The notes under the pieces were generated by a model that made no database searches, was not told the origin of the DNA, and worked only from the letters and a program-made list of their open reading frames with translations. A program made the translations under genes and the position numbers. DNA of 64,000 bases from Oscillospiraceae bacterium (GTDB taxonomy: Bacteria; Bacillota; Clostridia; Oscillospirales; Ruminococcaceae): assembly GCA_018110825.1 (NCBI GenBank), contig JAGBCL010000059.1, positions 25,367 through 89,366 of the forward strand, given 5' to 3'. Below are positions 1-64,000 of this stretch, in pieces; positions within the stretch are counted from its first letter, which is position 1; the number at the start of each line of letters is the position of its first letter.

Positions 1-653
1 AGTGGAGTTCCTGCCGCGTCACAGCTTTCAGCAATGCCCTGAATATGTTCTTCAGGTGTGCCGATAAAATACGCTGCAGAATTGTCTGTTCCGAAAGTTC
101 CGTCCGATTTTTTTACAGCAGCACGTATTACAGTGCACTTGTCCACATCCTCATTTGCCGGCAATTCCATATCCCATTCGAACCCGTCACGGCTGCCGTT
201 TACCTTGTTGTAATTGCCCGAAAACAGCACAGGGTCAACAGCTGAAACTACGTTTTCACGTCCTTCTGCGGAAACAATTTTCACAGGCTCGGTGTAAGCA
301 ATTGCAGTTTCACTTGTGGCAGGATTACTTCCGTCAAGAGTGTAAAAAATCTCGCCTTCGTCAGAGGAAGTTATTGTAAGGCCAAATTCCTCAGCATAAA
401 ATCCGCTTTCCGCAGAAAAAGAGATTGTTGTTGGGTCGGGTATAACTACATCTTCTTTTTTTTCGTCAGCAGCCGGTGAAGTTGTTTCAGAAGATTCTGT
501 CTGAATATTATCAGCCGATTCAGCTGTTACTGAGGTTACTGCAGCAGTTGTATCAGTCGGAGCAGTATCCTCAGCAGGTTGTTCCGTGCAAGCGGTCAGA
601 AGCACTGAAGCTGAAATTAGGAGTGCTGTAATTGAAGCGATTTTTCTTTTCAT
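1..653 (-). CDS. CotH-type lipoprotein, N-terminal part (cut by window edge)
   Basis: Only the first 217 codons lie in the window; the frame is open to the left edge. The protein starts with a lipoprotein signal peptide: basic MKRK, a hydrophobic core and lipobox LTAC with the acylated Cys at residue 22. A Thr/Ser/Glu-rich linker follows to about residue 75. Next is a beta-sandwich module resembling the chitobiase/hexosaminidase C-terminal fold (YTLDGSNP near its start, a VIRAAV strand, and AYFIG at its end). In Clostridia this module commonly precedes a CotH kinase-like domain. The CotH domain itself would lie outside the window, so that part of the call rests on the two upstream neighbours, DUF4956 and VTC, which usually travel with CotH. 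The gene starts 14 nt after the DUF4956 stop and is probably last in that operon. Surface location is inferred from the lipobox. Confidence 0.7.
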   Translation of the reverse strand, partial: MKRKIASITALLISASVLLTACTEQPAEDTAPTDTTAAVTSVTAESADNIQTESSETTSPAADEKKEDVVIPDPTTISFSAESGFYAEEFGLTITSSDEGEIFYTLDGSNPATSETAIAYTEPVKIVSAEGRENVVSAVDPVLFSGNYNKVNGSRDGFEWDMELPANEDVDKCTVIRAAVKKSDGTFGTDNSAAYFIGTPEEHIQGIAESCDAAGTP

Positions 654-667
654 AGCAAGCCCCCTGA

Positions 668-1336
668 TTAAAGTTCTTCTTTACTGTCAGGAACAATTCC
701 GCAGCTTACGGTAAGATTACCGTTGCGGCAGCGGATTTTATCCAGCATTTCCTTTTCGGATTTTCCTGCCTTGCAGGTTATTATGTAAACAAGCTCATAC
801 ATTGTACCCATACGGATTGTACGTACATAGTCAAGTCGGCAGGAGTTGGTATACTCCTTGAAAATTTCATCGAATGTACCGCTGTAGTCCATATCCTCAG
901 GTATAACAATTTTCAGCTGACGCATTGCTGCACGGTTTGGAGGAACAAGCTTTTCTGCAATAACGATTACAACAGCAATAATTGCTGTGAATATAAGTGC
1001 ATACCACATGAATCCCATGCCGCATACAAGTCCTGAAGCCATTGCCAGGAACAGCATACAGATGTCACGGGAGCTGCCTGGGATTGAACGGAAACGTACA
1101 AGGCTGAATGCACCTGCTGCAGCAACACCTGCACCGATATTTCCGTTAACCATCATAATAATCACCTGAACAATTGCCGGAACGATAAGTGTTGAAACAA
1201 TCATAAATTTTGAAGGGCGGTTTGTTCCGAAGCGATACACAACGGCAACTATTATTCCGCAGATTAAAGAGATAATCAATCCAATACCTGCGTTTGTGAG
1301 GGAAGCAAGCATATTTACCTGTGATAGAATGTTCAT
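668..1336 (-). CDS. DUF4956 domain membrane protein
   Basis: A 222-residue protein with about four N-terminal membrane segments (residues ~10-145) and a soluble C-terminal tail. The segment GAFSLVRFRSIPGSSRDI, around residue 75, is the signature of DUF4956 proteins. The tail, with IRMGTMYELVYIITCK, looks like a ferredoxin-like alpha/beta domain. Its start overlaps the stop of the VTC gene by 4 nt (ATGA), which indicates translational coupling. The molecular role of DUF4956 is not established. Its constant partnership with VTC polyphosphate-polymerase-like domains and CotH proteins suggests one membrane complex acting on a phosphorylated polymer or a surface substrate, which is inference. Confidence 0.85.
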   Translation of the reverse strand: MNILSQVNMLASLTNAGIGLIISLICGIIVAVVYRFGTNRPSKFMIVSTLIVPAIVQVIIMMVNGNIGAGVAAAGAFSLVRFRSIPGSSRDICMLFLAMASGLVCGMGFMWYALIFTAIIAVVIVIAEKLVPPNRAAMRQLKIVIPEDMDYSGTFDEIFKEYTNSCRLDYVRTIRMGTMYELVYIITCKAGKSEKEMLDKIRCRNGNLTVSCGIVPDSKEEL

Positions 1337-2076
1337 ATGGATAATTCCTTTCTGGTTGAAGTTTTTTTGTTTTGTACATATGAAGTATAAATTTTTCCGT
1401 ACTTTGAAAAGGATACGGGATATATTTTCAAACGTGAAAGAATTTCGGTCAGTTCAAGCGGAATAGCCCGTCCGGACTTTATTTCCATAAGCCTGTAGTT
1501 TTCAGTGCCCGTATCAAGAAGTTCCGTATCGTCATCTGAAGTAAGGGTTATATTGTCCCAACGGCTTCTGATGTTTTTATCAAATGTAATACGTACTTCG
1601 GGGTGTTCGGTAAGAAAATACGCCTCACGGTCATAAGCAAGATAGATTTTCGGTTCAGGATTGTATTTCTTCATGAGATAGTCAATTTCCTCAAAAATCT
1701 GATTCGGAACGAAGCCTTCAAGACTCGCAGGACGAATTCCTTTATGCACATAGTCAGCTGCTTCGCCGAATGGAATAACTATTCTTCTTTTGTAAACTAC
1801 ACCCTTTGCCTTTTTCTTGATTTCAAAAAATATTTTTGTGTCATTGTCAGCATTTCCGTAGCTTCTTATACGCAATTTTTCCTTATATGCAGGACGGTCA
1901 AGGGAATGTTCTATAAAGTAAAAATCATCCGTGTCGAGATACAGATTGCAGATTTTGTATTCGCCGTATTTGTCCCGTGAAAGCAATTCACTGGTTTCAC
2001 TGAGAAAAGCATCCGCTTGTTGGGCAGTAAGCAGGAATTTGGTTTCCCGGCGGTTAAAGCTTTGTATGTAACTCAT
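1333..2076 (-). CDS. VTC-domain (polyphosphate polymerase-like) protein
   Basis: A 247-residue soluble protein of the VTC/triphosphate-tunnel family. Visible family features, in order, are RRETKFLL at the N terminus, NLYLDTDDF, the basic strand EKLRIRSYG, FFEIKKKAKG then YKRRI, YDREAY, and near the C terminus LMEIKSGRAIPLEL. Alternating Lys/Arg/Glu strands are expected to line the tunnel that binds polyphosphate and metal. In yeast Vtc4 this domain makes polyphosphate from ATP; activity here is inferred. The protein has no membrane segment of its own and is probably tethered through DUF4956, whose start overlaps this stop. The start is preceded by a GGAAGGGAG ribosome site. It is the first gene of the VTC-DUF4956-CotH unit. 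Confidence 0.87.
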   Translation of the reverse strand: MSYIQSFNRRETKFLLTAQQADAFLSETSELLSRDKYGEYKICNLYLDTDDFYFIEHSLDRPAYKEKLRIRSYGNADNDTKIFFEIKKKAKGVVYKRRIVIPFGEAADYVHKGIRPASLEGFVPNQIFEEIDYLMKKYNPEPKIYLAYDREAYFLTEHPEVRITFDKNIRSRWDNITLTSDDDTELLDTGTENYRLMEIKSGRAIPLELTEILSRLKIYPVSFSKYGKIYTSYVQNKKTSTRKELSI

Positions 2077-2224
2077 TTTTCTCCCTTCCGTTAATAAAAA
2101 TCAACAAAAAATCACATATACTCACATTAAAGTATATCATTGTTGAACAATATTAAATACGGAAAAATGCTAAAAATTTGTAAATATATTAATAATTATA
2201 AGGAAAATTAAGGTAAAATATTTG

Positions 2225-2253
2225 TTGACAATAAAATTTAGGTATGATAAAAT
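2225..2253 (+). promoter_or_regulatory. sigma-A promoter of the CE2-like esterase gene
   Basis: The -35 box TTGACA (2225-2230) and the -10 box TAAAAT (2248-2253) are separated by exactly 17 nt. The predicted start near 2260 leaves a short leader before the CGGAGGA ribosome site and the ATG at 2284. Confidence 0.65.
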
Positions 2254-2283
2254 TAATTTATCTTTTTAGAACCCGGAGGATAT

Positions 2284-3753
2284 ATGCGAGCAGGATTGAT
2301 AATTCTTCTGTGCAGTATAGCAATTATGCTGTGCGGATGTACGGATATTGATGAGGAAATGCCGGTTGCTTCTTCTGTATATACATATATAGAACCGATG
2401 GAGAAGCTATATGTTCCCGAAACAAGTACAATATCTGAAGCGATTACGATTGCTGAAACCGAAACAGCAACCGTATCGACTACAGTTACAACTACGGAAA
2501 CAAGCGCTGAATCAAGCACTGTTAAGGAGACAGAAACTACAACCGAAACTACTACTGAAATTACTACCGAAACCACCACGGAAGTTGTTACTACAGTTTC
2601 TGAAACAGAAACAACTGTTGAAGTTACTACGATTACCGAACCTGAAACAATCACAGAAACAGTAGTTGTTTCTGAAACGGAAACGGTTTCCGAAAGCATT
2701 GCCGAGATTACCACGGGCCAGCTTTATGAGTCGGATTTCCGTGCAGATGAGGATTACGTCAAAATCTGCGGCAGAACTTACACCAACAGCAGCGGAACGG
2801 TTATTCTCTCAAATACATATTCTTCTGTTGAATTTGCTTTCTGCGGTACGCTCGCGGAGGTTACCCTCACAAGCGACTGCAAAAATTCAAAGGCAAGAGT
2901 TGGAATTTTCGTTAACGGAGAACGTGCAATAGATACAATGCTTACCGAAAAGACAACCACATTGAAGGTGTTTGAAAGCGACGTGCCTGAAAAGTGTGTT
3001 GTTTCGATTGTCAAGCTTTCCGAACAATCCCATTCCTATGTGGGCGTAAAAAATATTCACGCTGTTACGGAGTACGGAATAATTCCGACACCTGAGCGTG
3101 AACGCAAAATTGAGTTTATCGGCGACAGCATAACCTGCGGTTACGGAGTTGACGCACCAAACGAGCATTACGATTTTTCGACCGAGACCGAGGATGGTTC
3201 AAAGACATATGCGGCACTTATCGGCAAGGCTCTTGATGCTGATGTTAATATTGTTGCATGGAGCGGTATCGGTGCATATTCCTGCTACACAAGCGGCGAT
3301 GAGCCAAGTCAGTGGAAGCTTGTTTCGGGAATTTACGGTAACACCGACACGATGCACACAAGTCAAAAATGGGACTTTTCGACCTGGCAGCCTGACGTTG
3401 TGGTAATCAACATCGGTACCAACGATAACAGCTGGACAAAGGGAATTGACTCGCGGGTTGATACCTTCGGAAACGCTTACTACGATTTGATTTGTCAGGT
3501 GCGTGAGAAAAACCCCGACGCATATATAATCTGTTCCCTCGGCGCAATGGGCAGCAATCTTCTTCCCAAAATCAAGGAGCAGGTTGCGGCTTATTCCGCA
3601 GATACAGGTGACTACCGTGTTACAACTTTTGAATTTGCAAATCAGAACGGCTACAAGGACGGATACGGCGCTGACTACCACCCAAGCGCAAAGACTCACA
3701 AGAAAATGGCTGACAAGCTTGCACCGTTTATTGCCGAACTTATGAACTGGTAA
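2284..3753 (+). CDS. CE2-like SGNH acetyl (xylan) esterase lipoprotein
   Basis: A 489-residue exported esterase. It has a short lipoprotein signal ending in LCGC and a long linker of Thr/Glu/Val repeats (TTTETSAES, TTETTTEIT), roughly residues 45-145. A jelly-roll-like domain spans about 150-260, and a SGNH hydrolase domain runs from about 270 to the end. The catalytic Ser lies in FIGDSITCGYG, the oxyanion Asn in INIGTNDNSW, and the catalytic His in ADYHPSAKTH. The order of a beta-sandwich followed by SGNH, with the FIGDSITCGYG form, matches carbohydrate esterase family 2, which removes acetyl groups from xylan and related hemicelluloses. No dockerin is present, so it is probably cell-anchored through the lipid. 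It has its own promoter and a terminator shared with the convergent XRE gene. Confidence 0.85.
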   Translation: MRAGLIILLCSIAIMLCGCTDIDEEMPVASSVYTYIEPMEKLYVPETSTISEAITIAETETATVSTTVTTTETSAESSTVKETETTTETTTEITTETTTEVVTTVSETETTVEVTTITEPETITETVVVSETETVSESIAEITTGQLYESDFRADEDYVKICGRTYTNSSGTVILSNTYSSVEFAFCGTLAEVTLTSDCKNSKARVGIFVNGERAIDTMLTEKTTTLKVFESDVPEKCVVSIVKLSEQSHSYVGVKNIHAVTEYGIIPTPERERKIEFIGDSITCGYGVDAPNEHYDFSTETEDGSKTYAALIGKALDADVNIVAWSGIGAYSCYTSGDEPSQWKLVSGIYGNTDTMHTSQKWDFSTWQPDVVVINIGTNDNSWTKGIDSRVDTFGNAYYDLICQVREKNPDAYIICSLGAMGSNLLPKIKEQVAAYSADTGDYRVTTFEFANQNGYKDGYGADYHPSAKTHKKMADKLAPFIAELMNW

Positions 3754-3760
3754 ACAGAAA

Positions 3761-3786
3761 CCGCCTTGAGATTATTCCCAAGGCGG
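3761..3786. terminator. bidirectional intrinsic terminator
   Basis: An 8-bp perfect stem (CCGCCTTG / CAAGGCGG) is followed by TAATTTTTATTT on the plus strand. It lies between the converging esterase and XRE genes and probably serves both. Confidence 0.8.
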
Positions 3787-3792
3787 TAATTT

Positions 3793-4803
3793 TTATTTAT
3801 TCTTGTTCTTTTTCTTTTCGTGAAGGTGTGCAAATACAATATAGTAAATCGGGATTGTTACAAAAAGCATCCACATTGTGCCCCACCACATACCGCCAAG
3901 CCATGCCCATATATCACTCAAAATAATTCCTACGCCGACATAAACGATAACGCAGAAAACAGGGTAGCAGAAAATCAGCGGGTCACGTTTTTTGATTGCT
4001 TCCTTTGTTGTGTAGTACATAGGAATGAACAGGAATGCAATCCATCCGATATGAGCAAGTCCCACAGGAATTGACAGACAGAATACTATTGCCATAAGCA
4101 GCGGGAAAAGCTTGTCAAGGAGAGTTGCAGGTTCCTTTTGCTTTTTGTGCATCTCATTGCTAAAGTCAGAGCCCTCGCCGAATTTGCGTTCCATTTTCTC
4201 GCCGAACTGTTCCATCTTCTCACCGAACTTTTCCATGCCACGTTCAAGCTTGACTTCCCAGTCCTCAGTTTTGCCGTCCGCCTTTTCCGCATTTTTTACA
4301 GCTTCATTGATTTTCTGACCTGCGGAGTTAAGTACGTCACCGATTGCACGTCCTGCCTTTTCAAGATTTTTTACAAGGTCATCTTGCTGAGGGGCAGCAC
4401 CTGTTGATTTCTTTTCTTCCTCATCGATGTCCGCACCGAATGGTGCACCCTGAGGAATTGAGCTCTCGCTGTTAAAATTGGTGTTAGGGAAAATCTCCTC
4501 TTCGGTGTAATTATCAGGACGCTTTTCTCGGATAGGGTCATCGGTGTAACCGTAATCGTCCTTTTTAAGGGAAATACCTGCGCTCACAGTTTCGGGAGAG
4601 GCACCCGTATTCAGCAATTCATCAATTGTTACCCCGTAAAGCTTTGCAAGTAAAATAAGGTTTTCCATATCAGGTGCGGACTCGGCACGCTCCCACTTTG
4701 AAACGGCCTGACGTGTAACTCCCATTTTTGCTGCAAGTTCTTCCTGAGAGAGGTTGTTCTTTTTACGCATCTGCTGAAGCTTGTTTGCAATCTCAATATT
4801 CAT
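3793..4803 (-). CDS. Membrane-anchored XRE/Cro-type transcriptional regulator
   Basis: A 336-residue protein. The first ~65 residues form a helix-turn-helix of the XRE family (LSQEELAAKMGVTRQAVSKWER) followed by the usual ENLILLAKLYGVTIDELL helix. The middle (about 95-225) is charged, with an amphipathic Lys/Glu helix that reads as a coiled coil (repeated EKFGEKMEQFGEKMERKFGEG). The C terminus carries about four membrane segments from LFPLLMAIVFCLSIPVG onward and ends in a Lys/Asn tail. This is a one-component regulator tethered to the membrane, so it may sense envelope or lipid state; the signal is unknown. Its promoter contains a duplicated 11-nt motif overlapping the -35 box, which suggests autoregulation. 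Confidence 0.8.
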   Translation of the reverse strand: MNIEIANKLQQMRKKNNLSQEELAAKMGVTRQAVSKWERAESAPDMENLILLAKLYGVTIDELLNTGASPETVSAGISLKKDDYGYTDDPIREKRPDNYTEEEIFPNTNFNSESSIPQGAPFGADIDEEEKKSTGAAPQQDDLVKNLEKAGRAIGDVLNSAGQKINEAVKNAEKADGKTEDWEVKLERGMEKFGEKMEQFGEKMERKFGEGSDFSNEMHKKQKEPATLLDKLFPLLMAIVFCLSIPVGLAHIGWIAFLFIPMYYTTKEAIKKRDPLIFCYPVFCVIVYVGVGIILSDIWAWLGGMWWGTMWMLFVTIPIYYIVFAHLHEKKKNKNK

Positions 4804-4848
4804 ATATCATTTTCCTTTCGCATAGGTTGTGTTTTCAAGTTTAATAAT

Positions 4849-4877
4849 ATTATATCACATATATTATTATAATGCAA
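4849..4877 (-). promoter_or_regulatory. promoter of the XRE regulator, -35 inside a repeated operator-like motif
   Basis: Read on the minus strand, TTGCAT (4872-4877) and TATAAT (4849-4854) are 17 nt apart. The -35 hexamer lies in the motif TTGCATTATAA. Confidence 0.65.
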
Positions 4878-4916
4878 GCATTTTTTAGTTGCTTTTTAAA
4901 AATATTTATAATGCAA
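4867..4916 (-). repeat. direct repeat TTGCATTATAA x2, candidate XRE operator
   Basis: Identical 11-nt copies occur at 4867-4877 and 4906-4916, 39 nt apart. One covers the -35 box of the XRE gene. A spacing near four helical turns would place bound dimers on one face of the DNA. Confidence 0.5.
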
Positions 4917-4951
4917 CCTACAGTTGCGGAAAATGCTGTCAAAAAAGAAAA

Positions 4952-4971
4952 GGCTCCGATATTTCGGAGCC
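4952..4971 (-). terminator. terminator of cellobiose phosphorylase gene
   Basis: An 8-bp perfect stem (GGCTCCGA / TCGGAGCC) with a 4-nt loop. On the minus strand it is followed by TTTTCTTTTTT. Confidence 0.85.
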
Positions 4972-4988
4972 TTCAATTTGTATAGGAA

Positions 4989-7463
4989 TTAGCCCATTAC
5001 TGCAACAACTTCGTGAACGCCGCCGTCAAAGTTAGGAAGGATATTGCCTTCGATAGCCTTGCCGTCAACTGTGATGGACTTGATACCCTTGGAAACGTGG
5101 TCAGGGTTTTCAATCTTGATGTTGTATGTAGCACCGCGGTAGTAACGGGAAACTGTGTAGCCGTCCCAAGCCTTTGGAATGGATGGGTCAATCTTCAGAC
5201 CGTCATAGTCAGGAATGATACCGAGGATGTACTGGGAAATTGCAACGAAGTTCCAGGAAGCTGTACCTGTGAGCCAGCTGTTCTTAGCTTCGCCGAAACG
5301 CTTAGCGTCCTTACCTGCAACCATCTGTGCGTAAACGTATGGTTCAGTTCTGTGAAGTTTTTCGTCTTCCTGATAAGCAGGAGCAATTCTTGTATAGTAA
5401 TCGAACGCAACATCACCCATACCAGCGTAAGCAGCAGCACACATAATCCAAGCGTTGTTGTGGCAGAAGATACCGGCATTTTCCTTGTAACCGCCCGGGT
5501 ATGTGGAAATCTCGCCGTATTCTACAACGTACTTTGTAAATGCAGGGTTGTTGAGAACAAGACCGTGCTTTGTACCGAGATATTTGTCAATGCTTGCTAT
5601 AGTCTTTTCTGTGAATTCCTTACCGCCGATATCGGACATGATACAGAAGCCCTGTGGTTCGATGAAGATTTTACCTTCTTCATTTTCCTTGGAGCCAACC
5701 TTTCTTCCGTATGCGTCATAAGCACGGAGGAACCATTCGCCGTCCCAGCCGTAGTCGATAATAGCCTGCTTCATCTTGTCGATTTCAGCCTGTGCCTTAT
5801 CAGCTTCAGCGTTGTCGCCCATCTTGCGGCAGAGTGCAACGTATTCTGGTCCGATGTATGTGAACATACCGGCAATCATAACGGATTCAGCTGTTTCCTC
5901 GTTAAGTGGAGCACCTGTTTCAGGGTGAACTTCCTTAGCAATGTTGGAAGCTGTGTTCTGGAAGCTTTCGCCAGGAACACGGGAGAAGCAGTTGAGGTTG
6001 AGACAGTCATTCCAGTCAGCACGTCCGATAAGTGGGAGGCCGTGAGGGCCCTTATTGTCAACAACGTGATAGAAGCTTCTCTTGAGGTGGTCGAGGAGTG
6101 GCTGAGCAAGAGCAGGATCGTTCTTGTAGTCAACCATTTCCTTGAGGATATCGTAGTCGCCTGTTTCCTTGATGTAGGAAGCAGTGGAGAGAATCATCCA
6201 CAGTGGGTCATCGTTGAAGTTTGTACCAGCAGCGTCGTTACCCTTCTTGGTAAGTGGCTGGTACTGGTGGTAGTTACCGCCGTCCTCAAGCTGTGTAGCA
6301 GCGATATCGAGAATTCTTTCTCTTGCTCTTTCAGGAATCTGGTGAACAAAGCCGAGGATATCCTGGTTGGAGTCACGGAAGCCCATACCACGTCCGATAC
6401 CGCTTTCAAAGTAAGAAGCGGAACGGGACATATTAAATGTAACCATACACTGGTACTGGTTCCAGATGTTAACCTGTCTGTTGAGCTTTTCATCAGGGCA
6501 AGTAAGAGTATACTTGTCGAGGAGAGCATCCCAGGTCTGCTTGAGTTCTTCGAATGCAGCGTCAACCTTTTCAGCTGTATCGTACTTAGCCATCATCTCG
6601 TAAGCCTTGGACTTGTTCATTGTGCCGTCAGCGTTGAACTTTTCAGGATATGGATTTTCAACGTAGCCGAGCATGAATACGAGAGTCTTTTCTTCACCTG
6701 CTGCAAGAGTGATTTCCTTGTAGTGGGAAGCAATTGGGGACCAACCGTCAGCAACGGAGTTTTCAGGCTTGCCGTTGAATACTGTTACAGGGTCCTGGAA
6801 GTCGTGGTAGATATCGCCCATGAATGTTTCACGGTCAGTATCGTAGCCGTCAACTGTATCATTTACTGCATAGAAAGCAAAGTGGTTTCTTCTTTCCTTG
6901 TATTCAGTCTTGTGGTAGATAACAGCGCCGTTCTTTTCAAGTTCAACTTCACCTGTGTTGAAGTTTCTCTGGAAGTTAGCGGAGTCATCCTGAGCATCCC
7001 AGAGACACCATTCGATGAAGGAGAAGAGCTTGAAGGACTTAGCTTCGCCGCTTTCGTTCTTGAGAACAACCTTCTGGATTTCGCCTGTGAAATTCTGTGG
7101 TACAAAGAAAGTAACCTCAGCGGAAAGACCGTTCTTCTTACCGTTGATGATTGTGTAACCCATACCGTGACGGCACTTGTATTCGTCAAGGTCAGTCTTG
7201 ACAGGAGACCAGCCAGGGTTCCATACTGTACCGTTGTCGTTTATGTAGAAGTAACGTCCGCCAGCATCAGCAGGAACGTTGTTGTAACGATAGCGAGTGA
7301 TACGAGCGAGACGAGCGTCCTTATAGAAGTGGTAGCCGCCTGCTGTGTTGGAGATAAGTCCGAAGAAATCCTGTGTACCGAGGTAGTTGATCCAAGGGTA
7401 AGGAGTTTTCGGTGAGGTAATGACGTATTCCTTATTAGCGTCATCATAGAAACCGAATTTCAT
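4989..7463 (-). CDS. cbp: GH94 cellobiose phosphorylase
   Basis: An 824-residue cytoplasmic enzyme that splits cellobiose with phosphate into glucose 1-phosphate and glucose, saving ATP during cellulose use. The N terminus ([20 protein letters not shown]) starts the beta-sandwich domain. An (alpha/alpha)6 barrel follows from about residue 310, and the general-acid Asp is in the DWND motif at about 483-486 ([10 protein letters not shown]). The segment [14 protein letters not shown] (about 355-368) and the [13 protein letters not shown] segments near the C terminus are family hallmarks. The length fits cellobiose phosphorylase (about 810-830) rather than the longer cellodextrin phosphorylase. 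It stands alone with its own promoter, a LacI-type palindrome and a terminator, so it is probably induced by cellobiose or a related sugar. Upstream is an AGAAAGGAAG ribosome site. Confidence 0.93.
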
Positions 7464-7553
7464 GTGTAAAATCTTCCTTTCTGTTATCTGCCTGAGCAGA
7501 ATTTCTCATTATTGCGCAACAATATAGCTTTGACAGCTACACTATTCAAAGAC

Positions 7554-7582
7554 ATTATACCATATTAAACGTTTAATATCAA
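7554..7582 (-). promoter_or_regulatory. cbp promoter with embedded palindromic operator
   Basis: On the minus strand TTGATA (7577-7582) and TATAAT (7554-7559) are 17 nt apart. The perfect 18-nt palindrome ATATTAAACGTTTAATAT (7562-7579) fills the spacer and overlaps the -35. A palindrome with a central CG is the usual form of LacI/GalR-family operators, so repression by a sugar-responsive LacI-type regulator is likely. Confidence 0.75.
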
Positions 7583-7671
7583 GAGCACTTTTGTATTTTC
7601 CGACAATTTTTATGACGAAAAATTTTCAGCATTTTTGTGCATTTCAGTGTAGCATTTTACAAAAAATAAAA

Positions 7672-7710
7672 GCTTCGGACAAGCCATACAATATGGTATG
7701 CGTCCGAAGC
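7672..7710 (-). terminator. terminator of folC
   Basis: A 9-bp outer stem (GCTTCGGAC / GTCCGAAGC) encloses a further inverted repeat. On the minus strand it is followed by TTTTATTTTTTG. Confidence 0.8.
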
Positions 7711-7718
7711 GGTATTTA

Positions 7719-8975
7719 TTACAATTTATTATAATCGTGAATTGCAGAAGCGAGGTACAACGACCCTGCAACAATAACCATTCCATCTGGTCCTGCAAGT
7801 TTTATCGCTTTTGAAACTGCATTTTCAATATCCGAAGTTATTCCGTCATCAAATATTGTTGCTAGTTTTTCAGCTGTTACGGTTTTAGGGGCAAATCCTT
7901 CAACGCAGACAGCTTTGTTGATATACTTGGCAATGTGATTTACAGCCGTGTGCCAGTCTTTGTCCTCCATCATGCCGCAGACAAGAATTTTAGGCGACTT
8001 CGGTACGGTTTTAATAAATTCAGCAAGTGCCCTCATTCCGTCAGGGTTATGAGCACCGTCAATCATTACCAGCGGCTTGTCCTTCCGGATTATCTGACAG
8101 CGGCTTGGCACTTGTGCTGACTTTATTCCATCGTAAACGTGAACATAGGTAAGCTTGTCAAAGCCGTTCTTTTTCAGTATATTCAGCGTTTCAACCGCAG
8201 TAAGCGCATTGTCAATCTGATGTCTGCCCACCATAGTTGTAGCGTACGTCATATCCTTGTAAACGAAACGGTTGCCGCTGTAGTCACATTGTTCGATTCT
8301 GAGTCTTTCAATGTTTGGTGTAACAAAGGACGAGCCAAGCTCCATTGCCTTTTCATACACCACATCGTAAGATTCACGCTGTTGCGATGCAGCAAGTATT
8401 ACGGGGCATTCAGCCTTTATTATGCCTGCTTTCTGCTGTGCAATTTCGGCAACCGTGTTACCCAGAATTGCAGTATGGTCAAGAGAAATCGAAGTTATGA
8501 CAGAAGCACAGCACTCGTCAATTACATTAGTGCAGTCAAGCAGACCGCCCAGTCCCGCTTCAAGCACAACAATATCGCATTTTTTCGCCGCAAAGTAAAG
8601 GAATGCAATTGCCGTTGTAATCTCAAACTGTGAGCACTCCGTGTCAAGTCCGTCGATAATCGGTTTCATCAGCGTTACAATTTCAGTAAGTTCGCTGTCG
8701 GAAATGTTTACCCCGTCAATGCGTATTCTGTCGTTGTAGACGTAAATGTAAGGTGAGGTGAACTCACCGGTTTTGTAACCTGCCTTTGTCAGCGCACCTG
8801 CAATCATACGCACGGTTGAGCCTTTTCCGTTTGTGCCTGCCACATGGACGAATTTCAGCTTTTCCTGCGGATTGCCAAGCGCACGCATTATCTTTGCAAA
8901 TCTGAGCAGATTTTTCACGGGCTTGCCAAGCTTTGAAAAGCTGTTCAGATAGTTCATTGTTTCTTTTATATCCAT
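7719..8975 (-). CDS. folC: Folylpolyglutamate synthase / dihydrofolate synthase
   Basis: A 418-residue Mur-ligase-family enzyme that adds glutamate to folates (and possibly to dihydropteroate). The P-loop is VAGTNGKGST near residue 45. The N-terminal MNYLNSFSKLG helix, the omega-loop region FTSPYIYVYNDRIRIDG, and the GLGGLLDCTNV and ISLDHTAILGNT motifs are all present. The C-terminal ligase domain holds MIDGAHNPDGM. The length is typical of the family. The gene begins 3 nt after the stop of the upstream GNAT gene, so both share the promoter at 9514-9542 and end at the 7672-7710 terminator. Confidence 0.92.
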   Translation of the reverse strand: MDIKETMNYLNSFSKLGKPVKNLLRFAKIMRALGNPQEKLKFVHVAGTNGKGSTVRMIAGALTKAGYKTGEFTSPYIYVYNDRIRIDGVNISDSELTEIVTLMKPIIDGLDTECSQFEITTAIAFLYFAAKKCDIVVLEAGLGGLLDCTNVIDECCASVITSISLDHTAILGNTVAEIAQQKAGIIKAECPVILAASQQRESYDVVYEKAMELGSSFVTPNIERLRIEQCDYSGNRFVYKDMTYATTMVGRHQIDNALTAVETLNILKKNGFDKLTYVHVYDGIKSAQVPSRCQIIRKDKPLVMIDGAHNPDGMRALAEFIKTVPKSPKILVCGMMEDKDWHTAVNHIAKYINKAVCVEGFAPKTVTAEKLATIFDDGITSDIENAVSKAIKLAGPDGMVIVAGSLYLASAIHDYNKL

Positions 8976-8978
8976 ATT

Positions 8979-9464
8979 TTATTCCAATCTTTCAAATTTA
9001 TATATCATCGGTGTGTAATGGCTTTCCTTGTCATTGAAGCCGATTTTCTTGTACAAAGGTGCACCGTCAGCTGTTGCCTGAAGTTCCACGAACTCTGCAC
9101 CAAGCTGCTTTGCCTTTTCAAGCGCCATTTTCACAAGCTTGCCTGCGATACCTTTTCTGCGGTATTCGGGAAGGGTCACCACGCTTAAAAGCGTACCCGT
9201 TCTCCCTGAGGGAGTTGTAACAAAGGCGGGCTTATCCATAATGTAGAGGATAACCATTGAAACAGCCTTTTCGCCGTCAAAACATAGAAAGCTGAATATG
9301 TCCTTGCCAAGATGTGCAGGGAAATATTCATTCAGCTGTGCACGGAGAGTCGATTCCGTTTCAGCATCAATATCGCCGTAATCGGCTTTGACGTATTCAA
9401 AACGAAGCTGTACAAGATTGTCGATATCATCAGTTCCGGCCTGACGGAATATTAATTTTTCCAT
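8979..9464 (-). CDS. GNAT-family N-acetyltransferase
   Basis: A 161-residue GCN5-related acetyltransferase covering one complete domain. The acetyl-CoA binding motif A is visible as VVTLPEYRRKGIAGKLVKMA (R/Q-x-x-G-x-G/A form), preceded by the strand for motif D/C. The C-terminal motif B region is FVELQATADGAPLYKKIGFN. The substrate cannot be told from the sequence. It is the first gene of a two-gene operon with folC and has a perfect 16-nt palindrome over its predicted transcription start. Confidence 0.85.
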   Translation of the reverse strand: MEKLIFRQAGTDDIDNLVQLRFEYVKADYGDIDAETESTLRAQLNEYFPAHLGKDIFSFLCFDGEKAVSMVILYIMDKPAFVTTPSGRTGTLLSVVTLPEYRRKGIAGKLVKMALEKAKQLGAEFVELQATADGAPLYKKIGFNDKESHYTPMIYKFERLE

Positions 9465-9492
9465 TTTGATTGCACCCTTTCAGTTCTACAGA

Positions 9493-9508
9493 GTACTGTC
9501 GACAGTAC
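9493..9508 (-). promoter_or_regulatory. perfect palindrome over the GNAT-folC start site
   Basis: GTACTGTCGACAGTAC is a perfect 16-nt inverted repeat just downstream of the -10 box (9514-9519), where transcription should begin. Its position suits a repressor operator. The binding protein is unknown. Confidence 0.5.
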
Positions 9509-9513
9509 ATATT

Positions 9514-9542
9514 ATTATATCATATGCAGAGAATTACTTCAA
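9514..9542 (-). promoter_or_regulatory. promoter of GNAT-folC
   Basis: On the minus strand TTGAAG (9537-9542) and TATAAT (9514-9519) are separated by 17 nt. Confidence 0.65.
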
Positions 9543-9616
9543 TGGAATACTTTGAAAATATATTTTTTCTTGACGTATATATCAAAAAACATTTGTATAA
9601 ATTGTCAAATTCTTCA

Positions 9617-9645
9617 TTGAAAAGCATGATAAAATGTGTTATAAT
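9617..9645 (+). promoter_or_regulatory. promoter of the CheW-CZB gene
   Basis: TTGAAA (9617-9622), a 17-nt spacer and TATAAT (9640-9645). Transcription would start near 9652, which excludes the in-frame ATG at 9651 and supports the start at 9681. Confidence 0.7.
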
Positions 9646-9680
9646 GATAAATGATAATTATTTTCTACAGGGGGATTATT

Positions 9681-10535
9681 ATGGCTGATTTATATAATAA
9701 TGAAAATATCAACGTTGCCGAGGATTTGCCCTGGCTTATATTTACTCTTGATGACAAGGCTTATGCGGTAAACAGCAAGTTCGTCAACGGAATTGAAATG
9801 AAACCTAAGGTTGTTACTCCTATTCCTGAGGCACCTGAAGCATATTGCGGTGTTGTTCAGCGTCGTGGCGAGGTTTACCCGCTTCTTGATATGAGAAAGG
9901 TTTTCCATTTTGATACACTTGATGAGGAAGCGGCAGCTTTTCGTGCAATGATGGAACAGCGTAAGGCTGACCACGTTAAATGGGTTGAAACTCTTGAACA
10001 CTGTGCAGAAACAGGTGAAGCATTTACTCTTGCAACCGACAGCCACAAGTGTGCACTTGGACTTTGGTATGACGAGTTTACAAAAAATCATCCGTCTGCC
10101 GCTGTGCTGCTGAAAAAGATTGAGGAACCGCACAGAAAGCTCCACGGTGCAGCACATGATGTTCTTGCTGCGGCTGACAAGGGTGATAAGGAGACTGTTG
10201 CAAAGCTTATAAAGCGTGTACGCACAGATTATATGCCTAAGGTTATTGCGGCAATTGATGATGCTGAAAATGCATACAAGACAACCTTCAAGGAAACGGT
10301 TGTTGTACTTACAGAGGAAGACCAGATGCTTGGTCTGTTGGTTGACAAGGTGCTTGCGGTTGATAAGATTTCCTTCATCAACGGCGGTGGAAGCATGAAT
10401 CTTCTTCTCCAGTCAAAGTATTTCTGCAACGTTGCACGCTGTGCAAGATTTGATATGGAAATACTTGTTATCGACGAGCGTGAGTTGTTGACTCTTTCTG
10501 ATGTTGATACAAGCGGAGTTGAACTTCCACAATAA
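9681..10535 (+). CDS. CheW-like protein with nested chemoreceptor zinc-binding (CZB) domain
   Basis: A 284-residue protein starting at the ATG after AGGGGGATT; an earlier in-frame ATG lies at the predicted transcription start and is rejected. Residues ~14-75 are the first half of a CheW domain (LPWLIFTLDDKAYAV, then GVVQRRGEVYPLLDMRKVF). Residues ~206-272 are the second half (VVVLTEEDQMLGLLVDKVLAV, then MEILVIDERELL). Between them is a helical CZB domain with His98 (ADHVKW), Cys124 (HKCALGLWYDEF) and His151/His155 (EPHRKLH). This fits the 3-His/1-Cys zinc set, with 27 residues between Cys and the first C-terminal His and a 4-residue His pair. CheW domains couple receptors to CheA, while CZB domains sense zinc or hypochlorite. 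No chemotaxis gene is nearby. It is a single-gene transcript with its own promoter and terminator. Confidence 0.9.
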   Translation: MADLYNNENINVAEDLPWLIFTLDDKAYAVNSKFVNGIEMKPKVVTPIPEAPEAYCGVVQRRGEVYPLLDMRKVFHFDTLDEEAAAFRAMMEQRKADHVKWVETLEHCAETGEAFTLATDSHKCALGLWYDEFTKNHPSAAVLLKKIEEPHRKLHGAAHDVLAAADKGDKETVAKLIKRVRTDYMPKVIAAIDDAENAYKTTFKETVVVLTEEDQMLGLLVDKVLAVDKISFINGGGSMNLLLQSKYFCNVARCARFDMEILVIDERELLTLSDVDTSGVELPQ

Positions 10536-10543
10536 GATTTGCA

Positions 10544-10563
10544 AGAGGTGCTTCGGCACCTCT
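10544..10563 (+). terminator. terminator of the CheW-CZB gene
   Basis: AGAGGTGC-TTCG-GCACCTCT, an 8-bp stem with a stable UUCG tetraloop, followed by TTTTTAT. Confidence 0.9.
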
Positions 10564-10590
10564 TTTTTATATTGCTAAACAAACAAAAAA

Positions 10591-10611
10591 GGTATCGGAA
10601 AAACCGATACC
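10591..10611 (-). terminator. terminator of the Ig-like repeat protein gene
   Basis: GGTATCGG / CCGATACC stem with a 5-nt loop, flanked by A-rich and T-rich tracts on both sides, so it can work in both directions. Confidence 0.8.
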
Positions 10612-10632
10612 TTTTTAATACTTATCAGGTTA

Positions 10633-12429
10633 TCAATTACCCTTAGGTGCAGCCGTGCTTACTGTTGCCCAGAGAAGGTCATGTTCAGCAGTGCCCTGTG
10701 GATATGTGCAGAGAACGTAAATGTACTGTGTACCATACTGTGATTTTACAACATATTCGTTCTTTGAAGTGTCAGGTGTTGGAGATGTGGAATACATAAT
10801 ATATGGTTCGTATATGCCTGTATCATTCTTGATTGCGTCATTTCTTTTGAGAATATCAGGATTTGTTGCAGGAACAACCATATATCTGTATGTACCATTC
10901 TTTGTATACATTACAACAGTTTCCTTTGTTGTGTCAATCTTTGGATATGTGGAGTAAACCTTGTAGTGGCTGTATACATTGTTGGAATTCATGTCATTAT
11001 CCTTGATCTGGTCAATTTTTGCCTGATCCCATTCAGAGTAAGGAACAAGCATGTATCTTGTTACTCTGTTTCCTGAAGAATCGTAAACTGTCCATGTTTC
11101 AACATAATCTGTCCAGCTGCTTGATGTAGGAGGTGAAACGTTGTAGATTGTCCAGTATGCATATGTATTGTTATACTGTGCAACTGCTGTGTTGAACTTA
11201 ACTACATCATAATCCTTAGGAAGAAGGATATATCTCTTTGTGCCGACATTGTAGTTGTAATACTGGCTTGTGGAATAGTTAGGATTTACATAGCTGTTAT
11301 TTGTGTTTGTGAATTCCTTATACTGGTCGCCGTTTGCAACTCTTGATGGAAGCTGGTCATAGATAGTATAGTAGGAATACTGATTGAACTTCTTGGCAAC
11401 GAGTGTATTTGTGTATGCAGGGTCATAGTTGGATGGAACAAGCATATAGTAATTCTTGTTGCCTGCCTGAACTGTGAGTACCTTATCGCCGGAAGCGAGA
11501 ACAGTACCAGGTCTTGATTCACTGATTTCATAATAGCCTGCCTGGCCTACAATAACCTTTACGTCAACATACTTCTTGACATTGTTCTTATCATAGAAGC
11601 GTAAGATTGTTTCGCCTGCCTTGACACCCTTGATAGTAAAGTCCTTATATCTGCCGGAAGTTGCACCCGGTGTTACAGTTGCAATTGTTGAATCTGAGAA
11701 CTGATAGCTGAGTCTGTTGTGGTCTGTGCAGAACATTTTAAGAACATAGGAAGCGTCTGTAGCCATATTTACAGTATTTGTGTAAGGGAGAATGGAAAGT
11801 GTAGTTTCTGTTGTTTCCTCTTCCATATCTTCTTCAAATACAGTAGGGTCGCCTACTTCTACATTGATGTACTTATAGCAAGTGGAAGGGTAATTTTTAA
11901 GGTAAACCTTAATCTTAGCTTCACCCTCGCCCTTAGCTGTAATCTTGAGCTGGATTTTGTTGCCGTCCCACTCTACAGGCTTAACCCATGAAGCAGTAGC
12001 AACCTTCTTGTTTGTGGAGCCTACAGTAAGACCGCTGTGGGAGCCCTTTACTGTCATTGTAACTATTTTTGTATCGCCCTTTTCATCAAGAGTAACATTA
12101 GATGAACTTGCAGTAATCTTTGCAGCTACAACCTTTACCTTACACTTGAGAGTTGTGTTGCTTACCTTAGCGTAGATATATGTTGTACCTACACCCTTAC
12201 CTACAACCTTACCGCTTGAAGAAACGGTAGCAACGGACTTGTCTCCGGTTGACCACTTAACAGTACTTGAAGTACCATTTACTTTGAGGGTAGTCTGATA
12301 ACCCTTTGTAACTGTAACCGATGATTTGCTGAGAGAAATCTTTGCAGCGCTTGAAGGGATAACCATCAGCGAGCAAACCATAAGAACTGCCAGGAAAACG
12401 CTGAGCAGCGACTTCATTGTTTTTGCCAT
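10633..12429 (-). CDS. Secreted Ig-like (Big_2) protein with five Tyr-rich repeat modules
   Basis: A 598-residue secreted protein. A Sec signal peptide (MAKTMKSLLSVFLAVLMVCS...SSAA) is cut near residue 29. Residues ~30-103 form a bacterial Ig-like group 2 domain (SSTVKWSTGDKSVATVSSSG, then GKGVGTTYIYAKV). Residues 104-192 and 210-295 look like two more beta-sandwich domains of the same type. From ~316 on there are five tandem modules of about 45-60 residues. They share the pattern Y-x-(L/V)-(L/V)-P-x-x-(Y/N/W), then (Y/H)-x-x-Y-x-(I/V)-Y-x-x-x-P, at about 316-361, 390-433, 445-496, 503-551 and a degenerate copy at 557-591. I do not recognise this module. There is no sortase motif, lipobox or dockerin, so the protein may be released or wall-associated. 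A UTR hairpin lies at 12463-12483. Confidence 0.8.
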   Translation of the reverse strand: MAKTMKSLLSVFLAVLMVCSLMVIPSSAAKISLSKSSVTVTKGYQTTLKVNGTSSTVKWSTGDKSVATVSSSGKVVGKGVGTTYIYAKVSNTTLKCKVKVVAAKITASSSNVTLDEKGDTKIVTMTVKGSHSGLTVGSTNKKVATASWVKPVEWDGNKIQLKITAKGEGEAKIKVYLKNYPSTCYKYINVEVGDPTVFEEDMEEETTETTLSILPYTNTVNMATDASYVLKMFCTDHNRLSYQFSDSTIATVTPGATSGRYKDFTIKGVKAGETILRFYDKNNVKKYVDVKVIVGQAGYYEISESRPGTVLASGDKVLTVQAGNKNYYMLVPSNYDPAYTNTLVAKKFNQYSYYTIYDQLPSRVANGDQYKEFTNTNNSYVNPNYSTSQYYNYNVGTKRYILLPKDYDVVKFNTAVAQYNNTYAYWTIYNVSPPTSSSWTDYVETWTVYDSSGNRVTRYMLVPYSEWDQAKIDQIKDNDMNSNNVYSHYKVYSTYPKIDTTKETVVMYTKNGTYRYMVVPATNPDILKRNDAIKNDTGIYEPYIMYSTSPTPDTSKNEYVVKSQYGTQYIYVLCTYPQGTAEHDLLWATVSTAAPKGN

Positions 12430-12488
12430 AAAAACTCCTCCATTTCTTTTGAACTAAATCCTTACGGATATTTTTATTCCGTATACAC

Positions 12489-12517
12489 ATTTTAACATTA
12501 AATCAATGTAAAGTCAA
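12489..12517 (-). promoter_or_regulatory. promoter of the Ig-like repeat protein gene
   Basis: On the minus strand TTGACT (12512-12517) and TAAAAT (12489-12494) lie 17 nt apart. Confidence 0.65.
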
Positions 12518-12572
12518 TTAAATATCGAGAACAATACAGTGACAAATGGTGACAATTCAGTTACAAAATGCC

Positions 12573-13121
12573 TTATTTTATACTGTATGACATCTCATCC
12601 GTGCCGTTTTCCAGCGATTTTACAGTAAATATGCCGTCCTCGTAGACCATATAGCTTTTCTGCTTGTTCTCCTTAGGAATCGAAACAGACCCCGGGTTCA
12701 TATAGACGTAACCGTTGCTGTCGTCGAAAATCTGAACGTGGGTATGGCCGTGGAGAAGCACATCCCCCTTCTGAAGTGCAGGAGGATTTGCGGTGTTGAA
12801 CTTATGTCCGTGGGTTACGAACACCTGTCTGCCGTCAAGGTAGAGCAGGGCGTACTCCGCAAGAATCGGAAACTCAAGTACCATCTGGTCAACCTCAGTG
12901 TCGCAGTTGCCCCTTACGCAAAGCAGATCAGCCTTGCGCTCGTTGAGCATTGCGATAACCTTTTTCGGAGCATAACCCTCGGGCAAATCATTTCTCGGAC
13001 CGTGATAGAGAATATCTCCAAGCAGGAACAGCTTTTCAGCCTTTTCCTCGTCAAATCGCTTCAGCATAAGCTCGCAGCTTGGCGCGCAGCCGTGGATATC
13101 GGACGCAAACATTAATTTCAT
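12573..13121 (-). CDS. yfcE: YfcE-type metallophosphoesterase
   Basis: A 182-residue calcineurin-like phosphodiesterase. The metal-binding motifs appear in order: ASDIHG near residue 9, LLGDILYHGPRN, VRGNCDTE, FVTHGH and LLHGHTH, then YMNPGSVSIPK typical of the YfcE/MJ0936 group. Such enzymes hydrolyse phosphodiesters with Mn2+; the physiological substrate is unknown. Its start is 12 nt from the stop of the aldose epimerase gene, so it is probably the last gene of the five-gene operon that begins at 16259. Confidence 0.92.
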   Translation of the reverse strand: MKLMFASDIHGCAPSCELMLKRFDEEKAEKLFLLGDILYHGPRNDLPEGYAPKKVIAMLNERKADLLCVRGNCDTEVDQMVLEFPILAEYALLYLDGRQVFVTHGHKFNTANPPALQKGDVLLHGHTHVQIFDDSNGYVYMNPGSVSIPKENKQKSYMVYEDGIFTVKSLENGTDEMSYSIK

Positions 13122-13133
13122 AGCCGTACCGCC

Positions 13134-14150
13134 TTACTTTGTGAAGAATCTCTGGGAAACGGTATATGTCTGCTTCGGAGCAACCTCCTCGTAGCCGCTC
13201 TTTTCTCTCGGCATATCAAGGTTAGGAGCGTTTACCTGTGCAGTCATTGGTTCCGGACAGAAGTAGTTCATGAAGCCCTCGTGGTTCCATACAATCCAGA
13301 ACTTGTACTTGTCATCAACCTCGTAGCAGATTTTCTTGCCGCTTTCGGTGTCGGTCATTACGCAGCCGTAGAAGTCCTCGCCGTCAAGCTTTACTGTACC
13401 TGCAGTGTACATATCGTTGCAGATATCTTTGAGTACAGGGCACATAGTACCGTTTACATATTCCATATCGTAATCGGTAAGGTTAAGCTGTCTGCCGTTA
13501 GGAAGCCATCTCTTCTTGTTGAACTGGAGTTTCTTCACAGCAGGAACCTGAAGGGTAATGTTCTCCTGCTTGCCACCGTCAACGAACGGAGCGTTGATTG
13601 TTGTATGTGTTGCAACGGAAATCGGAAGCATCTTCTTTGACTTGTTTGTGATTGAGAAAGTATGCTTCAGACCGTCCTTGGAAAGCTCAATTGTGATATC
13701 AACTGTAAATTTCAGCGGGAAACAGTTGAAGAAAAAGCTGCTTTCATCGTGTGTATATGTAGTTGTAACGTAAGCTCTGCCTGTCTTGTCAGCTGCGAGC
13801 GCCTTGATTTTGTGTGCAGCCTTGTGAAGAAAACCATGGAGATGGTTACCGAAACGTGTTTCGTTAACAGGGAAATGATATTCAGCGTCAGAGGTTTTCA
13901 GCACGCCGTTGTCAAGACGGTTAGGAAGATAAAGTGTAGGCAGACCCCATATCTCAGGTGAGTTCATAAACTCGCTGATTGTCAGGTCGTCGCTGCAACG
14001 GAAAATCTCCATACCCTTTTCGTTGTCACGGAAACGGAGTACGTTACTTCCGAGAGACGGTGCCACGATTGCGTAGTAACCCTCAGCGGCAAGCTCAACA
14101 GCCTCAATTCCCTTGTGCATAGTTTTTCTTGCGTAAAATTCCTTTGCCAT
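13134..14150 (-). CDS. Aldose 1-epimerase family protein
   Basis: A 338-residue protein of the galactose-mutarotase fold. It starts MAKEFYARKTMHKG and contains the PSLGSNVLRFRD and LYLPNRLDNG segments near the N terminus, NHLHGFLHK carrying a likely catalytic His, and VATHTTINAPF with the second His region. A Glu-containing strand lies near the C terminus (FWIVWNHEGFMNYFCPEPMTAQVNAPN). It probably interconverts alpha and beta anomers of a hexose or a sugar phosphate. It belongs to the operon with FkbM, radical SAM and YfcE proteins, whose shared theme is unclear. Nothing indicates truncation. Confidence 0.85.
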   Translation of the reverse strand: MAKEFYARKTMHKGIEAVELAAEGYYAIVAPSLGSNVLRFRDNEKGMEIFRCSDDLTISEFMNSPEIWGLPTLYLPNRLDNGVLKTSDAEYHFPVNETRFGNHLHGFLHKAAHKIKALAADKTGRAYVTTTYTHDESSFFFNCFPLKFTVDITIELSKDGLKHTFSITNKSKKMLPISVATHTTINAPFVDGGKQENITLQVPAVKKLQFNKKRWLPNGRQLNLTDYDMEYVNGTMCPVLKDICNDMYTAGTVKLDGEDFYGCVMTDTESGKKICYEVDDKYKFWIVWNHEGFMNYFCPEPMTAQVNAPNLDMPREKSGYEEVAPKQTYTVSQRFFTK

Positions 14151-14190
14151 TTTTCTTCTCCTTAATATATAAAAATCTTAATAAGCATAA

Positions 14191-14790
14191 TCAACTGTCG
14201 TATGGGCGAACCCTGAGTTCAATCCCCAGTGACATCGCCAGTGCCTTACACTTGCTGATATCCTCAGGTGAAATAACGTCTACAACCGTGAACATTACCT
14301 TCGGCACATACTTCTTGCAGTCCGCCGCAAATGAAATCATAGCGTCAAAGCCGTCCGCCCATTTCGGACGGGTCACGGCATTGTATTTTTCCTTATCGCA
14401 CTGGTTAAGGGAGATTGAAACGATATCAACCGCACCCTCCAGCATTTCAGCAACAGGCTTGCCGTTAATCTTATCACCAAGTCCGTTGGTGTTCAGACGT
14501 ACGGGCAGATTGAGATTTTCCTTGACATAGCGACCAATGAAGGCAACGTCCTCAGCACGCTCCATAGGCTCGCCGTAGCCGCAGAATACAACCTCGGTGT
14601 ACTTGCTGATGTCGTACTTGCCGAACTCGGCAATCACCTCATCAACAGTAGGCTCACGCTCCAGCCATAAGCTGTCAGAGCCGTAAGCACCGTCGCCGTT
14701 CTGACGTATACAGAACGTACACGCACAGGGACAGCGGTTTGTAAGGTTGACATAAATCTTATTGCCAACCGTGTAAAGCATTGTAAGCAT
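14191..14790 (-). CDS. Small radical SAM protein of the TatD-associated family
   Basis: A 199-residue radical SAM protein. The [4Fe-4S] motif lies very near the N terminus in NRCPCACTFCIRQNGDG (Cys-x3-Cys-x2-Cys, residues ~20-27). FCGYGEPMERAEDV is the glycine-rich SAM-binding strand, and VRLNTNGLGDKINGKPV and VSISLNQCDKEKYN follow. Size and motifs match the TatD family-associated radical SAM proteins, whose reaction is unknown. No TatD nuclease gene is adjacent here. It lies 10 nt after the FkbM methyltransferase in a five-gene operon, so it may modify the same unknown target. The product is complete by family length. Confidence 0.85.
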   Translation of the reverse strand: MLTMLYTVGNKIYVNLTNRCPCACTFCIRQNGDGAYGSDSLWLEREPTVDEVIAEFGKYDISKYTEVVFCGYGEPMERAEDVAFIGRYVKENLNLPVRLNTNGLGDKINGKPVAEMLEGAVDIVSISLNQCDKEKYNAVTRPKWADGFDAMISFAADCKKYVPKVMFTVVDVISPEDISKCKALAMSLGIELRVRPYDS

Positions 14791-14800
14791 TTTAAAACCT

Positions 14801-15859
14801 CTATATACAATATAAATTTGTTTCCCACGCAGGAATGTAAAGCTGGTGGCGGATGTAGAATTTCAGATTCGGGTTGATTTCCTTTATCAACAGCGGCAGG
14901 TCAAACATATCCTCGTTGCGGTGATACAGCGAGCAGAGGATTTTCGTGCCGCCTGCGATGTGACGTCTTGCGCCGAGAATTGCTTCACGCTCAGCACCCT
15001 CAACGTCCAGCTTTAGCACCGTAGTCTGCTCCTCAACAGCCTCATCGATTGCGTAGGTCGGTATCTCAACCTTTTTCCCCGCACCGTTTGCACGGGACAT
15101 TCTTCCCTCGTTTGCGGAAAACTCAATAGTGCCGCACCTGCTCCACGCCGCACCGTTGAAAAGCGTGATACGCTCATCTTCGGGGAGATTCTTCGTCATC
15201 TTGCGGTAATTCTTCGGATTTGGCTCGAAAGCGTAGACGTGGCGGAAATCGCCTCCGCAAGCATCAATAAATTCCTGCGCCGTGTCGCCGTTGTACGCAC
15301 CTAAATCCACGAAAACCTCGGCATTGCTCAGTTTTATGATTTCGGAGTAAATCTCTTCCTTGGGAGTGGTGCAGTTGTTGAGGTAATCAATCTTACCGCT
15401 GATTTTGAAGTTTATCACGTCGGCATAGACCTGCTTTGATTTTTCGTCGGCAAGCATATCGTACACCGCCTGAAATTTCTCAGCGTTTTCCACGCAATAG
15501 CTGTATGTAAACAGTCCCTCTCCCGCAACGGGCACGTCGGGTGCAAGCAGAATGTGCTTCTTTGCAATCTCGTTTATTCTGTCGTACAGGCTCTGATAGC
15601 CCGCCGCAAAGGCAAGCACCACCACAAATTCGTCGATAAGTGCTTCAATCTGTGAAAGTGTGTGAACAAGATGTCCTTCAAATGTATGCCCACGTACAAA
15701 CTCATCGCTGGCAAAAAAGCCTGCGAGAGGAATTTTGTACTGCTCAAAAACACGCATAATTTTCAGTGCACCGTCACCCATACCGTAAATGAATATCGGC
15801 AGGTCTGTTTCCCTAAGGTAGTCCCAGCAATCCTGTTTTTCCTTTATAAACTCCAGCAT
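14801..15859 (-). CDS. FkbM-family SAM-dependent methyltransferase
   Basis: A 352-residue protein. The start at 15859 follows the stop of the PH-domain gene with one base between; a longer frame to 15907 would overlap that gene and is less likely. No strong Shine-Dalgarno is visible, so translational coupling is probable. The N-terminal ~125 residues form a Rossmann-like segment (PIFIYGMGDGALKIMRVFEQ). The C-terminal half is the FkbM methyltransferase: FVDLGAYNGDTAQEF (SAM motif I), HVYAFEPNPKNYRKM (acidic motif II), and VLKLDVEGAEREAILGA, the family signature. Such enzymes O-methylate sugars and polysaccharides. The target here is unknown. Confidence 0.87.
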   Translation of the reverse strand: MLEFIKEKQDCWDYLRETDLPIFIYGMGDGALKIMRVFEQYKIPLAGFFASDEFVRGHTFEGHLVHTLSQIEALIDEFVVVLAFAAGYQSLYDRINEIAKKHILLAPDVPVAGEGLFTYSYCVENAEKFQAVYDMLADEKSKQVYADVINFKISGKIDYLNNCTTPKEEIYSEIIKLSNAEVFVDLGAYNGDTAQEFIDACGGDFRHVYAFEPNPKNYRKMTKNLPEDERITLFNGAAWSRCGTIEFSANEGRMSRANGAGKKVEIPTYAIDEAVEEQTTVLKLDVEGAEREAILGARRHIAGGTKILCSLYHRNEDMFDLPLLIKEINPNLKFYIRHQLYIPAWETNLYCI

Positions 15860-15860
15860 A

Positions 15861-16259
15861 TTATTCGTGGTCACAGTCGCAGTCATCGCCATCAAGGTCA
15901 GCACCAATCATATCTCTGCCTCTTGTGCGGTACTTGTCACGCTGTTTGTCGACGTGTTCTTCAAGGATATTCATAAAGCCACGTGGGTCCTTTACGGAAA
16001 TAACTTCCTTAACGGGAGTATCCGTGTCACGGCAGTTGATGTGGATTGTTCCGCAGCCGAAAATTCTCTGACCGAGTGGCTGTTTAAGGCTCTTGTCAAT
16101 AACACGGTAAAGTTCGATTTCGTCCTCGGAAATGTTGAGAAAACCTTTTCGTGTAATAAGCTTTTTTTCTGTAAGAATATAACGTGTAAAGGAAATAGGA
16201 AGTCCGAAAAGAGTACGTTTCTTGTCAGTCCATACATATGGGTAATCAATTTTTGCCAT
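15861..16259 (-). CDS. Bacterial PH-domain protein (YdbS/YdbT-like)
   Basis: A 132-residue protein with one bacterial pleckstrin-homology-like domain. It begins with the short-strand pattern FTRYILTEKKLITRKGFLNISEDEIELYRVIDKSLKQPLGQRIFGCGTI, continues with IHINCRDTDTPVKEVISVKDP, and ends in a helix (GFMNILEEHVDKQRDKYR). The C terminus is an acidic Asp/Cys/His tail (DGDDCDCDHE) that could bind metal. It has no membrane segment, unlike many YdbS proteins. It is the first gene of a five-gene operon with a clear promoter at 16304-16332. Confidence 0.8.
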   Translation of the reverse strand: MAKIDYPYVWTDKKRTLFGLPISFTRYILTEKKLITRKGFLNISEDEIELYRVIDKSLKQPLGQRIFGCGTIHINCRDTDTPVKEVISVKDPRGFMNILEEHVDKQRDKYRTRGRDMIGADLDGDDCDCDHE

Positions 16260-16303
16260 AACACCAATCCTTTCTGAAAAAACGAAAATATTTAATTAGT
16301 ATA

Positions 16304-16332
16304 ATTATACTATATTTACTGTAAAAAATCAA
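16304..16332 (-). promoter_or_regulatory. promoter of the PH-FkbM-radical SAM-epimerase-YfcE operon
   Basis: On the minus strand TTGATT (16327-16332) and TATAAT (16304-16309) are 17 nt apart. Confidence 0.65.
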
Positions 16333-16380
16333 CCGTTAATTAGTGTGATATTGCAATAAGTGATAATTATACCATAAAAA

Positions 16381-16408
16381 ATCACCCTTGACCGGAATCA
16401 AGGGTGAT
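16381..16408 (-). terminator. terminator of the 2-oxoacid:ferredoxin oxidoreductase operon
   Basis: An 11-bp perfect stem (ATCACCCTTGA / TCAAGGGTGAT) with a 6-nt loop. On the minus strand it runs into TTTTTTATGG. Confidence 0.85.
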
Positions 16409-16418
16409 AATTATTTAA

Positions 16419-16955
16419 TTAACCGTTGTAGTCCATACCAATCTGTACAGCCTTGAGGTTGTTTGCAGCAAGTGCAGCCTTCTTTGCAGGTACAACCTTT
16501 TCGATTGCCTTCTTGAAGGTTTCTGCGGAAACGATACCTGTTTCCTTGAACACCTTGCCAAGGAGGATAATGTTTGCACCGCCTGGAAGGTCGTTGTCAG
16601 TTGCAAGCTGTGTTGCAGGGATGTAGTATGTGTTTACATCTGTACGCTCAACAGTTGCGTCAACCATTGTGCTGTCAACAACGATTGTTCCACCTGGCTT
16701 AACGCTGTTCACGAACTTCTCAAGGGAAGGTGTGTTCATTGCGATAAGAATTTCAGGCTCGTTTACGAGCGGGGAAGCAACTTCATTGTCGGAAATACAT
16801 ACGGAGCAGTTACATGTACCGCCGCGCATTTCAGGGCCGTAGGAAGGGAGCCAGGAAACTTCCTTGTTATCCATAAGACCTGAGTAAGCGAGGATTTTAC
16901 CAGCGAAAAGGATACCCTGTCCGCCGAAGCCTGCGAGGAGAATATCATGTGTCAT
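16419..16955 (-). CDS. 2-oxoacid:ferredoxin oxidoreductase, gamma subunit
   Basis: A 178-residue gamma-type subunit of a ferredoxin-dependent 2-oxoacid oxidoreductase. ILLAGFGGQGILFAGKIL at the N terminus is the family signature. SWLPSYGPEMRGGTCNCSVCIS is the next conserved block, and GGANIILLGKVFKETG lies near the C terminus. The complex oxidises a 2-oxoacid plus CoA to acyl-CoA and CO2, passing electrons to ferredoxin. It is the last of four subunit genes, 2 nt from the beta gene, and ends at a strong terminator. The substrate (2-oxoisovalerate, 2-oxoglutarate or related) cannot be fixed from this subunit. Confidence 0.9.
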   Translation of the reverse strand: MTHDILLAGFGGQGILFAGKILAYSGLMDNKEVSWLPSYGPEMRGGTCNCSVCISDNEVASPLVNEPEILIAMNTPSLEKFVNSVKPGGTIVVDSTMVDATVERTDVNTYYIPATQLATDNDLPGGANIILLGKVFKETGIVSAETFKKAIEKVVPAKKAALAANNLKAVQIGMDYNG

Positions 16956-16957
16956 AA

Positions 16958-17719
16958 TTATTCACCCTCCTTTTCTGGGAAAGCGTTGCCGTCCTTGTAT
17001 ACGCCGAGTGGGTAGTAAGGAATCATCTCGTCGTTGAGGCGCTTGAGAGCGTCAACAGGAGAAAGTCCCCAGTTTGTTGGGCAAGTGGAAAGAACTTCAA
17101 CGATAGAGAAGCCCTTCTTGTCACGCTGATTTTCAAATGCCTTGCGGATTGCCTTCTTAGCTTCTCTGATGTGAGGAACTGTATCAACCGCAACTCTCTG
17201 TGCAAGAGCTGTACCTGTCAGTGTTGCAAGCATTTCACAAACTCTTACAGGGTAACCCATAAGCTTAGGGTCACGTCCGAAAGGAGTTGTCTGTGTAACC
17301 TGACCAGGGAGTGTTGTAGGAGCCATCTGACCGCCTGTCATACCGTATGTAGTGTTGTTAACGAAGATAACAACGATGTTTTCGCCTCTTGTTGCAGCGT
17401 GAACTGTTTCAGCAGTACCGATAGCAGCAAGGTCGCCGTCGCCCTGATATGTAAATACGAACTTGTCAGGGTTTGTTCTCTTAACACCTGTTGCAACTGC
17501 AGGAGCACGTCCGTGAGCAGCTTCAATCATATCACAGGTGAAGTAGTCGTAAGCCATAACGGAGCATCCAACAGGACAAACGCCGATTGTATCGCCCTCG
17601 ATGCCCATTTCATCAATTACCTCGCACACAAGACGGTGAATGATACCGTGTGTACAGCCAGGGCAGTAATGCAGAGGAATATCTGCAAATGACTTTGGTC
17701 TTTCAAATACAACTGCCAT
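16958..17719 (-). CDS. 2-oxoacid:ferredoxin oxidoreductase, beta (thiamine diphosphate) subunit
   Basis: A 253-residue TPP-binding subunit. The N-terminal LHYCPGCTHGIIHRL is the conserved Cys-containing start of the beta subunit. The thiamine diphosphate motif is YQGDGDLAAIGTAETVHAATRGENIVVIFVNNTTYGMTGGQ (GDG...N-N form). FSIVEVLSTCPTNWGL follows near the C terminus. In this arrangement of separate subunits the active site forms with the alpha subunit. Its first codon overlaps the last base of the alpha gene and the gamma gene starts 2 nt downstream, so the three are tightly coupled. Confidence 0.92.
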   Translation of the reverse strand: MAVVFERPKSFADIPLHYCPGCTHGIIHRLVCEVIDEMGIEGDTIGVCPVGCSVMAYDYFTCDMIEAAHGRAPAVATGVKRTNPDKFVFTYQGDGDLAAIGTAETVHAATRGENIVVIFVNNTTYGMTGGQMAPTTLPGQVTQTTPFGRDPKLMGYPVRVCEMLATLTGTALAQRVAVDTVPHIREAKKAIRKAFENQRDKKGFSIVEVLSTCPTNWGLSPVDALKRLNDEMIPYYPLGVYKDGNAFPEKEGE

Positions 17720-18789
17720 TACTGATTACCTCCTTTTGCATACTTCTTGATTTCGTCAAGAATTTCGGAAGGCTTAGGAATTACGCCGCCTGTTCTTCCG
17801 AAGAACTCAACTGGCTTGGAGCAGTTAACAGCAAGCTTGATATCGTCAACCATCTGTCCCATTGACATTTCAGCACAGATGATAGTGTGAGCGTTCTTTG
17901 CACCCTCGTTAATCTGCTTAACAGGAAATGGCCAGAGTGTGATAGGACGGATAAGACCAGCCTTGATGCCCTGTTCACGAGCCATATTTACAGCAGCCTT
18001 AGCAACACGAGCTGTTGCACCGTAAGCTGTAACAACAACCTCTGCGTCCTCTGTCATATAGAGTTCAGCGTCGGAGTGCTTTTCCTTGATTTCAGCGTAA
18101 CGCTCAAATCTGTCCTTAACGGACTTTTCGAGAACGTCAGGCTGGAGGAAGAGGGAGTTGATGATGTTGTGTTCACGCTTGTTGCCGTGACCGTTTGCAG
18201 CCCAAGGCTTTTCGATTTCCTTAGCTGTAACTTCAGGGAATGTAACTGGTTCCATCATCTGACCGAGAAGACCGTCAGCGAGAATCATTGCAGGCATACG
18301 GTATTCGTCAGCGAGGTCGAATGCCTTTGTAACTGTATCAACCATTTCCTGAACGGAGTTTGGTGCAAATACGATAAGGTGGAAGTCACCGTGACCGAGA
18401 GCCTTTGTAGCCTGCCAGTAGTCAGCCTGGGATGGCTGGATACCGCCGAGACCAGGGCCGCCTCTCTGTACGTTGATGATAACGCAAGGAAGGTCAGAAC
18501 CTGCTATGTAGGAGATACCTTCGGACTTCAGGGAAATTCCGGGAGAAGATGAAGAAGTCATCGCACGCACGCCTGTGGAAGCTGCGCCGAGAACCATATT
18601 GATAGCTGCGATTTCAGATTCAGCCTGAAGGAATACGCCGCCAGCCTGCTTGAAGCGCTTAGCGAGGTATGCGGAAATTTCAGTCTGAGGTGTGATTGGG
18701 TAACCGAAGAAGCACTTACAGCCTGCACGGATAGCGGCTTCAGCGAGAGCTTCGTTGCCCTTCATAAGATTACGTTCCAAAATACTCAC
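17719..18789 (-). CDS. vorB: 2-oxoacid:ferredoxin oxidoreductase, alpha subunit (VorB-like)
   Basis: A 356-residue alpha subunit carrying the pyrimidine-binding and transketolase C-terminal-like domains. Key segments are GNEALAEAAIRAGCKCFFGYPITPQTEISAYL (start of domain I), MTSSSSPGISLKSEGISYIAGSDLPCVIINVQRGGPGLGG, and QADYWQATKALGHGDFHLIVFAPNSVQEMVD. The domain II motif is EVVVTAYGATARVAKAAV. The best family match by recognition is the VorB group, which suggests branched-chain 2-oxoacid (isovalerate-type) specificity. 2-Oxoglutarate use is an alternative. It follows the ferredoxin gene by 23 nt. Confidence 0.87.
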   Translation of the reverse strand: MSILERNLMKGNEALAEAAIRAGCKCFFGYPITPQTEISAYLAKRFKQAGGVFLQAESEIAAINMVLGAASTGVRAMTSSSSPGISLKSEGISYIAGSDLPCVIINVQRGGPGLGGIQPSQADYWQATKALGHGDFHLIVFAPNSVQEMVDTVTKAFDLADEYRMPAMILADGLLGQMMEPVTFPEVTAKEIEKPWAANGHGNKREHNIINSLFLQPDVLEKSVKDRFERYAEIKEKHSDAELYMTEDAEVVVTAYGATARVAKAAVNMAREQGIKAGLIRPITLWPFPVKQINEGAKNAHTIICAEMSMGQMVDDIKLAVNCSKPVEFFGRTGGVIPKPSEILDEIKKYAKGGNQ

Positions 18790-18812
18790 TCCTTACAAAA
18801 TTTTGAGTTAAA

Positions 18813-19019
18813 TTACTTTTCAACAACGATTGCGCAGTCAGGGCACATCATTGCACACATTGCACAGCCTATGCACTGTGAGTCGTCAATACATACAGCG
18901 GTGAAGTAGCCCTTGCGGTTACGTTTTTCCTTCTGGAGTTCGACGATTTTCTTCGGACAAGCTGTTGTACAGAGAGCACAGCCCTTGCACTTTTCAAAAT
19001 TGACCGTAATTTTTGCCAT
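18813..19019 (-). CDS. 2x[4Fe-4S] ferredoxin subunit of the 2-oxoacid oxidoreductase
   Basis: A 68-residue ferredoxin-like subunit with two complete Cys-x2-Cys-x2-Cys-x3-Cys-Pro motifs: CKGCALCTTACP near the N terminus and CIGCAMCAMMCP near the C terminus. It carries electrons from the thiamine active site of the alpha/beta subunits to free ferredoxin. It is the first of the four subunit genes and has an AAAGGAGC ribosome site. A 58-nt gap separates it from the upstream membrane-protein gene, so it could also have its own promoter; I see no convincing one. Confidence 0.92.
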   Translation of the reverse strand: MAKITVNFEKCKGCALCTTACPKKIVELQKEKRNRKGYFTAVCIDDSQCIGCAMCAMMCPDCAIVVEK

Positions 19020-19077
19020 ATTAAAGCTCCTTTCGGTTTAGAATAATTTATACAAGCTGCAATTAACAGTTGTTGGT

Positions 19078-19827
19078 TTATTTAAGCTCTGCCGAAATTC
19101 TTTTCAGACAGATTATGCCGTATATAATGTTGAACACGGGGATAAAGGAAAGAACTATAAACAATGCTTTCATCGGCTTGGTTTTGTCCGAACGTACAAT
19201 ACATCTTATGCAGCCATTTGTTACAAGCATATTCGGTAAAAGAAACATTATTGTCATCATACCCAGCATTAACAGCTCTGCACCAAAGAACACAAAAATC
19301 AAAGCTACAAAAATATTAACAAGAGGCACGAGCATCGAAAGCAGCCAAAAAATCACTGCTTGAAAAATTGAAACAATATCACTGCCGAAAAAACTTACAA
19401 ATACTGAACTAAGCCAGCTTGATTGAACAATCAAAAGTATACCGTATACGGCAGAAATTGCACTGCCTGTAACAATAAGCCTTTTTGCCGCATAATAGCT
19501 GACATTTCCATCGTGCTTTGTGATTACAGCAGATTTATTCACGGGAACAATGTGCCCCCTGATATAAATTACAGCCGCAAGCACCAGAAGCAGAATTCCT
19601 AAAACAAAATACAGAATTGTTTCCAAAAAAGTTTTTTCAACCAATGCGAAAACAGGTGTTGCAACAGCAACAAGAAATGCAAGGGGAACAACCAGCATTG
19701 TTATTGCATACACAATCGGATTTGAAAGCAGGTGCCTTTTGAAAAGGTCAGCAACAAGCAGAACAGCCAGAAAAGCAATCAGAAAAATCATAGTGCCGAT
19801 GTTGCAGAACATTAAACCCAAAAACAT
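19078..19827 (-). CDS. Polytopic membrane protein of unknown function
   Basis: A protein of about 249 residues with six or seven hydrophobic segments. I place the start at the second ATG (MFLGLMFCN...) because the AAGGGG ribosome site is too close to an ATG 9 nt earlier. A short loop near residue 120 (NKSAVITKHDGNVSYYAAKRL) separates two membrane bundles. No domain is recognised. The end (NGCIRCIVRSDKTKPMKALFIVLSFIPVFNIIYGIICL) resembles small DUF-type membrane proteins. It sits between the ParA-like ATPase and the oxidoreductase subunits on the same strand with short gaps, so co-transcription is likely but a shared role is only a guess. Confidence 0.6.
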   Translation of the reverse strand: MFLGLMFCNIGTMIFLIAFLAVLLVADLFKRHLLSNPIVYAITMLVVPLAFLVAVATPVFALVEKTFLETILYFVLGILLLVLAAVIYIRGHIVPVNKSAVITKHDGNVSYYAAKRLIVTGSAISAVYGILLIVQSSWLSSVFVSFFGSDIVSIFQAVIFWLLSMLVPLVNIFVALIFVFFGAELLMLGMMTIMFLLPNMLVTNGCIRCIVRSDKTKPMKALFIVLSFIPVFNIIYGIICLKRISAELK

Positions 19828-19853
19828 TACATACACCCCTTATGTCAGAATTA

Positions 19854-20507
19854 TTATGTTTCCCAGATTTTCTTCACATAAATCTCCACAGGCAGCGGCT
19901 TCGGCACGTCAGCGTCCAGCTTCAGCGGAACGCAGGTGAAAGCAAGCGGCAATCCCGCCTTTTCGGCGATTTCCTCCGCAAATCCTACCGAATCCTCAAG
20001 CACTTTCTTGGTGGTTTCGTAAAGAAGATTTGTGTTGTTTACGATTGCGGTGTGTTTCATATTTGCCGCCATTTCGATTTCGCCCATCAGCACAAGTGCC
20101 TCGTCAGCTGTCTGTGTAAGAAATCTGCGACAGTTTACAACATAGTACATCTCGATTTTATCGGCAAATTTCTTGAAAGCCTCAGCATAACGTCCGAGAG
20201 CAAGTGCACCTGCGTCATCGCCGCCCACGTCAACTATAAGGTAGCCGTCATCGGTTGCGATACGTTCAAGGTCGAAGGAAATTGCGGGAATATCGAGGTT
20301 TGAGTTTGCGTACATCGGAGCAACAAGCTCGATGTTCTTTTCGTCGAACAGCTCACCGAAGTCAGCTGAACGGAAGTAAGGATTTACGATATCAAGGTCA
20401 ACAACTGTGACCTTTTCTCCGCCCTTTGCAAGGGACACGGCGAGGTTGGCGGAAAAATTGGTCTTACCGCTGCCGTAATGCCCCGTAACAATGTTAATTT
20501 TTTTCAT
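19854..20507 (-). CDS. MinD/ParA-like P-loop ATPase
   Basis: A 217-residue cytoplasmic ATPase. It has a Walker A motif VTGHYGSGKTNFSANLAVSLAKGG at the extreme N terminus, a DLDIVNPYFRSADF switch I-like segment and a Walker B strand YLIVDVGGDDAGALALGRY. This places it in the CobQ/MinD/ParA superfamily, but the Walker A lacks the usual KGGxGK deviant form and reads GSGKT. There is no amphipathic membrane helix at the C terminus and no ParB partner. It is upstream of the 2-oxoacid oxidoreductase genes, so a role in assembling or maturing that complex is possible but is inference. Confidence 0.7.
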   Translation of the reverse strand: MKKINIVTGHYGSGKTNFSANLAVSLAKGGEKVTVVDLDIVNPYFRSADFGELFDEKNIELVAPMYANSNLDIPAISFDLERIATDDGYLIVDVGGDDAGALALGRYAEAFKKFADKIEMYYVVNCRRFLTQTADEALVLMGEIEMAANMKHTAIVNNTNLLYETTKKVLEDSVGFAEEIAEKAGLPLAFTCVPLKLDADVPKPLPVEIYVKKIWET

Positions 20508-20557
20508 ATTTCAATTACTTTCTGTATAATCAATACAAATTTATACTATTAGTGTGC

Positions 20558-22201
20558 TTATTCCACAGAAATAATATAGTAATAAACTGGCTGACCGCCG
20601 TCAACAAGCATAACTTCGGCATTCGGGAACTTGTTCTGAACAAGCTGGTGAACAGCTTCAGCGTCCTTGCTGTCAACGTCTGTACCGTAGATGAGGGTAA
20701 TGAAAGCAGAGTTGCCGTCAGCAAGCTTCTTTGTAAGCTTGTATGCAGCCTTTGTAACATCTCTTTCTGTGAAAGAGAGCTTGCCGTTGTCGAGGGCGAG
20801 GATATCGCCTTCCTTGATGTTGTGGCCCTCGTAATCGCTGTCACGGGCAGCAAATGTAAGCTGACCTGTGGAAACAGTGTCAAGGCTTCTGCTCATATTG
20901 AGACGGTTTGTATCAAAATCAGCGTCAGGGTCAAAGTTCATCATTGCTGTGATACCCTGCGGAATAGTTCTGGACTGGAGCACGCATACACGTCTGTCGG
21001 CAAGCTTTACAGCCTGTTCAGCCGCCATGATGATGTTCTTGTTGTTAGGAAGAACAAACACGGTTTCAGCAGGTGTAGCCATAATTGCCTGAAGGATATC
21101 GTCTGTGGACGGGTTCATAGTCTGACCGCCGCGAACAATGCAGTCAACGCCCAAGTCACGGAAAAGTTCTTCGATACCGTCACCGCTTGCAACAGAAACA
21201 AAGCCGAATGGTTTTTCAGGTGCAGCAGGAGTAAACTTCTGCTTCTTTACAACAGCAGCTTCCTTAGCCTTGTTTTCGTGCTGATATTTCATATTCTCGA
21301 TTTTCATATTGATGAGCGAGCCGAAAAGCAGACCTTCTTCGATAGCCTGACCCGGGTGCTCGGTGTGGACGTGAACCTTGATGATTTCGTCGTCCTCAAC
21401 TACAACAACGCAGTCACCGATTGTTTCGAGGAATGCACGGAGAAGTGCGGAATCCTTTGTATCAGGGTTCTTGCGAGCAATAAATTCTGTGCAGTAGGTG
21501 TGAGTGATATCGTCGTCGAACTCGCCTACAACCGTGCTGAAATTGTCAACAACAGCTTCAACTTTAGGTGAATCAACAGGCTTCACAGGCTCGCCGCCCT
21601 TGAACACGTCAAGCATAGCGTTCCAGATAAGGAGCAGACCCATACCGCCTGCGTCAACAACACCTGCTTTTTTCAGTACAGGAAGAAGATTCGGTGTATC
21701 GTCAAGAGCTTCCTTTGCAGCAATACAAACGTCGCTCCAGAGTGCAACTTCGTCATTTGTGGAGTTTACTGAAACCTTTGCCTTTTCGGAAGCAAGGCGG
21801 GAAACTGTAAGAATAGTACCCTCAGTAGGAGTCATAACAGCCTTGTAAGCGCCTGCTACGCCAAGCTCGAGAGCCTTTACGATATCGTCGCAGTCAGCAG
21901 TAATCTTACCCTTGAAGCCCTTTGCAAATCCTCTGAAAAGAAGGGAGAGAATTACGCCCGAGTTGCCTCGTGCACCTCTGAGAAGTGCGGAAGCGGTTGT
22001 GTCTGCAACCTGAGAAACGGTTACTGTATCGTCCATAACTTCAAGTTCACGAAGCGCATTGTTCATTGTCATAGACATGTTTGTACCCGTATCTCCGTCA
22101 GGAACAGGGTATACGTTGAGCTGGTCAACCTCACGCTTTTTATTTGCGATTGTTACCGCACCCGAAATGAATGCGTCTCTGAGAATTTTACCGGTTATCA
22201 C
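20558..22201 (-). CDS. fakA: DAK2-domain protein YloV / FakA-like fatty acid kinase
   Basis: A 547-residue protein. The N-terminal domain (~1-200) is a dihydroxyacetone-kinase L (DAK2) ATP-binding domain: VYPVPDGDTGTNMSMTM holds the Asp cluster that binds Mg-ATP, and LLRGARGNSGVILS is the next conserved block. A middle domain and a C-terminal DegV-like region (PFGFVSVASGDGIEELFRDLGVDCIVRGGQTMNPST) match YloV/FakA. FakA phosphorylates fatty acids carried by FakB/DegV proteins, for uptake into phospholipids. The gene follows yloU by 15 nt, the usual Firmicutes order. No fakB gene is in the window. Confidence 0.9.
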   Translation of the reverse strand: MITGKILRDAFISGAVTIANKKREVDQLNVYPVPDGDTGTNMSMTMNNALRELEVMDDTVTVSQVADTTASALLRGARGNSGVILSLLFRGFAKGFKGKITADCDDIVKALELGVAGAYKAVMTPTEGTILTVSRLASEKAKVSVNSTNDEVALWSDVCIAAKEALDDTPNLLPVLKKAGVVDAGGMGLLLIWNAMLDVFKGGEPVKPVDSPKVEAVVDNFSTVVGEFDDDITHTYCTEFIARKNPDTKDSALLRAFLETIGDCVVVVEDDEIIKVHVHTEHPGQAIEEGLLFGSLINMKIENMKYQHENKAKEAAVVKKQKFTPAAPEKPFGFVSVASGDGIEELFRDLGVDCIVRGGQTMNPSTDDILQAIMATPAETVFVLPNNKNIIMAAEQAVKLADRRVCVLQSRTIPQGITAMMNFDPDADFDTNRLNMSRSLDTVSTGQLTFAARDSDYEGHNIKEGDILALDNGKLSFTERDVTKAAYKLTKKLADGNSAFITLIYGTDVDSKDAEAVHQLVQNKFPNAEVMLVDGGQPVYYYIISVE

Positions 22202-22216
22202 TGTTTATTACCCCCA

Positions 22217-22570
22217 TTAAGCCTTCATACCGTCGACATAAACTGTAACCTTGCCGACTTCAAGACCTGTTTTTTCTTCAACTGTATATCTGATTTTGTG
22301 TACTACACTGTCCACAATTGCGGAAATGTTGGTACCGAAAACAACTGTGATATGAAGGGCAACAGCCAGTTTACCGTCTCTGACAGTAAGTTTCACGCAT
22401 TCTTTTTTGCCCATATCAGCTTTTTTGAAAATAGCCGCAAGAAGCGACTTGCTGTCTGCACTGTTAAGGTCAGCTACACCAAAGCAGGTTGAGGCAGTGT
22501 GAGCAATCAGTGAGGTAAGATATTCTTTTGAAATACTGATAGTTCCGAGATGATTTTCAATATTCAGCAT
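22217..22570 (-). CDS. yloU: Asp23/Gls24 family protein YloU
   Basis: A 117-residue Asp23/Gls24 family (DUF322) protein. It begins with the LGTISISKEYLTSLIAHTASTCFGVADL pattern and contains the strand pair KLTVRDGKLAVALHITVVFGTNISAIVDSVVHKIRYTVEEKTGLEVGKVTVYVDGM typical of the family. These proteins bind near the membrane and are linked to envelope stress. It pairs with yloV downstream and is transcribed from the promoter at 22653-22681. Confidence 0.9.
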   Translation of the reverse strand: MLNIENHLGTISISKEYLTSLIAHTASTCFGVADLNSADSKSLLAAIFKKADMGKKECVKLTVRDGKLAVALHITVVFGTNISAIVDSVVHKIRYTVEEKTGLEVGKVTVYVDGMKA

Positions 22571-22652
22571 ACCGCTCAGCTCCTTATTGATATTTCAGGA
22601 AATTATTTACATATATTTACATTTATGCATTTTAACAATACATATACAAATT

Positions 22653-22681
22653 AGTATATCATATTTTTTTCTTCTTTTCAA
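22653..22681 (-). promoter_or_regulatory. promoter of yloU-yloV
   Basis: On the minus strand TTGAAA (22676-22681) and TATACT (22653-22658) are separated by 17 nt. Confidence 0.65.
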
Positions 22682-22726
22682 TACGAAACTGAAAAAAACC
22701 TTTAAAATCGGCATTTTTGTACAATA

Positions 22727-22760
22727 AACCCCGAAAAGCCTTTTAAGACTTTCCGGGGTT
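22727..22760 (-). terminator. terminator of recA-recX
   Basis: The inverted repeat AACCCCG(AAAAG)...(CTTTC)CGGGGTT forms a long stem. The U-tract on the minus strand is short. Confidence 0.6.
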
Positions 22761-22797
22761 ATATATTTTTCATGAGTTTTTCAGCATTGGAGCTTTA

Positions 22798-23415
22798 TCA
22801 ATCAAATTCCAAGTCATACAAGTCCAGCACTCTGTTGATTTCATCGTAGCGATATCCTTGACGCAGAAGTGCAGATTTGACTTTGTTCACACCTTTTTCG
22901 CTTGTAAGGTAACGCTCATATTTCTTTTCAACAAGTTGTTCCAGACGAGCAAAGGCTTCATCTTCATCTGTGTACGGTTCGATTACCTCTGCAATAATTT
23001 CATCGGATATACCTCTGCGGCGGAGTTCCATTTTAGCCTTGAACATTCCCACGCGCTTTATTTCAAAAAGCTCCCTTGCACGCAGTTCTGCATAACGTCT
23101 GTCATCAACAAGCCGCATTTCCGCAAGATATTTGCATACCCTTATACAGATGTCTTCGGAGTAATTGACTTCCAGCTTTTCGTAAAGCTCCTTGAAGCTG
23201 TAATCACGTCCGTCAAGCAAATAAAGAGCACGCTCCCTTGCCTTACGGTACTCGTTAGCCTCAGTAATTTCCTCAACAGCCTCCTCAGGCACATTCATAC
23301 CCTCTTTGAGGTTGAACTGTGAAAGTATGGAGCTGTGTATGTAAATCCTTGAATTGTTATCAAATACAACACACATTGTGCTGCCCTTGAATTTGGATAT
23401 TTCAGTAATCAGCAT
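22798..23415 (-). CDS. recX: Regulatory protein RecX
   Basis: A 205-residue RecX protein, which binds RecA filaments and modulates their growth. The three-helix repeat pattern is visible as ARERALYLLDGRDYSFKELYEKL, CKYLAEMRLVDDRRYAELRARELFEIKRVG, and KMELRRRGISDEIIAEVIEPYTDEDE. The ending VKSALLRQGYRYDEINRVL is the fourth repeat. The N terminus (~60 residues) is an extra strand-rich segment common in Firmicutes RecX. The gene starts 2 nt after the recA stop, so the two are co-transcribed. Confidence 0.92.
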   Translation of the reverse strand: MLITEISKFKGSTMCVVFDNNSRIYIHSSILSQFNLKEGMNVPEEAVEEITEANEYRKARERALYLLDGRDYSFKELYEKLEVNYSEDICIRVCKYLAEMRLVDDRRYAELRARELFEIKRVGMFKAKMELRRRGISDEIIAEVIEPYTDEDEAFARLEQLVEKKYERYLTSEKGVNKVKSALLRQGYRYDEINRVLDLYDLEFD

Positions 23416-23417
23416 AA

Positions 23418-24659
23418 TTATTTAACAGGTGTGAATTCTTCGAAATCATCATCAGCGTCAATGATTACGTTGACAGGCGGCTTTTTCGGAACAGCCTTTG
23501 GAGCAGATGCCTTTGCTTCTGTAATGACCTCTGCACCCGCAGCTGCTGTTTCAGCAGCATCAGCTGCAGCAGACTGAACAGCGGCATCCTTTTTATTCTT
23601 CTTGGAAGCCATGATAATCTCTTCGGTTTTCTGCTTGATTTTCTCTTCGATTTCCTTTGCCTTGTCAGGATTATTTTTGAGCCATTCCTTGGTATTTTCA
23701 CGTCCCTGACCGATTTTATCGCCCTCATACGAGAACCATGCACCACTCTTATGGATGATGTCAAGCTCAACCGCAAGGTCAACAACTTCGCCCTCACGGG
23801 AGATACCCTTGCCGAAGAAAAGGTCAAATTCGCACTCCTTGAACGGAGGTGAAACCTTGTTCTTTACAACCTTGCATTTTGTGCGGTTACCGATAACCTC
23901 AGCACCGTTCTTGATAGCTTCGCCCTTACGTACTTCGATACGTACTGAACTGTAGAATTTCAGTGCACGTCCGCCTGGGGTTGTTTCAGGGTTACCATAG
24001 ATAACACCGATTTTTTCACGTACCTGATTTATGAAGATTGCAACACAGTTGGATTTTGAAATTACGGAAGTAAGCTTTCTCATTGCCTGAGACATAAGAC
24101 GTGCAAGCTGGCCCACGTGTGTGTCGCCCATTTCGCCGTCAATTTCAGCCTTTGTAACCATAGCTGCAACCGAGTCAAGAACGATAACGTCCAGCGCACC
24201 CGAACGAACGAGAGCCTCAGCAATTTCGAGAGCCTGTTCACCGCTGTCAGGCTGGGAAACAAGCATATTGTCAATGTCAACGCCCAGTGCCTTTGCGTAA
24301 ACAGGGTCAAGAGCATGTTCAACGTCAACGAAAGCGACTTCACCGCCAAGCTTCTGAGCTTCTGCAACAATCTGGAGAGCAACGGTAGTTTTACCTGAGC
24401 TTTCAGGACCGTAGATTTCAACGATACGCCCTCTCGGAACACCGCCGATACCCAGTGCCATATCAAGAGTCATAGAACCTGTAGGAATGGCATCAACATT
24501 GTAGTCAGCTGCTTGTCCCAGCTTCATTACAGCACCCTTGCCGTACTGTTTTTCGATATGCTGAATGGCTGCTTCAAGAGCTCTTTTCTTTTCTTCCGAA
24601 CTTGTAAGCTTAACAACAGATTCCTTGGCACCAGCGGCCTTTTTCTTTGCGTCTGCCAT
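23418..24659 (-). CDS. recA: Recombinase A
   Basis: A 413-residue RecA. Walker A is GPESSGKTT at residues ~84-92, and Walker B and loop 1 ([22 protein letters not shown]) follow. The L2 region is [28 protein letters not shown]. The core ends near residue 345. The remaining ~60 residues are an Ala/Lys-rich tail ending in an acidic patch ([10 protein letters not shown]), longer than the usual RecA C terminus. An Ala/Lys N-terminal extension of about 20 residues precedes the helix [19 protein letters not shown]. It is expressed from the promoter at 24698-24726. Only a half-site (CGAAC) of a Gram-positive LexA box is seen there. Confidence 0.97.
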
Positions 24660-24697
24660 AATTTACCTCCAAATATAAAAATCGAACATTTTTTCTT

Positions 24698-24726
24698 ATT
24701 TTAGCATTTTTTCCGAAATCCGTCAA
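24698..24726 (-). promoter_or_regulatory. recA promoter
   Basis: On the minus strand TTGACG (24721-24726) and TAAAAT (24698-24703) are 17 nt apart. No complete SOS box is seen. Confidence 0.7.
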
Positions 24727-24833
24727 TAGTTTTTTGTGAAATTTTTTGTACACCTATTTACTTTACTGCATAAAAACAGCTTTTTCTGTTTTGTTATGAT
24801 TAAAATATGCAGGTGAAATGTTCAAAATCAAAC

Positions 24834-24870
24834 AAAAGGCGTTTCCATGCATATAGCGGAAACGCCTTTT
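24834..24870. terminator. bidirectional terminator after the LacI-GGDEF gene
   Basis: A 13-bp perfect stem (AAAAGGCGTTTCC / GGAAACGCCTTTT) with an 11-nt loop. Its A and T ends allow termination in both directions. Confidence 0.85.
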
Positions 24871-24872
24871 CA

Positions 24873-26807
24873 TTACATTCTTCCTCGGCTGTAGCCGTGG
24901 TGTTTGCGGTGGGTTGCCTTTTCATAATACATAAGTTCGTCAGCAGATTTGATAAACTCATCAAGGCTTGTATCCAAAGGCGGAACAAGCGAATAAATGC
25001 CGCGGCTTGCACTGACCGTATACGGCTTGCCGGAAGCAGCGTTGTAGTTATCAATGAATTCCTGAAACTTTTTCATAAAGTCAGCGGAGTAATTTTCACA
25101 GGGACAAGCACCTGCAGCGATATATTCATCACCCCCGAAACGGGCAATGATTATTTCTTCGCCGTCGGATACAGAAAGCAGAGCGTCGGCAATCGTGGTG
25201 ATTGCAGCATCACCCTCGCTGTGCCCATAGGTGTCATTGATTCCCTTGAGATTATCAAGGTCAACGGAAAGCACCATAAATCTTGTCTGGTTGCTGCGGC
25301 ATCGATTGTAAATCTTCGGCACAAGCTGGTAAAAACCTCTGCGGTTGTAAAGCGAGGTCATAGAGTCATGAATATACATATCCTCAAGCCTGTTGACAAC
25401 GGATTTGAGTTCCGATTGGATTCTTGCATTTTCAAGAACACGGCTGATATTATGTAACAGTGAACGGAGTATATGATAGTTACGCATTGTGCGTGTAAAT
25501 TCAAGTGCAAAATAACCTATTGTTCTGTCACGGAAATTAATCGGCAGGAACATTATATTATTATACTTCTCCATAACCTTTTTGAAATTCGGAACAAGTT
25601 CAGATGATTCAAAAGGTTCGAGAGTGTCAAATTCGCAGTCATTGAGACCACGGATGACGTGCTTCATAATTTTTGTATAACCGAAACGCTGATAGTTCTG
25701 TGATGAATTTGAAATATCTTCTATTCTGGTTACATCTGTAATAAAGTTATCACATATACAAAGCCAGCATTCCTTGGTCCATGCAGATGAAAGGAAAGGC
25801 TTGATATTTTCCAGTGTTTCTTCAAATGAACTGCTGTTTGTGACAGCTTCCGACATTGTAATCAGACTATCTGAAAAACCGTTCCATAAATCGATGCGTC
25901 CGTAAAGGTCATGCTTCAATTCGTTGTCGTCGGAAGAAAGTCTTGCAGGTTCACATCCGCAGGACTCACGGTAGAGGATTGTACCTTCTACTTTTTCACT
26001 TCCTTCAACAGCTATATCGCCGTTGAGAATCTGCATCACACGGTTTGCAGCGGTGGTTCCGGCTGAATTGATATCCAGCATAAGAGTTGTAATGGATGGG
26101 AAATAAGTATTGCCCTCTGGAATTCCATCGATACCTGTAACGATTACATCATCTGGAACATTGAATCCGAGTTCATTGAGTTTGCCGCAGACACCAACGG
26201 CCATGGAATCGTTTGCACAAACAAAAGCATCAGGCATTGAGCCGAACTTGTCATAGTGTCTCTGTACAGCATCTGCAGCGGCAGACCACCAGAAATAACC
26301 ATAGTCTACGTTATCATCGGTAACTTCAAGATTATATTCGGCCATAACTTTTCTGAATATATTTTCTCTTGCATCCGATTCTTCGTTGCCTTTGCTTCCG
26401 CCGAGAAATTTGATATTTTTAGCACCATGTTTTGTAATGACATGGCGGACCATTTCTTCCAGAGCATCAACGTATCCAAGAGAAATATTGTATGCGCCTG
26501 CGATGTAGCCGTCGATGGAGATTATTGGAATGTTATGTTCGCCTGCTTTTTTTATAACAGAATCCTTAACATCTGAAAGCAGAACGGTAAGTGATAGAAT
26601 AACAACTGCATCAATAATTTCATAATTAATCAGATTGAATATGTTTAATTCGCCCTTATTATGTGCAGTATCATCGGAGTTGCTGGAAAGGGATTGAAAC
26701 CATAGTACACGGCAATCATTTTCTGCACATTTTTCTATAAAACTCTGTACAAGAGGGCTGTGATAGGAATCATCAGTGCCGCATGAAATCAATGCGATAA
26801 TCTTCAT
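24873..26807 (-). CDS. Diguanylate cyclase with LacI/periplasmic-binding-like sensor domain
   Basis: A 644-residue cytoplasmic protein. The start is the ATG at 26807, 8 nt after AAAGGAG; upstream in-frame codons are rejected. Residues ~1-290 form a LacI/GalR-type periplasmic-binding-like sensor (IIALISCGTDDSYHSPLVQSF, PDAFVCANDSMAVGVCGKLNE, VIVTGIDGIPEGNTYFPSITT) without any helix-turn-helix. A helical, GAF-like middle follows. The last ~165 residues are a GGDEF domain (SMTSLYNRRGFYQLVP, LDNLKGINDTYGHSEGD, ARFGGDEYIAAG). The signature is intact as GGDEY, so cyclic-di-GMP synthesis is likely. There is no RxxD inhibitory site before it. It looks like a sugar-sensing switch for c-di-GMP. Confidence 0.88.
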   Translation of the reverse strand: MKIIALISCGTDDSYHSPLVQSFIEKCAENDCRVLWFQSLSSNSDDTAHNKGELNIFNLINYEIIDAVVILSLTVLLSDVKDSVIKKAGEHNIPIISIDGYIAGAYNISLGYVDALEEMVRHVITKHGAKNIKFLGGSKGNEESDARENIFRKVMAEYNLEVTDDNVDYGYFWWSAAADAVQRHYDKFGSMPDAFVCANDSMAVGVCGKLNELGFNVPDDVIVTGIDGIPEGNTYFPSITTLMLDINSAGTTAANRVMQILNGDIAVEGSEKVEGTILYRESCGCEPARLSSDDNELKHDLYGRIDLWNGFSDSLITMSEAVTNSSSFEETLENIKPFLSSAWTKECWLCICDNFITDVTRIEDISNSSQNYQRFGYTKIMKHVIRGLNDCEFDTLEPFESSELVPNFKKVMEKYNNIMFLPINFRDRTIGYFALEFTRTMRNYHILRSLLHNISRVLENARIQSELKSVVNRLEDMYIHDSMTSLYNRRGFYQLVPKIYNRCRSNQTRFMVLSVDLDNLKGINDTYGHSEGDAAITTIADALLSVSDGEEIIIARFGGDEYIAAGACPCENYSADFMKKFQEFIDNYNAASGKPYTVSASRGIYSLVPPLDTSLDEFIKSADELMYYEKATHRKHHGYSRGRM

Positions 26808-26929
26808 GGTTCGTTCTCCTTTCATCAGTATATACACATATATAATATCATAAACCTACACTTTAAATAATTGTGAGAATATTTCCTATATGTTAATAAA
26901 CAATTAATTTGTTGACGTTATAAAACAAA

Positions 26930-26961
26930 AAGCACAGTAATTAATAAAAATTACTGTGCTT
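26930..26961 (-). terminator. terminator of the 93-residue unknown gene
   Basis: A 13-bp stem (AAGCACAGTAATT / AATTACTGTGCTT). On the minus strand it is followed by TTTTGTTTT. Confidence 0.85.
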
Positions 26962-26988
26962 AATGACAAAACAATTAATCAAAAAAGA

Positions 26989-27270
26989 TTACTTTCTTGA
27001 AAGCCACGCATAAGCGATATCCAGTGCCTCGTAAAGACTTGTTTTTTCACTTTGCTTTACAACACGTTCAATAGGATTGAGTGTTTCATCTGTTGCCATT
27101 TTATAGAGTTTAACCTTGCTGGCTACATCCATATCGCCGACTTTGGTCTTTTCAGTAATCTGCATCCAGACTACGTACTGGTCGCTCATATTTCCGTAGT
27201 AGATTTCATCTTTTTTTCTCACAAGAGGGTAACCCTTATAGCGGAGAAATCCGTTTGTATTTTCTGCCAT
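26989..27270 (-). CDS. Conserved-looking small protein of unknown function
   Basis: A 93-residue soluble protein. The start at 27270 lies 7 nt after a strong GAAGGAGG site; a longer frame to 27306 includes the ribosome site itself and is rejected. The sequence (GFLRYKGYPLVRKKDEIYYGNMSDQYVVWMQI) reads as a beta-rich N-terminal half followed by two helices (ERVVKQSEKTSLYEALDIAYAWLSRK). No domain is recognised. It has its own strong promoter and terminator, which argues for a real and perhaps well-expressed gene. Confidence 0.75.
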   Translation of the reverse strand: MAENTNGFLRYKGYPLVRKKDEIYYGNMSDQYVVWMQITEKTKVGDMDVASKVKLYKMATDETLNPIERVVKQSEKTSLYEALDIAYAWLSRK

Positions 27271-27310
27271 TTCAAATCCTCCTTCTAAGTTGCTGAAATT
27301 GTTCATTAAT

Positions 27311-27339
27311 ATTATAGCATAGATTATTCACAAAATCAA
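27311..27339 (-). promoter_or_regulatory. promoter of the 93-residue unknown gene
   Basis: On the minus strand TTGATT (27334-27339), a 17-nt spacer ending in TGC, and TATAAT (27311-27316). It combines both boxes with an extended -10. Confidence 0.7.
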
Positions 27340-27428
27340 GCGAAATTATTAAAAATGAACATAATATTTTCATTTGCGGTCAGCAGTCTTATTATTTTAG
27401 CATATAAGACCTGTGAAATTTGTCGCAA

Positions 27429-28880
27429 TTACCAGTTCGTAACGATATCATCACCGTTTTTGTACAGCTCAAGATTTGAAATAAATCTGTCAACGTAAGC
27501 AGAAGCACATTTATATGTTACCTTGCCGTTGAGGCGGATAATTGATTGTCTGTTGTCAGATGGGATAAATTCAATCAAATCGTTTCCGTCAGCAGTTCTG
27601 ATATCAATTGTAAGTACCGGTTCAACGGTTGTTTCTTCGAAATAAACATCACTGCTTGGAGCACGGAGAATGAACTGATACAAATTCTTGAATGCATCCG
27701 GGTCAGCAGTCTGACCGTCAAGTGTTACAGCAAAGTCATCTGCATTGCTTCCGGTTATTTCAAAATCAAGCTTTGAATCTGCTGTTGTGATATCCACAGA
27801 GGTGACATCGTAAATATAGTTGCTGGTAAACATTGTTGTTGTGATTTCCAGAGGTTTGACAGTAAGCCATGGGAGAAGAGATTTCTTAAAAACATAGATT
27901 ATGTCAATTCCCTCGACGTAGACAAAGCGTCCGTTATTGCCAAGCTCGTCAACAATTTCATTACCAATTGTAAGCTTTAGATTGCCGATGTCTGACTCAA
28001 CCGTAAGAACAGCACTTGGTTCAGTAATTCCGCAGGTAACCATATCATTTTCGTCAGGATTTACAATACCGAGTTCTGTAGCTGTAAGTCCGAATACACC
28101 GTTTGTTACAGGGTCACTGGTATCAGGATTGAGCTCACGGAAAACAGGGCTGGTGATAACGTACAATGAAGAGTTCGTAACCATATTATTCTCATCGTCA
28201 AGACGTTTATCATACTCAATCACGATATCATAATCAATATCGGGACGGCTGATTGTCATCTTGTTAATTACAGCTTCGCTGGCTGCAGCGGGATAAACTG
28301 TTTTTACAACAGCAGCCCACTTATCATTGAGATAATAGCTCATTTCGCCAACGTTTACAGTATAAACTGCAGGATCGCCCTCCATCATAAAATAGTAAGC
28401 TGTACCCTTTGGAGTCTTGTTGCCGACATAAAGCTTTCTGACAGTGTTATCGCTGTTTGAGAATTGTGCAGTAACCGTAGCTAGTGGAGCATCAAAACCA
28501 TAAATGGAAATATCTTCAGGATTTTCAGCAACAGTCTGCTGAGCAGTAACGGAGATTGCATTTTCAATAAGACCGGTGATAATGCTGTTGCTGAGAGGGA
28601 GATTGGAAAGCTCCATTATTGTCCAGACATTCTGACCGTCTGCAGTAACTCGCTCAACCTCATAGGTGCCATGCTCATTTTCAATTGTAAGAAGAGCAAG
28701 GTCATCAAGTTTGTTGCTGTAAAGAAGAGATGTTGTTACTTCTGTTTCAGCGGTATCAGCTGTCGGCGTTTCAGCGGTTGTGTCATTTTTGCTGATGCTG
28801 AGAAAAACCAGCAATCCGGCAAGAACAGCAACAACAACAGCACATATAATGATAAGTCTGATATTTTTTTTCATTTTCAA
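27429..28880 (-). CDS. DUF4340 domain protein, Gld-type ABC system accessory
   Basis: A 483-residue protein with one N-terminal membrane segment (LIIICAVVVAVLAGLLVFLSI) and a large extracytoplasmic part. The linker just after it is Thr-rich. The body shows the repeated beta-strand pattern of DUF4340 (LALLTIENEHGTYEVERV, YGFDAPLATVTAQFSN, KLYVGNKTPKGTAYYFM, LKLTIGNEIV). DUF4340 proteins accompany ABC transporters with GldG subunits. It is the last gene of the four-gene ABC operon, 11 nt after the GldG-like gene. The substrate of the system is unknown. No clear terminator follows. Confidence 0.88.
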   Translation of the reverse strand: MKMKKNIRLIIICAVVVAVLAGLLVFLSISKNDTTAETPTADTAETEVTTSLLYSNKLDDLALLTIENEHGTYEVERVTADGQNVWTIMELSNLPLSNSIITGLIENAISVTAQQTVAENPEDISIYGFDAPLATVTAQFSNSDNTVRKLYVGNKTPKGTAYYFMMEGDPAVYTVNVGEMSYYLNDKWAAVVKTVYPAAASEAVINKMTISRPDIDYDIVIEYDKRLDDENNMVTNSSLYVITSPVFRELNPDTSDPVTNGVFGLTATELGIVNPDENDMVTCGITEPSAVLTVESDIGNLKLTIGNEIVDELGNNGRFVYVEGIDIIYVFKKSLLPWLTVKPLEITTTMFTSNYIYDVTSVDITTADSKLDFEITGSNADDFAVTLDGQTADPDAFKNLYQFILRAPSSDVYFEETTVEPVLTIDIRTADGNDLIEFIPSDNRQSIIRLNGKVTYKCASAYVDRFISNLELYKNGDDIVTNW

Positions 28881-28891
28881 GTTCCTTCCTG

Positions 28892-30382
28892 TTACTTATG
28901 ACGTCTTCTGAGCCATACAACAATACCTGTTATTGCAACAGCAGCAGGGAGAATGAATACAAGGATATTTCTGAGAGTGTAGTACTGTGAAGCAGTAATT
29001 TGGAAAGTATCACCAGAGAGATCCTTTTCAACGATGTAGATACCGTTTTCTTTTCCTGAAATCTTGTTCAGGATAGAAACAAAGTAGTCACCGTTGTTAT
29101 AGTAGGTAGCAGATGTAATATCAGGACGGAGCATCTGGTCTGAGCCGAATACAACAATGTTGGAAAGAACCTGTTCGTGTTCGGTGAAGGTATACTTGTA
29201 GGAAAGCACAATCATAGGAATGGGTTTTTCCTCAATTGCAGGCATAACACCTGTTTCAGCATATTCCTGCTGTATTTCATTGGTAAAGGCAATACCTGTT
29301 TCAGAAGTATTGAGAAGGGAAGTAACGAATACATTGTCTCTGAAATCGAAAAGAATTTCGATAGGACGTGCATAGTAGGAAACAACAGGAGCATCAATAT
29401 TTTCTGGAGCAATACCTGATGTGTAGTCATTTTCTTCAATAAACGTACCAAAGCCATAGCCGTAATAGTTAGGGTCAAGATTTTGCTGATTGCTGTCGCT
29501 GACAAAACCACCATTTACAACAATGCCCCATTCTGCAAGGAATGCGTCGATGTTCGGGGTTTCGTTCTGCTCCATACTTGCAAGATAAATCATATTCTTG
29601 CCGTAATTACCGCCGTTTTCCATAAATGTATAAAGCTTGTTGATAACTTCAGGAGCAAGGTCATTCATAGGTGCGTTAAGCACGAGAAGGTCAGCATCAG
29701 CAGGAATTTCTTCTGTGAGCGGGTCAACCGTAAGAAGGTCAAATCCGTTTGAGCTGAGCATGGACTGAACATTTTCACCAACAGTGCTCTGTGTTGTAAC
29801 ATTGAGGTAGACAGCTGTCTTAGGCTCGGGGTCTGTGATATACATAATCGCAGATGTAAGAGTCTGCTCAGCTTTTGATGACACGATTTCCTGTGTGAAA
29901 TAATAGTAGTTGATCTCAGTATTGAAAAGGTCAGCGGTGGAGAGAACTCTTATACGCTTTGTATCCTCATTGAAGATTACGATACTACTATCGCTGATTG
30001 TTCCGTCGTAGTATTTCTTGTACTTTTCAACATAGGTAGGGTTGGTAGTCATATCAACAAAATTTACAGTAATTTTATCACTGTTGTACTCATATTTTTT
30101 CAACACTTCGTAAGCCTGACGGAAATAAAGGTTCTGATGATTCTTGAAAGTATATTCATCAACAGTTGTACAGATTTCAACATTTTCAGTCAGTGTAGCA
30201 AGGTAATCCTTGGTTTCCTGGCTGATTTCAAAGTCCTTGTTGGGAGTAAGGTCGAAGGACATGTTGTAGCTTTCGGAAAGAATAGAAAGCACAGCGTTAA
30301 GGAGAATAACCATTGCAACAACAACAGCTGTTATCACCACAGCGGCTGTGCCGTATTTAAGTTTTTTCTTGTTAATCTTCAT
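28892..30382 (-). CDS. GldG-like ABC transporter substrate-interacting protein
   Basis: A 496-residue protein with a single N-terminal membrane helix (YGTAAVVITAVVVAMVILLNAVLSIL) and one at the C terminus (ILVFILPAAVAITGIVVWLRRRHK). Between them is an extracytoplasmic domain of the GldG / ABC-type uncharacterised family (DLTPNKDFEISQETKDYLATL, then AEQTLTSAIMYITDPEPKTAVYL and a VLNAPMNDLAPEVINKLYTFMENGGN dehydratase-like fold). In Bacteroidetes GldG works with GldF and GldA. Similar sets exist in non-gliding Firmicutes, where the function is unknown. Neighbours fit: permease 18 nt upstream, DUF4340 downstream. Confidence 0.88.
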   Translation of the reverse strand: MKINKKKLKYGTAAVVITAVVVAMVILLNAVLSILSESYNMSFDLTPNKDFEISQETKDYLATLTENVEICTTVDEYTFKNHQNLYFRQAYEVLKKYEYNSDKITVNFVDMTTNPTYVEKYKKYYDGTISDSSIVIFNEDTKRIRVLSTADLFNTEINYYYFTQEIVSSKAEQTLTSAIMYITDPEPKTAVYLNVTTQSTVGENVQSMLSSNGFDLLTVDPLTEEIPADADLLVLNAPMNDLAPEVINKLYTFMENGGNYGKNMIYLASMEQNETPNIDAFLAEWGIVVNGGFVSDSNQQNLDPNYYGYGFGTFIEENDYTSGIAPENIDAPVVSYYARPIEILFDFRDNVFVTSLLNTSETGIAFTNEIQQEYAETGVMPAIEEKPIPMIVLSYKYTFTEHEQVLSNIVVFGSDQMLRPDITSATYYNNGDYFVSILNKISGKENGIYIVEKDLSGDTFQITASQYYTLRNILVFILPAAVAITGIVVWLRRRHK

Positions 30383-30400
30383 AGCAGCAAACCTCCTTTA

Positions 30401-31108
30401 TTATGACCAGCGGCGCTTTTCAAGCACACGCATGGTAAGAAAGTTGAAGATGAAAATTGTGCTGATGAAGAACACAATGTTTGGAATTGAGAAAATCCCC
30501 TGAGAGAATTCAGCGTATCTTGAATAGAAACCGAGGGATGACATTACCTTTCTGAGCCATTCAATCTGAACATTCGCAGCAAGCATATCAATGAGGTAGA
30601 ACAGCATAATGATGATGAAGCTGAGAATTGCGGAAACGACCTGGTTTTCAGTTGTTGCTGAGATGAATGTACCGATTGCAATGAAACTTGCGCCGAGAAG
30701 GAGAAGAGCAGCAAGATTACCGATAACGGTTGCCCACGCTACACCACCCGCAAGATAAACAAGCACAACGATGTACACGATGTAGATTGCCATTGCGCAA
30801 AGGAACACGCACACAGAAGCAAGGAACTTGCCTGCAACAATCGAAAACAGATTTACAGGTGCTGTCAGCAGACACTGGTCGGTACGCTGACGGAGTTCCT
30901 CTGTGAAAAGTCGCATCGTTAGAAGCGGCAACAAGAACATCAGGATCATGAATACGTTTGTGAAAACGGAGGACAGGTCTGTAAGTCCGTAGTAAAGGTT
31001 GTTGTTCACGAAAAACAGCGATGAGTAGATGTAGAACACCGCAATGAAAATATAAGCGATAGGTGAGGTGAAGTATGCCTTCAGCTCACGTCTGAAAATA
31101 GCGCCCAT
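30401..31108 (-). CDS. ABC transporter permease (GldF-like)
   Basis: A 235-residue integral membrane protein with six hydrophobic segments (SPIAYIFIAVFYIYSSLFFV, SVFTNVFMILMFLLPLLTMRLFTEE, FLASVCVFLCAMAIYIVYIVVLVYLAGG and later ones). The RLFTEELRQRTDQCLLTAPVN loop after the second segment is typical of ABC-2 permeases that meet the ATPase. It is coupled to the ATPase gene: its ATG shares a base with the ATPase stop. It forms the membrane channel of the four-gene system. Confidence 0.9.
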   Translation of the reverse strand: MGAIFRRELKAYFTSPIAYIFIAVFYIYSSLFFVNNNLYYGLTDLSSVFTNVFMILMFLLPLLTMRLFTEELRQRTDQCLLTAPVNLFSIVAGKFLASVCVFLCAMAIYIVYIVVLVYLAGGVAWATVIGNLAALLLLGASFIAIGTFISATTENQVVSAILSFIIIMLFYLIDMLAANVQIEWLRKVMSSLGFYSRYAEFSQGIFSIPNIVFFISTIFIFNFLTMRVLEKRRWS

Positions 31109-32193
31109 TATTCCTCACCTTCCTTTTCATCAATAGCTTCAGCAGAAGCTTCATCTGCCTTTTTGGCAAGCTTGTCATATTCTTCAGCCTTAGCGTCAGC
31201 AGCTTCAGCTTTAGCTTCTGCATCATTTTTCTTAGTGTTGATAACAACATCATCGCCCATTGTAATCTTGAGGAAGATGTCTTCAAGAGTCATTTCAGTT
31301 GTCTTGAGTCCGAGAATTACCCAGTTTCTTGCAACAACTCTCTTGAACAATTCACGGCGAAGGTCAACGCCTTCCTTAGCCTCTATTTCGTAATCAAAGA
31401 TACCCTTTTCACGTTCCATATCCGCAACAACGGATACAACACCCGGCATATTCTTTATCATCTTGAGAATCTCGTCCTTAGGACCTTCGATTCTTGCGAT
31501 AAGCTTGTGGTCGGTGGAGATATTCTTTGTGAGGTTTTCAGTTGTATCGTCAGCGGCAATCTTACCGCCGTTGATGATGATGATTCTGTCACATACAGCC
31601 TGGATTTCAGGGAGAATGTGGGAAGAAAGAATTACTGTGTGTTTCTTGCCAAGCTTCTTGATAAGGGAGCGGATTTCGATAATCTGCTTAGGGTCAAGAC
31701 CAACAGTAGGCTCGTCAAGAATAAGGATAGGCGGGTTGCCGATAAGAGCCTGCGCAAGACCTACTCTCTGTTTGTAACCCTTTGAGAGGTTGCGGATAAT
31801 TCTGTTGTATACGTCCTTAATCATAACCAGATTGCAAACGTCCTCAAGGTGAGCCTTACGTGGAAGCTTGCACTTTTTCAGGTCATAGATGAAGTTGAGG
31901 TAATCCTTGACTGTCATATCAAGGTAAAGAGGAGGAATTTCGGGGAGATAGCCGATATTCTTCTTTGCTTCGATAGGGTCGTCGAGAATATCAATGCCGT
32001 TGATGAGCGCCTTGCCCTCTGTGGAGGAAATGTAGCCCGTCAGCATATTCATAGTAGTGGACTTGCCTGCACCGTTAGGGCCCAGGAAGCCTAAGATTTC
32101 GCCGTCATTGACAGTGAATGAAAGATTGTCAACAGCCTTCTTAGTGCCGTACTGCTTTGTAAGGTTCTGTACTTCAATCATTTCAGCAGCCAC
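31108..32193 (-). CDS. ABC transporter ATP-binding protein (GldA-like)
   Basis: A 361-residue ATPase. Walker A is GFLGPNGAGKSTTMNM, the signature motif LSKGYKQRVGLAQAL, and Walker B ILILDEPTVGLDP with the H-loop ILSSHILPE. The nucleotide-binding domain takes the first ~230 residues. A regulatory C-terminal part of about 85 residues follows, then an Ala/Glu/Lys-rich helical tail (~45 residues), which is unusual and probably forms a coiled coil. It is the first gene of the operon. The -10-like TATAAT at 32227-32232 lies within the 17-nt palindrome CTTGTAAATTATACAAG. Confidence 0.92.
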   Translation of the reverse strand: MAAEMIEVQNLTKQYGTKKAVDNLSFTVNDGEILGFLGPNGAGKSTTMNMLTGYISSTEGKALINGIDILDDPIEAKKNIGYLPEIPPLYLDMTVKDYLNFIYDLKKCKLPRKAHLEDVCNLVMIKDVYNRIIRNLSKGYKQRVGLAQALIGNPPILILDEPTVGLDPKQIIEIRSLIKKLGKKHTVILSSHILPEIQAVCDRIIIINGGKIAADDTTENLTKNISTDHKLIARIEGPKDEILKMIKNMPGVVSVVADMEREKGIFDYEIEAKEGVDLRRELFKRVVARNWVILGLKTTEMTLEDIFLKITMGDDVVINTKKNDAEAKAEAADAKAEEYDKLAKKADEASAEAIDEKEGEE

Positions 32194-32276
32194 CTTTCAG
32201 TAGATTTTACATAATATAACTTGTAAATTATACAAGCGTAATGTGTTGATTAAGTGATAATGCTATAAAAGTCGGG

Positions 32277-33740
32277 TTAATTGCTTAAAAGCTCAATACC
32301 TTTTGCAATACGTGCAAGGCTTTCCTTCTTGCCGAGGATAGCCGCAAGCTCAACGCCGCCGCCAGGTGTGGACTGCTTGCCGGAGAGAGCCGCTCTGATA
32401 GGGAGGAGCATCCAGCCGTTCTTTACGCCGAGAGCTTCAATCTTAGCGAAAAGTGCGGAGTGGATATTTTCCTCTGTCCACGCATTATCATCAATACCCT
32501 CGAACACCTCAGCAGCAGCTTTAAGCGCTTCAAGGCTTGTTTCGGGAGTAGTCTTCATCTTCTTGTTGAAGTAAAGGTCGGTGCTGTATTCACGAAGCTC
32601 GTCAATGAAGTCAACCTTTTCAGGAATATCTGTGAAAAGCTCGGTACGTGGCTGAAGTGTCTTTACAAGAACATCAAGGTCAATGTCCTCGCTCTTGCAG
32701 GTCTGTCTGATATATGGCAGTGCAAGTGCCTTGAACTCGTCAAGTGAAAGCTTCTTGATCCACTCGAAGTTGATAGCCTTCATTTTCACAGGGTCGAAGA
32801 TAGCAGGGGACTTGGAAAGACCGCTGATGTCAAATTCCTGTACAAGCTCTTCAAGAGTAAAGATTTCCTGTTCACCCTTAGGTGCCCAGCCGAGAAGTGC
32901 GATATAGTTGAGGATAGCAGGGATGTAGAAGCCCTTTTCCACGAAGTCGCCAAAGTAAGCGTCGCCGTCACGCTTTGAAAGCTTGTGGGTAGCGTCACGC
33001 ATGATGTGTTCAACGTGAATATAGGTAGGAACTTCCCAGCCGAATGCCTCGTAGAGCAGGTTGTACTTTGGTGCGGAGGAAAGATACTCGTTACCGCGTA
33101 CAACGTGAGTGATGCCCATAAGGTGGTCGTCAACAACATTAGCGAAGTTGTAGGTCGGCATACCGTCAGCCTTGAGCAAAATCTGGTCGTCAAGGTCAGC
33201 GTTTGGTACGGTAATGTCGCCGTAAAGCTCATCGTGGAAAGTTGTTGTGCCGTCGAGAGGAACTTTCTGACGGATTACGTAAGGTACACCCTCTGCAAGA
33301 AGCTTGTCCACTTCTTCCTGAGGAAGTTCACGGCAGTGTCTGTCATAAGTCGGAGTGATACCCTTTGCACGCTGTTCCTCGTGAACCTGTTCCATACGCT
33401 CCTTTGTGCAGAAGCAGTAGTAAGCGTGACCAGACTTAACAAGCTGTTCAGCGTATTCCTTGAAAAGCCCCATACGCTCGGACTGGATGTACGGACCAAC
33501 TGGACCGCCGATGTCAGGACCTTCGTCCCATTCAAGACCGCACTTGCGGAGTGTGTCATAGATTACTTCTGTAGCACCCTCAACAAATCTGCCCTGGTCG
33601 GTGTCTTCGATACGGAGGATAAATTTTCCGCCGTATTTTCTTGCGATAATATAAGTGTAAAGTGCAGTACGAAGATTACCGATATGCATATAGCCTGTAG
33701 GGCTTGGCGCAAATCGTGTTCTTACATTTGCTGTATTCAT
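32277..33740 (-). CDS. gltX: Glutamyl-tRNA synthetase
   Basis: A 487-residue class I aminoacyl-tRNA synthetase. The start at 33740 is chosen because AAAAAGGA lies 9 nt upstream; an upstream TTG at 33749 would overlap the ribF stop. The HIGH motif is in RFAPSPTGYMHIGNLRTALY, the KMSKS equivalent in HKLSKRDGDAYFGDF, and RIEDTDQGRFVEGATEVIYDTL is conserved. The C-terminal anticodon-binding part is complete. It charges tRNA-Glu, and in bacteria lacking glutaminyl-tRNA synthetase may also charge tRNA-Gln. It is the last gene of the rimP-nusA-infB operon. Confidence 0.96.
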   Translation of the reverse strand: MNTANVRTRFAPSPTGYMHIGNLRTALYTYIIARKYGGKFILRIEDTDQGRFVEGATEVIYDTLRKCGLEWDEGPDIGGPVGPYIQSERMGLFKEYAEQLVKSGHAYYCFCTKERMEQVHEEQRAKGITPTYDRHCRELPQEEVDKLLAEGVPYVIRQKVPLDGTTTFHDELYGDITVPNADLDDQILLKADGMPTYNFANVVDDHLMGITHVVRGNEYLSSAPKYNLLYEAFGWEVPTYIHVEHIMRDATHKLSKRDGDAYFGDFVEKGFYIPAILNYIALLGWAPKGEQEIFTLEELVQEFDISGLSKSPAIFDPVKMKAINFEWIKKLSLDEFKALALPYIRQTCKSEDIDLDVLVKTLQPRTELFTDIPEKVDFIDELREYSTDLYFNKKMKTTPETSLEALKAAAEVFEGIDDNAWTEENIHSALFAKIEALGVKNGWMLLPIRAALSGKQSTPGGGVELAAILGKKESLARIAKGIELLSN

Positions 33741-33745
33741 TTTTA

Positions 33746-34672
33746 TCAATCCTTTTTATTATAATTCGTTGCTGATTTTATATCCTCAGCAATCTGATTT
33801 TTCAGCTCGTCAATGCTGTCAAACTTCCTTTCCTCACGGATAAAGGAAATCAGCGAAACCTTTGCAACCTCGCCGTAAAGCTCGCCGCCCTCGAAGCCGA
33901 TTATGTAGGTTTCCGCAAGGGGCACGTCGCTTCCCACGGTAGGCTTTACGCCCACGTTGGTAATGCTTCGGTAAATCCTGCCCCACACTTCTGTGCGGGA
34001 AACGTACACGCCGAATTTCGGGGTAACCTGGCGATTGGAGAGGTACTGATTTATAGTCGGAAAATCAAGAGTGCGTCCAAGCTGTCTGCCGTAAGCGACG
34101 GGAAGCTTGAAGGTGAATTTTGAGTCAAGAAGCGAATTTGCGAGCTCAATCTGTCCGCTTCCGATAAGCTCCCTTATCATAGTTGAGGAGATACGCTGTC
34201 CGCCGTCTTCAAGGACGGGAGCAACCGTGCGTACCTGAATACCACGTTTACGGCACATCTTGTCAAGTTCTGTAACACCGCATTCAGCACCTTTGCCAAA
34301 ACGAAAATCCCGTCCGCAGATTACGAACTTTGCCGAAAGCTTGTCGCAGAGAACAAGTTCAACGAATTCCTCACCGCTTAAATTCTTGAAGTTGAGAAAA
34401 TCGGGGGAGTAGATGTAGCGTACACCAAGTCTGTCAATAAGTTCAAATTTCATATCCCTTGAATGAATGTATTTTACACCGCCGTCGCCTTTTGATGTTA
34501 CGGTAGCGGTGTCGAATGTGAACACGGCAGGGTCAATTCCGGGGAATTGCTCCGCAATATCGATAGCGGTACGGATAACCGTGCGGTGTCCGTGATGGAT
34601 ACCGTCAAAAAGTCCCATAGCAACAGCCGTGCTGTTTTTCGGTACGTCATTTGTACCTGTTAAATCGACCAT
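33746..34672 (-). CDS. ribF: Bifunctional riboflavin kinase / FAD synthetase
   Basis: A 308-residue RibF. The N-terminal FAD synthetase domain shows the nucleotidyl-transferase motif MGLFDGIHHGHRTVI and later QRISSTMIRELI. The C-terminal riboflavin kinase domain (~185-300) has GRQLGRTLDFPTIN and GVYVSR...TNVGVKPTVG. It makes FMN from riboflavin and then FAD. It sits in the usual place after truB (18 nt) and before gltX. No FMN riboswitch is visible, which fits a housekeeping rather than a biosynthetic gene. Confidence 0.95.
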   Translation of the reverse strand: MVDLTGTNDVPKNSTAVAMGLFDGIHHGHRTVIRTAIDIAEQFPGIDPAVFTFDTATVTSKGDGGVKYIHSRDMKFELIDRLGVRYIYSPDFLNFKNLSGEEFVELVLCDKLSAKFVICGRDFRFGKGAECGVTELDKMCRKRGIQVRTVAPVLEDGGQRISSTMIRELIGSGQIELANSLLDSKFTFKLPVAYGRQLGRTLDFPTINQYLSNRQVTPKFGVYVSRTEVWGRIYRSITNVGVKPTVGSDVPLAETYIIGFEGGELYGEVAKVSLISFIREERKFDSIDELKNQIAEDIKSATNYNKKD

Positions 34673-34690
34673 CCGTGTTCACTTCCTTTC

Positions 34691-35611
34691 TTAAAGGTAA
34701 AATGTCTTGTCAACTCTCAGAACACCATTCTCTCTGTCGGGGACAGCTGTTCCGATGAAGCCCTTTTCGCCGTAAACGCTGATACGCTCGGCTGTGATGT
34801 CAGTTCTTATTTTTGTCAGGTCAAGCTTGATACCGTTACGGTACATTCTTTCCTGTGCACCGTGAAGCATAAGTTTCGGCAGTTCTGCAAAAACATCCTC
34901 AACAGGTTTGAGATACTGTTCAAAATTGCGTTCATTTTCAGCCTCACGCTGTAAATCTTCAATTGTAACGCAATCCTCAAGGGAGAAACCGCAGGCTGTT
35001 GTTCTGACAAGTGAAGTCATAATTCCGCCGCAGCCGAGAGCCTCACCGATGTCATTTATAAGCGTTCTGATATAAGTTCCCTTTGAGCAGGAAACCGTCA
35101 GCACGCCGCTTTTTTCAGCCTCGTCAAACTCCGCAAGCTCAAGTCTGTAAATCGTTACGGGACGAGCCTCACGTTCAACCTCGATACCCTGCCTTGCAAG
35201 GTCATAAAGACGTTTTCCGTTTACGGAAACTGCTGAGTACATCGGCGGAATCTGCATAATCTCACCACGGAATCTTTCCAGCGTGTCAAGCAGATTATTT
35301 TCCGTAACAGCCGACGGGTCACGCTCCTGCGTAACCGTACCCGTACAATCCTGCGTGTCGGTTGTTAAACCAAGCTTAAAACCTGCACGGTAAATCTTGT
35401 CGTGGTCGGGAAGAATATCACACGCCTTTGTTGCACGTCCCACAAAAACGGGAAGCACGCCCGTAGCCATCGGGTCAAGAGTACCTGCGTGACCGAGGCG
35501 CTTGATTTTCAGTATCCCACGCATTTTAGCGATAACGTCAAAGCTTGTGAAGCCCTCAGGCTTGTTCACGCAGATTACTCCGCACATTTCTTCATTGTCT
35601 ACGCCAGCCAT
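34691..35611 (-). CDS. truB: tRNA pseudouridine-55 synthase
   Basis: A 306-residue TruB. The catalytic Asp is in RLGHAGTLDPMATGVLPVFVG near residue 45. CGVICVNKPEGFTSFDVIAKMR starts the fold, and the strands YRAGFKLGLTTDTQDCTG and CSKGTYIRTLINDIG carry further TruB motifs. It makes pseudouridine at position 55 of tRNAs. Its start overlaps the end of nrnA by 13 nt, so translation is coupled. A C-terminal PUA-like part ends at VDKTFYL. Confidence 0.95.
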   Translation of the reverse strand: MAGVDNEEMCGVICVNKPEGFTSFDVIAKMRGILKIKRLGHAGTLDPMATGVLPVFVGRATKACDILPDHDKIYRAGFKLGLTTDTQDCTGTVTQERDPSAVTENNLLDTLERFRGEIMQIPPMYSAVSVNGKRLYDLARQGIEVEREARPVTIYRLELAEFDEAEKSGVLTVSCSKGTYIRTLINDIGEALGCGGIMTSLVRTTACGFSLEDCVTIEDLQREAENERNFEQYLKPVEDVFAELPKLMLHGAQERMYRNGIKLDLTKIRTDITAERISVYGEKGFIGTAVPDRENGVLRVDKTFYL

Positions 35612-36564
35612 AAGTCAATCCCCATAGCAGGTGCAATTCCCGAAAGCAGACGGAGTTTTACATCATCAAGATTGCCCTCAAGAGTGCAGCCTGCCGCTTT
35701 GATGTGACCGCCGCCTCCGAATTTCTGACAGATTGCGGAAACGTCAATATCCGAAGTGGAGCGCATGGAAACTTTGAATTTGTTCTTGTCCTTTTCTCTT
35801 ATTACAACGCCAACCTGAACGCCCTCTGTCTGGACACTCATACCTGCGATACCCTCAAATTCTTCAGGAGCAAGACCTGCTTTTTTCATTGTTTCAAGTG
35901 TAACTGCAACCATTGCACATTTGTCGTCAAGGTAGTATTCCATAGCGGAAATGATATGCTGTTCAACTTTCAGACGTGCTTTGCTCTTGGTGTCGAACAT
36001 TTCACGGTTTATCTGTTCCATTCTTATACCGCAGTCCATAAGATGTGCAGTAATAATGTGGCAGAGCTGAGTTGTGTTGCCGTATTTGAAGCAGCCTGTA
36101 TCTGTTGCAATACCTGTATAAAGGCACTCGGCAATCTGACGTGTGAATTCGATACCCAATTCACCAAGCACCTGATAGATTACCTCACAAGCCGCCGCAG
36201 CGTCAGGATTTACAAGCAGACGTTCAGCATAGTGAAGATTTGAAACGTGATGGTCAATGCAGAGGTTTACATAGTCGCCGTATTGAATAAGCTTTGAACC
36301 AAGCAGTTTTTTGTCAGCAACGTCAACCGCAACGATTGTTTCGGGAGAAAACTTCTGCGGTTCGTAACCCTCGTACATAAAATGATATCTTTTCGGGAAC
36401 TCGTCGGAGCAGAGCACATTTGCTTTTTTGCCCATCTGACGCAGCGCATAGCAAAGACCGAAGCCGCTGCCCATAGTGTCGCCGTCGGGACTCTGATGAG
36501 TGAGTATATAATAGTTATCATGATTTTTAAGGAATTCAGCTGTTTCTGTCAGACTTATATTCAT
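35599..36564 (-). CDS. nrnA: DHH-family phosphoesterase NrnA
   Basis: A 321-residue DHH/DHHA1 phosphoesterase. The motifs run in order: LTHQSPDGDTMGSGFGL (motif I/II), VAVDVADKKLLG, CIDHHVSNLHYAERL (DHH motif III), and in the C-terminal DHHA1 domain FGGGGHIKAAGCTLEG. NrnA degrades 2-4 nt oligoribonucleotides and dephosphorylates pAp. It is between rbfA and truB, the standard order in this operon, and overlaps truB. Confidence 0.94.
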   Translation of the reverse strand: MNISLTETAEFLKNHDNYYILTHQSPDGDTMGSGFGLCYALRQMGKKANVLCSDEFPKRYHFMYEGYEPQKFSPETIVAVDVADKKLLGSKLIQYGDYVNLCIDHHVSNLHYAERLLVNPDAAAACEVIYQVLGELGIEFTRQIAECLYTGIATDTGCFKYGNTTQLCHIITAHLMDCGIRMEQINREMFDTKSKARLKVEQHIISAMEYYLDDKCAMVAVTLETMKKAGLAPEEFEGIAGMSVQTEGVQVGVVIREKDKNKFKVSMRSTSDIDVSAICQKFGGGGHIKAAGCTLEGNLDDVKLRLLSGIAPAMGIDLWLA

Positions 36565-36588
36565 ATAGCGTCACCCCTTTCATAAATT

Positions 36589-36954
36589 TTAGTTTTCGTC
36601 ATCTTCCTTCGTATCAATTGATTCAAGCATCTTTGCAATTTCTGCGGAATGCTCGATAGAGTTGTCTGCGATGAATTTCAGCTCAGGGCACTTTTTAAGG
36701 CGCAGCTTGTTGGAGATATGACGTCTTATCATACCCGATGCGCTTTCCAGACCCTTTACAGCAGCCTTTGAAGCCTTGAAGCCTGTAAGGTCGGATACAT
36801 AGACTTTACAATGGGAGCCGTCACCCGAAAGTTCTGTTCTTACAACAGAAACAAAGCCGCCGTTTACTCTCGGGTCCTTGATTTCCTCACGGATAAGAGC
36901 TGAAATTTCTCTCTTGATATCCTCGGACAAGCGTCCGTTTCTGAAATTAGGCAT
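36589..36954 (-). CDS. rbfA: Ribosome-binding factor A
   Basis: A 121-residue RbfA that helps 30S subunit maturation at low temperature. The protein begins MPNFRNGRLSEDIKREIS, and EIKDPRVNGGFVSVVRTELSGDGSHCKVYVSDL carries the KH-like fold. I choose the ATG at 36954 because it gives the normal family N terminus. An in-frame ATG at 36966 lies inside a hairpin, and a frame open to 37047 runs through the structured leader element and is not likely to be translated. The leader (36964-37076) supplies the AAAGGAG site; a hairpin between it and this ATG shortens the effective spacing to about 11 nt. Confidence 0.93.
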   Translation of the reverse strand: MPNFRNGRLSEDIKREISALIREEIKDPRVNGGFVSVVRTELSGDGSHCKVYVSDLTGFKASKAAVKGLESASGMIRRHISNKLRLKKCPELKFIADNSIEHSAEIAKMLESIDTKEDDEN

Positions 36955-36963
36955 AGTTATATT

Positions 36964-37076
36964 CATTTTCCCGACAGGGAAAATGCACTCCTTTCCGATG
37001 TTTTGTGGTTTTGCTTGCAAAATTTCGGACTTTAGTCCGAAAAACAAAACTCGGGTCTGAAATTTTATTTTCAGAC
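36964..37076 (-). other. structured leader element, copy 1 (candidate RNA module before rbfA)
   Basis: Read on the minus strand the element holds six parts. Helix 1 is a hairpin with arms GTCTGAAA (plus-strand 37055-37062 and 37069-37076). Next is an outer helix CCGAGTTTTGT / ACAAAACATCGG with one bulged A. It encloses helix 2, arms TTTCGGAC / GTCCGAAA, and helix 3, TTTTG-CAAG-CAAAA. Then come the site AAAGGAG and a 9-bp hairpin CATTTTCCC / GGGAAAATG (36964-36985). A second copy is at 45250-45365, with the same layout and several compensated base changes. Confidence 0.7.
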
Positions 37077-37104
37077 TTAACTCCTTTTATATTATATGGT
37101 ATAG

Positions 37105-37128
37105 GGTACCGCAGATTATTGCGGTACC
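37105..37128 (-). terminator. hairpin after infB (weak terminator or processing signal)
   Basis: A perfect 9-bp stem GGTACCGCA / TGCGGTACC lies 14 nt beyond the infB stop on the minus strand. The following bases (CTATACCATATAATATAAAAGG) lack a good U-tract, so partial termination or RNA processing is more likely than full stop. Confidence 0.45.
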
Positions 37129-37141
37129 GTTATTATTTGAA

Positions 37142-39790
37142 TTAGTCAGGACGGTATTCTTCCATGAAGTATGCTTCGAAGATATCGCCCTCACGGATAT
37201 CGTGGAACTTTTCAAGTGTGATACCGCACTCGTAGCCTTCAGCAACTTCCTTTACGTCGTCCTTGAAACGCTTGAGGCTGGACATCTTGTCATCAGCGAT
37301 GATGATACCGTCACGTACAACACGGATTTCAGCGTTTCTTGTAATCTTACCGCTGAGAACGTAGGAGCCGGAAACCGTACCAACGTTGGAAATCTTGTAT
37401 ACCTGACGAACCTCAACACGGCCGAGGTTGACTTCACGGTACTTAGGAGCAAGCATACCCTTCATAGCGGTTGTGATTTCTTCGATAGCGTCATAGATAA
37501 TTCTGTAAAGACGGATATCTACGCCGTCACGTTCAGCACTGTCAGCAGCAACAGGGTCAGGACGAACGTTGAAGCCGACGATGATAGCGTTGGAAGCACT
37601 TGCGAGCATTACGTCACCCTCGGAAACAGCACCAACTGCGCCGTGGATAACACGTACACGTACTTCGTTGTTGGACAGCTTTTCAAGGGACTGCTTAACC
37701 GCTTCAACGGAGCCCTGTACGTCAGCCTTGACGATGATAGGAAGTTCCTTGATTTCGCCCTGTTCAATCTGGCTGAACAGGTTGTCGAGAGTAACCTTCT
37801 GGTATTGCTTGAACTGTTCCTGCTTAGCTTCGTGCTTACGCTGTTCAACCAGTTCTCTTGCAAGTCTTTCGTCCTCAACAGCATTGAATGTGTCACCTGC
37901 AGATGGAACTTCTGCAAGACCTGTGATTTCAACAGGGTAGGAAGGACCTGCTTCTTTAACAACCTTGCCCTTGTCGTTTGTCATAACACGTACACGGCCT
38001 ACAGCTGTACCTGCGATGATGATATCGCCTGTGCGGAGTGTACCGTTCTGTACGAGGATAGTAGCGATAGGACCGCGGCCCTTGTCGAGTCTTGCCTCAA
38101 CAACAGTACCCTTAGCAAGACGGTTAGGGTTAGCCTTGAGTTCAGCAACTTCTGCAACGAGAAGTACGTTTTCGAGGAGGTCGTCGATACCCATACCTGT
38201 CTTAGCGGAAACAGGTACACAGATGATGTCGCCGCCCCATTCTTCAATAACAAGACCGTGTTCTGTAAGCTGCTGCTTGATAACATCAGGGTTAGCAGCT
38301 TCCTTATCCATCTTGTTGATAGCAACGATAATGGAAACGCCTGCAGCCTTAGCGTGGTTGATAGCTTCAACAGTCTGAGGCATGATACCGTCGTCTGCAG
38401 CAACTACGAGGATAGCGATATCAGTGATTGACGCACCTCTTGCACGCATGGAAGTGAACGCTTCGTGGCCCGGAGTATCGAGGAAAGTGATATCCTTGCC
38501 GTTGCATGTTACACGGTAAGCACCGATGTGCTGTGTGATACCGCCTGCTTCTGTGGAAGTAACGTTAGCATTTCTGATACGGTCGAGGAGGGAAGTCTTA
38601 CCATGGTCAACGTGACCCATTACTACAACAACAGGAGCTCTTTCTTCGCCCTCGCCGTCGTCGTCGGAGTCATCGATAAGACGTTCTTCAATTGTGATGA
38701 TAACTTCCTTTTCAACCTTAGCGCCAAGTTCTTCAGCAACGAGGGACGCTGTATCAAAGTCGATTACCTGATTGATTGTGCACATTTCGCCGAGCTGCAT
38801 GAGTTTCTTGATTACTTCTGTAGCAGTAACCTTCAGTCTTGAAGCAAGTTCGGAAACAACGATTTCGTCAGGGATAAGAACCTTGAGCTGCTGCTTTCTT
38901 GCACGTTCAAGCTCAAGTCTGCGGAGCTTTTCAGCTTCACTCTCACGCTTGTTGGAGTACTGCTGGCTCTTTCTCTGCTGTGACTTCTGAGTAAGCTTCT
39001 GTTTCTTGGAGAAGTTATCCTTCTTGCGGTTGTTTCCGCCGGAAGCGTTAGCCATATTGTCGTACTTTTCGTTGTACTTATCCATTTCAACATAAGAGCC
39101 TCTTGTGTCGATTGTGTGGATTTTATTATTTTCAACAGGAACTGAAGCGTCAGCAAACTTAACGTCCAGCTTCTTCTTGTTGGACTGTTCAGCAGGCTTG
39201 TTTGCAGGCTTCTGTTCAGGCTTTTTCTTCTTGTCATTGTTAAGAACCTGCTGTGCATTGAAGCGGTCATTCTTGTTCTGTGGCTGATTGTTCACAGGCT
39301 TTGGAGCAGGCTGTTCCTTCTTTGGTTCTTCTGCCTTAGGCTTTTCTTCAACCTTAGCTTCAACCTTAGCTTCAGCCTTAGGAGCAGCATCTTTCTTAGC
39401 AGTTTCCTTCTTTGGCTTTTCAGCTTTAGCAGCCTTTTCGGTTTTTTCAGCAGGCTTCTCAGCAGTTGCTTTGTCAGCTTTTGGAGCAGCCTCCTTCTTG
39501 ACAGCTTCCTTCTTAGCCTTTGCAGATTTCTTTTCAGCAGGCTTTTCTTCAGCCTTTGGTTCTTCCTTGGGCTGGTTCTTTGTTGCAAAATAGTCATCAA
39601 ATGACGCTACCTGATTGTTCTGGGAGAAAGCCTCAAGAACGTAGTTCATTTCTTCTTCTGTAAGAGAAGCGGTTGGTTTTTTTGTGACGTCAAGCTTTTC
39701 CTTGATAAAATCAGAAAGTTCCTGACCTGTAGTATTAAGTTCCTTTGCGACGTCGTTTATTTTAAGCTTAGTGGATTTTGGTGTACTCAT
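37142..39790 (-). CDS. infB: Translation initiation factor IF-2
   Basis: An 882-residue IF-2. The N-terminal IF2_N domain (~1-60) is followed by a Lys/Ala/Glu/Pro-rich linker to about residue 200 and a basic segment. The G domain follows: Walker [32 protein letters not shown] (G3) and [14 protein letters not shown] (G4). Domains 2-4 end near [11 protein letters not shown]. It places initiator tRNA on the 30S subunit. The low-complexity linker is usual for the family, though long here. It follows ylxQ by 28 nt in the canonical nusA-infB order. Confidence 0.97.
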
Positions 39791-39818
39791 AGGCTGTATA
39801 CCTCCGTTTTATGATAAT

Positions 39819-40139
39819 TTATTTAGTACTGTCAGTATTTTCATTTTCACAAAGAGCGAGTGCCTTTTCAGCAAAGCCCTTATCACAGACAGTAAGAATT
39901 CCCGCTTTTTTGCCGAGAGCGTAATAAACCTCGTCAAGAGTCATTGCAGTTCTTGCAACGGGAATATTTTTCTTGCCTGAAAAGAAGCGGACCTCTTTTT
40001 CAGTTTTTGGGGAAATGTCCGATGCAATAATTACTGCGCACGCCTTGTTACCTGCAAGAGCGTCCTTCATCGGGTCAAAGCCCATAACAAGCTTGCCCGC
40101 CTTGCGGCAGATGGAAAGCAGACCGCTGATACTACTCAT
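39819..40139 (-). CDS. ylxQ: L7Ae-family RNA-binding protein YlxQ
   Basis: A 106-residue L7Ae/L30e-like protein. I start it at 40139 (MSSISGLLSICRKAGKLVMGFDPMKDALAG...), the usual YlxQ N terminus; a longer frame reaching 40328 only covers the ylxR gene in another frame. KACAVIIASDISPKTEKEVRFF and VARTAMTLDEVYYALGKKAGILTVCDKGFAEK match the L7Ae fold that binds kink-turn RNA. The start overlaps the ylxR stop by 8 nt. Confidence 0.9.
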   Translation of the reverse strand: MSSISGLLSICRKAGKLVMGFDPMKDALAGNKACAVIIASDISPKTEKEVRFFSGKKNIPVARTAMTLDEVYYALGKKAGILTVCDKGFAEKALALCENENTDSTK

Positions 40140-40404
40140 TTTCAACAAGCTCCTTTTCCATAGCATCGTAAACTTCCTCGGAAATCTGGCATGAAAAGGC
40201 TTTTTCAAAGCGTCTTGCCTTTCTTGCCATGCGGAAACATTCGCTGCTTCTGCATATATAAGCGCCCCTGCCTGATTTCTTGCCCGTAAGGTCAATGGAA
40301 ATCTCTCCCTCGGGAGACTTGACTGCACGTATAAGCTCTTTTTTTGCTTTCATTTCATTGCAGCCGAGGCACATTCTCATAGGCGTTTTCTTTATACCTG
40401 CCAT
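40132..40404 (-). CDS. rnpM: RNase P modulator RnpM (YlxR)
   Basis: A 90-residue YlxR protein (DUF448). The conserved CxxC-type start RMCLGCNEMKAKKELIRAV is followed by GRGAYICRSSECFRMARKARRFEKAF, the family signature. YlxR was renamed RnpM after it was found to bind RNase P RNA in Bacillus. It sits 15 nt after nusA and overlaps ylxQ by 8 nt. Confidence 0.93.
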   Translation of the reverse strand: MAGIKKTPMRMCLGCNEMKAKKELIRAVKSPEGEISIDLTGKKSGRGAYICRSSECFRMARKARRFEKAFSCQISEEVYDAMEKELVENE

Positions 40405-40419
40405 TAAATCACGACCTTA

Positions 40420-41466
40420 TCAGTCAACTGGATTTTCAGGCTTGATATCAATCTTGAAGCCTGTAAGTCTTGCAGCAAGCTTAGCATTCTGACCCTTGTT
40501 GCCGATTGCAAGAGAAAGCTGGTTGTTAGGAACAATAACTGTGCAGGATTTCTGTTCGCCCTCTTCAACAGTTACGCTGAGAACTTCAGCCGGAGCAAGA
40601 GCGTGTGCAATGAAAACAGCAGGGTCTTCATCATAGATGATAATGTCAATCTTTTCACCGTTGAGTTCATTGACAATATTCTGGATACGGCTGTGCTTAG
40701 GACCGATACATGAGCCTACAGGGTCAACGTTCTTATCTTTGGACCATACCGCAATCTTTGTTCTGGAGCCTGCCTCACGGGAGATAGCCTTTACTTCAAC
40801 AGTGCCGTCATAGATTTCAGGAATTTCAAGTTCAAAAAGACGCTTTACAAGGTCCTTGTGAGTACGTGAAACCTTAACCATAGGACGTCTTTCACGGTTG
40901 ATGATATCAACAACATAAAGCTTGACAATATCGCCTTCTTTAAGCACCTCGCCCGGAATCTGTTCATTCTTGAAAAGATAAACCTCATTCTTGTCAATTG
41001 TAAGTGTAGCGTTGCCGCTTTCAGGTTCGATTCTCTGAACTGTTGCGGAAACAGCTTCATGAACCTTGCTGTCGAACTGGTTGATGTACTTTGCACGTTC
41101 AAAGCCCTTGAGTTCAGTTCTGATAGCCTGCTTTGCATTCTGAGCAGCAACACGTCCGAACTTGGCTGTGGAAAGCTTGAAAGGAACAACATCGCCGACC
41201 TTAGCACGCTTTGTGCAGGTAGCAATTGCTTCGTCAATGTTGATTTCGCTCATATCGAGTGGTTCACCTTCAACAACAGTTCTCATAAGGCAAACTTCAA
41301 GTTTTTTCTTGTCCATATCAATCTTTACATGATAATTTTCACAATCGGGATATTCTTTCTTAACTGCTCTTGCGATACCCTGTTCAATCTTCTCAACGAG
41401 AGTTTCCATAGGTATGCCGTTTTCCTGCGCCAGCAGTTCGAGCGCCTCAAAAAATTCCTTGTTCAT
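40420..41466 (-). CDS. nusA: Transcription termination/antitermination factor NusA
   Basis: A 348-residue NusA. It has the N-terminal RNA-polymerase-binding domain (MNKEFFEALELLAQENGIPMETLVEKIEQGIARAVKKEYP), an S1 domain (~135-200) and two KH domains (VDPVGSCIGPKHSRIQNIVNELNGEKIDII and NNQLSLAIGNKGQNAKLAARLTGFKIDI). It has no C-terminal acidic repeats, as is usual in Firmicutes. It modulates pausing, termination and antitermination. It is the second gene of the operon, 64 nt after rimP. The leader hairpin ahead of rimP could be a target of NusA feedback. Confidence 0.96.
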   Translation of the reverse strand: MNKEFFEALELLAQENGIPMETLVEKIEQGIARAVKKEYPDCENYHVKIDMDKKKLEVCLMRTVVEGEPLDMSEINIDEAIATCTKRAKVGDVVPFKLSTAKFGRVAAQNAKQAIRTELKGFERAKYINQFDSKVHEAVSATVQRIEPESGNATLTIDKNEVYLFKNEQIPGEVLKEGDIVKLYVVDIINRERRPMVKVSRTHKDLVKRLFELEIPEIYDGTVEVKAISREAGSRTKIAVWSKDKNVDPVGSCIGPKHSRIQNIVNELNGEKIDIIIYDEDPAVFIAHALAPAEVLSVTVEEGEQKSCTVIVPNNQLSLAIGNKGQNAKLAARLTGFKIDIKPENPVD

Positions 41467-41530
41467 TTTTATGAATTCCTCCTAAATGTGTTCAAATGGT
41501 TTTCTATATAAATTTAAATTTTACCGAAAA

Positions 41531-42037
41531 TTATTCTTCATCATCGTCTGCAAACAATTCATCATCGTCATCATCAAACAGCCTGATGAAAGCAGTCTCA
41601 GCAATAGCGATAACCTTGTCGCCCTCCTCAGTGATAACGGAAATAGTGTCCTTGTCATAGCCCTTGAGAATAGCAATGAATTCCTTCTGTCCGTCAGTTT
41701 CACGGATGTAGCGGATTCTTACGGGACACTCCAGAAACTCCTCAAAGTGCTCAGGCTTTTTCAGGTCACGTCCAAGTCCGGGTGAACCGACCTCCAGCAT
41801 ATAATTCTGTTCAATCGGGTCAGCCTCGTCCAGTGCCTTTGAAAGCGGACGTGTCATAGCCTCGCAGTCATCCATGTCAAGTGCACCGTCAATCTTGTCG
41901 ATAAGCACCTTCAGAAACCACATTGCACCTTCCTTTTCGAAAGTAACGTCCCAAATCTTCAGCCCCAGCGAGTCAGCAATCGGCTTTGCGATTTCGTAAA
42001 CCTTAGCCACAGTGTTGCCGCCTTTTTTACCAGCCAT
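41531..42037 (-). CDS. rimP: Ribosome maturation factor RimP
   Basis: A 168-residue RimP (DUF150) for 30S assembly. The N-terminal domain has SLGLKIWDVTFEKEGAMWFLKVLIDKIDGALDMDDCEAMTRPLSKALDEADPI and the conserved YMLEVGSPGLGRDLKKPEHF. The C-terminal SH3-like domain ends in an acidic Asp/Glu tail. It is the first gene of the rimP-nusA-infB operon and its promoter lies at 42127-42155. Confidence 0.94.
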   Translation of the reverse strand: MAGKKGGNTVAKVYEIAKPIADSLGLKIWDVTFEKEGAMWFLKVLIDKIDGALDMDDCEAMTRPLSKALDEADPIEQNYMLEVGSPGLGRDLKKPEHFEEFLECPVRIRYIRETDGQKEFIAILKGYDKDTISVITEEGDKVIAIAETAFIRLFDDDDDELFADDDEE

Positions 42038-42073
42038 TCAATCCATCCTTTCTTTTATCTGTACGAATACAAC

Positions 42074-42105
42074 ACAAAAGACCGAGAAGGTTCTCGGTCT
42101 TTTGT
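42074..42105 (-). promoter_or_regulatory. perfect hairpin in the rimP-nusA leader
   Basis: A 15-bp perfect inverted repeat (ACAAAAGACCGAGAA / TTCTCGGTCTTTTGT) with a 2-nt centre lies in the transcribed leader between the promoter and rimP. Read on the minus strand it ends TCTTTTGTG, so it resembles an imperfect terminator. This suits attenuation of the nusA operon. Confidence 0.6.
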
Positions 42106-42126
42106 ACATCTTATTCTGTTGCAATT

Positions 42127-42155
42127 ATTATACCACATTTTTTTGCGGATTGCAA
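42127..42155 (-). promoter_or_regulatory. promoter of the rimP-nusA-infB operon
   Basis: On the minus strand TTGCAA (42150-42155), a 17-nt spacer ending TGTGG, and TATAAT (42127-42132). Confidence 0.7.
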
Positions 42156-42178
42156 GGGGTTTTTGAAAATAATTGCAT

Positions 42179-42745
42179 TTATTTTTCATTATCCGACTCA
42201 TAATATTTTACACGCCAGCAGTTAAGCCCTTCTTCATCTTCGGCAGGAGCACGGACGTCCTGAATTCTTATACGGTCCAAAATACTTTCCGAATAAATGT
42301 AATAATTTTTGCCAAGCAGATAAACAGGTAACTCCATAGTTCTTTCCGACAACTCAAATGTATATATTTCGCCCACTTCAAGCTTGCTGCATATATTTTC
42401 GTCAAGACAAATTACACAAGGTTCTTCTTGAAACAATGTGATAACAGCGACTCTGTTTGTGTGACCGTCAAGGACATAATCTGGCATCAGTGAACGTACA
42501 ACCGCGGTAAAGCTTCCGTAAACAGTAACAGTTTTTTTAGCTGTTGCACCATCAAGATACCCGTCGGCATATCCTTGTTCATAACCTTGCTCATAGTCGT
42601 TGTTATCTGTAACGCTTGTCACGTCCTCCATAACAGCTTCAGAAGTAACACTCTCACTGACCGCCGTTTCCGTAACCGAATTATCATTCTGCGTACAGCC
42701 GCACAGGAGAAGTGCCGCTGTGATTATTGCGTAAAGTTTTTTCAT
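42179..42745 (-). CDS. Small lipoprotein of unknown function
   Basis: A 188-residue predicted lipoprotein. The start at 42745 follows AGAAGGGG; the longer frame has no ribosome site. The signal peptide MKKLYAIITAALLLCGC ends in a lipobox with Cys17. A Thr/Ser/Glu-rich stretch follows, then tandem YEQGYEQGYADGYLDG repeats, a Tyr/Gly-rich linker. The rest (TVYGSFTAVVRSLMPDYVLDGHTNRVAVITLFQ...EVGEIYTFEL) is predicted beta-rich and fits no domain that I recognise. It lies alone between the rimP promoter and dut. Confidence 0.7.
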   Translation of the reverse strand: MKKLYAIITAALLLCGCTQNDNSVTETAVSESVTSEAVMEDVTSVTDNNDYEQGYEQGYADGYLDGATAKKTVTVYGSFTAVVRSLMPDYVLDGHTNRVAVITLFQEEPCVICLDENICSKLEVGEIYTFELSERTMELPVYLLGKNYYIYSESILDRIRIQDVRAPAEDEEGLNCWRVKYYESDNEK

Positions 42746-42849
42746 AGTACAAAACCCCTTCTGTCGTGTTACCTTAATAGTACCACTACAAAAGGGGCTT
42801 TTCAACAATTGTACCACATTGTAAAAATTTGTAACCGAAATGCAACCGC

Positions 42850-43362
42850 TTACACGTTCGTACTCCCGAATCCGCCGACTCTATCTCCGTCAGCCGCATC
42901 ATCAACGGTTATCCCAAACGGCAGGAACACGCCCTGTGCAAAGCCTTTCCCACGTTCAAGGGACAGCGTTTTGCCCTGACGTCCGTCATTTGTGACCTTG
43001 ACCATAATGTGTCCCTCGTTTGCCGCGTTGTAATAATCAGCATCAATTATACCAACAGTATTGTCAAGCTGCAAGCGGAACTTGAAGCCCAGACCGCTTC
43101 TCGGATAGATATTCAGCACCCATCCGTCAGCAATTTTCGCACGTATACCCGTAGGGATGAGTATGCCTGCACCTGCTTCAAGGCTGATTTCGTCAGGCAG
43201 GCAGAAGTCGTACCCCGCCGACCCAGCCGTAGCACGGACAGGCAGGGGGATAGCGTCATAGATTTCCTTTATCTTATCCTCGGTGCAGTCAGGAAAATTC
43301 TTGCTCCAATCCGCCGCAAACTGCCCGAAGCTTACCTTTTCAAATTTCGCAATACGTTTCAT
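42850..43362 (-). CDS. dut: dUTP diphosphatase
   Basis: A 170-residue trimeric-type dUTPase, which hydrolyses dUTP to dUMP and keeps uracil out of DNA. The five motifs appear in order: SAGYDFCLPDEI (1), IYPRSGLGFK (2), VGIIDADYYN (3), ERGKGFAQGVFLPF (4), and RVGGFGSTNV (5, P-loop-like). About 45 N-terminal residues precede motif 1, longer than the minimal family member. It is the only DNA-metabolism gene in this part of the window, and a palindrome-rich repeat lies just upstream. Confidence 0.94.
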   Translation of the reverse strand: MKRIAKFEKVSFGQFAADWSKNFPDCTEDKIKEIYDAIPLPVRATAGSAGYDFCLPDEISLEAGAGILIPTGIRAKIADGWVLNIYPRSGLGFKFRLQLDNTVGIIDADYYNAANEGHIMVKVTNDGRQGKTLSLERGKGFAQGVFLPFGITVDDAADGDRVGGFGSTNV

Positions 43363-43735
43363 AAATACTCCTCTTTTTTTAATGTGAAATTTGAAATCAG
43401 GAATGGGAAATTAATAAATTTCACTTTCCACTTTTCACATTCCACATTTATTATAGTGTATTTGTCCGAACTTGTCAATCTGTGGTTTTAGTGCAATATT
43501 CACATTGCCCTAATTCAAAATGAGAACAGGATATGTTCAAAGGGGCGATAATTTGCAGGAAAGTGAAAAAAAGCTTGCAAAAATCAAGGTTTTGTATTAT
43601 TATATAAAATAGACTGCAAAGAAAAAATGTACGTGCAGGAAAAACAACTGTATTTTGTGACGATACAATTTCAGAATATTGCATATAATGTTAATAAGAG
43701 AATTTATAATATAGTTTGAAAGGGAAGAATTGGTT
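43363..43735. other. non-coding gap with an inverted-repeat element
   Basis: This 373-nt gap between the diverging dut and aminotransferase genes holds the inverted repeat at 43381-43448 and an A+T-rich stretch after it. Several TATA-like stretches (for example TATAAA at 43603) occur, but no promoter pair with correct spacing is convincing. I see no open frame with coding features. Confidence 0.6.
43381..43448. repeat. imperfect palindromic intergenic element
   Basis: The 68-nt segment begins AATGTGAAATTTGAAA and ends CTTTTCACATTCCACATT, its near inverse complement, with a central AAATTAATAAATTTC. A long bulged hairpin can form on either strand. Its form is like dispersed MITE-type or REP-like elements of Firmicutes; that likeness is from memory. 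Confidence 0.55.
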
Positions 43736-45016
43736 ATGAAGCTTACAGAAATGAGTAAGGAACAGCTTTCCGCGTTCAAGGCGGAGTGCGAAAAGGAGTA
43801 TGAGGCATACAAGGCAAAGGGTATGAAGCTCGATATGTCCAGAGGTAAGCCCGGCGCTGACCAGCTTGACATTGCAATGCCTATGTTTGACGTGTTCACA
43901 AACTCCGCAAGTATGATTGCTGACGACGGCACAGACTGCCGTAACTACGGTATGCTGACAGGTATTCCTGACGCAAAGAAGCTTTTCGGTGAGCTTCTTG
44001 GTGTTGGTACAGATGAAATCATCATCGGCGGTAACTCCAGCCTTTCCCTTATGTATGATACAGTTGCAAGAGCTGTTACACACGGTGTTTATGGCAGCGA
44101 AAAGCCTTGGGGCAAGTGCGAAAAGGTAAAGTTCCTCTGTCCTGCACCAGGCTACGACAGACATTTCGCAATCTGCGAAACTTTCGGTATCGAAATGATT
44201 ACGGTGCCTATGAAGAACGACGGCCCTGATATGGATATGGTTGAAAAGCTCGTTGCTGAGGACGAAGCAATCAAGGGTATCTGGTGCGTGCCGCTCTACT
44301 CCAACCCTGACGGAATTGTTTACTCCGACGAAACAGTAAGACGCTTTGCAAACCTCTCTCCAAAGGCCAAGGACTTCAGAATTTTCTGGGATAACGCTTA
44401 CTGCGTGCATTACCTGAAGGACGCTCCAGACCGCATCCTCAACATTCTTGACGAGTGCAAGAAGACAGGCAAGGAAGATATGGTATTTATTTTTGCTTCA
44501 ACTTCCAAGATTTCCTTCCCGGGTGCAGGCGTTGCAGTAATGGCTGGCTCCGTGAACAATATGAAGCAGGTTGCAGGTCTTATGGGTATCCAGTGCATCA
44601 GCTACGATAAAATCAATCAGCTTCGTCACGTCAAGTATTTCAAGGATATGGACGGCATTATGGCTCATATGGCTAAGCACAAGGCAATCCTCGCACCAAA
44701 GTTCAATATGGTGCTTGATATGCTTGACAAGGAAATCGGTGAGCTTGGTATTCTCGAATGGAACAAGCCAAACGGCGGTTATTTTGTTTCTGTCAACACA
44801 CTTGACGGCTGTGCAAAGAGAACCGTTCAGCTTTGTAAGGAAGCAGGCGTAGTCCTCACAGGCGCAGGCGCAACCTTTCCATATGGCAAGGACCCTGCTG
44901 ACAAGAACATCAGAATTGCTCCTACATACCCACCTGTAAGCGAGCTTGAACAGGCAATGAACATCTTCTGTATCAGCCTCAAGCTTGCTTCCGCTGAGAA
45001 GCTTCTCGAAGCATAA
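43736..45016 (+). CDS. Class I aspartate aminotransferase-type PLP enzyme
   Basis: A 426-residue PLP enzyme. The start is the ATG at 43736; an upstream TTG would sit in the AGGGAAG ribosome-site region. It begins MKLTEMSKEQLSAFKAECEKEYEAYKAKGMKLDMSRGKPG. The PLP Lys lies in STSKISFPGAGVA; NYGMLTG and GGNSSLSLMYD bind the cofactor phosphate and ring, and YSNPDGIVYSDE and FWDNAYCVHYL form the pocket. It belongs to the aspartate-aminotransferase-like group with the N-terminal MSRGKP (Asp_aminotransf, subgroup Ic) found in many Clostridia. It probably moves amino groups between aspartate or alanine and a 2-oxoacid; the exact substrates are unknown. Confidence 0.88.
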   Translation: MKLTEMSKEQLSAFKAECEKEYEAYKAKGMKLDMSRGKPGADQLDIAMPMFDVFTNSASMIADDGTDCRNYGMLTGIPDAKKLFGELLGVGTDEIIIGGNSSLSLMYDTVARAVTHGVYGSEKPWGKCEKVKFLCPAPGYDRHFAICETFGIEMITVPMKNDGPDMDMVEKLVAEDEAIKGIWCVPLYSNPDGIVYSDETVRRFANLSPKAKDFRIFWDNAYCVHYLKDAPDRILNILDECKKTGKEDMVFIFASTSKISFPGAGVAVMAGSVNNMKQVAGLMGIQCISYDKINQLRHVKYFKDMDGIMAHMAKHKAILAPKFNMVLDMLDKEIGELGILEWNKPNGGYFVSVNTLDGCAKRTVQLCKEAGVVLTGAGATFPYGKDPADKNIRIAPTYPPVSELEQAMNIFCISLKLASAEKLLEA

Positions 45017-45023
45017 ATAAAAC

Positions 45024-45057
45024 AAAACGGTATCCCATACAAGTCGGGATACCGTTT
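45024..45057. terminator. bidirectional terminator between aminotransferase and the 57-residue gene
   Basis: A 13-bp stem (AAAACGGTATCCC / GGGATACCGTTTT) with an 8-nt loop. The flanking A and T runs serve both converging genes. Confidence 0.85.
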
Positions 45058-45066
45058 TTTCAGTTA

Positions 45067-45240
45067 TCAGTTGAATTCGTGCATTGCGTTTTCGGCAATG
45101 CGGTGCAGCTCTTCTTCGGTGCGGATATTACTGCTGTTTTTCATCACTGCACCACGGACATAATCGGGGAGCGATGTGAAATAAATTTTTGCAGTACTGC
45201 ACTCGTTCAGCAGGCTGTCGAGATTTTCATATTTACGCAT
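45067..45240 (-). CDS. 57-residue protein of unknown function
   Basis: A short acidic protein beginning MRKYENLDSLLNECSTAKIYFTSLPDYVRGAVMKNSSNIRTEEELHRIAENAM, all helical by eye. I choose the ATG at 45240. A GTG at 45252 is also in frame, but it is inside the hairpin of the upstream structured element. With the hairpin folded, the AAAGGAGG site is about 10 nt from this ATG. No domain is recognised. It follows the 95-residue unknown gene on the same strand and ends at a strong terminator. Confidence 0.65.
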   Translation of the reverse strand: MRKYENLDSLLNECSTAKIYFTSLPDYVRGAVMKNSSNIRTEEELHRIAENAMHEFN

Positions 45241-45249
45241 ATTTATATT

Positions 45250-45365
45250 CACGCTTCTTCAAAAGCGTGCCCTCCTTTTTCGATGTTTTGTGTGGTTTTG
45301 TTTGCAAAATTTGAAACGGCAGTTTCAAAAACACAAAACTCGTGTCTGAAAATTTATTTTCAGAC
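45250..45365 (-). other. structured leader element, copy 2
   Basis: Same layout as the copy at 36964-37076, in the same orientation. Helix 1 has arms GTCTGAAAA / TTTTCAGAC by plus-strand reading (45344-45352 and 45357-45365). The outer helix is CGAGTTTTGTG / CACAAAACATCG with the same single bulged A. Helix 2 is TTTGAAAC / GTTTCAAA and helix 3 TTTTG-CAAA-CAAAA. AAAGGAGG follows, then a 7-bp hairpin CACGCTT / AAGCGTG. Helix 2 and the last hairpin differ from copy 1 in sequence while keeping their pairing. Confidence 0.7.
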
Positions 45366-45410
45366 TCCCTACTTTCTTTCACGGAAATAGGGTTTGCGTT
45401 TTTTCTGAAA

Positions 45411-45698
45411 TTATTCAGGTACATATAAATTCCATGTCGAAAGCAAATCGGGGTTTACAACAACCTCACCTGTTGAATGAAGCTTGTACTCTCCTTTGGG
45501 AGCAATCTTTACACTTCTCAAATCAGGCGGCAGAGTATATTCCTCACCATCTTGTTTAAGAAAGGTAATTCCGTTTTTTCTGTCAGCGGAAATTATTTCG
45601 CCGTAAAACTGCTTGCGTTCGATAAACTGTTCATCGTGAGTATAATAAGTTATTCCCACAAGAATAATTTTACCGAGTATGTTTTTATATGTAATCAT
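45411..45698 (-). CDS. Small protein of unknown function
   Basis: A 95-residue soluble protein (MITYKNILGKIILVGITYYTHDEQFIERKQFYGEIISADRKNGITFL...). The pattern of strands (IILVGITYY, QFYGEIISADRKNGITFLK, EEYTLPPDLRSVKIAPKGEYKL) suggests a small beta-barrel. No domain name can be given. It starts 10 nt after the patatin gene and is probably co-transcribed with it and with the 57-residue gene downstream, interrupted by the structured element. Confidence 0.65.
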   Translation of the reverse strand: MITYKNILGKIILVGITYYTHDEQFIERKQFYGEIISADRKNGITFLKQDGEEYTLPPDLRSVKIAPKGEYKLHSTGEVVVNPDLLSTWNLYVPE

Positions 45699-45708
45699 AG
45701 CATCACCT

Positions 45709-46548
45709 TTATTCTGTCATAAAGCTACGGATTTCCTCAGCACGGGCCTTGCCCATATCATATCCCATCTGCCATGTTTCGCGAAGGGTTTTGGTATTGC
45801 TTTCGAAGCTGTTAAGTTTATATTCAGGACGGAAAATAATTGCTTTTCCGCGTCTTTCAAGTTCGTTGCAGAATTCAACCTGCTTGTTGTAAATCTTATG
45901 GCGTGCAAGAAGAAGCATCTCAACCTGCGGATATTTTTTCTTTATAAGCTGACTCATAACCATATTGCCCTTGCCGCATTTTTTCACAAAGCCTTCAGGC
46001 TGGGTAAGAATAATTACCACTTTTGAACATCCGTCCTTGAGTGCCTGCTTTACCGCAATCGGAGAAGCAAGTCCGCCGTCAAAATAAGGTGTGTCATTAA
46101 TCATTATTGCAGGAAAATATCCGGGAATTGCACAGCTTGCACGTAGAAACTGGAAGTCCTCTCCGTCCTCCATTGCATCAAGATATTCAGGCTTGCCCGT
46201 AATCGCATTTGTCACACCAACAAGGCATTTGCCCGTATAACGACGGAAAGTTTCATAGTCAAAAGGAATGTGCTGCTGAGGAATTTCGCCGTAAACGAAA
46301 TCAAGCCCGAAAAGGCTTTTGCATTTTTTATAATTTCCTGCGCCAATGTAGCGCTTGTCATTACGGAATTTATCCATAATTTCGAGATTTCTTCCGAACT
46401 GCTTGGAGACGTAGGAAACGCCGTTGGAAATACCTGCTGAAACACCTACAACATACGGAAATTCAATACCTTCTTCAATAAAAGCGTCCATAATTCCTGC
46501 GGAGTAAATTCCGCGGAAAGTACCGCCTTCAAGTACAAGTCCTGTCAT
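45709..46548 (-). CDS. Patatin-like phospholipase
   Basis: A 279-residue serine lipase-like protein of the patatin/RssA group. The Gly-rich oxyanion loop is LVLEGGTFRGIYSAGIMDAF, the nucleophile elbow VGVSAGISNG (G-x-S-x-G), and the catalytic Asp lies in YFDGGLASPIAV. The remaining body (CAIPGYFPAIMINDTPYFDGG, KVVIILTQPEGFVKK) is standard for the bacterial group. It likely hydrolyses a phospholipid or a lipoprotein acyl ester; the substrate is unknown. The upstream C39 gene diverges from it and has its own promoter. Confidence 0.9.
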   Translation of the reverse strand: MTGLVLEGGTFRGIYSAGIMDAFIEEGIEFPYVVGVSAGISNGVSYVSKQFGRNLEIMDKFRNDKRYIGAGNYKKCKSLFGLDFVYGEIPQQHIPFDYETFRRYTGKCLVGVTNAITGKPEYLDAMEDGEDFQFLRASCAIPGYFPAIMINDTPYFDGGLASPIAVKQALKDGCSKVVIILTQPEGFVKKCGKGNMVMSQLIKKKYPQVEMLLLARHKIYNKQVEFCNELERRGKAIIFRPEYKLNSFESNTKTLRETWQMGYDMGKARAEEIRSFMTE

Positions 46549-46583
46549 AATAGAGTTGCTCCTTTCAAATGCTTTTATCCGTC

Positions 46584-46612
46584 TTGCGGAAAATGTTTTT
46601 TTATGATATAAT
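46584..46612 (+). promoter_or_regulatory. promoter of the C39 peptidase gene
   Basis: TTGCGG (46584-46589), a 17-nt spacer and TATAAT (46607-46612). The short inverted repeat GTAAC-N6-GTTAC (46615-46630) follows at the start site. Confidence 0.6.
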
Positions 46613-46643
46613 GTGTAACATAAACGTTACAGGAGGTGTCAAA

Positions 46644-47477
46644 GTGAAAAATAAGGTTCTGGTTGCAACACTTGCGGTTTGCACTGCAGTTTGCACGGTT
46701 ATTGCTGATTACGCATATACGGGTCAGGTTTTTGATGAACGCCGTGCTGAAATTGAACGTTATGAACAGCTTGACGCCGACCCTAATACACTTTACTGCG
46801 GTTACACCATTGAACAGCTTGGTGAGGGATATGAGAAACCTGAGTCAATTTTCGGCAAGGTCAGCATTGACGTGCCGATTATCAATCAGTTTCCTGAGTT
46901 GCCTGTCGGATGTGAAATCACAAGCGCAACAGCAGTGCTGCAGTATCTTGGCTTTGATGTTGATAAGATGTATATGACTGAAAATTATCTTCCATGGGAT
47001 GATAATTTTACATACGATGAGAATATGGTTTCCCACGGTCCTGACCCTTACAAGGTCTTTGCAGGAATTCCTTATGATTGGGGTTATGGTTGTTTTGCAC
47101 CCGTAATCGAGCAGTCTCTGAATACATTTTTTGCACACAACGACCCCGATTATGAAGCGTTGTCCCTTGAAAATATAAATGAAGCGGATATTGAGAAGCT
47201 CCTCAATGAGGGCGTGCCGATGATAGTGTGGGCAAGCAGGGGGATGAAACCATACAAATACCGTGAACCGGCGACATGGCTTCTGAATGACACAGGGGAA
47301 GAGTTCACATGGATAGGTAACTCCCATACCCTTGTGCTTTGCGGATATGACAGCAATTGCTATTACTTTATGGACTGCGATGACAAAACCGAAATCACAG
47401 CCTACTCAAAGGATAGTTTCCTTAACCGTTTCGAAGAAAACGGAAGTCAGTGTGTTGTTGTCAAGATTAAGAATTAA
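46644..47477 (+). CDS. Exported C39-family (papain-like) cysteine peptidase
   Basis: A 277-residue protein. The GTG at 46644 is chosen because CAGGAGGTG lies 7 nt upstream; longer frames run into the promoter. An N-terminal signal (MKNKVLVATLAVCTAVCTVIADYA) is followed by a Glu/Arg-rich segment, then the Peptidase_C39_2 domain. The catalytic Cys is in LPVGCEITSATAVLQYLG, the His in WIGNSHTLVLCGYD and the Asp in YFMDCDDKTE. It likely acts outside the membrane, on wall or peptide substrates. The stop overlaps the convergent membrane-protein stop by 4 nt. Confidence 0.85.
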   Translation: MKNKVLVATLAVCTAVCTVIADYAYTGQVFDERRAEIERYEQLDADPNTLYCGYTIEQLGEGYEKPESIFGKVSIDVPIINQFPELPVGCEITSATAVLQYLGFDVDKMYMTENYLPWDDNFTYDENMVSHGPDPYKVFAGIPYDWGYGCFAPVIEQSLNTFFAHNDPDYEALSLENINEADIEKLLNEGVPMIVWASRGMKPYKYREPATWLLNDTGEEFTWIGNSHTLVLCGYDSNCYYFMDCDDKTEITAYSKDSFLNRFEENGSQCVVVKIKN

Positions 47478-48040
47478 GCCATTTCAGGGTAGTAGATAAG
47501 TGCCATTACACGATACAGCCACAAGCAGACCATATCAATTGAAAATGCGAATGTAACAGCCCAGATTACTGCAATCAGGGGCTGTTTTTTTATGGCAGCT
47601 TCTTTTTTCGGAGCAGGTGCTCTCATGCCTTTCGGAGCCTTGTTGTCACGGATTGGTGCAGTAGCGAAAGCCCAGAGACATACTGCACCGTGAACAAGAA
47701 TTGCCGCAATGAGGAGATACATGCTCCAGCCGTAGAAATTAATAAACAAGCGAAGGAATTCTATTGCAAGAGTACAGATTATATTGAGCGGAACAAGCTT
47801 GCAGAAGCTTAAATCCGTTTTGGTAATCACGGTGAACAACGGCATAAAAACAAGGGTAACAACAGTGTTGAGTGCAATAAGCTGGATTACGTTGCCGGTG
47901 AAATTTGCGCAGAAAAGGGAATAGAACTGCATCGGGAACATATCCCACAGAATCATCCATACAATTGCAAATACAACTGCACCAATCATTGCTTTTATTT
48001 TGTGTTTCAGGTCAAAGTAGTTATCAATTTTATTGAACAA
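47474..48040 (-). CDS. Membrane protein of unknown function
   Basis: A 188-residue protein with about five hydrophobic segments (IGAVVFAIVWMILWDMFP, FTGNVIQLIALNTVVTLVFMPLFTVI, LVPLNIICTLAIEFLRLFI, SMYLLIAAILVHGAVCLWAFATAP, LIAVIWAVTFAFSIDMVCLWLY). A cytoplasmic loop rich in Lys/Ala/Pro (RDNKAPKGMRAPAPKKEAAIKKQP) lies before the last segment. No family is recognised. It is 6 nt after the EamA transporter gene on the same strand, so the two may share a transcript. Its 3' end overlaps the C39 gene. Confidence 0.6.
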   Translation of the reverse strand: MFNKIDNYFDLKHKIKAMIGAVVFAIVWMILWDMFPMQFYSLFCANFTGNVIQLIALNTVVTLVFMPLFTVITKTDLSFCKLVPLNIICTLAIEFLRLFINFYGWSMYLLIAAILVHGAVCLWAFATAPIRDNKAPKGMRAPAPKKEAAIKKQPLIAVIWAVTFAFSIDMVCLWLYRVMALIYYPEMA

Positions 48041-48046
48041 GTTTAA

Positions 48047-48943
48047 TCAGCCTTTCGTTTGTTGAGTTTTGTCAGTTGCTTTATTGTTTTGTATAAATGT
48101 CCATACGGCAACAGAAATGATTATCACATATCCGATAATGCTCATAGCCACAGGTACCTGGTCAAACAGGAAGAATCCTGCAACTGCCGCAAAAATAACC
48201 TGAGAATAGTCATAAACGGAAACCTCTTTTGCAGGTGCAAAGGAATATGCTCCCGTGATTGTGAATTGTCCTCCCGCAGCAAAAAGTCCTGCAAGGAGAA
48301 GAATGAGAAGCTGCTTTGTGCTCATAGGCCTGAAGTCTGCAAGCATGAACGGAAGTGTTGCAAGGCAGGAGAAAACCGAAAAACAGAATACGATTATCGG
48401 TCCTTTTACTTTGCGTTGTCCCATATAGCGTACAAAGGTATACGCCGCACCTGCCGCTGCACCTCCGAGAAAACCGATAAGCGACGGAACAAGTTCCATA
48501 TTGGAAAAGGTGGGGCGTATTATGAAAAGGCTTCCTATGAAGGCAATCACAACAGCAATAATTTGTTTCGGTGACGCCTTTTCGTTAAGGATAAACATTG
48601 AGAAAACCACCGCAAAGAACGGAGAAAGCTTGTTGAGCATTGAAGCATCCGCAAGGGCAAGCTTGTCTATTGCGTAGAAGTTGCAGAGTATGCCGACAGT
48701 TCCGCATAAAGCACGCATCAGCATTGCTTTTCGGCAACTCTTGGGAATTTTTACTGGTGTATGAGTTTTAGCGAGAGTTACCGCCGCAAATATTGCCGCA
48801 ACGAAGTTGCGGAAGAAGCTTTTCTGCACAGGAGGCAAATCACCTGACAAACGAACGCAGGCATTCATACCCGTGAAGAAAAGCGCTGACAGTATAATAA
48901 GCAGTACCGCTGTATTTTTTTTGCTTAATTTAAGCAAATCCAA
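48047..48943 (-). CDS. EamA/RhaT-family (DMT) transporter
   Basis: A 298-residue membrane protein with ten predicted helices, arranged as two EamA repeats (residues ~12-140 and ~155-285). The signature stretch LSALFFTGMNACVRLSGDLPPVQKSFFRNFVAA is at the start of repeat 1; FIGSLFIIRP and VIIISVAVWTFIQ close the repeats. This family exports metabolites or takes up nucleotide sugars and amino acids, and the substrate cannot be inferred. It lies just downstream of the hybrid histidine kinase gene on the same strand, 15 nt from its stop. Confidence 0.88.
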   Translation of the reverse strand: MDLLKLSKKNTAVLLIILSALFFTGMNACVRLSGDLPPVQKSFFRNFVAAIFAAVTLAKTHTPVKIPKSCRKAMLMRALCGTVGILCNFYAIDKLALADASMLNKLSPFFAVVFSMFILNEKASPKQIIAVVIAFIGSLFIIRPTFSNMELVPSLIGFLGGAAAGAAYTFVRYMGQRKVKGPIIVFCFSVFSCLATLPFMLADFRPMSTKQLLILLLAGLFAAGGQFTITGAYSFAPAKEVSVYDYSQVIFAAVAGFFLFDQVPVAMSIIGYVIIISVAVWTFIQNNKATDKTQQTKG

Positions 48944-48958
48944 CCGACCTTTCGGGAG

Positions 48959-51900
48959 TTATTTTGCGGACCATATTCTGCGGAAGGTCTGCATTACCTT
49001 TGTCATATCGATAGGCTTTGTAAGATGTCCGTTCATTCCGCATTCAACGGATTTTTTCATATCCTCGTCAAATGCATTTGCTGTCATTGCAATGATAGGA
49101 ATTGTAAATGCGTCAAGTCTGTCTGTGTTTCTGATACGCTTTGTTGCTTCAATTCCGTCCATAACAGGCATACGGATATCCATAAGAATTGCATCGTAAT
49201 AATTTTCTTCCGAAGCGCAGAACTTGTCAACAGCAACCTGCCCGTTTTCAGCAAGTTCAGTTGTAATGCCTTCTGCCTCGATGAGCGTTTTGGCAATTTC
49301 AATATTCAGTTCGTCATCTTCAACTATGAGAATACGTTTTGTGGTAAGGTCAACTGCATCTGAACAGCCACAACCGTTGTTTTCCGGTTCTTCTGCAATT
49401 TTCATAGGAATTGTGAAGAAGAATTCGGAACCTTTTCCAAGCTCACTGCGCACCTCAAGCTTTCCGCCGAGAAGCCGCACAAGATTGCTGCTGATTGCAA
49501 GTCCGAGGCCTGTGCCGCCGTATTTTCTTACAGTGTCAGGATCAGCCTGTTCAAAGTTGTTGAAAATCTTATCAAGATTCTTTTCACTTATACCGATTCC
49601 GGTATCCTTTACGGAGAATGAAACATTAACAGTATTTTCATCATCACCTTCGCACTCGTTGACCCTGAGGTGTATTCCGCCGACACTTGTGAATTTGACT
49701 GCGTTACCCATAATATTCACAAGAATCTGATTGAGCTTCAGCGGGTCGCCAAGCAGGTGGCTGTGCTTTATGTTGTTTTCAAGTTTCAGCCATATGCCCT
49801 TGCTGTCGGTTTGTACCCTTATCATTGTGTCAATCTGATTTATAAGTTCTTCAAGATTGAGATATGTCTCTTCGGTTGTCATCTTTCCGCTTTCGATACG
49901 TGACATGTCGAGGATATCATTGATGAGCGAAAGCAGATAATGCGAGGAATTATCAATCTTTTTAAGACATTCCATTGTAGATTCGGAAACATTTTCCGAG
50001 GACATTGCGATTGCCGTCATGCCAATGATGGCATTCATCGGAGTTCTGATTTCGTGGGACATCTTTGAAAGGAATTCACTCTTTGCACGGCTTTCACGGG
50101 ATGTGTTGGACTTGGCAATATATGCAGACACAATTTTTGTCAGTTCAAAAAGAAGTGCAGTCATACCATCGTCAGTATTTTTATTGTGCATTTCATAAAC
50201 GATAACACCTGTGATAATGTCATTGTCCATCATAGGTACGGAATACGGCGTACCGTCAGAGACAACCTTGCCGTTATCAGGGTCTGCGTTACGTTCAAAT
50301 GCAGCAGTATCTGTAATCTTGAAGTCAATTCCCTTAAATTTGGATTCAAAGTTGAAATAGTCAGCTTTACCGGAAATATAATTCTTCATTTCAATCGGAG
50401 CCATACCCTCAGCATTCCATTGCATATCAAGTCTTACGGTGAAATAATCCCTGTTCATGCTGAAAATAAGAATACGGTCCATACCAAGCATACGACCTGC
50501 TTTTCTGAGGAAAACTTCAAGAGCAATACGGATATCGCTTGCTTTTTCAAATATATTGAATGCGAAGGAAATTATATCTGTAATTTCCTCAAGTTTTACA
50601 TTACCGAACGGAGTAAACTTATGAGGTCCTACCGAATTGAAATTATTGATGAATTCAGATTTGTCGGTTACTTCATCAGCAAACACAATTCCGTTAAATT
50701 CATCACGGAAACGGAATGCAGCTGCCGATGCAAATCTTGTTTTAAGCTTTGAAGCCGACATAGGCTCAGTGTACATACGGAGATATGCGCCTACAACACA
50801 TTCGATTTTAAGTGTTTCATTGTTATATATAGAAGCAATATCGTCCATAAGGCTGCGAAAGAATTTTCTTGCTTCATCTTTCTGAGTAAGAGTCGTAATC
50901 ATAACGAACTCGTCCATGCCGCCTCTGTATACAACAAAATTTTCAGGGACATGTTTTCTGATCTTTTCAGCAATTTCCTCAAGCACAGCAGAGCAGAAAG
51001 TACGTCCGTAGCGGTTAAGCATATCATCAAATCCGATTACTCTGAGAATTGCTGAAATTGCACATCTGCCGCCGTATTCCATAATGAATTTTGACACAAG
51101 TATTTCACCGTATTCAGAGGTATAGAATTTGGTAACAGGGTCACGGCGTTCCTGTTCAAGCTGTTCCTGTTCGAGTTCTTTTTCCTTGGTAACATTTTTT
51201 GCACTGGCAATTATACGCAGCAGATTGCCGTCATTGTCATAGACATTTTTTGCTTTTGCGTAAGTCCATATATATTCATCGTCACTGTTCGGGGATTTTA
51301 TTCTGAAATAGGTTCCTTTTTCACCTGAAAGACCATCTATAAAATCGAGCATAGTCTTTATGTAGTCCTTGTGAGTGATTGAACCATTTTCAACAAGATT
51401 CCTGAAATCAGAATATTCTTTTGTCACGAAGTTTTCGTTTTTGCCATTATGGCGGAAGTAATGCATATAGAAAACATCAGTCTGACAATCATATTCCAGA
51501 ATGTTTTCATTGACGCTTCTGAGTGCAAGAAGATATCGTTCACGTTCCGTAATAAGCTCGTTCTGGTATTTGATCCGTTTTGAACTAAGTTCATGAATAG
51601 TTGAAGAAAGGTCATGAATTTCCGAAATGTTTGTATCAATAACTTCTATAACTCCGTTTGTGTCTGAACTGCGGATTTTTTCAACAAGCTTTTTTAGCGG
51701 CTTAGTAGTATGCTTTACAGTGAAATAAACAGTAACAAATCCAACAGCGATTGACGCAAAAAATGACAGTATGAGTCTGAATTTGAATCCGTTGAAATCT
51801 GTGTATATATTTGATTCGCTGTCAACAGCACCTACAGCCCATTTCTCCTTTTCGTAAGGAGAACCATCAGGATAAAGTGAAAGGTCGCTGTATGCACATA

Positions 51901-52927
51901 AAGCATGTGAATTGCCGATTTTTATTCCGACAATTTCTTTCAGGGTGCTGTCATCTCTTTTTTTGTATTTTACAGGTTTTTCTGTGTACTGGTCAAATCC
52001 GTTTGTCGTTTCTGAAACTGCATCAGCGGTAATGTAGTCATTCCCTTCGCTGTAGGAAAGCAAGGCATAACATCCGTTTTTGCTTATGGTTGTGCCGCTT
52101 GAAGGAAGAAGAGCAGAAATGTTTTCAACAGAAAGCGTAAAACCTATTGTTCCGATGACTTTATTGTCAATGATGAGAGGTTCGGAATAGGAAATGATTT
52201 TATCGCTGTAGTATGTGTCCTCAAAGAAAAAGAACGGTCTGCTCCAATATCCGAGTTCATCTTTAGGAACATCAACATTGTTGTATGCAGCAGCGGCAGG
52301 CACGAAGAAAAAATCCATCTTATTTTCAAGAGGATTATATCTGAATTCATCTGTCCAATGAAGGTCAAGCGGTATTCCATGCTTTTCGGAGATTAAATGC
52401 GGGCCTCTTGACATAACTATATCGGAATAATCAGAAGGCGCTGATGCAGGGTCAGTGTCATTAAAAAATATACCGCGATAATTTTCCTGAACATTTTTCA
52501 TAGGAGCTTCTGGTGAATTTGCAAGCACGAAAAACACTCCGCTTGTGGAGTTGATACGGAGTGACGCAAGCATATCATCGGAAATACCTATAAGAAAATC
52601 CGATGCGTAATTGTCACTTGAAAGAAATTCGTCAACTGTCAGTGCATGTTTAGATGTCAGTGAGCGATAAGATTTTGTTATGTTGGAATTAAGAGAAGAA
52701 AGCGCATCTTTCTTGTGCAGAAGTTCCGTTTCAATATCAAGCGCATGTCTTGCCGCGCTTTCAACAAGAAGAGATTCATTATTCACATCAAGCTGATTTT
52801 CGGTACTTGAAAGTGACATTGAAACATAGAAAATCGCAGCCTGAAGAATTGAAACAGCCAATAATGCAATAATCATTCGCTGCATGATTGAAGTTCTTTC
52901 TTTTATCTTCTTTGTATTAATTTTCAT
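48959..52927 (-). CDS. Hybrid sensor histidine kinase with Cache, PAS, degenerate GGDEF, GAF and receiver domains
   Basis: A 1322-residue membrane sensor. Membrane helix 1 is near 18-38 and helix 2 near 385-405, with an extracytoplasmic Cache-like region (about 45-380) between them. A PAS-like domain (~470-580) and a GGDEF-like domain (~595-750) follow. The latter reads YRGGMDEF at 667-674, with Met at the second Gly, so it is probably inactive. A GAF-like domain spans ~790-940. HisKA has SKMSHEIRTPMNAI with the phosphorylated His at 958, and HATPase has NAVKF, DTGIGI and GGTGLGLAI. A receiver domain (~1198-1318) holds the phospho-Asp at 1250 (MDIRMPVMDG) and the late Lys in HLTKPID. The output partner and signal are unknown; no response regulator gene is adjacent. 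Confidence 0.9.
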   Translation of the reverse strand: MKINTKKIKERTSIMQRMIIALLAVSILQAAIFYVSMSLSSTENQLDVNNESLLVESAARHALDIETELLHKKDALSSLNSNITKSYRSLTSKHALTVDEFLSSDNYASDFLIGISDDMLASLRINSTSGVFFVLANSPEAPMKNVQENYRGIFFNDTDPASAPSDYSDIVMSRGPHLISEKHGIPLDLHWTDEFRYNPLENKMDFFFVPAAAAYNNVDVPKDELGYWSRPFFFFEDTYYSDKIISYSEPLIIDNKVIGTIGFTLSVENISALLPSSGTTISKNGCYALLSYSEGNDYITADAVSETTNGFDQYTEKPVKYKKRDDSTLKEIVGIKIGNSHALCAYSDLSLYPDGSPYEKEKWAVGAVDSESNIYTDFNGFKFRLILSFFASIAVGFVTVYFTVKHTTKPLKKLVEKIRSSDTNGVIEVIDTNISEIHDLSSTIHELSSKRIKYQNELITERERYLLALRSVNENILEYDCQTDVFYMHYFRHNGKNENFVTKEYSDFRNLVENGSITHKDYIKTMLDFIDGLSGEKGTYFRIKSPNSDDEYIWTYAKAKNVYDNDGNLLRIIASAKNVTKEKELEQEQLEQERRDPVTKFYTSEYGEILVSKFIMEYGGRCAISAILRVIGFDDMLNRYGRTFCSAVLEEIAEKIRKHVPENFVVYRGGMDEFVMITTLTQKDEARKFFRSLMDDIASIYNNETLKIECVVGAYLRMYTEPMSASKLKTRFASAAAFRFRDEFNGIVFADEVTDKSEFINNFNSVGPHKFTPFGNVKLEEITDIISFAFNIFEKASDIRIALEVFLRKAGRMLGMDRILIFSMNRDYFTVRLDMQWNAEGMAPIEMKNYISGKADYFNFESKFKGIDFKITDTAAFERNADPDNGKVVSDGTPYSVPMMDNDIITGVIVYEMHNKNTDDGMTALLFELTKIVSAYIAKSNTSRESRAKSEFLSKMSHEIRTPMNAIIGMTAIAMSSENVSESTMECLKKIDNSSHYLLSLINDILDMSRIESGKMTTEETYLNLEELINQIDTMIRVQTDSKGIWLKLENNIKHSHLLGDPLKLNQILVNIMGNAVKFTSVGGIHLRVNECEGDDENTVNVSFSVKDTGIGISEKNLDKIFNNFEQADPDTVRKYGGTGLGLAISSNLVRLLGGKLEVRSELGKGSEFFFTIPMKIAEEPENNGCGCSDAVDLTTKRILIVEDDELNIEIAKTLIEAEGITTELAENGQVAVDKFCASEENYYDAILMDIRMPVMDGIEATKRIRNTDRLDAFTIPIIAMTANAFDEDMKKSVECGMNGHLTKPIDMTKVMQTFRRIWSAK

Positions 52928-53042
52928 AATAATTATCCTCTATATAATTTTTTGAAATTACACAAAATAACATTATCTTACATTATACCATATTAAAGCG
53001 GAAAAGACAATAGAAAATCAATTTATTTTACGAAATAATCCT

Positions 53043-54029
53043 TTATTCCTCAGGATATGCAAAGCCCCATTCCTTGCGCAGGGAATCCATTATATCCATG
53101 ATGGCCAGAGTGTCATGAAGCGGATTGATGCGACTTTCCTTCAGTCCGTCATTGAGGCAATTCTGAACTTCCATAACTTCGAATTCGTAACCGTTGCAGA
53201 GATGCGGAGTGATACTTTCCTCTATGAGCTTGTTGTTTCTGTCATAAAGACGTACAGTATCAGTGCAGAAAAACCATGGGTTGAAAGCAATCTTACCATC
53301 TGTGCCAACAATTACTGCACGGTTTTCGTTATCAATATCAAAACCGCTTACAAAGCTTGCATAAGCGTTTTCATACTGCATTATCACAGCCTCATCCATA
53401 TCAACTCCAAGTTTGTCAATGTTCACGGAAGAGCTGATTTTCTTCGGTTCAAAGCCAAGGAAAGATGTTATGAGACTGAGCGGATAAACGCTCAGGTCAA
53501 GCAACGCACCTCCGCCTAATTCAGGACGGAAAAGTCTGTCATTTTCATCAAAGTCAACTGAGTTGGAGAAGTCCGCACGGATTGCTTTTATCGTACCGAT
53601 TTTGCCCTCGGCAACCCACTCCTTAGCCTTGCGGAAAGCGGGCAGGCACTTAGTCCACATAGCCTCCATAAAGAAAAGATTCTTTTCCTTTGCAATTTCA
53701 ATCAGCTCCCGAAGCTGTGTACTGTTTATCGTAACGCTTTTTTCGCAGAGTACGTTCTTTCCGTGCTCAAAACAAAGCTTAACATTTTCGTAATGACAGT
53801 TCATAGGAGTAGCAATGTAAATCACATCAATATTCTCGTCAGCAGCAAGCTCCTCATAGCTTCCGTAGCACTTCTGTGCACCGTACTGATTTCCGAACTT
53901 CTCAGCCTTTTCCTTGCTTCTTGAAGCACAGGCATAAAGCGTTGCTCCATCAACGTAATTAACTGCCTTTGCAAAGGTGTGTGCAATTTTCCCGGTAGCC
54001 ATAATTCCCCAATTAATAACTTTTTCCAT
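53043..54029 (-). CDS. Gfo/Idh/MocA-family oxidoreductase
   Basis: A 328-residue NAD(P)-dependent oxidoreductase. The start at 54029 leaves AAAGGA 8 nt upstream; an ATG three codons earlier abuts the site. The N-terminal Rossmann motif is WGIMATGKIAHTFAKAVN, then VIYIATPMNCHYENVKLCFEHGKNVLCEKSVTIN (EKP-type motif, here EKS). The C-terminal GFO/IDH fold includes GGGALLDLSVYPLSLITSFLG with the conserved Gly/Asp/Tyr set. Family members reduce or oxidise sugars, inositol and related polyols. The substrate is unknown. Confidence 0.88.
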   Translation of the reverse strand: MEKVINWGIMATGKIAHTFAKAVNYVDGATLYACASRSKEKAEKFGNQYGAQKCYGSYEELAADENIDVIYIATPMNCHYENVKLCFEHGKNVLCEKSVTINSTQLRELIEIAKEKNLFFMEAMWTKCLPAFRKAKEWVAEGKIGTIKAIRADFSNSVDFDENDRLFRPELGGGALLDLSVYPLSLITSFLGFEPKKISSSVNIDKLGVDMDEAVIMQYENAYASFVSGFDIDNENRAVIVGTDGKIAFNPWFFCTDTVRLYDRNNKLIEESITPHLCNGYEFEVMEVQNCLNDGLKESRINPLHDTLAIMDIMDSLRKEWGFAYPEE

Positions 54030-54057
54030 AGCAATCATCCTTTCTTATTAAGCAAGA

Positions 54058-54084
54058 AAAGGGCACCACACAGCGGTACCCTTT
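54058..54084 (-). terminator. terminator-like stem in the gap between the 132-residue unknown gene and the Gfo/Idh gene
   Basis: The stem AAAGGGCACC / GGTACCCTTT, with one mismatch, is followed by TTCTTGCTT on the minus strand. Confidence 0.65.
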
Positions 54085-54087
54085 AAA

Positions 54088-54486
54088 TTATTCAAAGCTT
54101 GTAAAATATGCCCACTCTTCAGGAGTAAGCTCATCATCACGTTTGCCGGTGATGACATAGAATCTGTCCTTCAGCGGAATGGACCATGTGCCGAGGCGGT
54201 CTGTAAGAACGTTGTGTTCTTTGTTCCATTCACGGAACTGTTCCTCAATCCAGTCAAGCATAGCGTGGTAGCCGTCACGGGTCTTTTCAAAAGTTTGTTC
54301 CGTAACAATTTCCGACAGGTCAAAAGAGTTTACGCCGTACCAAATTTCAACACGTATATCGTCCTTGGGGATGATGTGATAGTTGAAATCGTCCTCTGAC
54401 GTGCCCCGCTTGTTGCCGCTGTATTTGCCGCCCATATCGAAATATTCAAACTCAGGGATTTTGAAAACCCTCTCGCTTTTATCCAT
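54088..54486 (-). CDS. Unknown protein, predicted GyrI-like/ligand-binding fold not established
   Basis: A 132-residue soluble protein. The start at 54486 lies 8 nt after AAAGGA; an earlier ATG overlaps the site. It begins MDKSERVFKIPEFEYFDMGGKYSGNKRGTSEDDFNYHIIPKDDIRVEIWYGVNSF and ends with VITGKRDDELTPEEWAYFTSFE. Strand-rich segments alternate with a helix (MLDWIEEQFREWNKEH). The overall pattern is like small GyrI-like effector-binding proteins, but no signature is convincing. It is a single gene with its own terminator. Confidence 0.65.
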   Translation of the reverse strand: MDKSERVFKIPEFEYFDMGGKYSGNKRGTSEDDFNYHIIPKDDIRVEIWYGVNSFDLSEIVTEQTFEKTRDGYHAMLDWIEEQFREWNKEHNVLTDRLGTWSIPLKDRFYVITGKRDDELTPEEWAYFTSFE

Positions 54487-54504
54487 AAAATCAATCCTTT
54501 GCAA

Positions 54505-54685
54505 TTGTTAGATTAATTATAGCATATTTTGTCGGGTTATTCAAGGGGAATTATGGGTAAACACGAATTCATATCAGTTTTTTGATTTGTTGCATTTCCC
54601 TTTATGCCAGCATGTACGGCAACTTCTGTTTTCAGTTACCTTTGTGTCAGGAGAAAATCGGAAAGCATTATGCTGATTAGTTTTT
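54505..54685. other. non-coding gap
   Basis: A 181-nt gap between the solute-binding lipoprotein stop and the 132-residue gene start. No terminator stem, promoter pair or coding frame is convincing. Confidence 0.5.
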
Positions 54686-56095
54686 TTATAAAAAGTCTCC
54701 TAATGCATCGTTCTCACAAACATCATATGATTTCAGACCGTTTATATAGTCTTGCATTCCGTACATATAGCTTTCATCCAGCATTACATCATATTCTGTT
54801 ATGTAAGAGGCTGAAATTTTTTCTGCTTCTTCAAGATATACAGCATAGGTGTTCTGTGAGAAAAATTCGGAATAGTAATTTTCTGCAATTCTTTGCATTG
54901 CACTTCGGCTGTTGCAGAAAAAATCACCAGTGATGAGTGCATATTCTTCCATAGCCTCAGAATTGCAGGTCAATGCTTTCAGCACCTCCCCGCAAAGTGC
55001 CGGGTTGTCTGTGGTTGAGGATACACAGATGAAACTTCCGCCCCAGAAGTAAGGCATTTGAGGAGAGCATATTCCCCATGTTCCGTTTTCTGCACCACTG
55101 TTTTTTATTACCCCTTCAGTTCCCCATACAGGGAAATAAATTCCGAAAACATTGTTCTGGCCATAAAATGTTTCGCACCATTCAGATGTCCATAAGCCAT
55201 AGTTAGGATTGTAATAGTTTGCAACGTCTGAATACATATCATCTGCCCATTGCTTCAATGTTCCGTCAACATTGATTATGCCATTTTCATCAATCCATGG
55301 AGAAGTTCTGTTCTGAGCGTAAAGTCTGTAGGCTTCTGCTGATGAACCTATCATGTAATATCCGTTCTGCGCAAGCAGTTCAGCTGTAAGGCTGTAATAG
55401 TCAGCCAGAAGTTCCTCGATATAATCAGGCGAAGAATTCCCGAAAACAGCTTCGGCAATATCGCGTCTGTATGCGAAAACTCCGGGGTCGGCCTGCCAGC
55501 ATACTGCTTTGAGAACACCGTCACTGCTTGTCCCCATTTCAACCGTGTAACCGAACATGTCTTCTGTGTCGGCTTCGGTAAACCCTACCTCCGAAAGAGG
55601 AAGAGTCCATTCAGAATTAATCTGTGACTGCATATAGTCGGGATCAGCTACAATAATATCTATAGGATTTTCCTCATAAATATTTGGAGTATCGCTTAGA
55701 AAAGCGGCATATTCGTAATCAGAAGAAAGTTCTATATCTATAACAAATTCCACAGAAACCCCATCCGGAAGATCCTCTTCGCCGTACATGTAATCAAAGG
55801 CGTTCTTGATATCCTCGTTGCGGCAAAGTATTCTCAGTACGCTGCCTTCATCTTTAGGAAGGGGTTGCTCTGCAGCAGTTGTTTCAGTAGCTTTTTCATC
55901 AAACACTGATGTCTGAATTGTCTCAAGTTCGACTTTCTTGATTGGCTTGATATATTCGTCGTATTCTTCTTCAACAATTCTGTCAATCAGAATTTCATCA
56001 TCTGCTGATAATTCTGAGCCTGCACCTGAACAACCTGTTGCTGTAAGCACAGCTGCTGTCATAAATGCAATTATTTTTTTGCTTCTTATTGTCAT
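54686..56095 (-). CDS. Orphan extracellular solute-binding lipoprotein
   Basis: A 469-residue lipoprotein. The signal peptide ends in ATGC with the acylated Cys near residue 22. The acidic linker runs to about 85, after which a family 1 solute-binding fold is seen (LRILCRNEDIKNAFDYM, IDIIVADPDYMQSQINSEWTLPLSEVGF, VCWQADPGVFAYRRDIAEAVFG, VFGIYFPVWGTEGVIKNSGAENGTWGIC). It likely binds a sugar or oligosaccharide outside the membrane. No permease or ATPase gene is adjacent, so it may pair with a transporter elsewhere or act as a sensor partner. It is complete. Confidence 0.82.
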   Translation of the reverse strand: MTIRSKKIIAFMTAAVLTATGCSGAGSELSADDEILIDRIVEEEYDEYIKPIKKVELETIQTSVFDEKATETTAAEQPLPKDEGSVLRILCRNEDIKNAFDYMYGEEDLPDGVSVEFVIDIELSSDYEYAAFLSDTPNIYEENPIDIIVADPDYMQSQINSEWTLPLSEVGFTEADTEDMFGYTVEMGTSSDGVLKAVCWQADPGVFAYRRDIAEAVFGNSSPDYIEELLADYYSLTAELLAQNGYYMIGSSAEAYRLYAQNRTSPWIDENGIINVDGTLKQWADDMYSDVANYYNPNYGLWTSEWCETFYGQNNVFGIYFPVWGTEGVIKNSGAENGTWGICSPQMPYFWGGSFICVSSTTDNPALCGEVLKALTCNSEAMEEYALITGDFFCNSRSAMQRIAENYYSEFFSQNTYAVYLEEAEKISASYITEYDVMLDESYMYGMQDYINGLKSYDVCENDALGDFL

Positions 56096-56181
56096 AAAAT
56101 ACCGCCCCCGATTTTAATGTTAATAAATTAAGTTTAACACTAAACGGATAAAATTTCAACAATATCAAGATTACATTATGG

Positions 56182-56580
56182 TTACATTTCGGAAAATCTT
56201 TTTCCAAAGAAGTTGCAGATTATAACGGCAGGCACCGACAGAAAAAACCACAGCACCGAAAACGGCAGGCAAATCTGGCCGAAAAGATTGAACATCATTT
56301 CAGAATAGTCCCATACTCCCCAGCCAAGCCACAGATTTACTATGCAGCCTGCTATGAATTCCAGTACAGTAATTGTGATTGCTCCGAAAAGGCATTTCAT
56401 CATCAACGGCTCGTGGGGCTTTGACATGAATCTGCGGAACATTATCAGCAGGCACAGTCCACCCGTAAGCGTCATACTCCAGTGCGTAAATCCTCTGAAT
56501 ACGACTTCGATAATAGAGTAAATTACCCCTCCGAAAAGAAATACTACAAAATTTTCAACAGTTCTCGGCAATTTCATCAC
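56182..56580 (-). CDS. CmpB-like putative ABC transporter permease (small membrane protein)
   Basis: A 132-residue membrane protein with four predicted segments (VENFVVFLFGGVIYSIIEVVFRGF, LTGGLCLLIMFRRFM, LFGAITITVLEFIAGCIVNLWLGWGVWDYS and LFGQICLPFSVLWFFLSVPAVIICNFFGKRF). The segment GVIYSIIEVVFRGFTHWSM and the WDYS motif before the NLFGQICLPFS segment mark the ABC_trans_CmpB-like family, annotated as putative ABC permease with no proven function. It stands alone with a gap of 86 nt before the lipoprotein gene. Confidence 0.8.
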   Translation of the reverse strand: MMKLPRTVENFVVFLFGGVIYSIIEVVFRGFTHWSMTLTGGLCLLIMFRRFMSKPHEPLMMKCLFGAITITVLEFIAGCIVNLWLGWGVWDYSEMMFNLFGQICLPFSVLWFFLSVPAVIICNFFGKRFSEM

Positions 56581-56663
56581 TTCCTGATTTTCAAATTTGT
56601 TCTATCTGTATTTTCAGCACTTTGTGCAAATCTATTACAAGAAAGTTATGTAAACCGTCGTTG

Positions 56664-56692
56664 TTGACATTATGCAGAAACGGTGGTAAAAT
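56664..56692 (+). promoter_or_regulatory. promoter of the alarmone synthetase and downstream genes
   Basis: TTGACA (56664-56669), 17 nt, TAAAAT (56687-56692). An AAAGGATGA site precedes the ATG at 56728. Confidence 0.7.
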
Positions 56693-56727
56693 AAAACTGG
56701 GGAATAATCTGTAAAGGATGATAACCG

Positions 56728-57405
56728 ATGATTGATGAAAAATACAGCATAAATGAGCTTGTTGATATTGCTGAAGGATCAGACCTTGAAAAAATCATGA
56801 AAAAATTTTCTACAAGAATGCAGCTTTACAGCGGAGGGATAAAGGAAATCCGTACCAAGCTGGAAATTCTTGACGAAGAGTTCAAGTCAAAGTTCTCTTA
56901 TAACCCCATACACAACATTGAATCAAGACTTAAATCAATGTCAAGCATCGTGCAGAAAATCAAGTCCAAGGGACTTGAGATAAGCATCGATTCGATAACC
57001 GAAAATATAACTGATATTGCAGGAATAAGAGTTATCTGCAACTATATTGATGACATATACCGTGTTGCGGAAATGCTTACTGTGCAGGATGATATTACTG
57101 TGCTTCAGATGAGGGATTACATAAAAAATCCGAAATCATCAGGCTATAAAAGTCTGCACCTCATTGTTGAAGTGCCTGTTTTTCTTTCAACCGGCCCAGT
57201 GCCAATGCCTGTTGAAATTCAGATTCGTACCATTGCCATGGATTTTTGGGCAAGCCTTGAACATAAGCTGAAATATAAGAACAGCAATATGGTTGACGAT
57301 GACCTGCATGAAAGACTGAAAAAATGTGCTGATGAAATCTCGGCTATCGACTACGAAATGCAGGATATTCACAATACAATTAATTCAAGAAACAAATCAG
57401 AATAA
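56728..57405 (+). CDS. relQ: Small alarmone synthetase (RelQ/YjbM-like GTP pyrophosphokinase)
   Basis: A 225-residue single-domain (p)ppGpp synthetase without hydrolase or regulatory domains. The synthetase motifs are visible: IESRLKSMSSIVQKIKSKG, ITDIAGIRVICNYIDDIYRVAEML with the catalytic Asp, KNPKSSGYKSLHLIVEVP, VPMPVEIQIRTIAMDFWASLEHKLKYK, and the C-terminal helices. RelQ-type proteins make alarmone from GDP or GTP plus ATP under envelope and other stress. It has a strong promoter and is followed 21 nt later by a surface lipoprotein gene, so the two may be co-expressed. Confidence 0.92.
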   Translation: MIDEKYSINELVDIAEGSDLEKIMKKFSTRMQLYSGGIKEIRTKLEILDEEFKSKFSYNPIHNIESRLKSMSSIVQKIKSKGLEISIDSITENITDIAGIRVICNYIDDIYRVAEMLTVQDDITVLQMRDYIKNPKSSGYKSLHLIVEVPVFLSTGPVPMPVEIQIRTIAMDFWASLEHKLKYKNSNMVDDDLHERLKKCADEISAIDYEMQDIHNTINSRNKSE

Positions 57406-57426
57406 TCATATGAGAGGAGAGATATT

Positions 57427-58626
57427 ATGCGCAGAACTTTATTGTGTATAATGCTCTCCGTTTGTTTTTTTATACTTTCAGCCTGTGAAAGCAGTCCGCC
57501 TGATGTAACAAGTGCAAGTGTCGTAACAACGAGCGAGGCTGTTGTTACTACCATTCCGATTGCGGAATCTTCTTATGGGACGGCTGAACTGTCCACAACT
57601 GAAGCAACGGTTGAAACAATATCCGAAACTACCACGATTTCAATGACAGATGTCACAACATCAGAAAGCATTTCCGAAACTGTTTCTGAAACAACGGTTA
57701 CCGAGCCGCCTGCGGACGAAACAACAACCGAAACAACAACCGTATCCACAACAGCAGAAACTACTGCACCTGCAACAACGAAAATTACCGAAACGGAAAA
57801 GCCTGAAGTGCCCGTTGTTATCCCGGAAATAAAAACTCCACTTGCAAGCGGCGTGAGTGTTGCTGCAACCGATAAGGCGGAAATTGACTTCAGCTGTGCA
57901 GATGAAGGATATATTTCGGCTGTATATAACGGCAAAAGTGAGCGTGCAAAGCTGAGAATAAAGTGCGGAAATCTGCAGTATGACCATGACCTTGCCGCTG
58001 ATGGCACAAGAGAGTTTTTTCCGCTTATGGAAAGCGGAAGCTACTCGGTCAAGGTTTACGAACTTGTTACGGGAAAAAGCTATGGAGAGGCTGTGTCCGC
58101 TGAGTTTGAGGTGAAGATAAAAAGCTCAACGGAAATGTATCTTTATCCCAATAAATATATTGATTTCAGCAGCAAATCAAAGTGCGTAAAAAAAGCCGCA
58201 GAGCTTTGTGCGGGGGCAGATGATGATATTGAAAAAATTGCTGCTGTTTTCGTGTACGTTACAGATACGATTTCATATGACAAAGAGCTTGCTGCAACGG
58301 TAAAAAGCGGCTATATTCCCGACCCTGACAGGACGCTTGAAAAGGGCAAGGGAATCTGTTTTGATTATTCTTCACTGATGGCGGCAATGCTGCGCTCACA
58401 GAATATTCCGACACGGCTTGTGATAGGCTGGGCAGACCCGGATATTTATCACGCGTGGAATGAGATTTATACGGAGGAAACAGGCTGGATTACCCCTGAA
58501 CTGTTCCTGAAAAAGAAAGGCTACAATATTGCCGACGCAACATTTTATGCAGGTAATCCCGATAAGGAAAAAATTTCGGATTATATTGAGGACAGCGGCA
58601 ATTATTCCGCTGTATACAGATATTGA
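57427..58626 (+). CDS. Lipoprotein with transglutaminase-like domain
   Basis: A 399-residue lipoprotein. The signal MRRTLLCIMLSVCFFILSAC ends in lipobox LSAC. A Thr/Ser/Glu linker spans ~30-130. A beta-sandwich domain follows (~135-235), then a transglutaminase core. The catalytic Cys is in GKGICFDYSSLMAAMLRSQNIPTRLV and the His in YHAWNEIYTEETGWITPELF; the third residue could be the Asp in IADATFYAG, after a longer loop than usual. Such domains cross-link or cleave peptides and often have protease or maturation roles. Its position directly before pilin-system genes hints at a surface role, perhaps with pili, which is inference. Confidence 0.85.
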   Translation: MRRTLLCIMLSVCFFILSACESSPPDVTSASVVTTSEAVVTTIPIAESSYGTAELSTTEATVETISETTTISMTDVTTSESISETVSETTVTEPPADETTTETTTVSTTAETTAPATTKITETEKPEVPVVIPEIKTPLASGVSVAATDKAEIDFSCADEGYISAVYNGKSERAKLRIKCGNLQYDHDLAADGTREFFPLMESGSYSVKVYELVTGKSYGEAVSAEFEVKIKSSTEMYLYPNKYIDFSSKSKCVKKAAELCAGADDDIEKIAAVFVYVTDTISYDKELAATVKSGYIPDPDRTLEKGKGICFDYSSLMAAMLRSQNIPTRLVIGWADPDIYHAWNEIYTEETGWITPELFLKKKGYNIADATFYAGNPDKEKISDYIEDSGNYSAVYRY

Positions 58627-58649
58627 CATAATGAGAAAGGGTGATTGAG

Positions 58650-59693
58650 ATGGCAATTAAAATGCTGACAAATGAAGAAAATGCTTTTTTCTGCGAGCAG
58701 CTTGCTATGATACTGGAGGCAGGTGTGCCGATTGCCGACGGAATTGAGGTGCTCTCAGAAGATGCGGGTGACAAACGTTTCAAGGAGATTTCCGATACAC
58801 TTGTGAAGCTTATGAATGAGGATATGACCATTTTTGATGCAATGGACAAGTCAGGGCTTTTTCCTGAATATGCCGTAAAAATGGTTAAAATCGGTTCCCT
58901 GACCGGACGTCTTGAGGACGCTCTCAACGGGCTTGCGGATTACTACGCAAAGCGCGCGGAACTTCGTCAGACGGTAAAAAGTTCAGTTGCACATCCGCTT
59001 ATGCTTCTTGCTATGATGACGGTTGTAATAGTGGTTATGGTTATCAAGATTATCCCTATGTTCAGGGATATCTTCTTCCAGTTTGACGACAGCGCTGCAG
59101 CGGCTGTTGAGGGAAGCATAACATTTGCCTATAACATCGGTCTTGGTGTAATGATTACCCTTGCAGCTGTACTGGTGATAACACTTGTAACGGCTTTGCT
59201 GATGAAGATTCCGTCTGCAAGAAAGGGTCTCAAAAGCTTTGCGTCAAACTTTATCCTTACCAGAAACCTGTCTGAGACAATGGCTATGGCAGATGTTACA
59301 AATGCAATCAGCATGATGGCTTCATGTGGTATTTCTCCTGAGCAGTCACTGGAAATGGTGCAGGGACTTACTGTAAACAAAGCGGTGCAGAAGCGTGTCA
59401 AGGAATGTGAAAAGCTTGTGCTTGACGGTGAATATTTTGCAGATGCAATTGCAAAGTCAAAGCTTCTGCCTTCGATTTACGCACATTCCTTGAAGGTTGC
59501 ATACAAGTCGGGTTCATTTGATTCTGCATGGCAGAAAATCGGTGAACGTTTCACGCAGGAATGTGACAGAAAAATTTATGGTGCTGTATCTTTTATTGAA
59601 CCTGTTATAATCGGTATTCTCGCGGTTATCATCGGCTCGGTGCTTCTGGCGGTAATGCTCCCGATGACGGATATTATTACCACAATAGGATAA
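58650..59693 (+). CDS. Type II secretion/type IV pilus platform protein (GspF/PilC family)
   Basis: A 347-residue inner-membrane protein. The start at 58650 has GAAAGGG upstream; a GTG at 58641 overlaps it. It has the two-domain T2SSF layout: a cytoplasmic helical domain (FCEQLAMILEAGVPIADGIEVL, MVKIGSLTGRLEDALNGLADYYAKRAELRQTVKSSVAHPLMLL), a membrane hairpin, and a second repeat (MADVTNAISMMASCGISPEQSLEMVQGL, HSLKVAYKSGSFDSAWQKIGERFTQECDRKIYGAVSFIEPVIIGILAVIIGSVLLAVMLPM). It anchors the assembly ATPase and pilins. It leads a compact cluster of pilin-like genes and a PilT-like ATPase. Confidence 0.9.
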   Translation: MAIKMLTNEENAFFCEQLAMILEAGVPIADGIEVLSEDAGDKRFKEISDTLVKLMNEDMTIFDAMDKSGLFPEYAVKMVKIGSLTGRLEDALNGLADYYAKRAELRQTVKSSVAHPLMLLAMMTVVIVVMVIKIIPMFRDIFFQFDDSAAAAVEGSITFAYNIGLGVMITLAAVLVITLVTALLMKIPSARKGLKSFASNFILTRNLSETMAMADVTNAISMMASCGISPEQSLEMVQGLTVNKAVQKRVKECEKLVLDGEYFADAIAKSKLLPSIYAHSLKVAYKSGSFDSAWQKIGERFTQECDRKIYGAVSFIEPVIIGILAVIIGSVLLAVMLPMTDIITTIG

Positions 59694-59706
59694 TACGGAG
59701 GCACAT

Positions 59707-60021
59707 ATGGAAAAGAAACGTATCAGCAGGCTGACGGTGCTTTCGGTAATTTTGTTTGTACTGGTAGTAGTATGGTTTATCACTTCCGTAGGCAATGCAG
59801 GCGAAGCTGCCGACAGAAAACGTACGGACTCGGTTTACAATACAATTATGAATGGTGCCGTACTTTGTTACTCTATTGAGGGGGAATATCCGCCGAGTCT
59901 GGACTACCTCAAAGAAAATTACGGCATAATTCTTGACAGCGACAAATATATGGTTGACTACAGATATTTCGGTGCAAACATCAGACCGACAATTGTTGTT
60001 ACTGAAAAAACGGAGGCTTAA
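59707..60021 (+). CDS. Small pseudopilin-like protein
   Basis: A 104-residue protein with a short basic N terminus, one membrane helix (LTVLSVILFVLVVVWFITSVG) and a small extracytoplasmic domain. The region YSIEGEYPPSLDYLKENYGIILDSDKYMVDYRYFG resembles GspG-type pseudopilins, in which a YPPSL-turn follows the helix. There is no class III signal (G|FxxxE), so it may be assembled as an uncleaved minor component. It lies 13 nt after the F protein gene. Confidence 0.65.
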   Translation: MEKKRISRLTVLSVILFVLVVVWFITSVGNAGEAADRKRTDSVYNTIMNGAVLCYSIEGEYPPSLDYLKENYGIILDSDKYMVDYRYFGANIRPTIVVTEKTEA

Positions 60022-60022
60022 G

Positions 60023-60493
60023 ATGAACAGACCTGAAACAAGGCGCCGTGCCGAAGTAATCAGCTCGGCGGCAAATATGACACTGTTTCTGCTTTTTGCA
60101 GTGTGTTGCCTGGTTATGATTACGGTTGCTGCTTCAGCTTACAGCCGTATCAATGAGAACTATGGCAATACCTTCAACTCTACAGCGGCAGTGCGTTACA
60201 TCACAAATAAAATCCGTGCAAGCGAGGGAGTGGAAATACTTGCAGAAAATCAGCTTCTGCTTGAAAATTCGGGGTACAGTACACTTATCTATCAGCAGGG
60301 CGGAGTTGTGTATGAACGGCTGTTTGCAGAAGATGATATAGTTGTTCCGGAAGGCGGCGAGGAGCTGTTCAGTGCGGAAAAGCTTTTGCTGCAAAAAAGA
60401 AACGGACTTGTTTCCGTGACGATTACAGATGAGGATGGCGGAAACTTCAATGCGCTGTGCCGTGCAACAGACGGAGGTGACGGAAATGCGTAG
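60023..60493 (+). CDS. DUF4860 pilin-system protein
   Basis: A 156-residue protein with one N-terminal membrane helix (MTLFLLFAVCCLVMITVAASAYSRI) and an extracytoplasmic beta-rich domain (AVRYITNKIRASEGVEILAENQLLLENSGYSTLIYQQGGVVYERLF). I recognise it as DUF4860-like, a domain of unknown function in Clostridial pilus clusters. The start at 60023 has CGGAGG 7 nt upstream and abuts the preceding stop. It overlaps the next gene by 8 nt. Confidence 0.7.
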   Translation: MNRPETRRRAEVISSAANMTLFLLFAVCCLVMITVAASAYSRINENYGNTFNSTAAVRYITNKIRASEGVEILAENQLLLENSGYSTLIYQQGGVVYERLFAEDDIVVPEGGEELFSAEKLLLQKRNGLVSVTITDEDGGNFNALCRATDGGDGNA

Positions 60494-60968
60494 TCCGATA
60501 AAGGCTTCATCAGGTAAGGGAAGGCTTAACCTTTTTCTGCTGGAAATGATTATTGTGCTTCTGTTTTTCAGCGTAGCCTCGGCGGTTATTTTGAAAGCTT
60601 TTGTATCAGCTGACAGACTTTCAGCAGAAAATATCCGTCTTGAAAGGATGGCTTTCTGTGCACAGTCTGCGGCAGAAGCATTTTCTTCAACTGCTGACCT
60701 GGGCGAGACAGCAGAAATGCTTTTCGGAATTGATTCTGAAAGCTTCAATAATGCGGCACGCATAGATATTCCCCTTGATGATAAATGCGGCTATGCGTAC
60801 CTTGCGGAGTCTGCTTTATCAATGACAATGCAGATTACAGAAACCGATTATGACGGAAGGCTGAAAATGCTGCATATCTTTTTTAAGGATAAAGATGGAA
60901 ATCTGCTGTACGAAATAAACACGGCGGCTTATACGCCTGAAAGGACGGTGCTTTATGGCGAAGAATAA
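60486..60968 (+). CDS. Pilin-like protein with prepilin-type membrane helix
   Basis: A 160-residue protein. The start at 60486 (MRSPIKASSGKG) is chosen because the TGACGGAAATG region places it just inside the previous gene. The hydrophobic helix (LNLFLLEMIIVLLFFSVASAVILKAF) carries a Glu five residues in, as in type IV prepilins (position Glu5 relative to LFLLEM), but the residues before it do not give a clear G|F processing site. The remainder (ENIRLERMAFCAQSAAEAFSS...) has an amphipathic helix and strands. It probably makes part of a pseudopilus. Confidence 0.65.
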   Translation: MRSPIKASSGKGRLNLFLLEMIIVLLFFSVASAVILKAFVSADRLSAENIRLERMAFCAQSAAEAFSSTADLGETAEMLFGIDSESFNNAARIDIPLDDKCGYAYLAESALSMTMQITETDYDGRLKMLHIFFKDKDGNLLYEINTAAYTPERTVLYGEE

Positions 60969-61413
60969 TTCCCGTCCCGCAGGTATCGGTACAGGTTACC
61001 TGTCGCTGATGATGATTTTTGTTGTGCTGTGTCTGACAATCCTTGCGGCACTTTCCTTTTCGGCAGCAGAATCGGAAAAGAAATACAGCGAGAAAAGTGC
61101 GGAGTATACAAAAGCATACTATGATGCCGATACCCGTGCAAAACAGACCTATGCACAGATTGCCGAAACGGTGAACAGATACACTGATTACAGTGATTTT
61201 ATGCTCCTTGGCGAGCTCGACGCAATTGAGGGAGTAAGTTATGAAAGCTACTCCGACAGAATTGACATAAGCTGGTTTACACCTATAAATGACAGACAGA
61301 GTATCTACTCCGAAATAAGCATTTCGGATAACGGTACAGCTGTGACGGGCTGGTATACAATTCAGGGGGATATCCCCGAGGAAGAGCCTCTTAACGTATG
61401 GCTTGGCGAGTAA
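60955..61413 (+). CDS. PilX-like pilin-system protein of unknown function
   Basis: A 152-residue protein with an N-terminal membrane segment (GTGYLSLMMIFVVLCLTILAALSFSAAESEKKYSEK), followed by an extracytoplasmic helix rich in Tyr/Ala/Lys (AEYTKAYYDADTRAKQTYAQIAETVNRYTDYSDF) and a short beta domain. The start overlaps the previous gene by 14 nt. The layout is like PilX-type minor pilins, but no family signature is clear. It lies 20 nt before the ATPase gene. Confidence 0.6.
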   Translation: MAKNNSRPAGIGTGYLSLMMIFVVLCLTILAALSFSAAESEKKYSEKSAEYTKAYYDADTRAKQTYAQIAETVNRYTDYSDFMLLGELDAIEGVSYESYSDRIDISWFTPINDRQSIYSEISISDNGTAVTGWYTIQGDIPEEEPLNVWLGE

Positions 61414-61433
61414 CCAAAAGGAGAAATTGAACA

Positions 61434-62489
61434 ATGGATATAAAGGAAATTCTTGTTGATGCAGTAAAAAAGGAAGCTTCTGACATATTTATGATTTCAG
61501 GTGCAGCTCTTGCATATAAAATTCACGGACGTGTCGTATCAGCAGGCGGAGACATACTTATGCCTGATGATACCCGACTTGCGGTACTTGAGATTTTTTC
61601 ACTCGCACAGATTGATATTACAAGCCCTGATGATTTGAAGAATGAAATGGATTTTTCTTTTTCAATAAAGGGTACGGGCCGTTTCAGAGCAAATATTTAC
61701 CGACAGAGAGGTTCTTTCTCAGCCGTGCTGCGTTGTGTGCCGTTTGAACTTCCTGACAGTTCAAAGCTTGGTATTCCGGAAACCGTAATGAATCTTTCCG
61801 AAACGAAAAGCGGTATTGTGCTTGTTACAGGTGCGGCAGGAAATGGTAAATCCACAACGCTTTCCTGTATGATTGACAAAATCAACTCTTCTTCCGAGGG
61901 ACATATAATAACAATAGAAGACCCTATCGAATTTCTCCACAAACATAAAAAATGCATCATCAGTCAGCGTGAAATCGGCATTGATACAAGCAGTTATGTT
62001 GACGCATTGAGAGCAGCACTTCGTCAGTCTCCTAATGTTATCCTGCTGGGTGAAATGCGTGATTTCGAAACAATCAATATAGCTATGACCGCTGCCGAAA
62101 CAGGACAGCTTGTCCTTTCTACACTTCATACAAACGGTGCTGCAAATACAGTTGACCGAATTATTGATGTATTCCCGACAAATCAGCAGCACCAGATAAG
62201 AATCCAGCTTTCAATGGTGCTTCGTGCCGTTGTGTCACAGCAGCTTGTTCCTGCAATCGGAGGCGGACTTGTTCCTGCATTTGAAATAATGGTTGTCAAT
62301 AATGCAATCCGAACAATGATTCGTGAGCAGAAAACCCATCAGATTGACACCGTGCTCCAGTCGGAACCTGAAATGCAGACTATGGACAGTTCACTGCTGA
62401 AACTTTACCGTGACGGAATTATCACTGCTGAAACAGCTGTGAATTATGCATATAATCAGGATATTATGGCAAAGCGTGTTGCAAACTGA
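61434..62489 (+). CDS. pilT: PilT-like type IV pilus / type II secretion ATPase
   Basis: A 351-residue hexameric ATPase of the PilT group. The N-terminal domain (ASDIFMISGAALAYKIHGRVV) is followed by Walker A VTGAAGNGKSTTLSCM, the Asp box TIEDPIEFLH, Walker B VILLGEMRDFETINIAM and the His box TGQLVLSTLHTNGAANTVDRIIDVFP. The C-terminal QQLVPAIGGGLVPAFEIMVVNNAIRTMIREQKTHQIDTVL is the PilT type. In most systems PilT drives pilus retraction. No PilB extension ATPase is in the window, so this one may do both jobs, or the partner is elsewhere. Confidence 0.9.
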   Translation: MDIKEILVDAVKKEASDIFMISGAALAYKIHGRVVSAGGDILMPDDTRLAVLEIFSLAQIDITSPDDLKNEMDFSFSIKGTGRFRANIYRQRGSFSAVLRCVPFELPDSSKLGIPETVMNLSETKSGIVLVTGAAGNGKSTTLSCMIDKINSSSEGHIITIEDPIEFLHKHKKCIISQREIGIDTSSYVDALRAALRQSPNVILLGEMRDFETINIAMTAAETGQLVLSTLHTNGAANTVDRIIDVFPTNQQHQIRIQLSMVLRAVVSQQLVPAIGGGLVPAFEIMVVNNAIRTMIREQKTHQIDTVLQSEPEMQTMDSSLLKLYRDGIITAETAVNYAYNQDIMAKRVAN

Positions 62490-62623
62490 ACTTGTTGATT
62501 GTTCAATTAAACTTGTTGAATGTACAACATGTAAGCGATTTCTTGTGCAGGGTGCACAATTGAGTGTTAAAACATTGTTAATTATTCGGAGAAAAAAGTG
62601 TAGATTTTTTATAGTTTTCATGA

Positions 62624-62629
62624 TATAAT
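62624..62629 (+). promoter_or_regulatory. extended -10 promoter of the choice-of-anchor A adhesin gene
   Basis: TG-A-TATAAT at 62621-62629 is an extended -10. The -35 region (TAGATT at 62601) is poor, so activity may depend on an activator or only on the extended box. Confidence 0.5.
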
Positions 62630-62705
62630 TTTTATAGTTAAAGTAGGTTTATATTTGTACGTGAAATATATTATTAATTAGACATTTTATTAGGAGGAAA
62701 CTACA

Positions 62706-64000
62706 ATGGATAACAACAAGAAAAAAGCATTAATCAAATCCGTAGCTGCCTTTACTTTTGCAATGAGCATGTTCGCTGCACAGTCCCCTACAGCGAGCGC
62801 TACCAATATTGATACAGCTGCTGCCGGTGAACAGATGGTTAAGGAATCAAAGGCTGATGATGAATTCGCTGATGAAACAATAAGCGACGGAAATTCCGAT
62901 GATACCAATGACATCGAAACAAACGAAGAAGCTGTACTTGAAACTGTTGCGGAAGTAAATTCACTTGGTGATGCAAGCGGCTTTAACGTTTTTGTTGAGG
63001 GTGACTACACTAACACCGGATTTAATACTGACGTTGGTAACGGCAAAGATTTAGGTAACGTTGCTGTCGGTGGAGATATTTATCTTGAAGGCGACAATGT
63101 TAAGGCTGAATATGTAGTTGTCGGCGGAGATATCGTTACTGGCGGCTATCAGGATGAAACTGTAGTTGAATTTACAAAGGATTCAGCTGATCCTTCTGTT
63201 GACTTTGACGCTACTTTTGAACAGCTTCGTGAATTGTCTGAGAATCTTGCTGAGCTTGATGCTAACGGTACAGTAAGCCTTGATCAGTATAATCCATATA
63301 TTGTTTTTACAGGTGCTGATGCACTGCTCAATGTTTTTGAATTAACAACTGCTCAGTTTAACGAACTTCGCGGTGACAATTCAAATCTTCGTTTTGATTT
63401 CATTGTAACTCCCGGTTCTACATGTGTTATTAATATTACAGGCAGTGACGCTATCGATATGAGCGTAAATCAGGGCACATATTATAATGGCGTTGCTATC
63501 GACAATACAAGTGAACTCAGCGACTACGTGCTTTTCAATGTAACAAATGCTTCAAATGTCAAGATTTGCGATAATATGGGTGCACTTCTTGCAGCAAATT
63601 CTACTGTAACAGGTCCTGATGGTGTAAGACATTTCGGCGGTTCCCTTTACTGTAAGGAATATGTAGGTGCAAGTGAATTTGGTGCAGATGCGCTTGATGA
63701 ATTTGATTCCCTGATTACAAATGCGGAAAATGCATTTGAAAACGATGAAGTTATAGATACAGACAACAACGAGAATACAGACAACAACGAAAACACAGAC
63801 AACAACGAGAATACAGACAACAACGAGGATACAGACAATAACGAAAATACAGACAATAACGAGAACACAGACAACAACGAGAATACAGACAATAACGAAA
63901 ATACAGACAACAACGAGAATACAGACAACAACGAGAATACAGACAACAACGAGAATACAGACAACAACGAGAATACAGACAACAACGAGAATACAGACAA
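62706..64000 (+). CDS. Choice-of-anchor A surface protein, N-terminal part (cut by window edge)
   Basis: The frame starts at 62706 after TTAGGAGGAAAC and runs off the right edge (431 codons). A Sec signal peptide (KKKALIKSVAAFTFAMSMFAAQSPTASA) is followed by an acidic Asp/Glu/Asn segment. Then comes a choice-of-anchor A domain (~80-335): GDASGFNVFVEGDYTNTGFNTDVGNGKDLGNVAVGGDIYLEGDNVKAEYVVVGGDI, then IVFTGADALLNVF and VTPGSTCVINITGSDAIDMSV. From residue ~351 the sequence is tandem ENTDNN repeats (18-nt units, about 13 copies). The repeat is an extended, hydrophilic stalk that should push the domain away from the wall. The C-terminal anchor is outside the window. Its position after pilus genes suggests pilus-assisted adhesion or a partner substrate, which is inference. 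Confidence 0.8.
   Translation, partial: MDNNKKKALIKSVAAFTFAMSMFAAQSPTASATNIDTAAAGEQMVKESKADDEFADETISDGNSDDTNDIETNEEAVLETVAEVNSLGDASGFNVFVEGDYTNTGFNTDVGNGKDLGNVAVGGDIYLEGDNVKAEYVVVGGDIVTGGYQDETVVEFTKDSADPSVDFDATFEQLRELSENLAELDANGTVSLDQYNPYIVFTGADALLNVFELTTAQFNELRGDNSNLRFDFIVTPGSTCVINITGSDAIDMSVNQGTYYNGVAIDNTSELSDYVLFNVTNASNVKICDNMGALLAANSTVTGPDGVRHFGGSLYCKEYVGASEFGADALDEFDSLITNAENAFENDEVIDTDNNENTDNNENTDNNENTDNNEDTDNNENTDNNENTDNNENTDNNENTDNNENTDNNENTDNNENTDNNENTDNNENTD
63756..64000 (+). repeat. 18-nt tandem repeat coding for ENTDNN
   Basis: About 13 units of GAGAATACAGACAACAAC, with a few silent changes (for example AATAAC for AACAAC, GAAAAT for GAGAAT) and one unit reading GAGGAT (Glu-Asp). 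The array continues beyond the window. High DNA identity suggests recent expansion, and length variation between strains is expected. Confidence 0.95.

Follow-up and report, generated by a model that had tools for sequence, protein, structure and literature searches.

A palindrome-rich repeat probably inserted between the Shine–Dalgarno sequence and start codon of rbfA, with a putative translation start of its own

Genomic context of the element

The window, the 64,000-nt stretch of an Oscillospiraceae bacterium genome analysed here, contains two copies of a structured element, both located between genes and on the minus strand, at 36964–37076 (copy 1) and 45250–45365 (copy 2). Copy 1 is followed by rbfA, encoding ribosome-binding factor A (36589..36954, minus strand; PF02033, E 1.8e-31), and copy 2 by an ORF of 57 aa without a Pfam family (45067..45240, minus strand). 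The parts follow one order in both copies: a hairpin (H1), an outer helix with a bulged A around two hairpins (H2 and H3), the Shine–Dalgarno (SD) sequence AAAGGAG, a last hairpin (H4), 9 nt, and ATG. In copy 1, the left end of the element is H1 (GTCTGAAAATAAAATTTCAGAC, 37055..37076, minus strand, with the covariance-model match beginning 1 base earlier, at 37077), and is followed on the same strand by a three-way junction (36996..37053) whose outer helix carries its bulged A at 36999 and encloses H2 (37042-37023) and H3 (37022-37009), by the element-borne AAAGGAG (36988..36994), by H4 (CATTTTCCC/GGGAAAATG, 36964..36985), which lies between this new SD and the start codon, and by a 9-nt A/T-rich spacer (AATATAACT, 36955..36963). 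The corresponding minus-strand parts of copy 2 are H1 (45344..45365), a three-way junction with an outer helix longer by 2 bp (45281..45342), the SD AAAAAGGAGG (45271..45280), H4 (CACGCTT/AAGCGTG, 45250..45269), and the 9-nt spacer before the 57-aa ORF (45241-45249). A first-pass annotation made from the letters alone had described this shared layout, with its bulged A and AAAGGAG, and it is recovered both on the minus-strand sequence and in the predicted folds; likewise, the exchanges it had listed in helix 2 (TTTCGGAC/GTCCGAAA versus TTTGAAAC/GTTTCAAA) and in the last hairpin of the two copies are indeed changed yet paired.

Structurally, the predicted folds reach −45.4 kcal/mol for copy 1 (z −6.0) and −38.2 kcal/mol for copy 2 (z −4.2), with 0 of 200 shuffles as good in either case, and in both the described hairpins are present and the element's AAAGGAG is unpaired. 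The left end of copy 1 lies 3–4 nt past rbfA's own SD (AAAAGGAG, 37081..37088, minus strand; leader AAAAGGAGTTA). In the predicted fold of copy 1 this native SD stretch pairs with bases flanking the AUG on both sides, an arrangement that could hinder initiation. The left flank of copy 2 is GTAGGGA, which the SD word test used below does not count. Separately, a perfect inverted repeat (GGTACCGCA/TGCGGTACC, 37105-37128) lies between infB and the rbfA leader; it is kept in one relative (G017) and nearly kept in a second (G004), and is a possible attenuator or RNA processing site.

Size and spread of the family

The element is about 110–130 nt long, palindrome-rich and non-coding. Within the genome, a strict core pattern was found at 6 places (reversed control, 0), and an 89-nt piece used as the query of a DNA search gave 29 matches to E <= 10, of which the lowest-ranking are probably chance. 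A covariance model built from nine of the genome's own copies, whose E-values are rough, matched 29 places at E <= 1, with 25 passing E <= 0.001. The first-pass view of a repeated element with an internal ribosome site ahead of genes holds, the placement counts given below agreeing with it. The annotation had also proposed a covariance-model search of relatives, and this returned tens of copies in related genomes: 18 of 41 genomes had matches at E <= 0.001, all 18 being among the 21 of the genus, with none in the 20 of other genera, and a wider sample of the family under stricter filters was matched in 18 of 197 genomes and 14 of 125 genera. A strict pattern searched across 295 genomes of the order matched in the genome studied here alone, being too narrow to imply absence elsewhere. 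For further analysis we assembled 177 copies, none identical, comprising 28 of the 29 matches in the genome itself (the partial copy L062 was omitted), 126 from other genomes of the genus (where 162 matches at E <= 0.001 occur) and 23 from other genera (23 of 24 matches, in 23 loci).

A second class of copies (L245, L248, L250, L252, L253, L255, L265 and L270) has the same three-way junction without an SD; its H1 differs and is often richer in G/C (e.g. AAAACGAAAG), and several of its members adjoin GTAATGCGGAATT-like sequence, away from gene starts. Three copies from other genera (L346, L347 and L348) have G/C-rich junction versions (GGAGTTTTGC...GCAAAACATCC and similar), again without an SD, and such versions suggest an older core spread through the family.

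No Rfam family matched the element at its gathering score, in keeping with the earlier remark that no named family fits, and in the open-licence literature we recognised no paper naming this repeat family. The best sub-threshold Rfam match was GcvB, on the strand opposite to copy 1 and over its full length (36.4 bits against a threshold of 42; E 8.5e-07 in a 251-base search). This identity was set aside because copy 2 scores 13.9 bits and because GcvB is an sRNA of gamma-proteobacteria.

Empty sites in relatives

The closest named relatives by RbfA identity (96, 93 and 84%) are Oscillospiraceae bacterium MAGs from roe deer colon, goat cecum and water deer colon. In the closest relative the rbfA leader reads AAAGGAGTTATATATG, and in the genome studied here (G000) the element follows AAAGGAGTTA and ends at the ATG. 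The leader is CCTAAAGGAGTTATATATG in G017 (RbfA 96% identical) and CCTAAAGGAGTTTTATATG in G004 (93% identical), both without the element, and AAAAGGAGTTA, element, ATG in G000. Both relatives have AAAGGAGTT 4 nt upstream of the rbfA ATG, so that by this comparison the native SD of G000 is now separated from the rbfA start codon. Among the best 80 of 122 rbfA loci from named genomes, of which a few begin too near rbfA to reveal an element, there were 3 model matches at E <= 0.01 and 0 directly before rbfA.

Eight further sites have a readable empty partner, bringing those at which the alignments show insertion to nine. At L036 and L069 the order is GGAGGA, element, ATG, with the empty partner GGAGGAAATATG in G004; at L055 it is GTAA, element, ATG (empty partner GTAAAATG); at L083 and L289 it is AAAGGAAA or AAAGGATAA, element, GTG (empty partner AAAGGAAAAATAACGTG); and at L070, L073 and L292 it is GAGGAG, element, ATG (empty partner GAGGAGGAGCTTTATG). 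The other four are L296, L268, L325 and L310. Alignable sites that are less clean include L071, L072, L247, L277, L281, L291 and L302, and one site, L316, is a misfit, with the relative's own SD downstream of the junction. The partner of L084, L033, retains H1-like letters and may, judging from these, be a deletion remnant rather than an empty site. Copy 2 had no empty partner among the relatives' loci compared. Relatives, too, carry the element at some G000 sites (L040, L051 and L053), so that the family shows inheritance of copies in addition to turnover. At L036, both G000 and G001 have the element and G004 lacks it, which would fit either a single loss or insertion at that position twice.

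Placement relative to genes

An SD-like word lies at the right end of 142 of the 177 copies, a class that was assigned from a short motif close to where the model ends and includes a few look-alikes of the other class (L061, L249, L258 and L266). Among these 142 SD copies, an SD-like 4-mer occurs within 12 nt to the left of H1 in 117, against 35 in a control stretch 40–52 nt upstream, and an ORF start lies within 75 nt to the right in 132, the codon being ATG in 127. The 35 copies without the SD word had the left word in 9, the control word in 3 and a nearby start in 9, with no start nearby in 26. Broken down by origin, SD and start occur together in 20/28 of the genome's own copies, 101/126 from other genomes of the genus and 11/23 from other genera. 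Next to H1 the left flank consists largely of purines, and C is nearly absent from two positions. In 60 of the 142 copies an upstream frame open for at least 70 codons terminates near the left end, in the interval from −8 to +45 nt around it (56 of them by +22), and where the element lands at a gene overlap, stop codons in H1 would close that frame. At the readable sites, the element comes between a gene and its native SD and provides a second one.

The genes behind the element are of many kinds. Downstream proteins in G000, of which 20 of 22 listed were scanned, belong to Pfam families in 18 cases and share no common pathway; the families include RbfA, YidC-type 60KD_IMP, methionyl-tRNA synthetase, a sigma factor, Sua5, Sir2 and ABC transporters. 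A few copies depart from the usual placement: at L298 and L308 the element lies between tRNA-Gly and tRNA-Arg, antisense to both and next to TTAAAGGCGCA, without a gene start (in G004, locus L123, the same tRNA pair is 5 nt apart and the element is absent), and at L084 it follows CAGCAGGA at a gene end. Few as they are, these exceptions point more to a DNA target than to selection alone.

Taken together, we consider it probable that the segment upstream of rbfA is a copy of a dispersed, non-coding, MITE-like repeat that inserted between the SD and start codon of rbfA and brought a translation start with it. Weighing against this reading are the less clean sites and L316, the left flank of copy 2 and its missing empty partner, the copies that lack an SD word or H4, the pairing of the native SD around the AUG in copy 1, and two results given below, the moderate predicted openness of the element's SD and the outcome of the Y1 search. 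The first-pass annotation had offered three guesses (a regulatory RNA, a riboswitch-like leader or a domesticated mobile element), among which the last gains from the empty sites, from the lack of a common downstream pathway and from copies in Mu-like prophage DNA described below.

Pairing and covariation

Could the element instead be a cis-regulatory RNA, riboswitch-like or a protein-binding leader, that controls the translation of a set of genes through structure around the SD? Its mostly constant orientation to the gene and the SD and hairpin at its 3' end would suit such a role, as would its compensating changes. In the nine own copies, 98.6% of cells pair and both sides are changed in 11 of 32 pairs; of five measures applied to this alignment, one, the number of further pair types, was not above shuffles. 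In 98 copies from other genomes of the genus, 96.0% of cells pair, both sides are changed in 23 of 32 pairs, and, in an alignment that had been fitted to the structure, double-changed cells number 446 against a shuffled mean of 118, with a covariation score of 0.393 against 0.132 for shuffles and at most 0.077 with the partner slid. RNAalifold on the same alignment recovered 26 pairs, 20 of them double-changed, which make up H1 together with the greater part of the outer helix and portions of H2 and H3.

Of 3078 pair cells in the 98 copies, 35 are G-U and 25 A-C (H1 10/6, outer helix 11/9, H2 8/9, H3 6/1), and wobble intermediates are far fewer than double changes. G-U at about 1% of cells is low for a conserved RNA, even if G-U slightly exceeds A-C in H1, the outer helix and H3 (27 versus 16), which is a small point for a regulatory RNA. 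The arms are near-perfect Watson–Crick palindromes, which selection at the DNA level or template-switch copying would also give. Pairing is kept, by selection on RNA or otherwise, and because G-U pairs are rare despite the strong covariation, selection at the RNA level is unproven; of the earlier statement that the exchanges are strong evidence for a selected RNA structure, the compensating changes stand, and the selection on RNA was overstated.

Against regulation also speak the empty alleles in close relatives and the structure itself, with an H2 loop that is variable among copies and H2 or H3 replaced or missing in several. A riboswitch in particular is disfavoured because the downstream genes have no pathway in common, and the riboswitch-like leader of the first-pass annotation loses ground accordingly. 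On balance, we regard a cis-regulatory RNA as unlikely.

A proposed built-in translation start and its spacer hairpin

If the segment is an inserted repeat, as we favour, rbfA would now be translated from the element's SD, and the distance from that SD to the start codon becomes the point of interest. Counted on the sequence, the SD–AUG spacing is 33 nt in copy 1 and 30 nt in copy 2, and leaving out H4 reduces it to 11 and 10 nt, respectively; the end of H4 is 9 nt from the start codon in both. The same geometry recurs across the family. H4 is present in 91 of 129 usable copies, where the median SD–start spacing is 32 nt, or 11 nt without the hairpin, and the 38 of 129 copies without H4 have a median spacing of 11 nt. 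The commonest distance from H4 to the start is 9 nt (40/91). Of 141 windows behind the SD, 99 contain a perfect hairpin of at least 6 bp, where 20 rounds of shuffling gave a mean of 7.5; these hairpins have 35 different 5' arms. Presence of H4 varies slightly with the method and its base: 91/129 in the spacing count (129 of 132 SD copies with a start, 3 skipped), 89/131 in the right-end count (131 of 132) and 99/141 in the hairpin count (141 of 142). In the 129 copies, the predicted unpaired probability of the element's SD is moderate, with a median of only 0.60, exceeding 0.5 in 65% and 0.8 in 21%.

A start at the ATG or GTG that ends H4 was also considered and rejected: among the 51 copies with spacers other than 9 nt, it falls in frames 0, 1 and 2 in 8, 16 and 27 cases. 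Frame 0 is not preferred, and the downstream ATG is therefore taken as the start.

Functionally, we posit that H4 folds and thereby removes about 20–22 nt from the SD–AUG path, leaving about 11 nt, as in two genes of phage T4. A T4 review reports that structure between SD and AUG cuts the spacing of two genes, in gene 25 from 27 to 11 nt and in gene 38 from 22 to 5 nt (PMC3014915). The likeness, a spacing brought back into working range by a hairpin that separates SD and AUG, is here one of geometry only, and unlike the T4 leaders, which belong to single phage genes, the element is a dispersed inserted module. The family may persist because it brings with it the start signals of which its insertion would otherwise deprive a gene.

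Carriers and mode of movement

Some copies lie in phage DNA. One Mu-like prophage stretch (L355, G016:C26:13001-33000), with Mu transposase, GemA, Mor and Gp27 domains, contains three copies at 3308-3402, 5857-5952 and 10906-10994, and a viral contig (L362, IMGVR_UViG_3300013414_001150) has core matches at 2304-2362 and 3628-3687, both before short ORFs. By reading, some ORFs of this contig resemble those of the Mu-like stretch, as do phage-like ORFs beside a copy in G000 (L045), including the ORF after the copy. A mobilising enzyme, if one drives the movement, was not found: a search for Y1_Tnp (PF01797) was positive in 1 of 10 genus genomes and negative for G000, and a Y1 transposase was therefore rejected as general mover.

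The ends give few further clues. The empty and filled junctions at which a target-site duplication was looked for are diverged and A/T-rich, and the exact ends of the element are not fixed. By inspection, with the same proviso about the ends, no terminal inverted repeats were seen, the left end AGTYTGAAAA and right end GTCATAnnn being non-complementary, and in the predicted fold of copy 2 the ends are unpaired with each other. That the SD itself is the target duplication was rejected, since within a copy the SD word on the left is not the one on the right, while the right word varies little from copy to copy.

IS200/IS605 and REP-type elements have end hairpins, a short word beside the hairpin and no target duplication. 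An element of this type, moved by a Y1 (HUH) transposase with GGAG as its target word, would share with the present one a hairpin near each end, the purine word left of the left hairpin and the lack of a clear target duplication. It is nevertheless very unlikely here: Y1_Tnp occurs in 1 of the 10 genomes and the element in all 10, and there is no space for a guide word between target and H1.

Somewhat more credible, albeit still doubtful, is a leader cassette copied from gene to gene without any transposase, through recombination or template switching at SD and ATG microhomologies. The most frequent 9-nt distance between H4 and start, the SD-like word before 117 of 142 left ends, the outcome of the Y1 search and palindrome arms that change together, as template switching would give, all agree with this. 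Such copying would not readily account for insertions outside SD–AUG spacers, at the tRNA genes and at the gene end of L084, nor for an SD-less class with different ends and the same core.

For the inserted repeat, one mechanism can be put forward tentatively, namely that SD-like DNA (or the mRNA start region) is what its insertion machinery recognises, which would make any gene start a possible landing site, that its portable start (stop codons, SD and spacing hairpin) has evolved to make such landings harmless, and that the family is carried in part by Mu-like phages.

Comparison with known systems

The family occupies the few bases where insertion should harm most, before rbfA, a yidC-type gene and a methionyl-tRNA synthetase gene, and it may survive by replacing what its insertion breaks. 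If so, it would represent a natural swappable translation start from which gut bacteria could gain new 5' leaders, and with it one could ask whether a hairpin in the spacer is able to replace SD–AUG spacing beyond phage T4.

With bacterial MITEs such as RUP, ERIC and Correia, the element shares short, non-coding, dispersed copies and empty sites in relatives; unlike them, it has no terminal inverted repeats so far as its ends, which are not exactly fixed, allow. ERIC, Correia and other bacterial MITEs are of about 100–200 bp with strongly paired transcripts, and most of those listed in these sources have terminal repeats and TA ends (PMC2229807, PMC10969869). RUP has terminal inverted repeats and a target duplication (PMC2229807, table), which were not seen in the present element at its diverged junctions. 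The stems and terms Shine-Dalgarno, ribosom- and start codon have 0 occurrences in the text of a 2024 MITE review (PMC10969869). The BOX, RUP and SPRITE repeats of Streptococcus pneumoniae, similarly small, structured and dispersed, are considered parasites that move slowly; BOX has a modular build, and its boxC can hold an ORF's start codon, whereas no built-in SD or insertion between SD and AUG is described in the excerpts of this source, in which ribosom- has 0 occurrences (PMC3049150).

REP sequences tagged with GTAG or CGTC are likewise palindromic and extragenic, with a short tag beside the hairpin, and a known transposase is likewise lacking for the CGTC repeats; they differ as palindromes of 20–40 bp, the hairpin-side word here being SD-like, and clostridi- and ruminococc- have 0 occurrences in the text of the source (PMC3733652). 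By inspection, the element has no unpaired GTAG or CGTC end tag, its left flank being SD-like and its CGTC/CATC being paired in the outer helix, and the Y1 transposase of REP/RAYT systems (PF01797) is absent from G000 and present in 1 of 10 genomes. In kind, the element resembles BOX, RUP, ERIC and REP, with the SD cargo and the insertion between SD and AUG undescribed for these in the excerpts of PMC10969869, PMC3049150, PMC3733652 and PMC2229807. In position, the closest of the known repeats compared are the TAACTGA repeats of Beggiatoaceae, which, although they are 7-nt direct repeats of little SD character and most genes behind them are without an obvious SD, also lie directly before the start codons of many functionally unrelated genes (PMC4679880).
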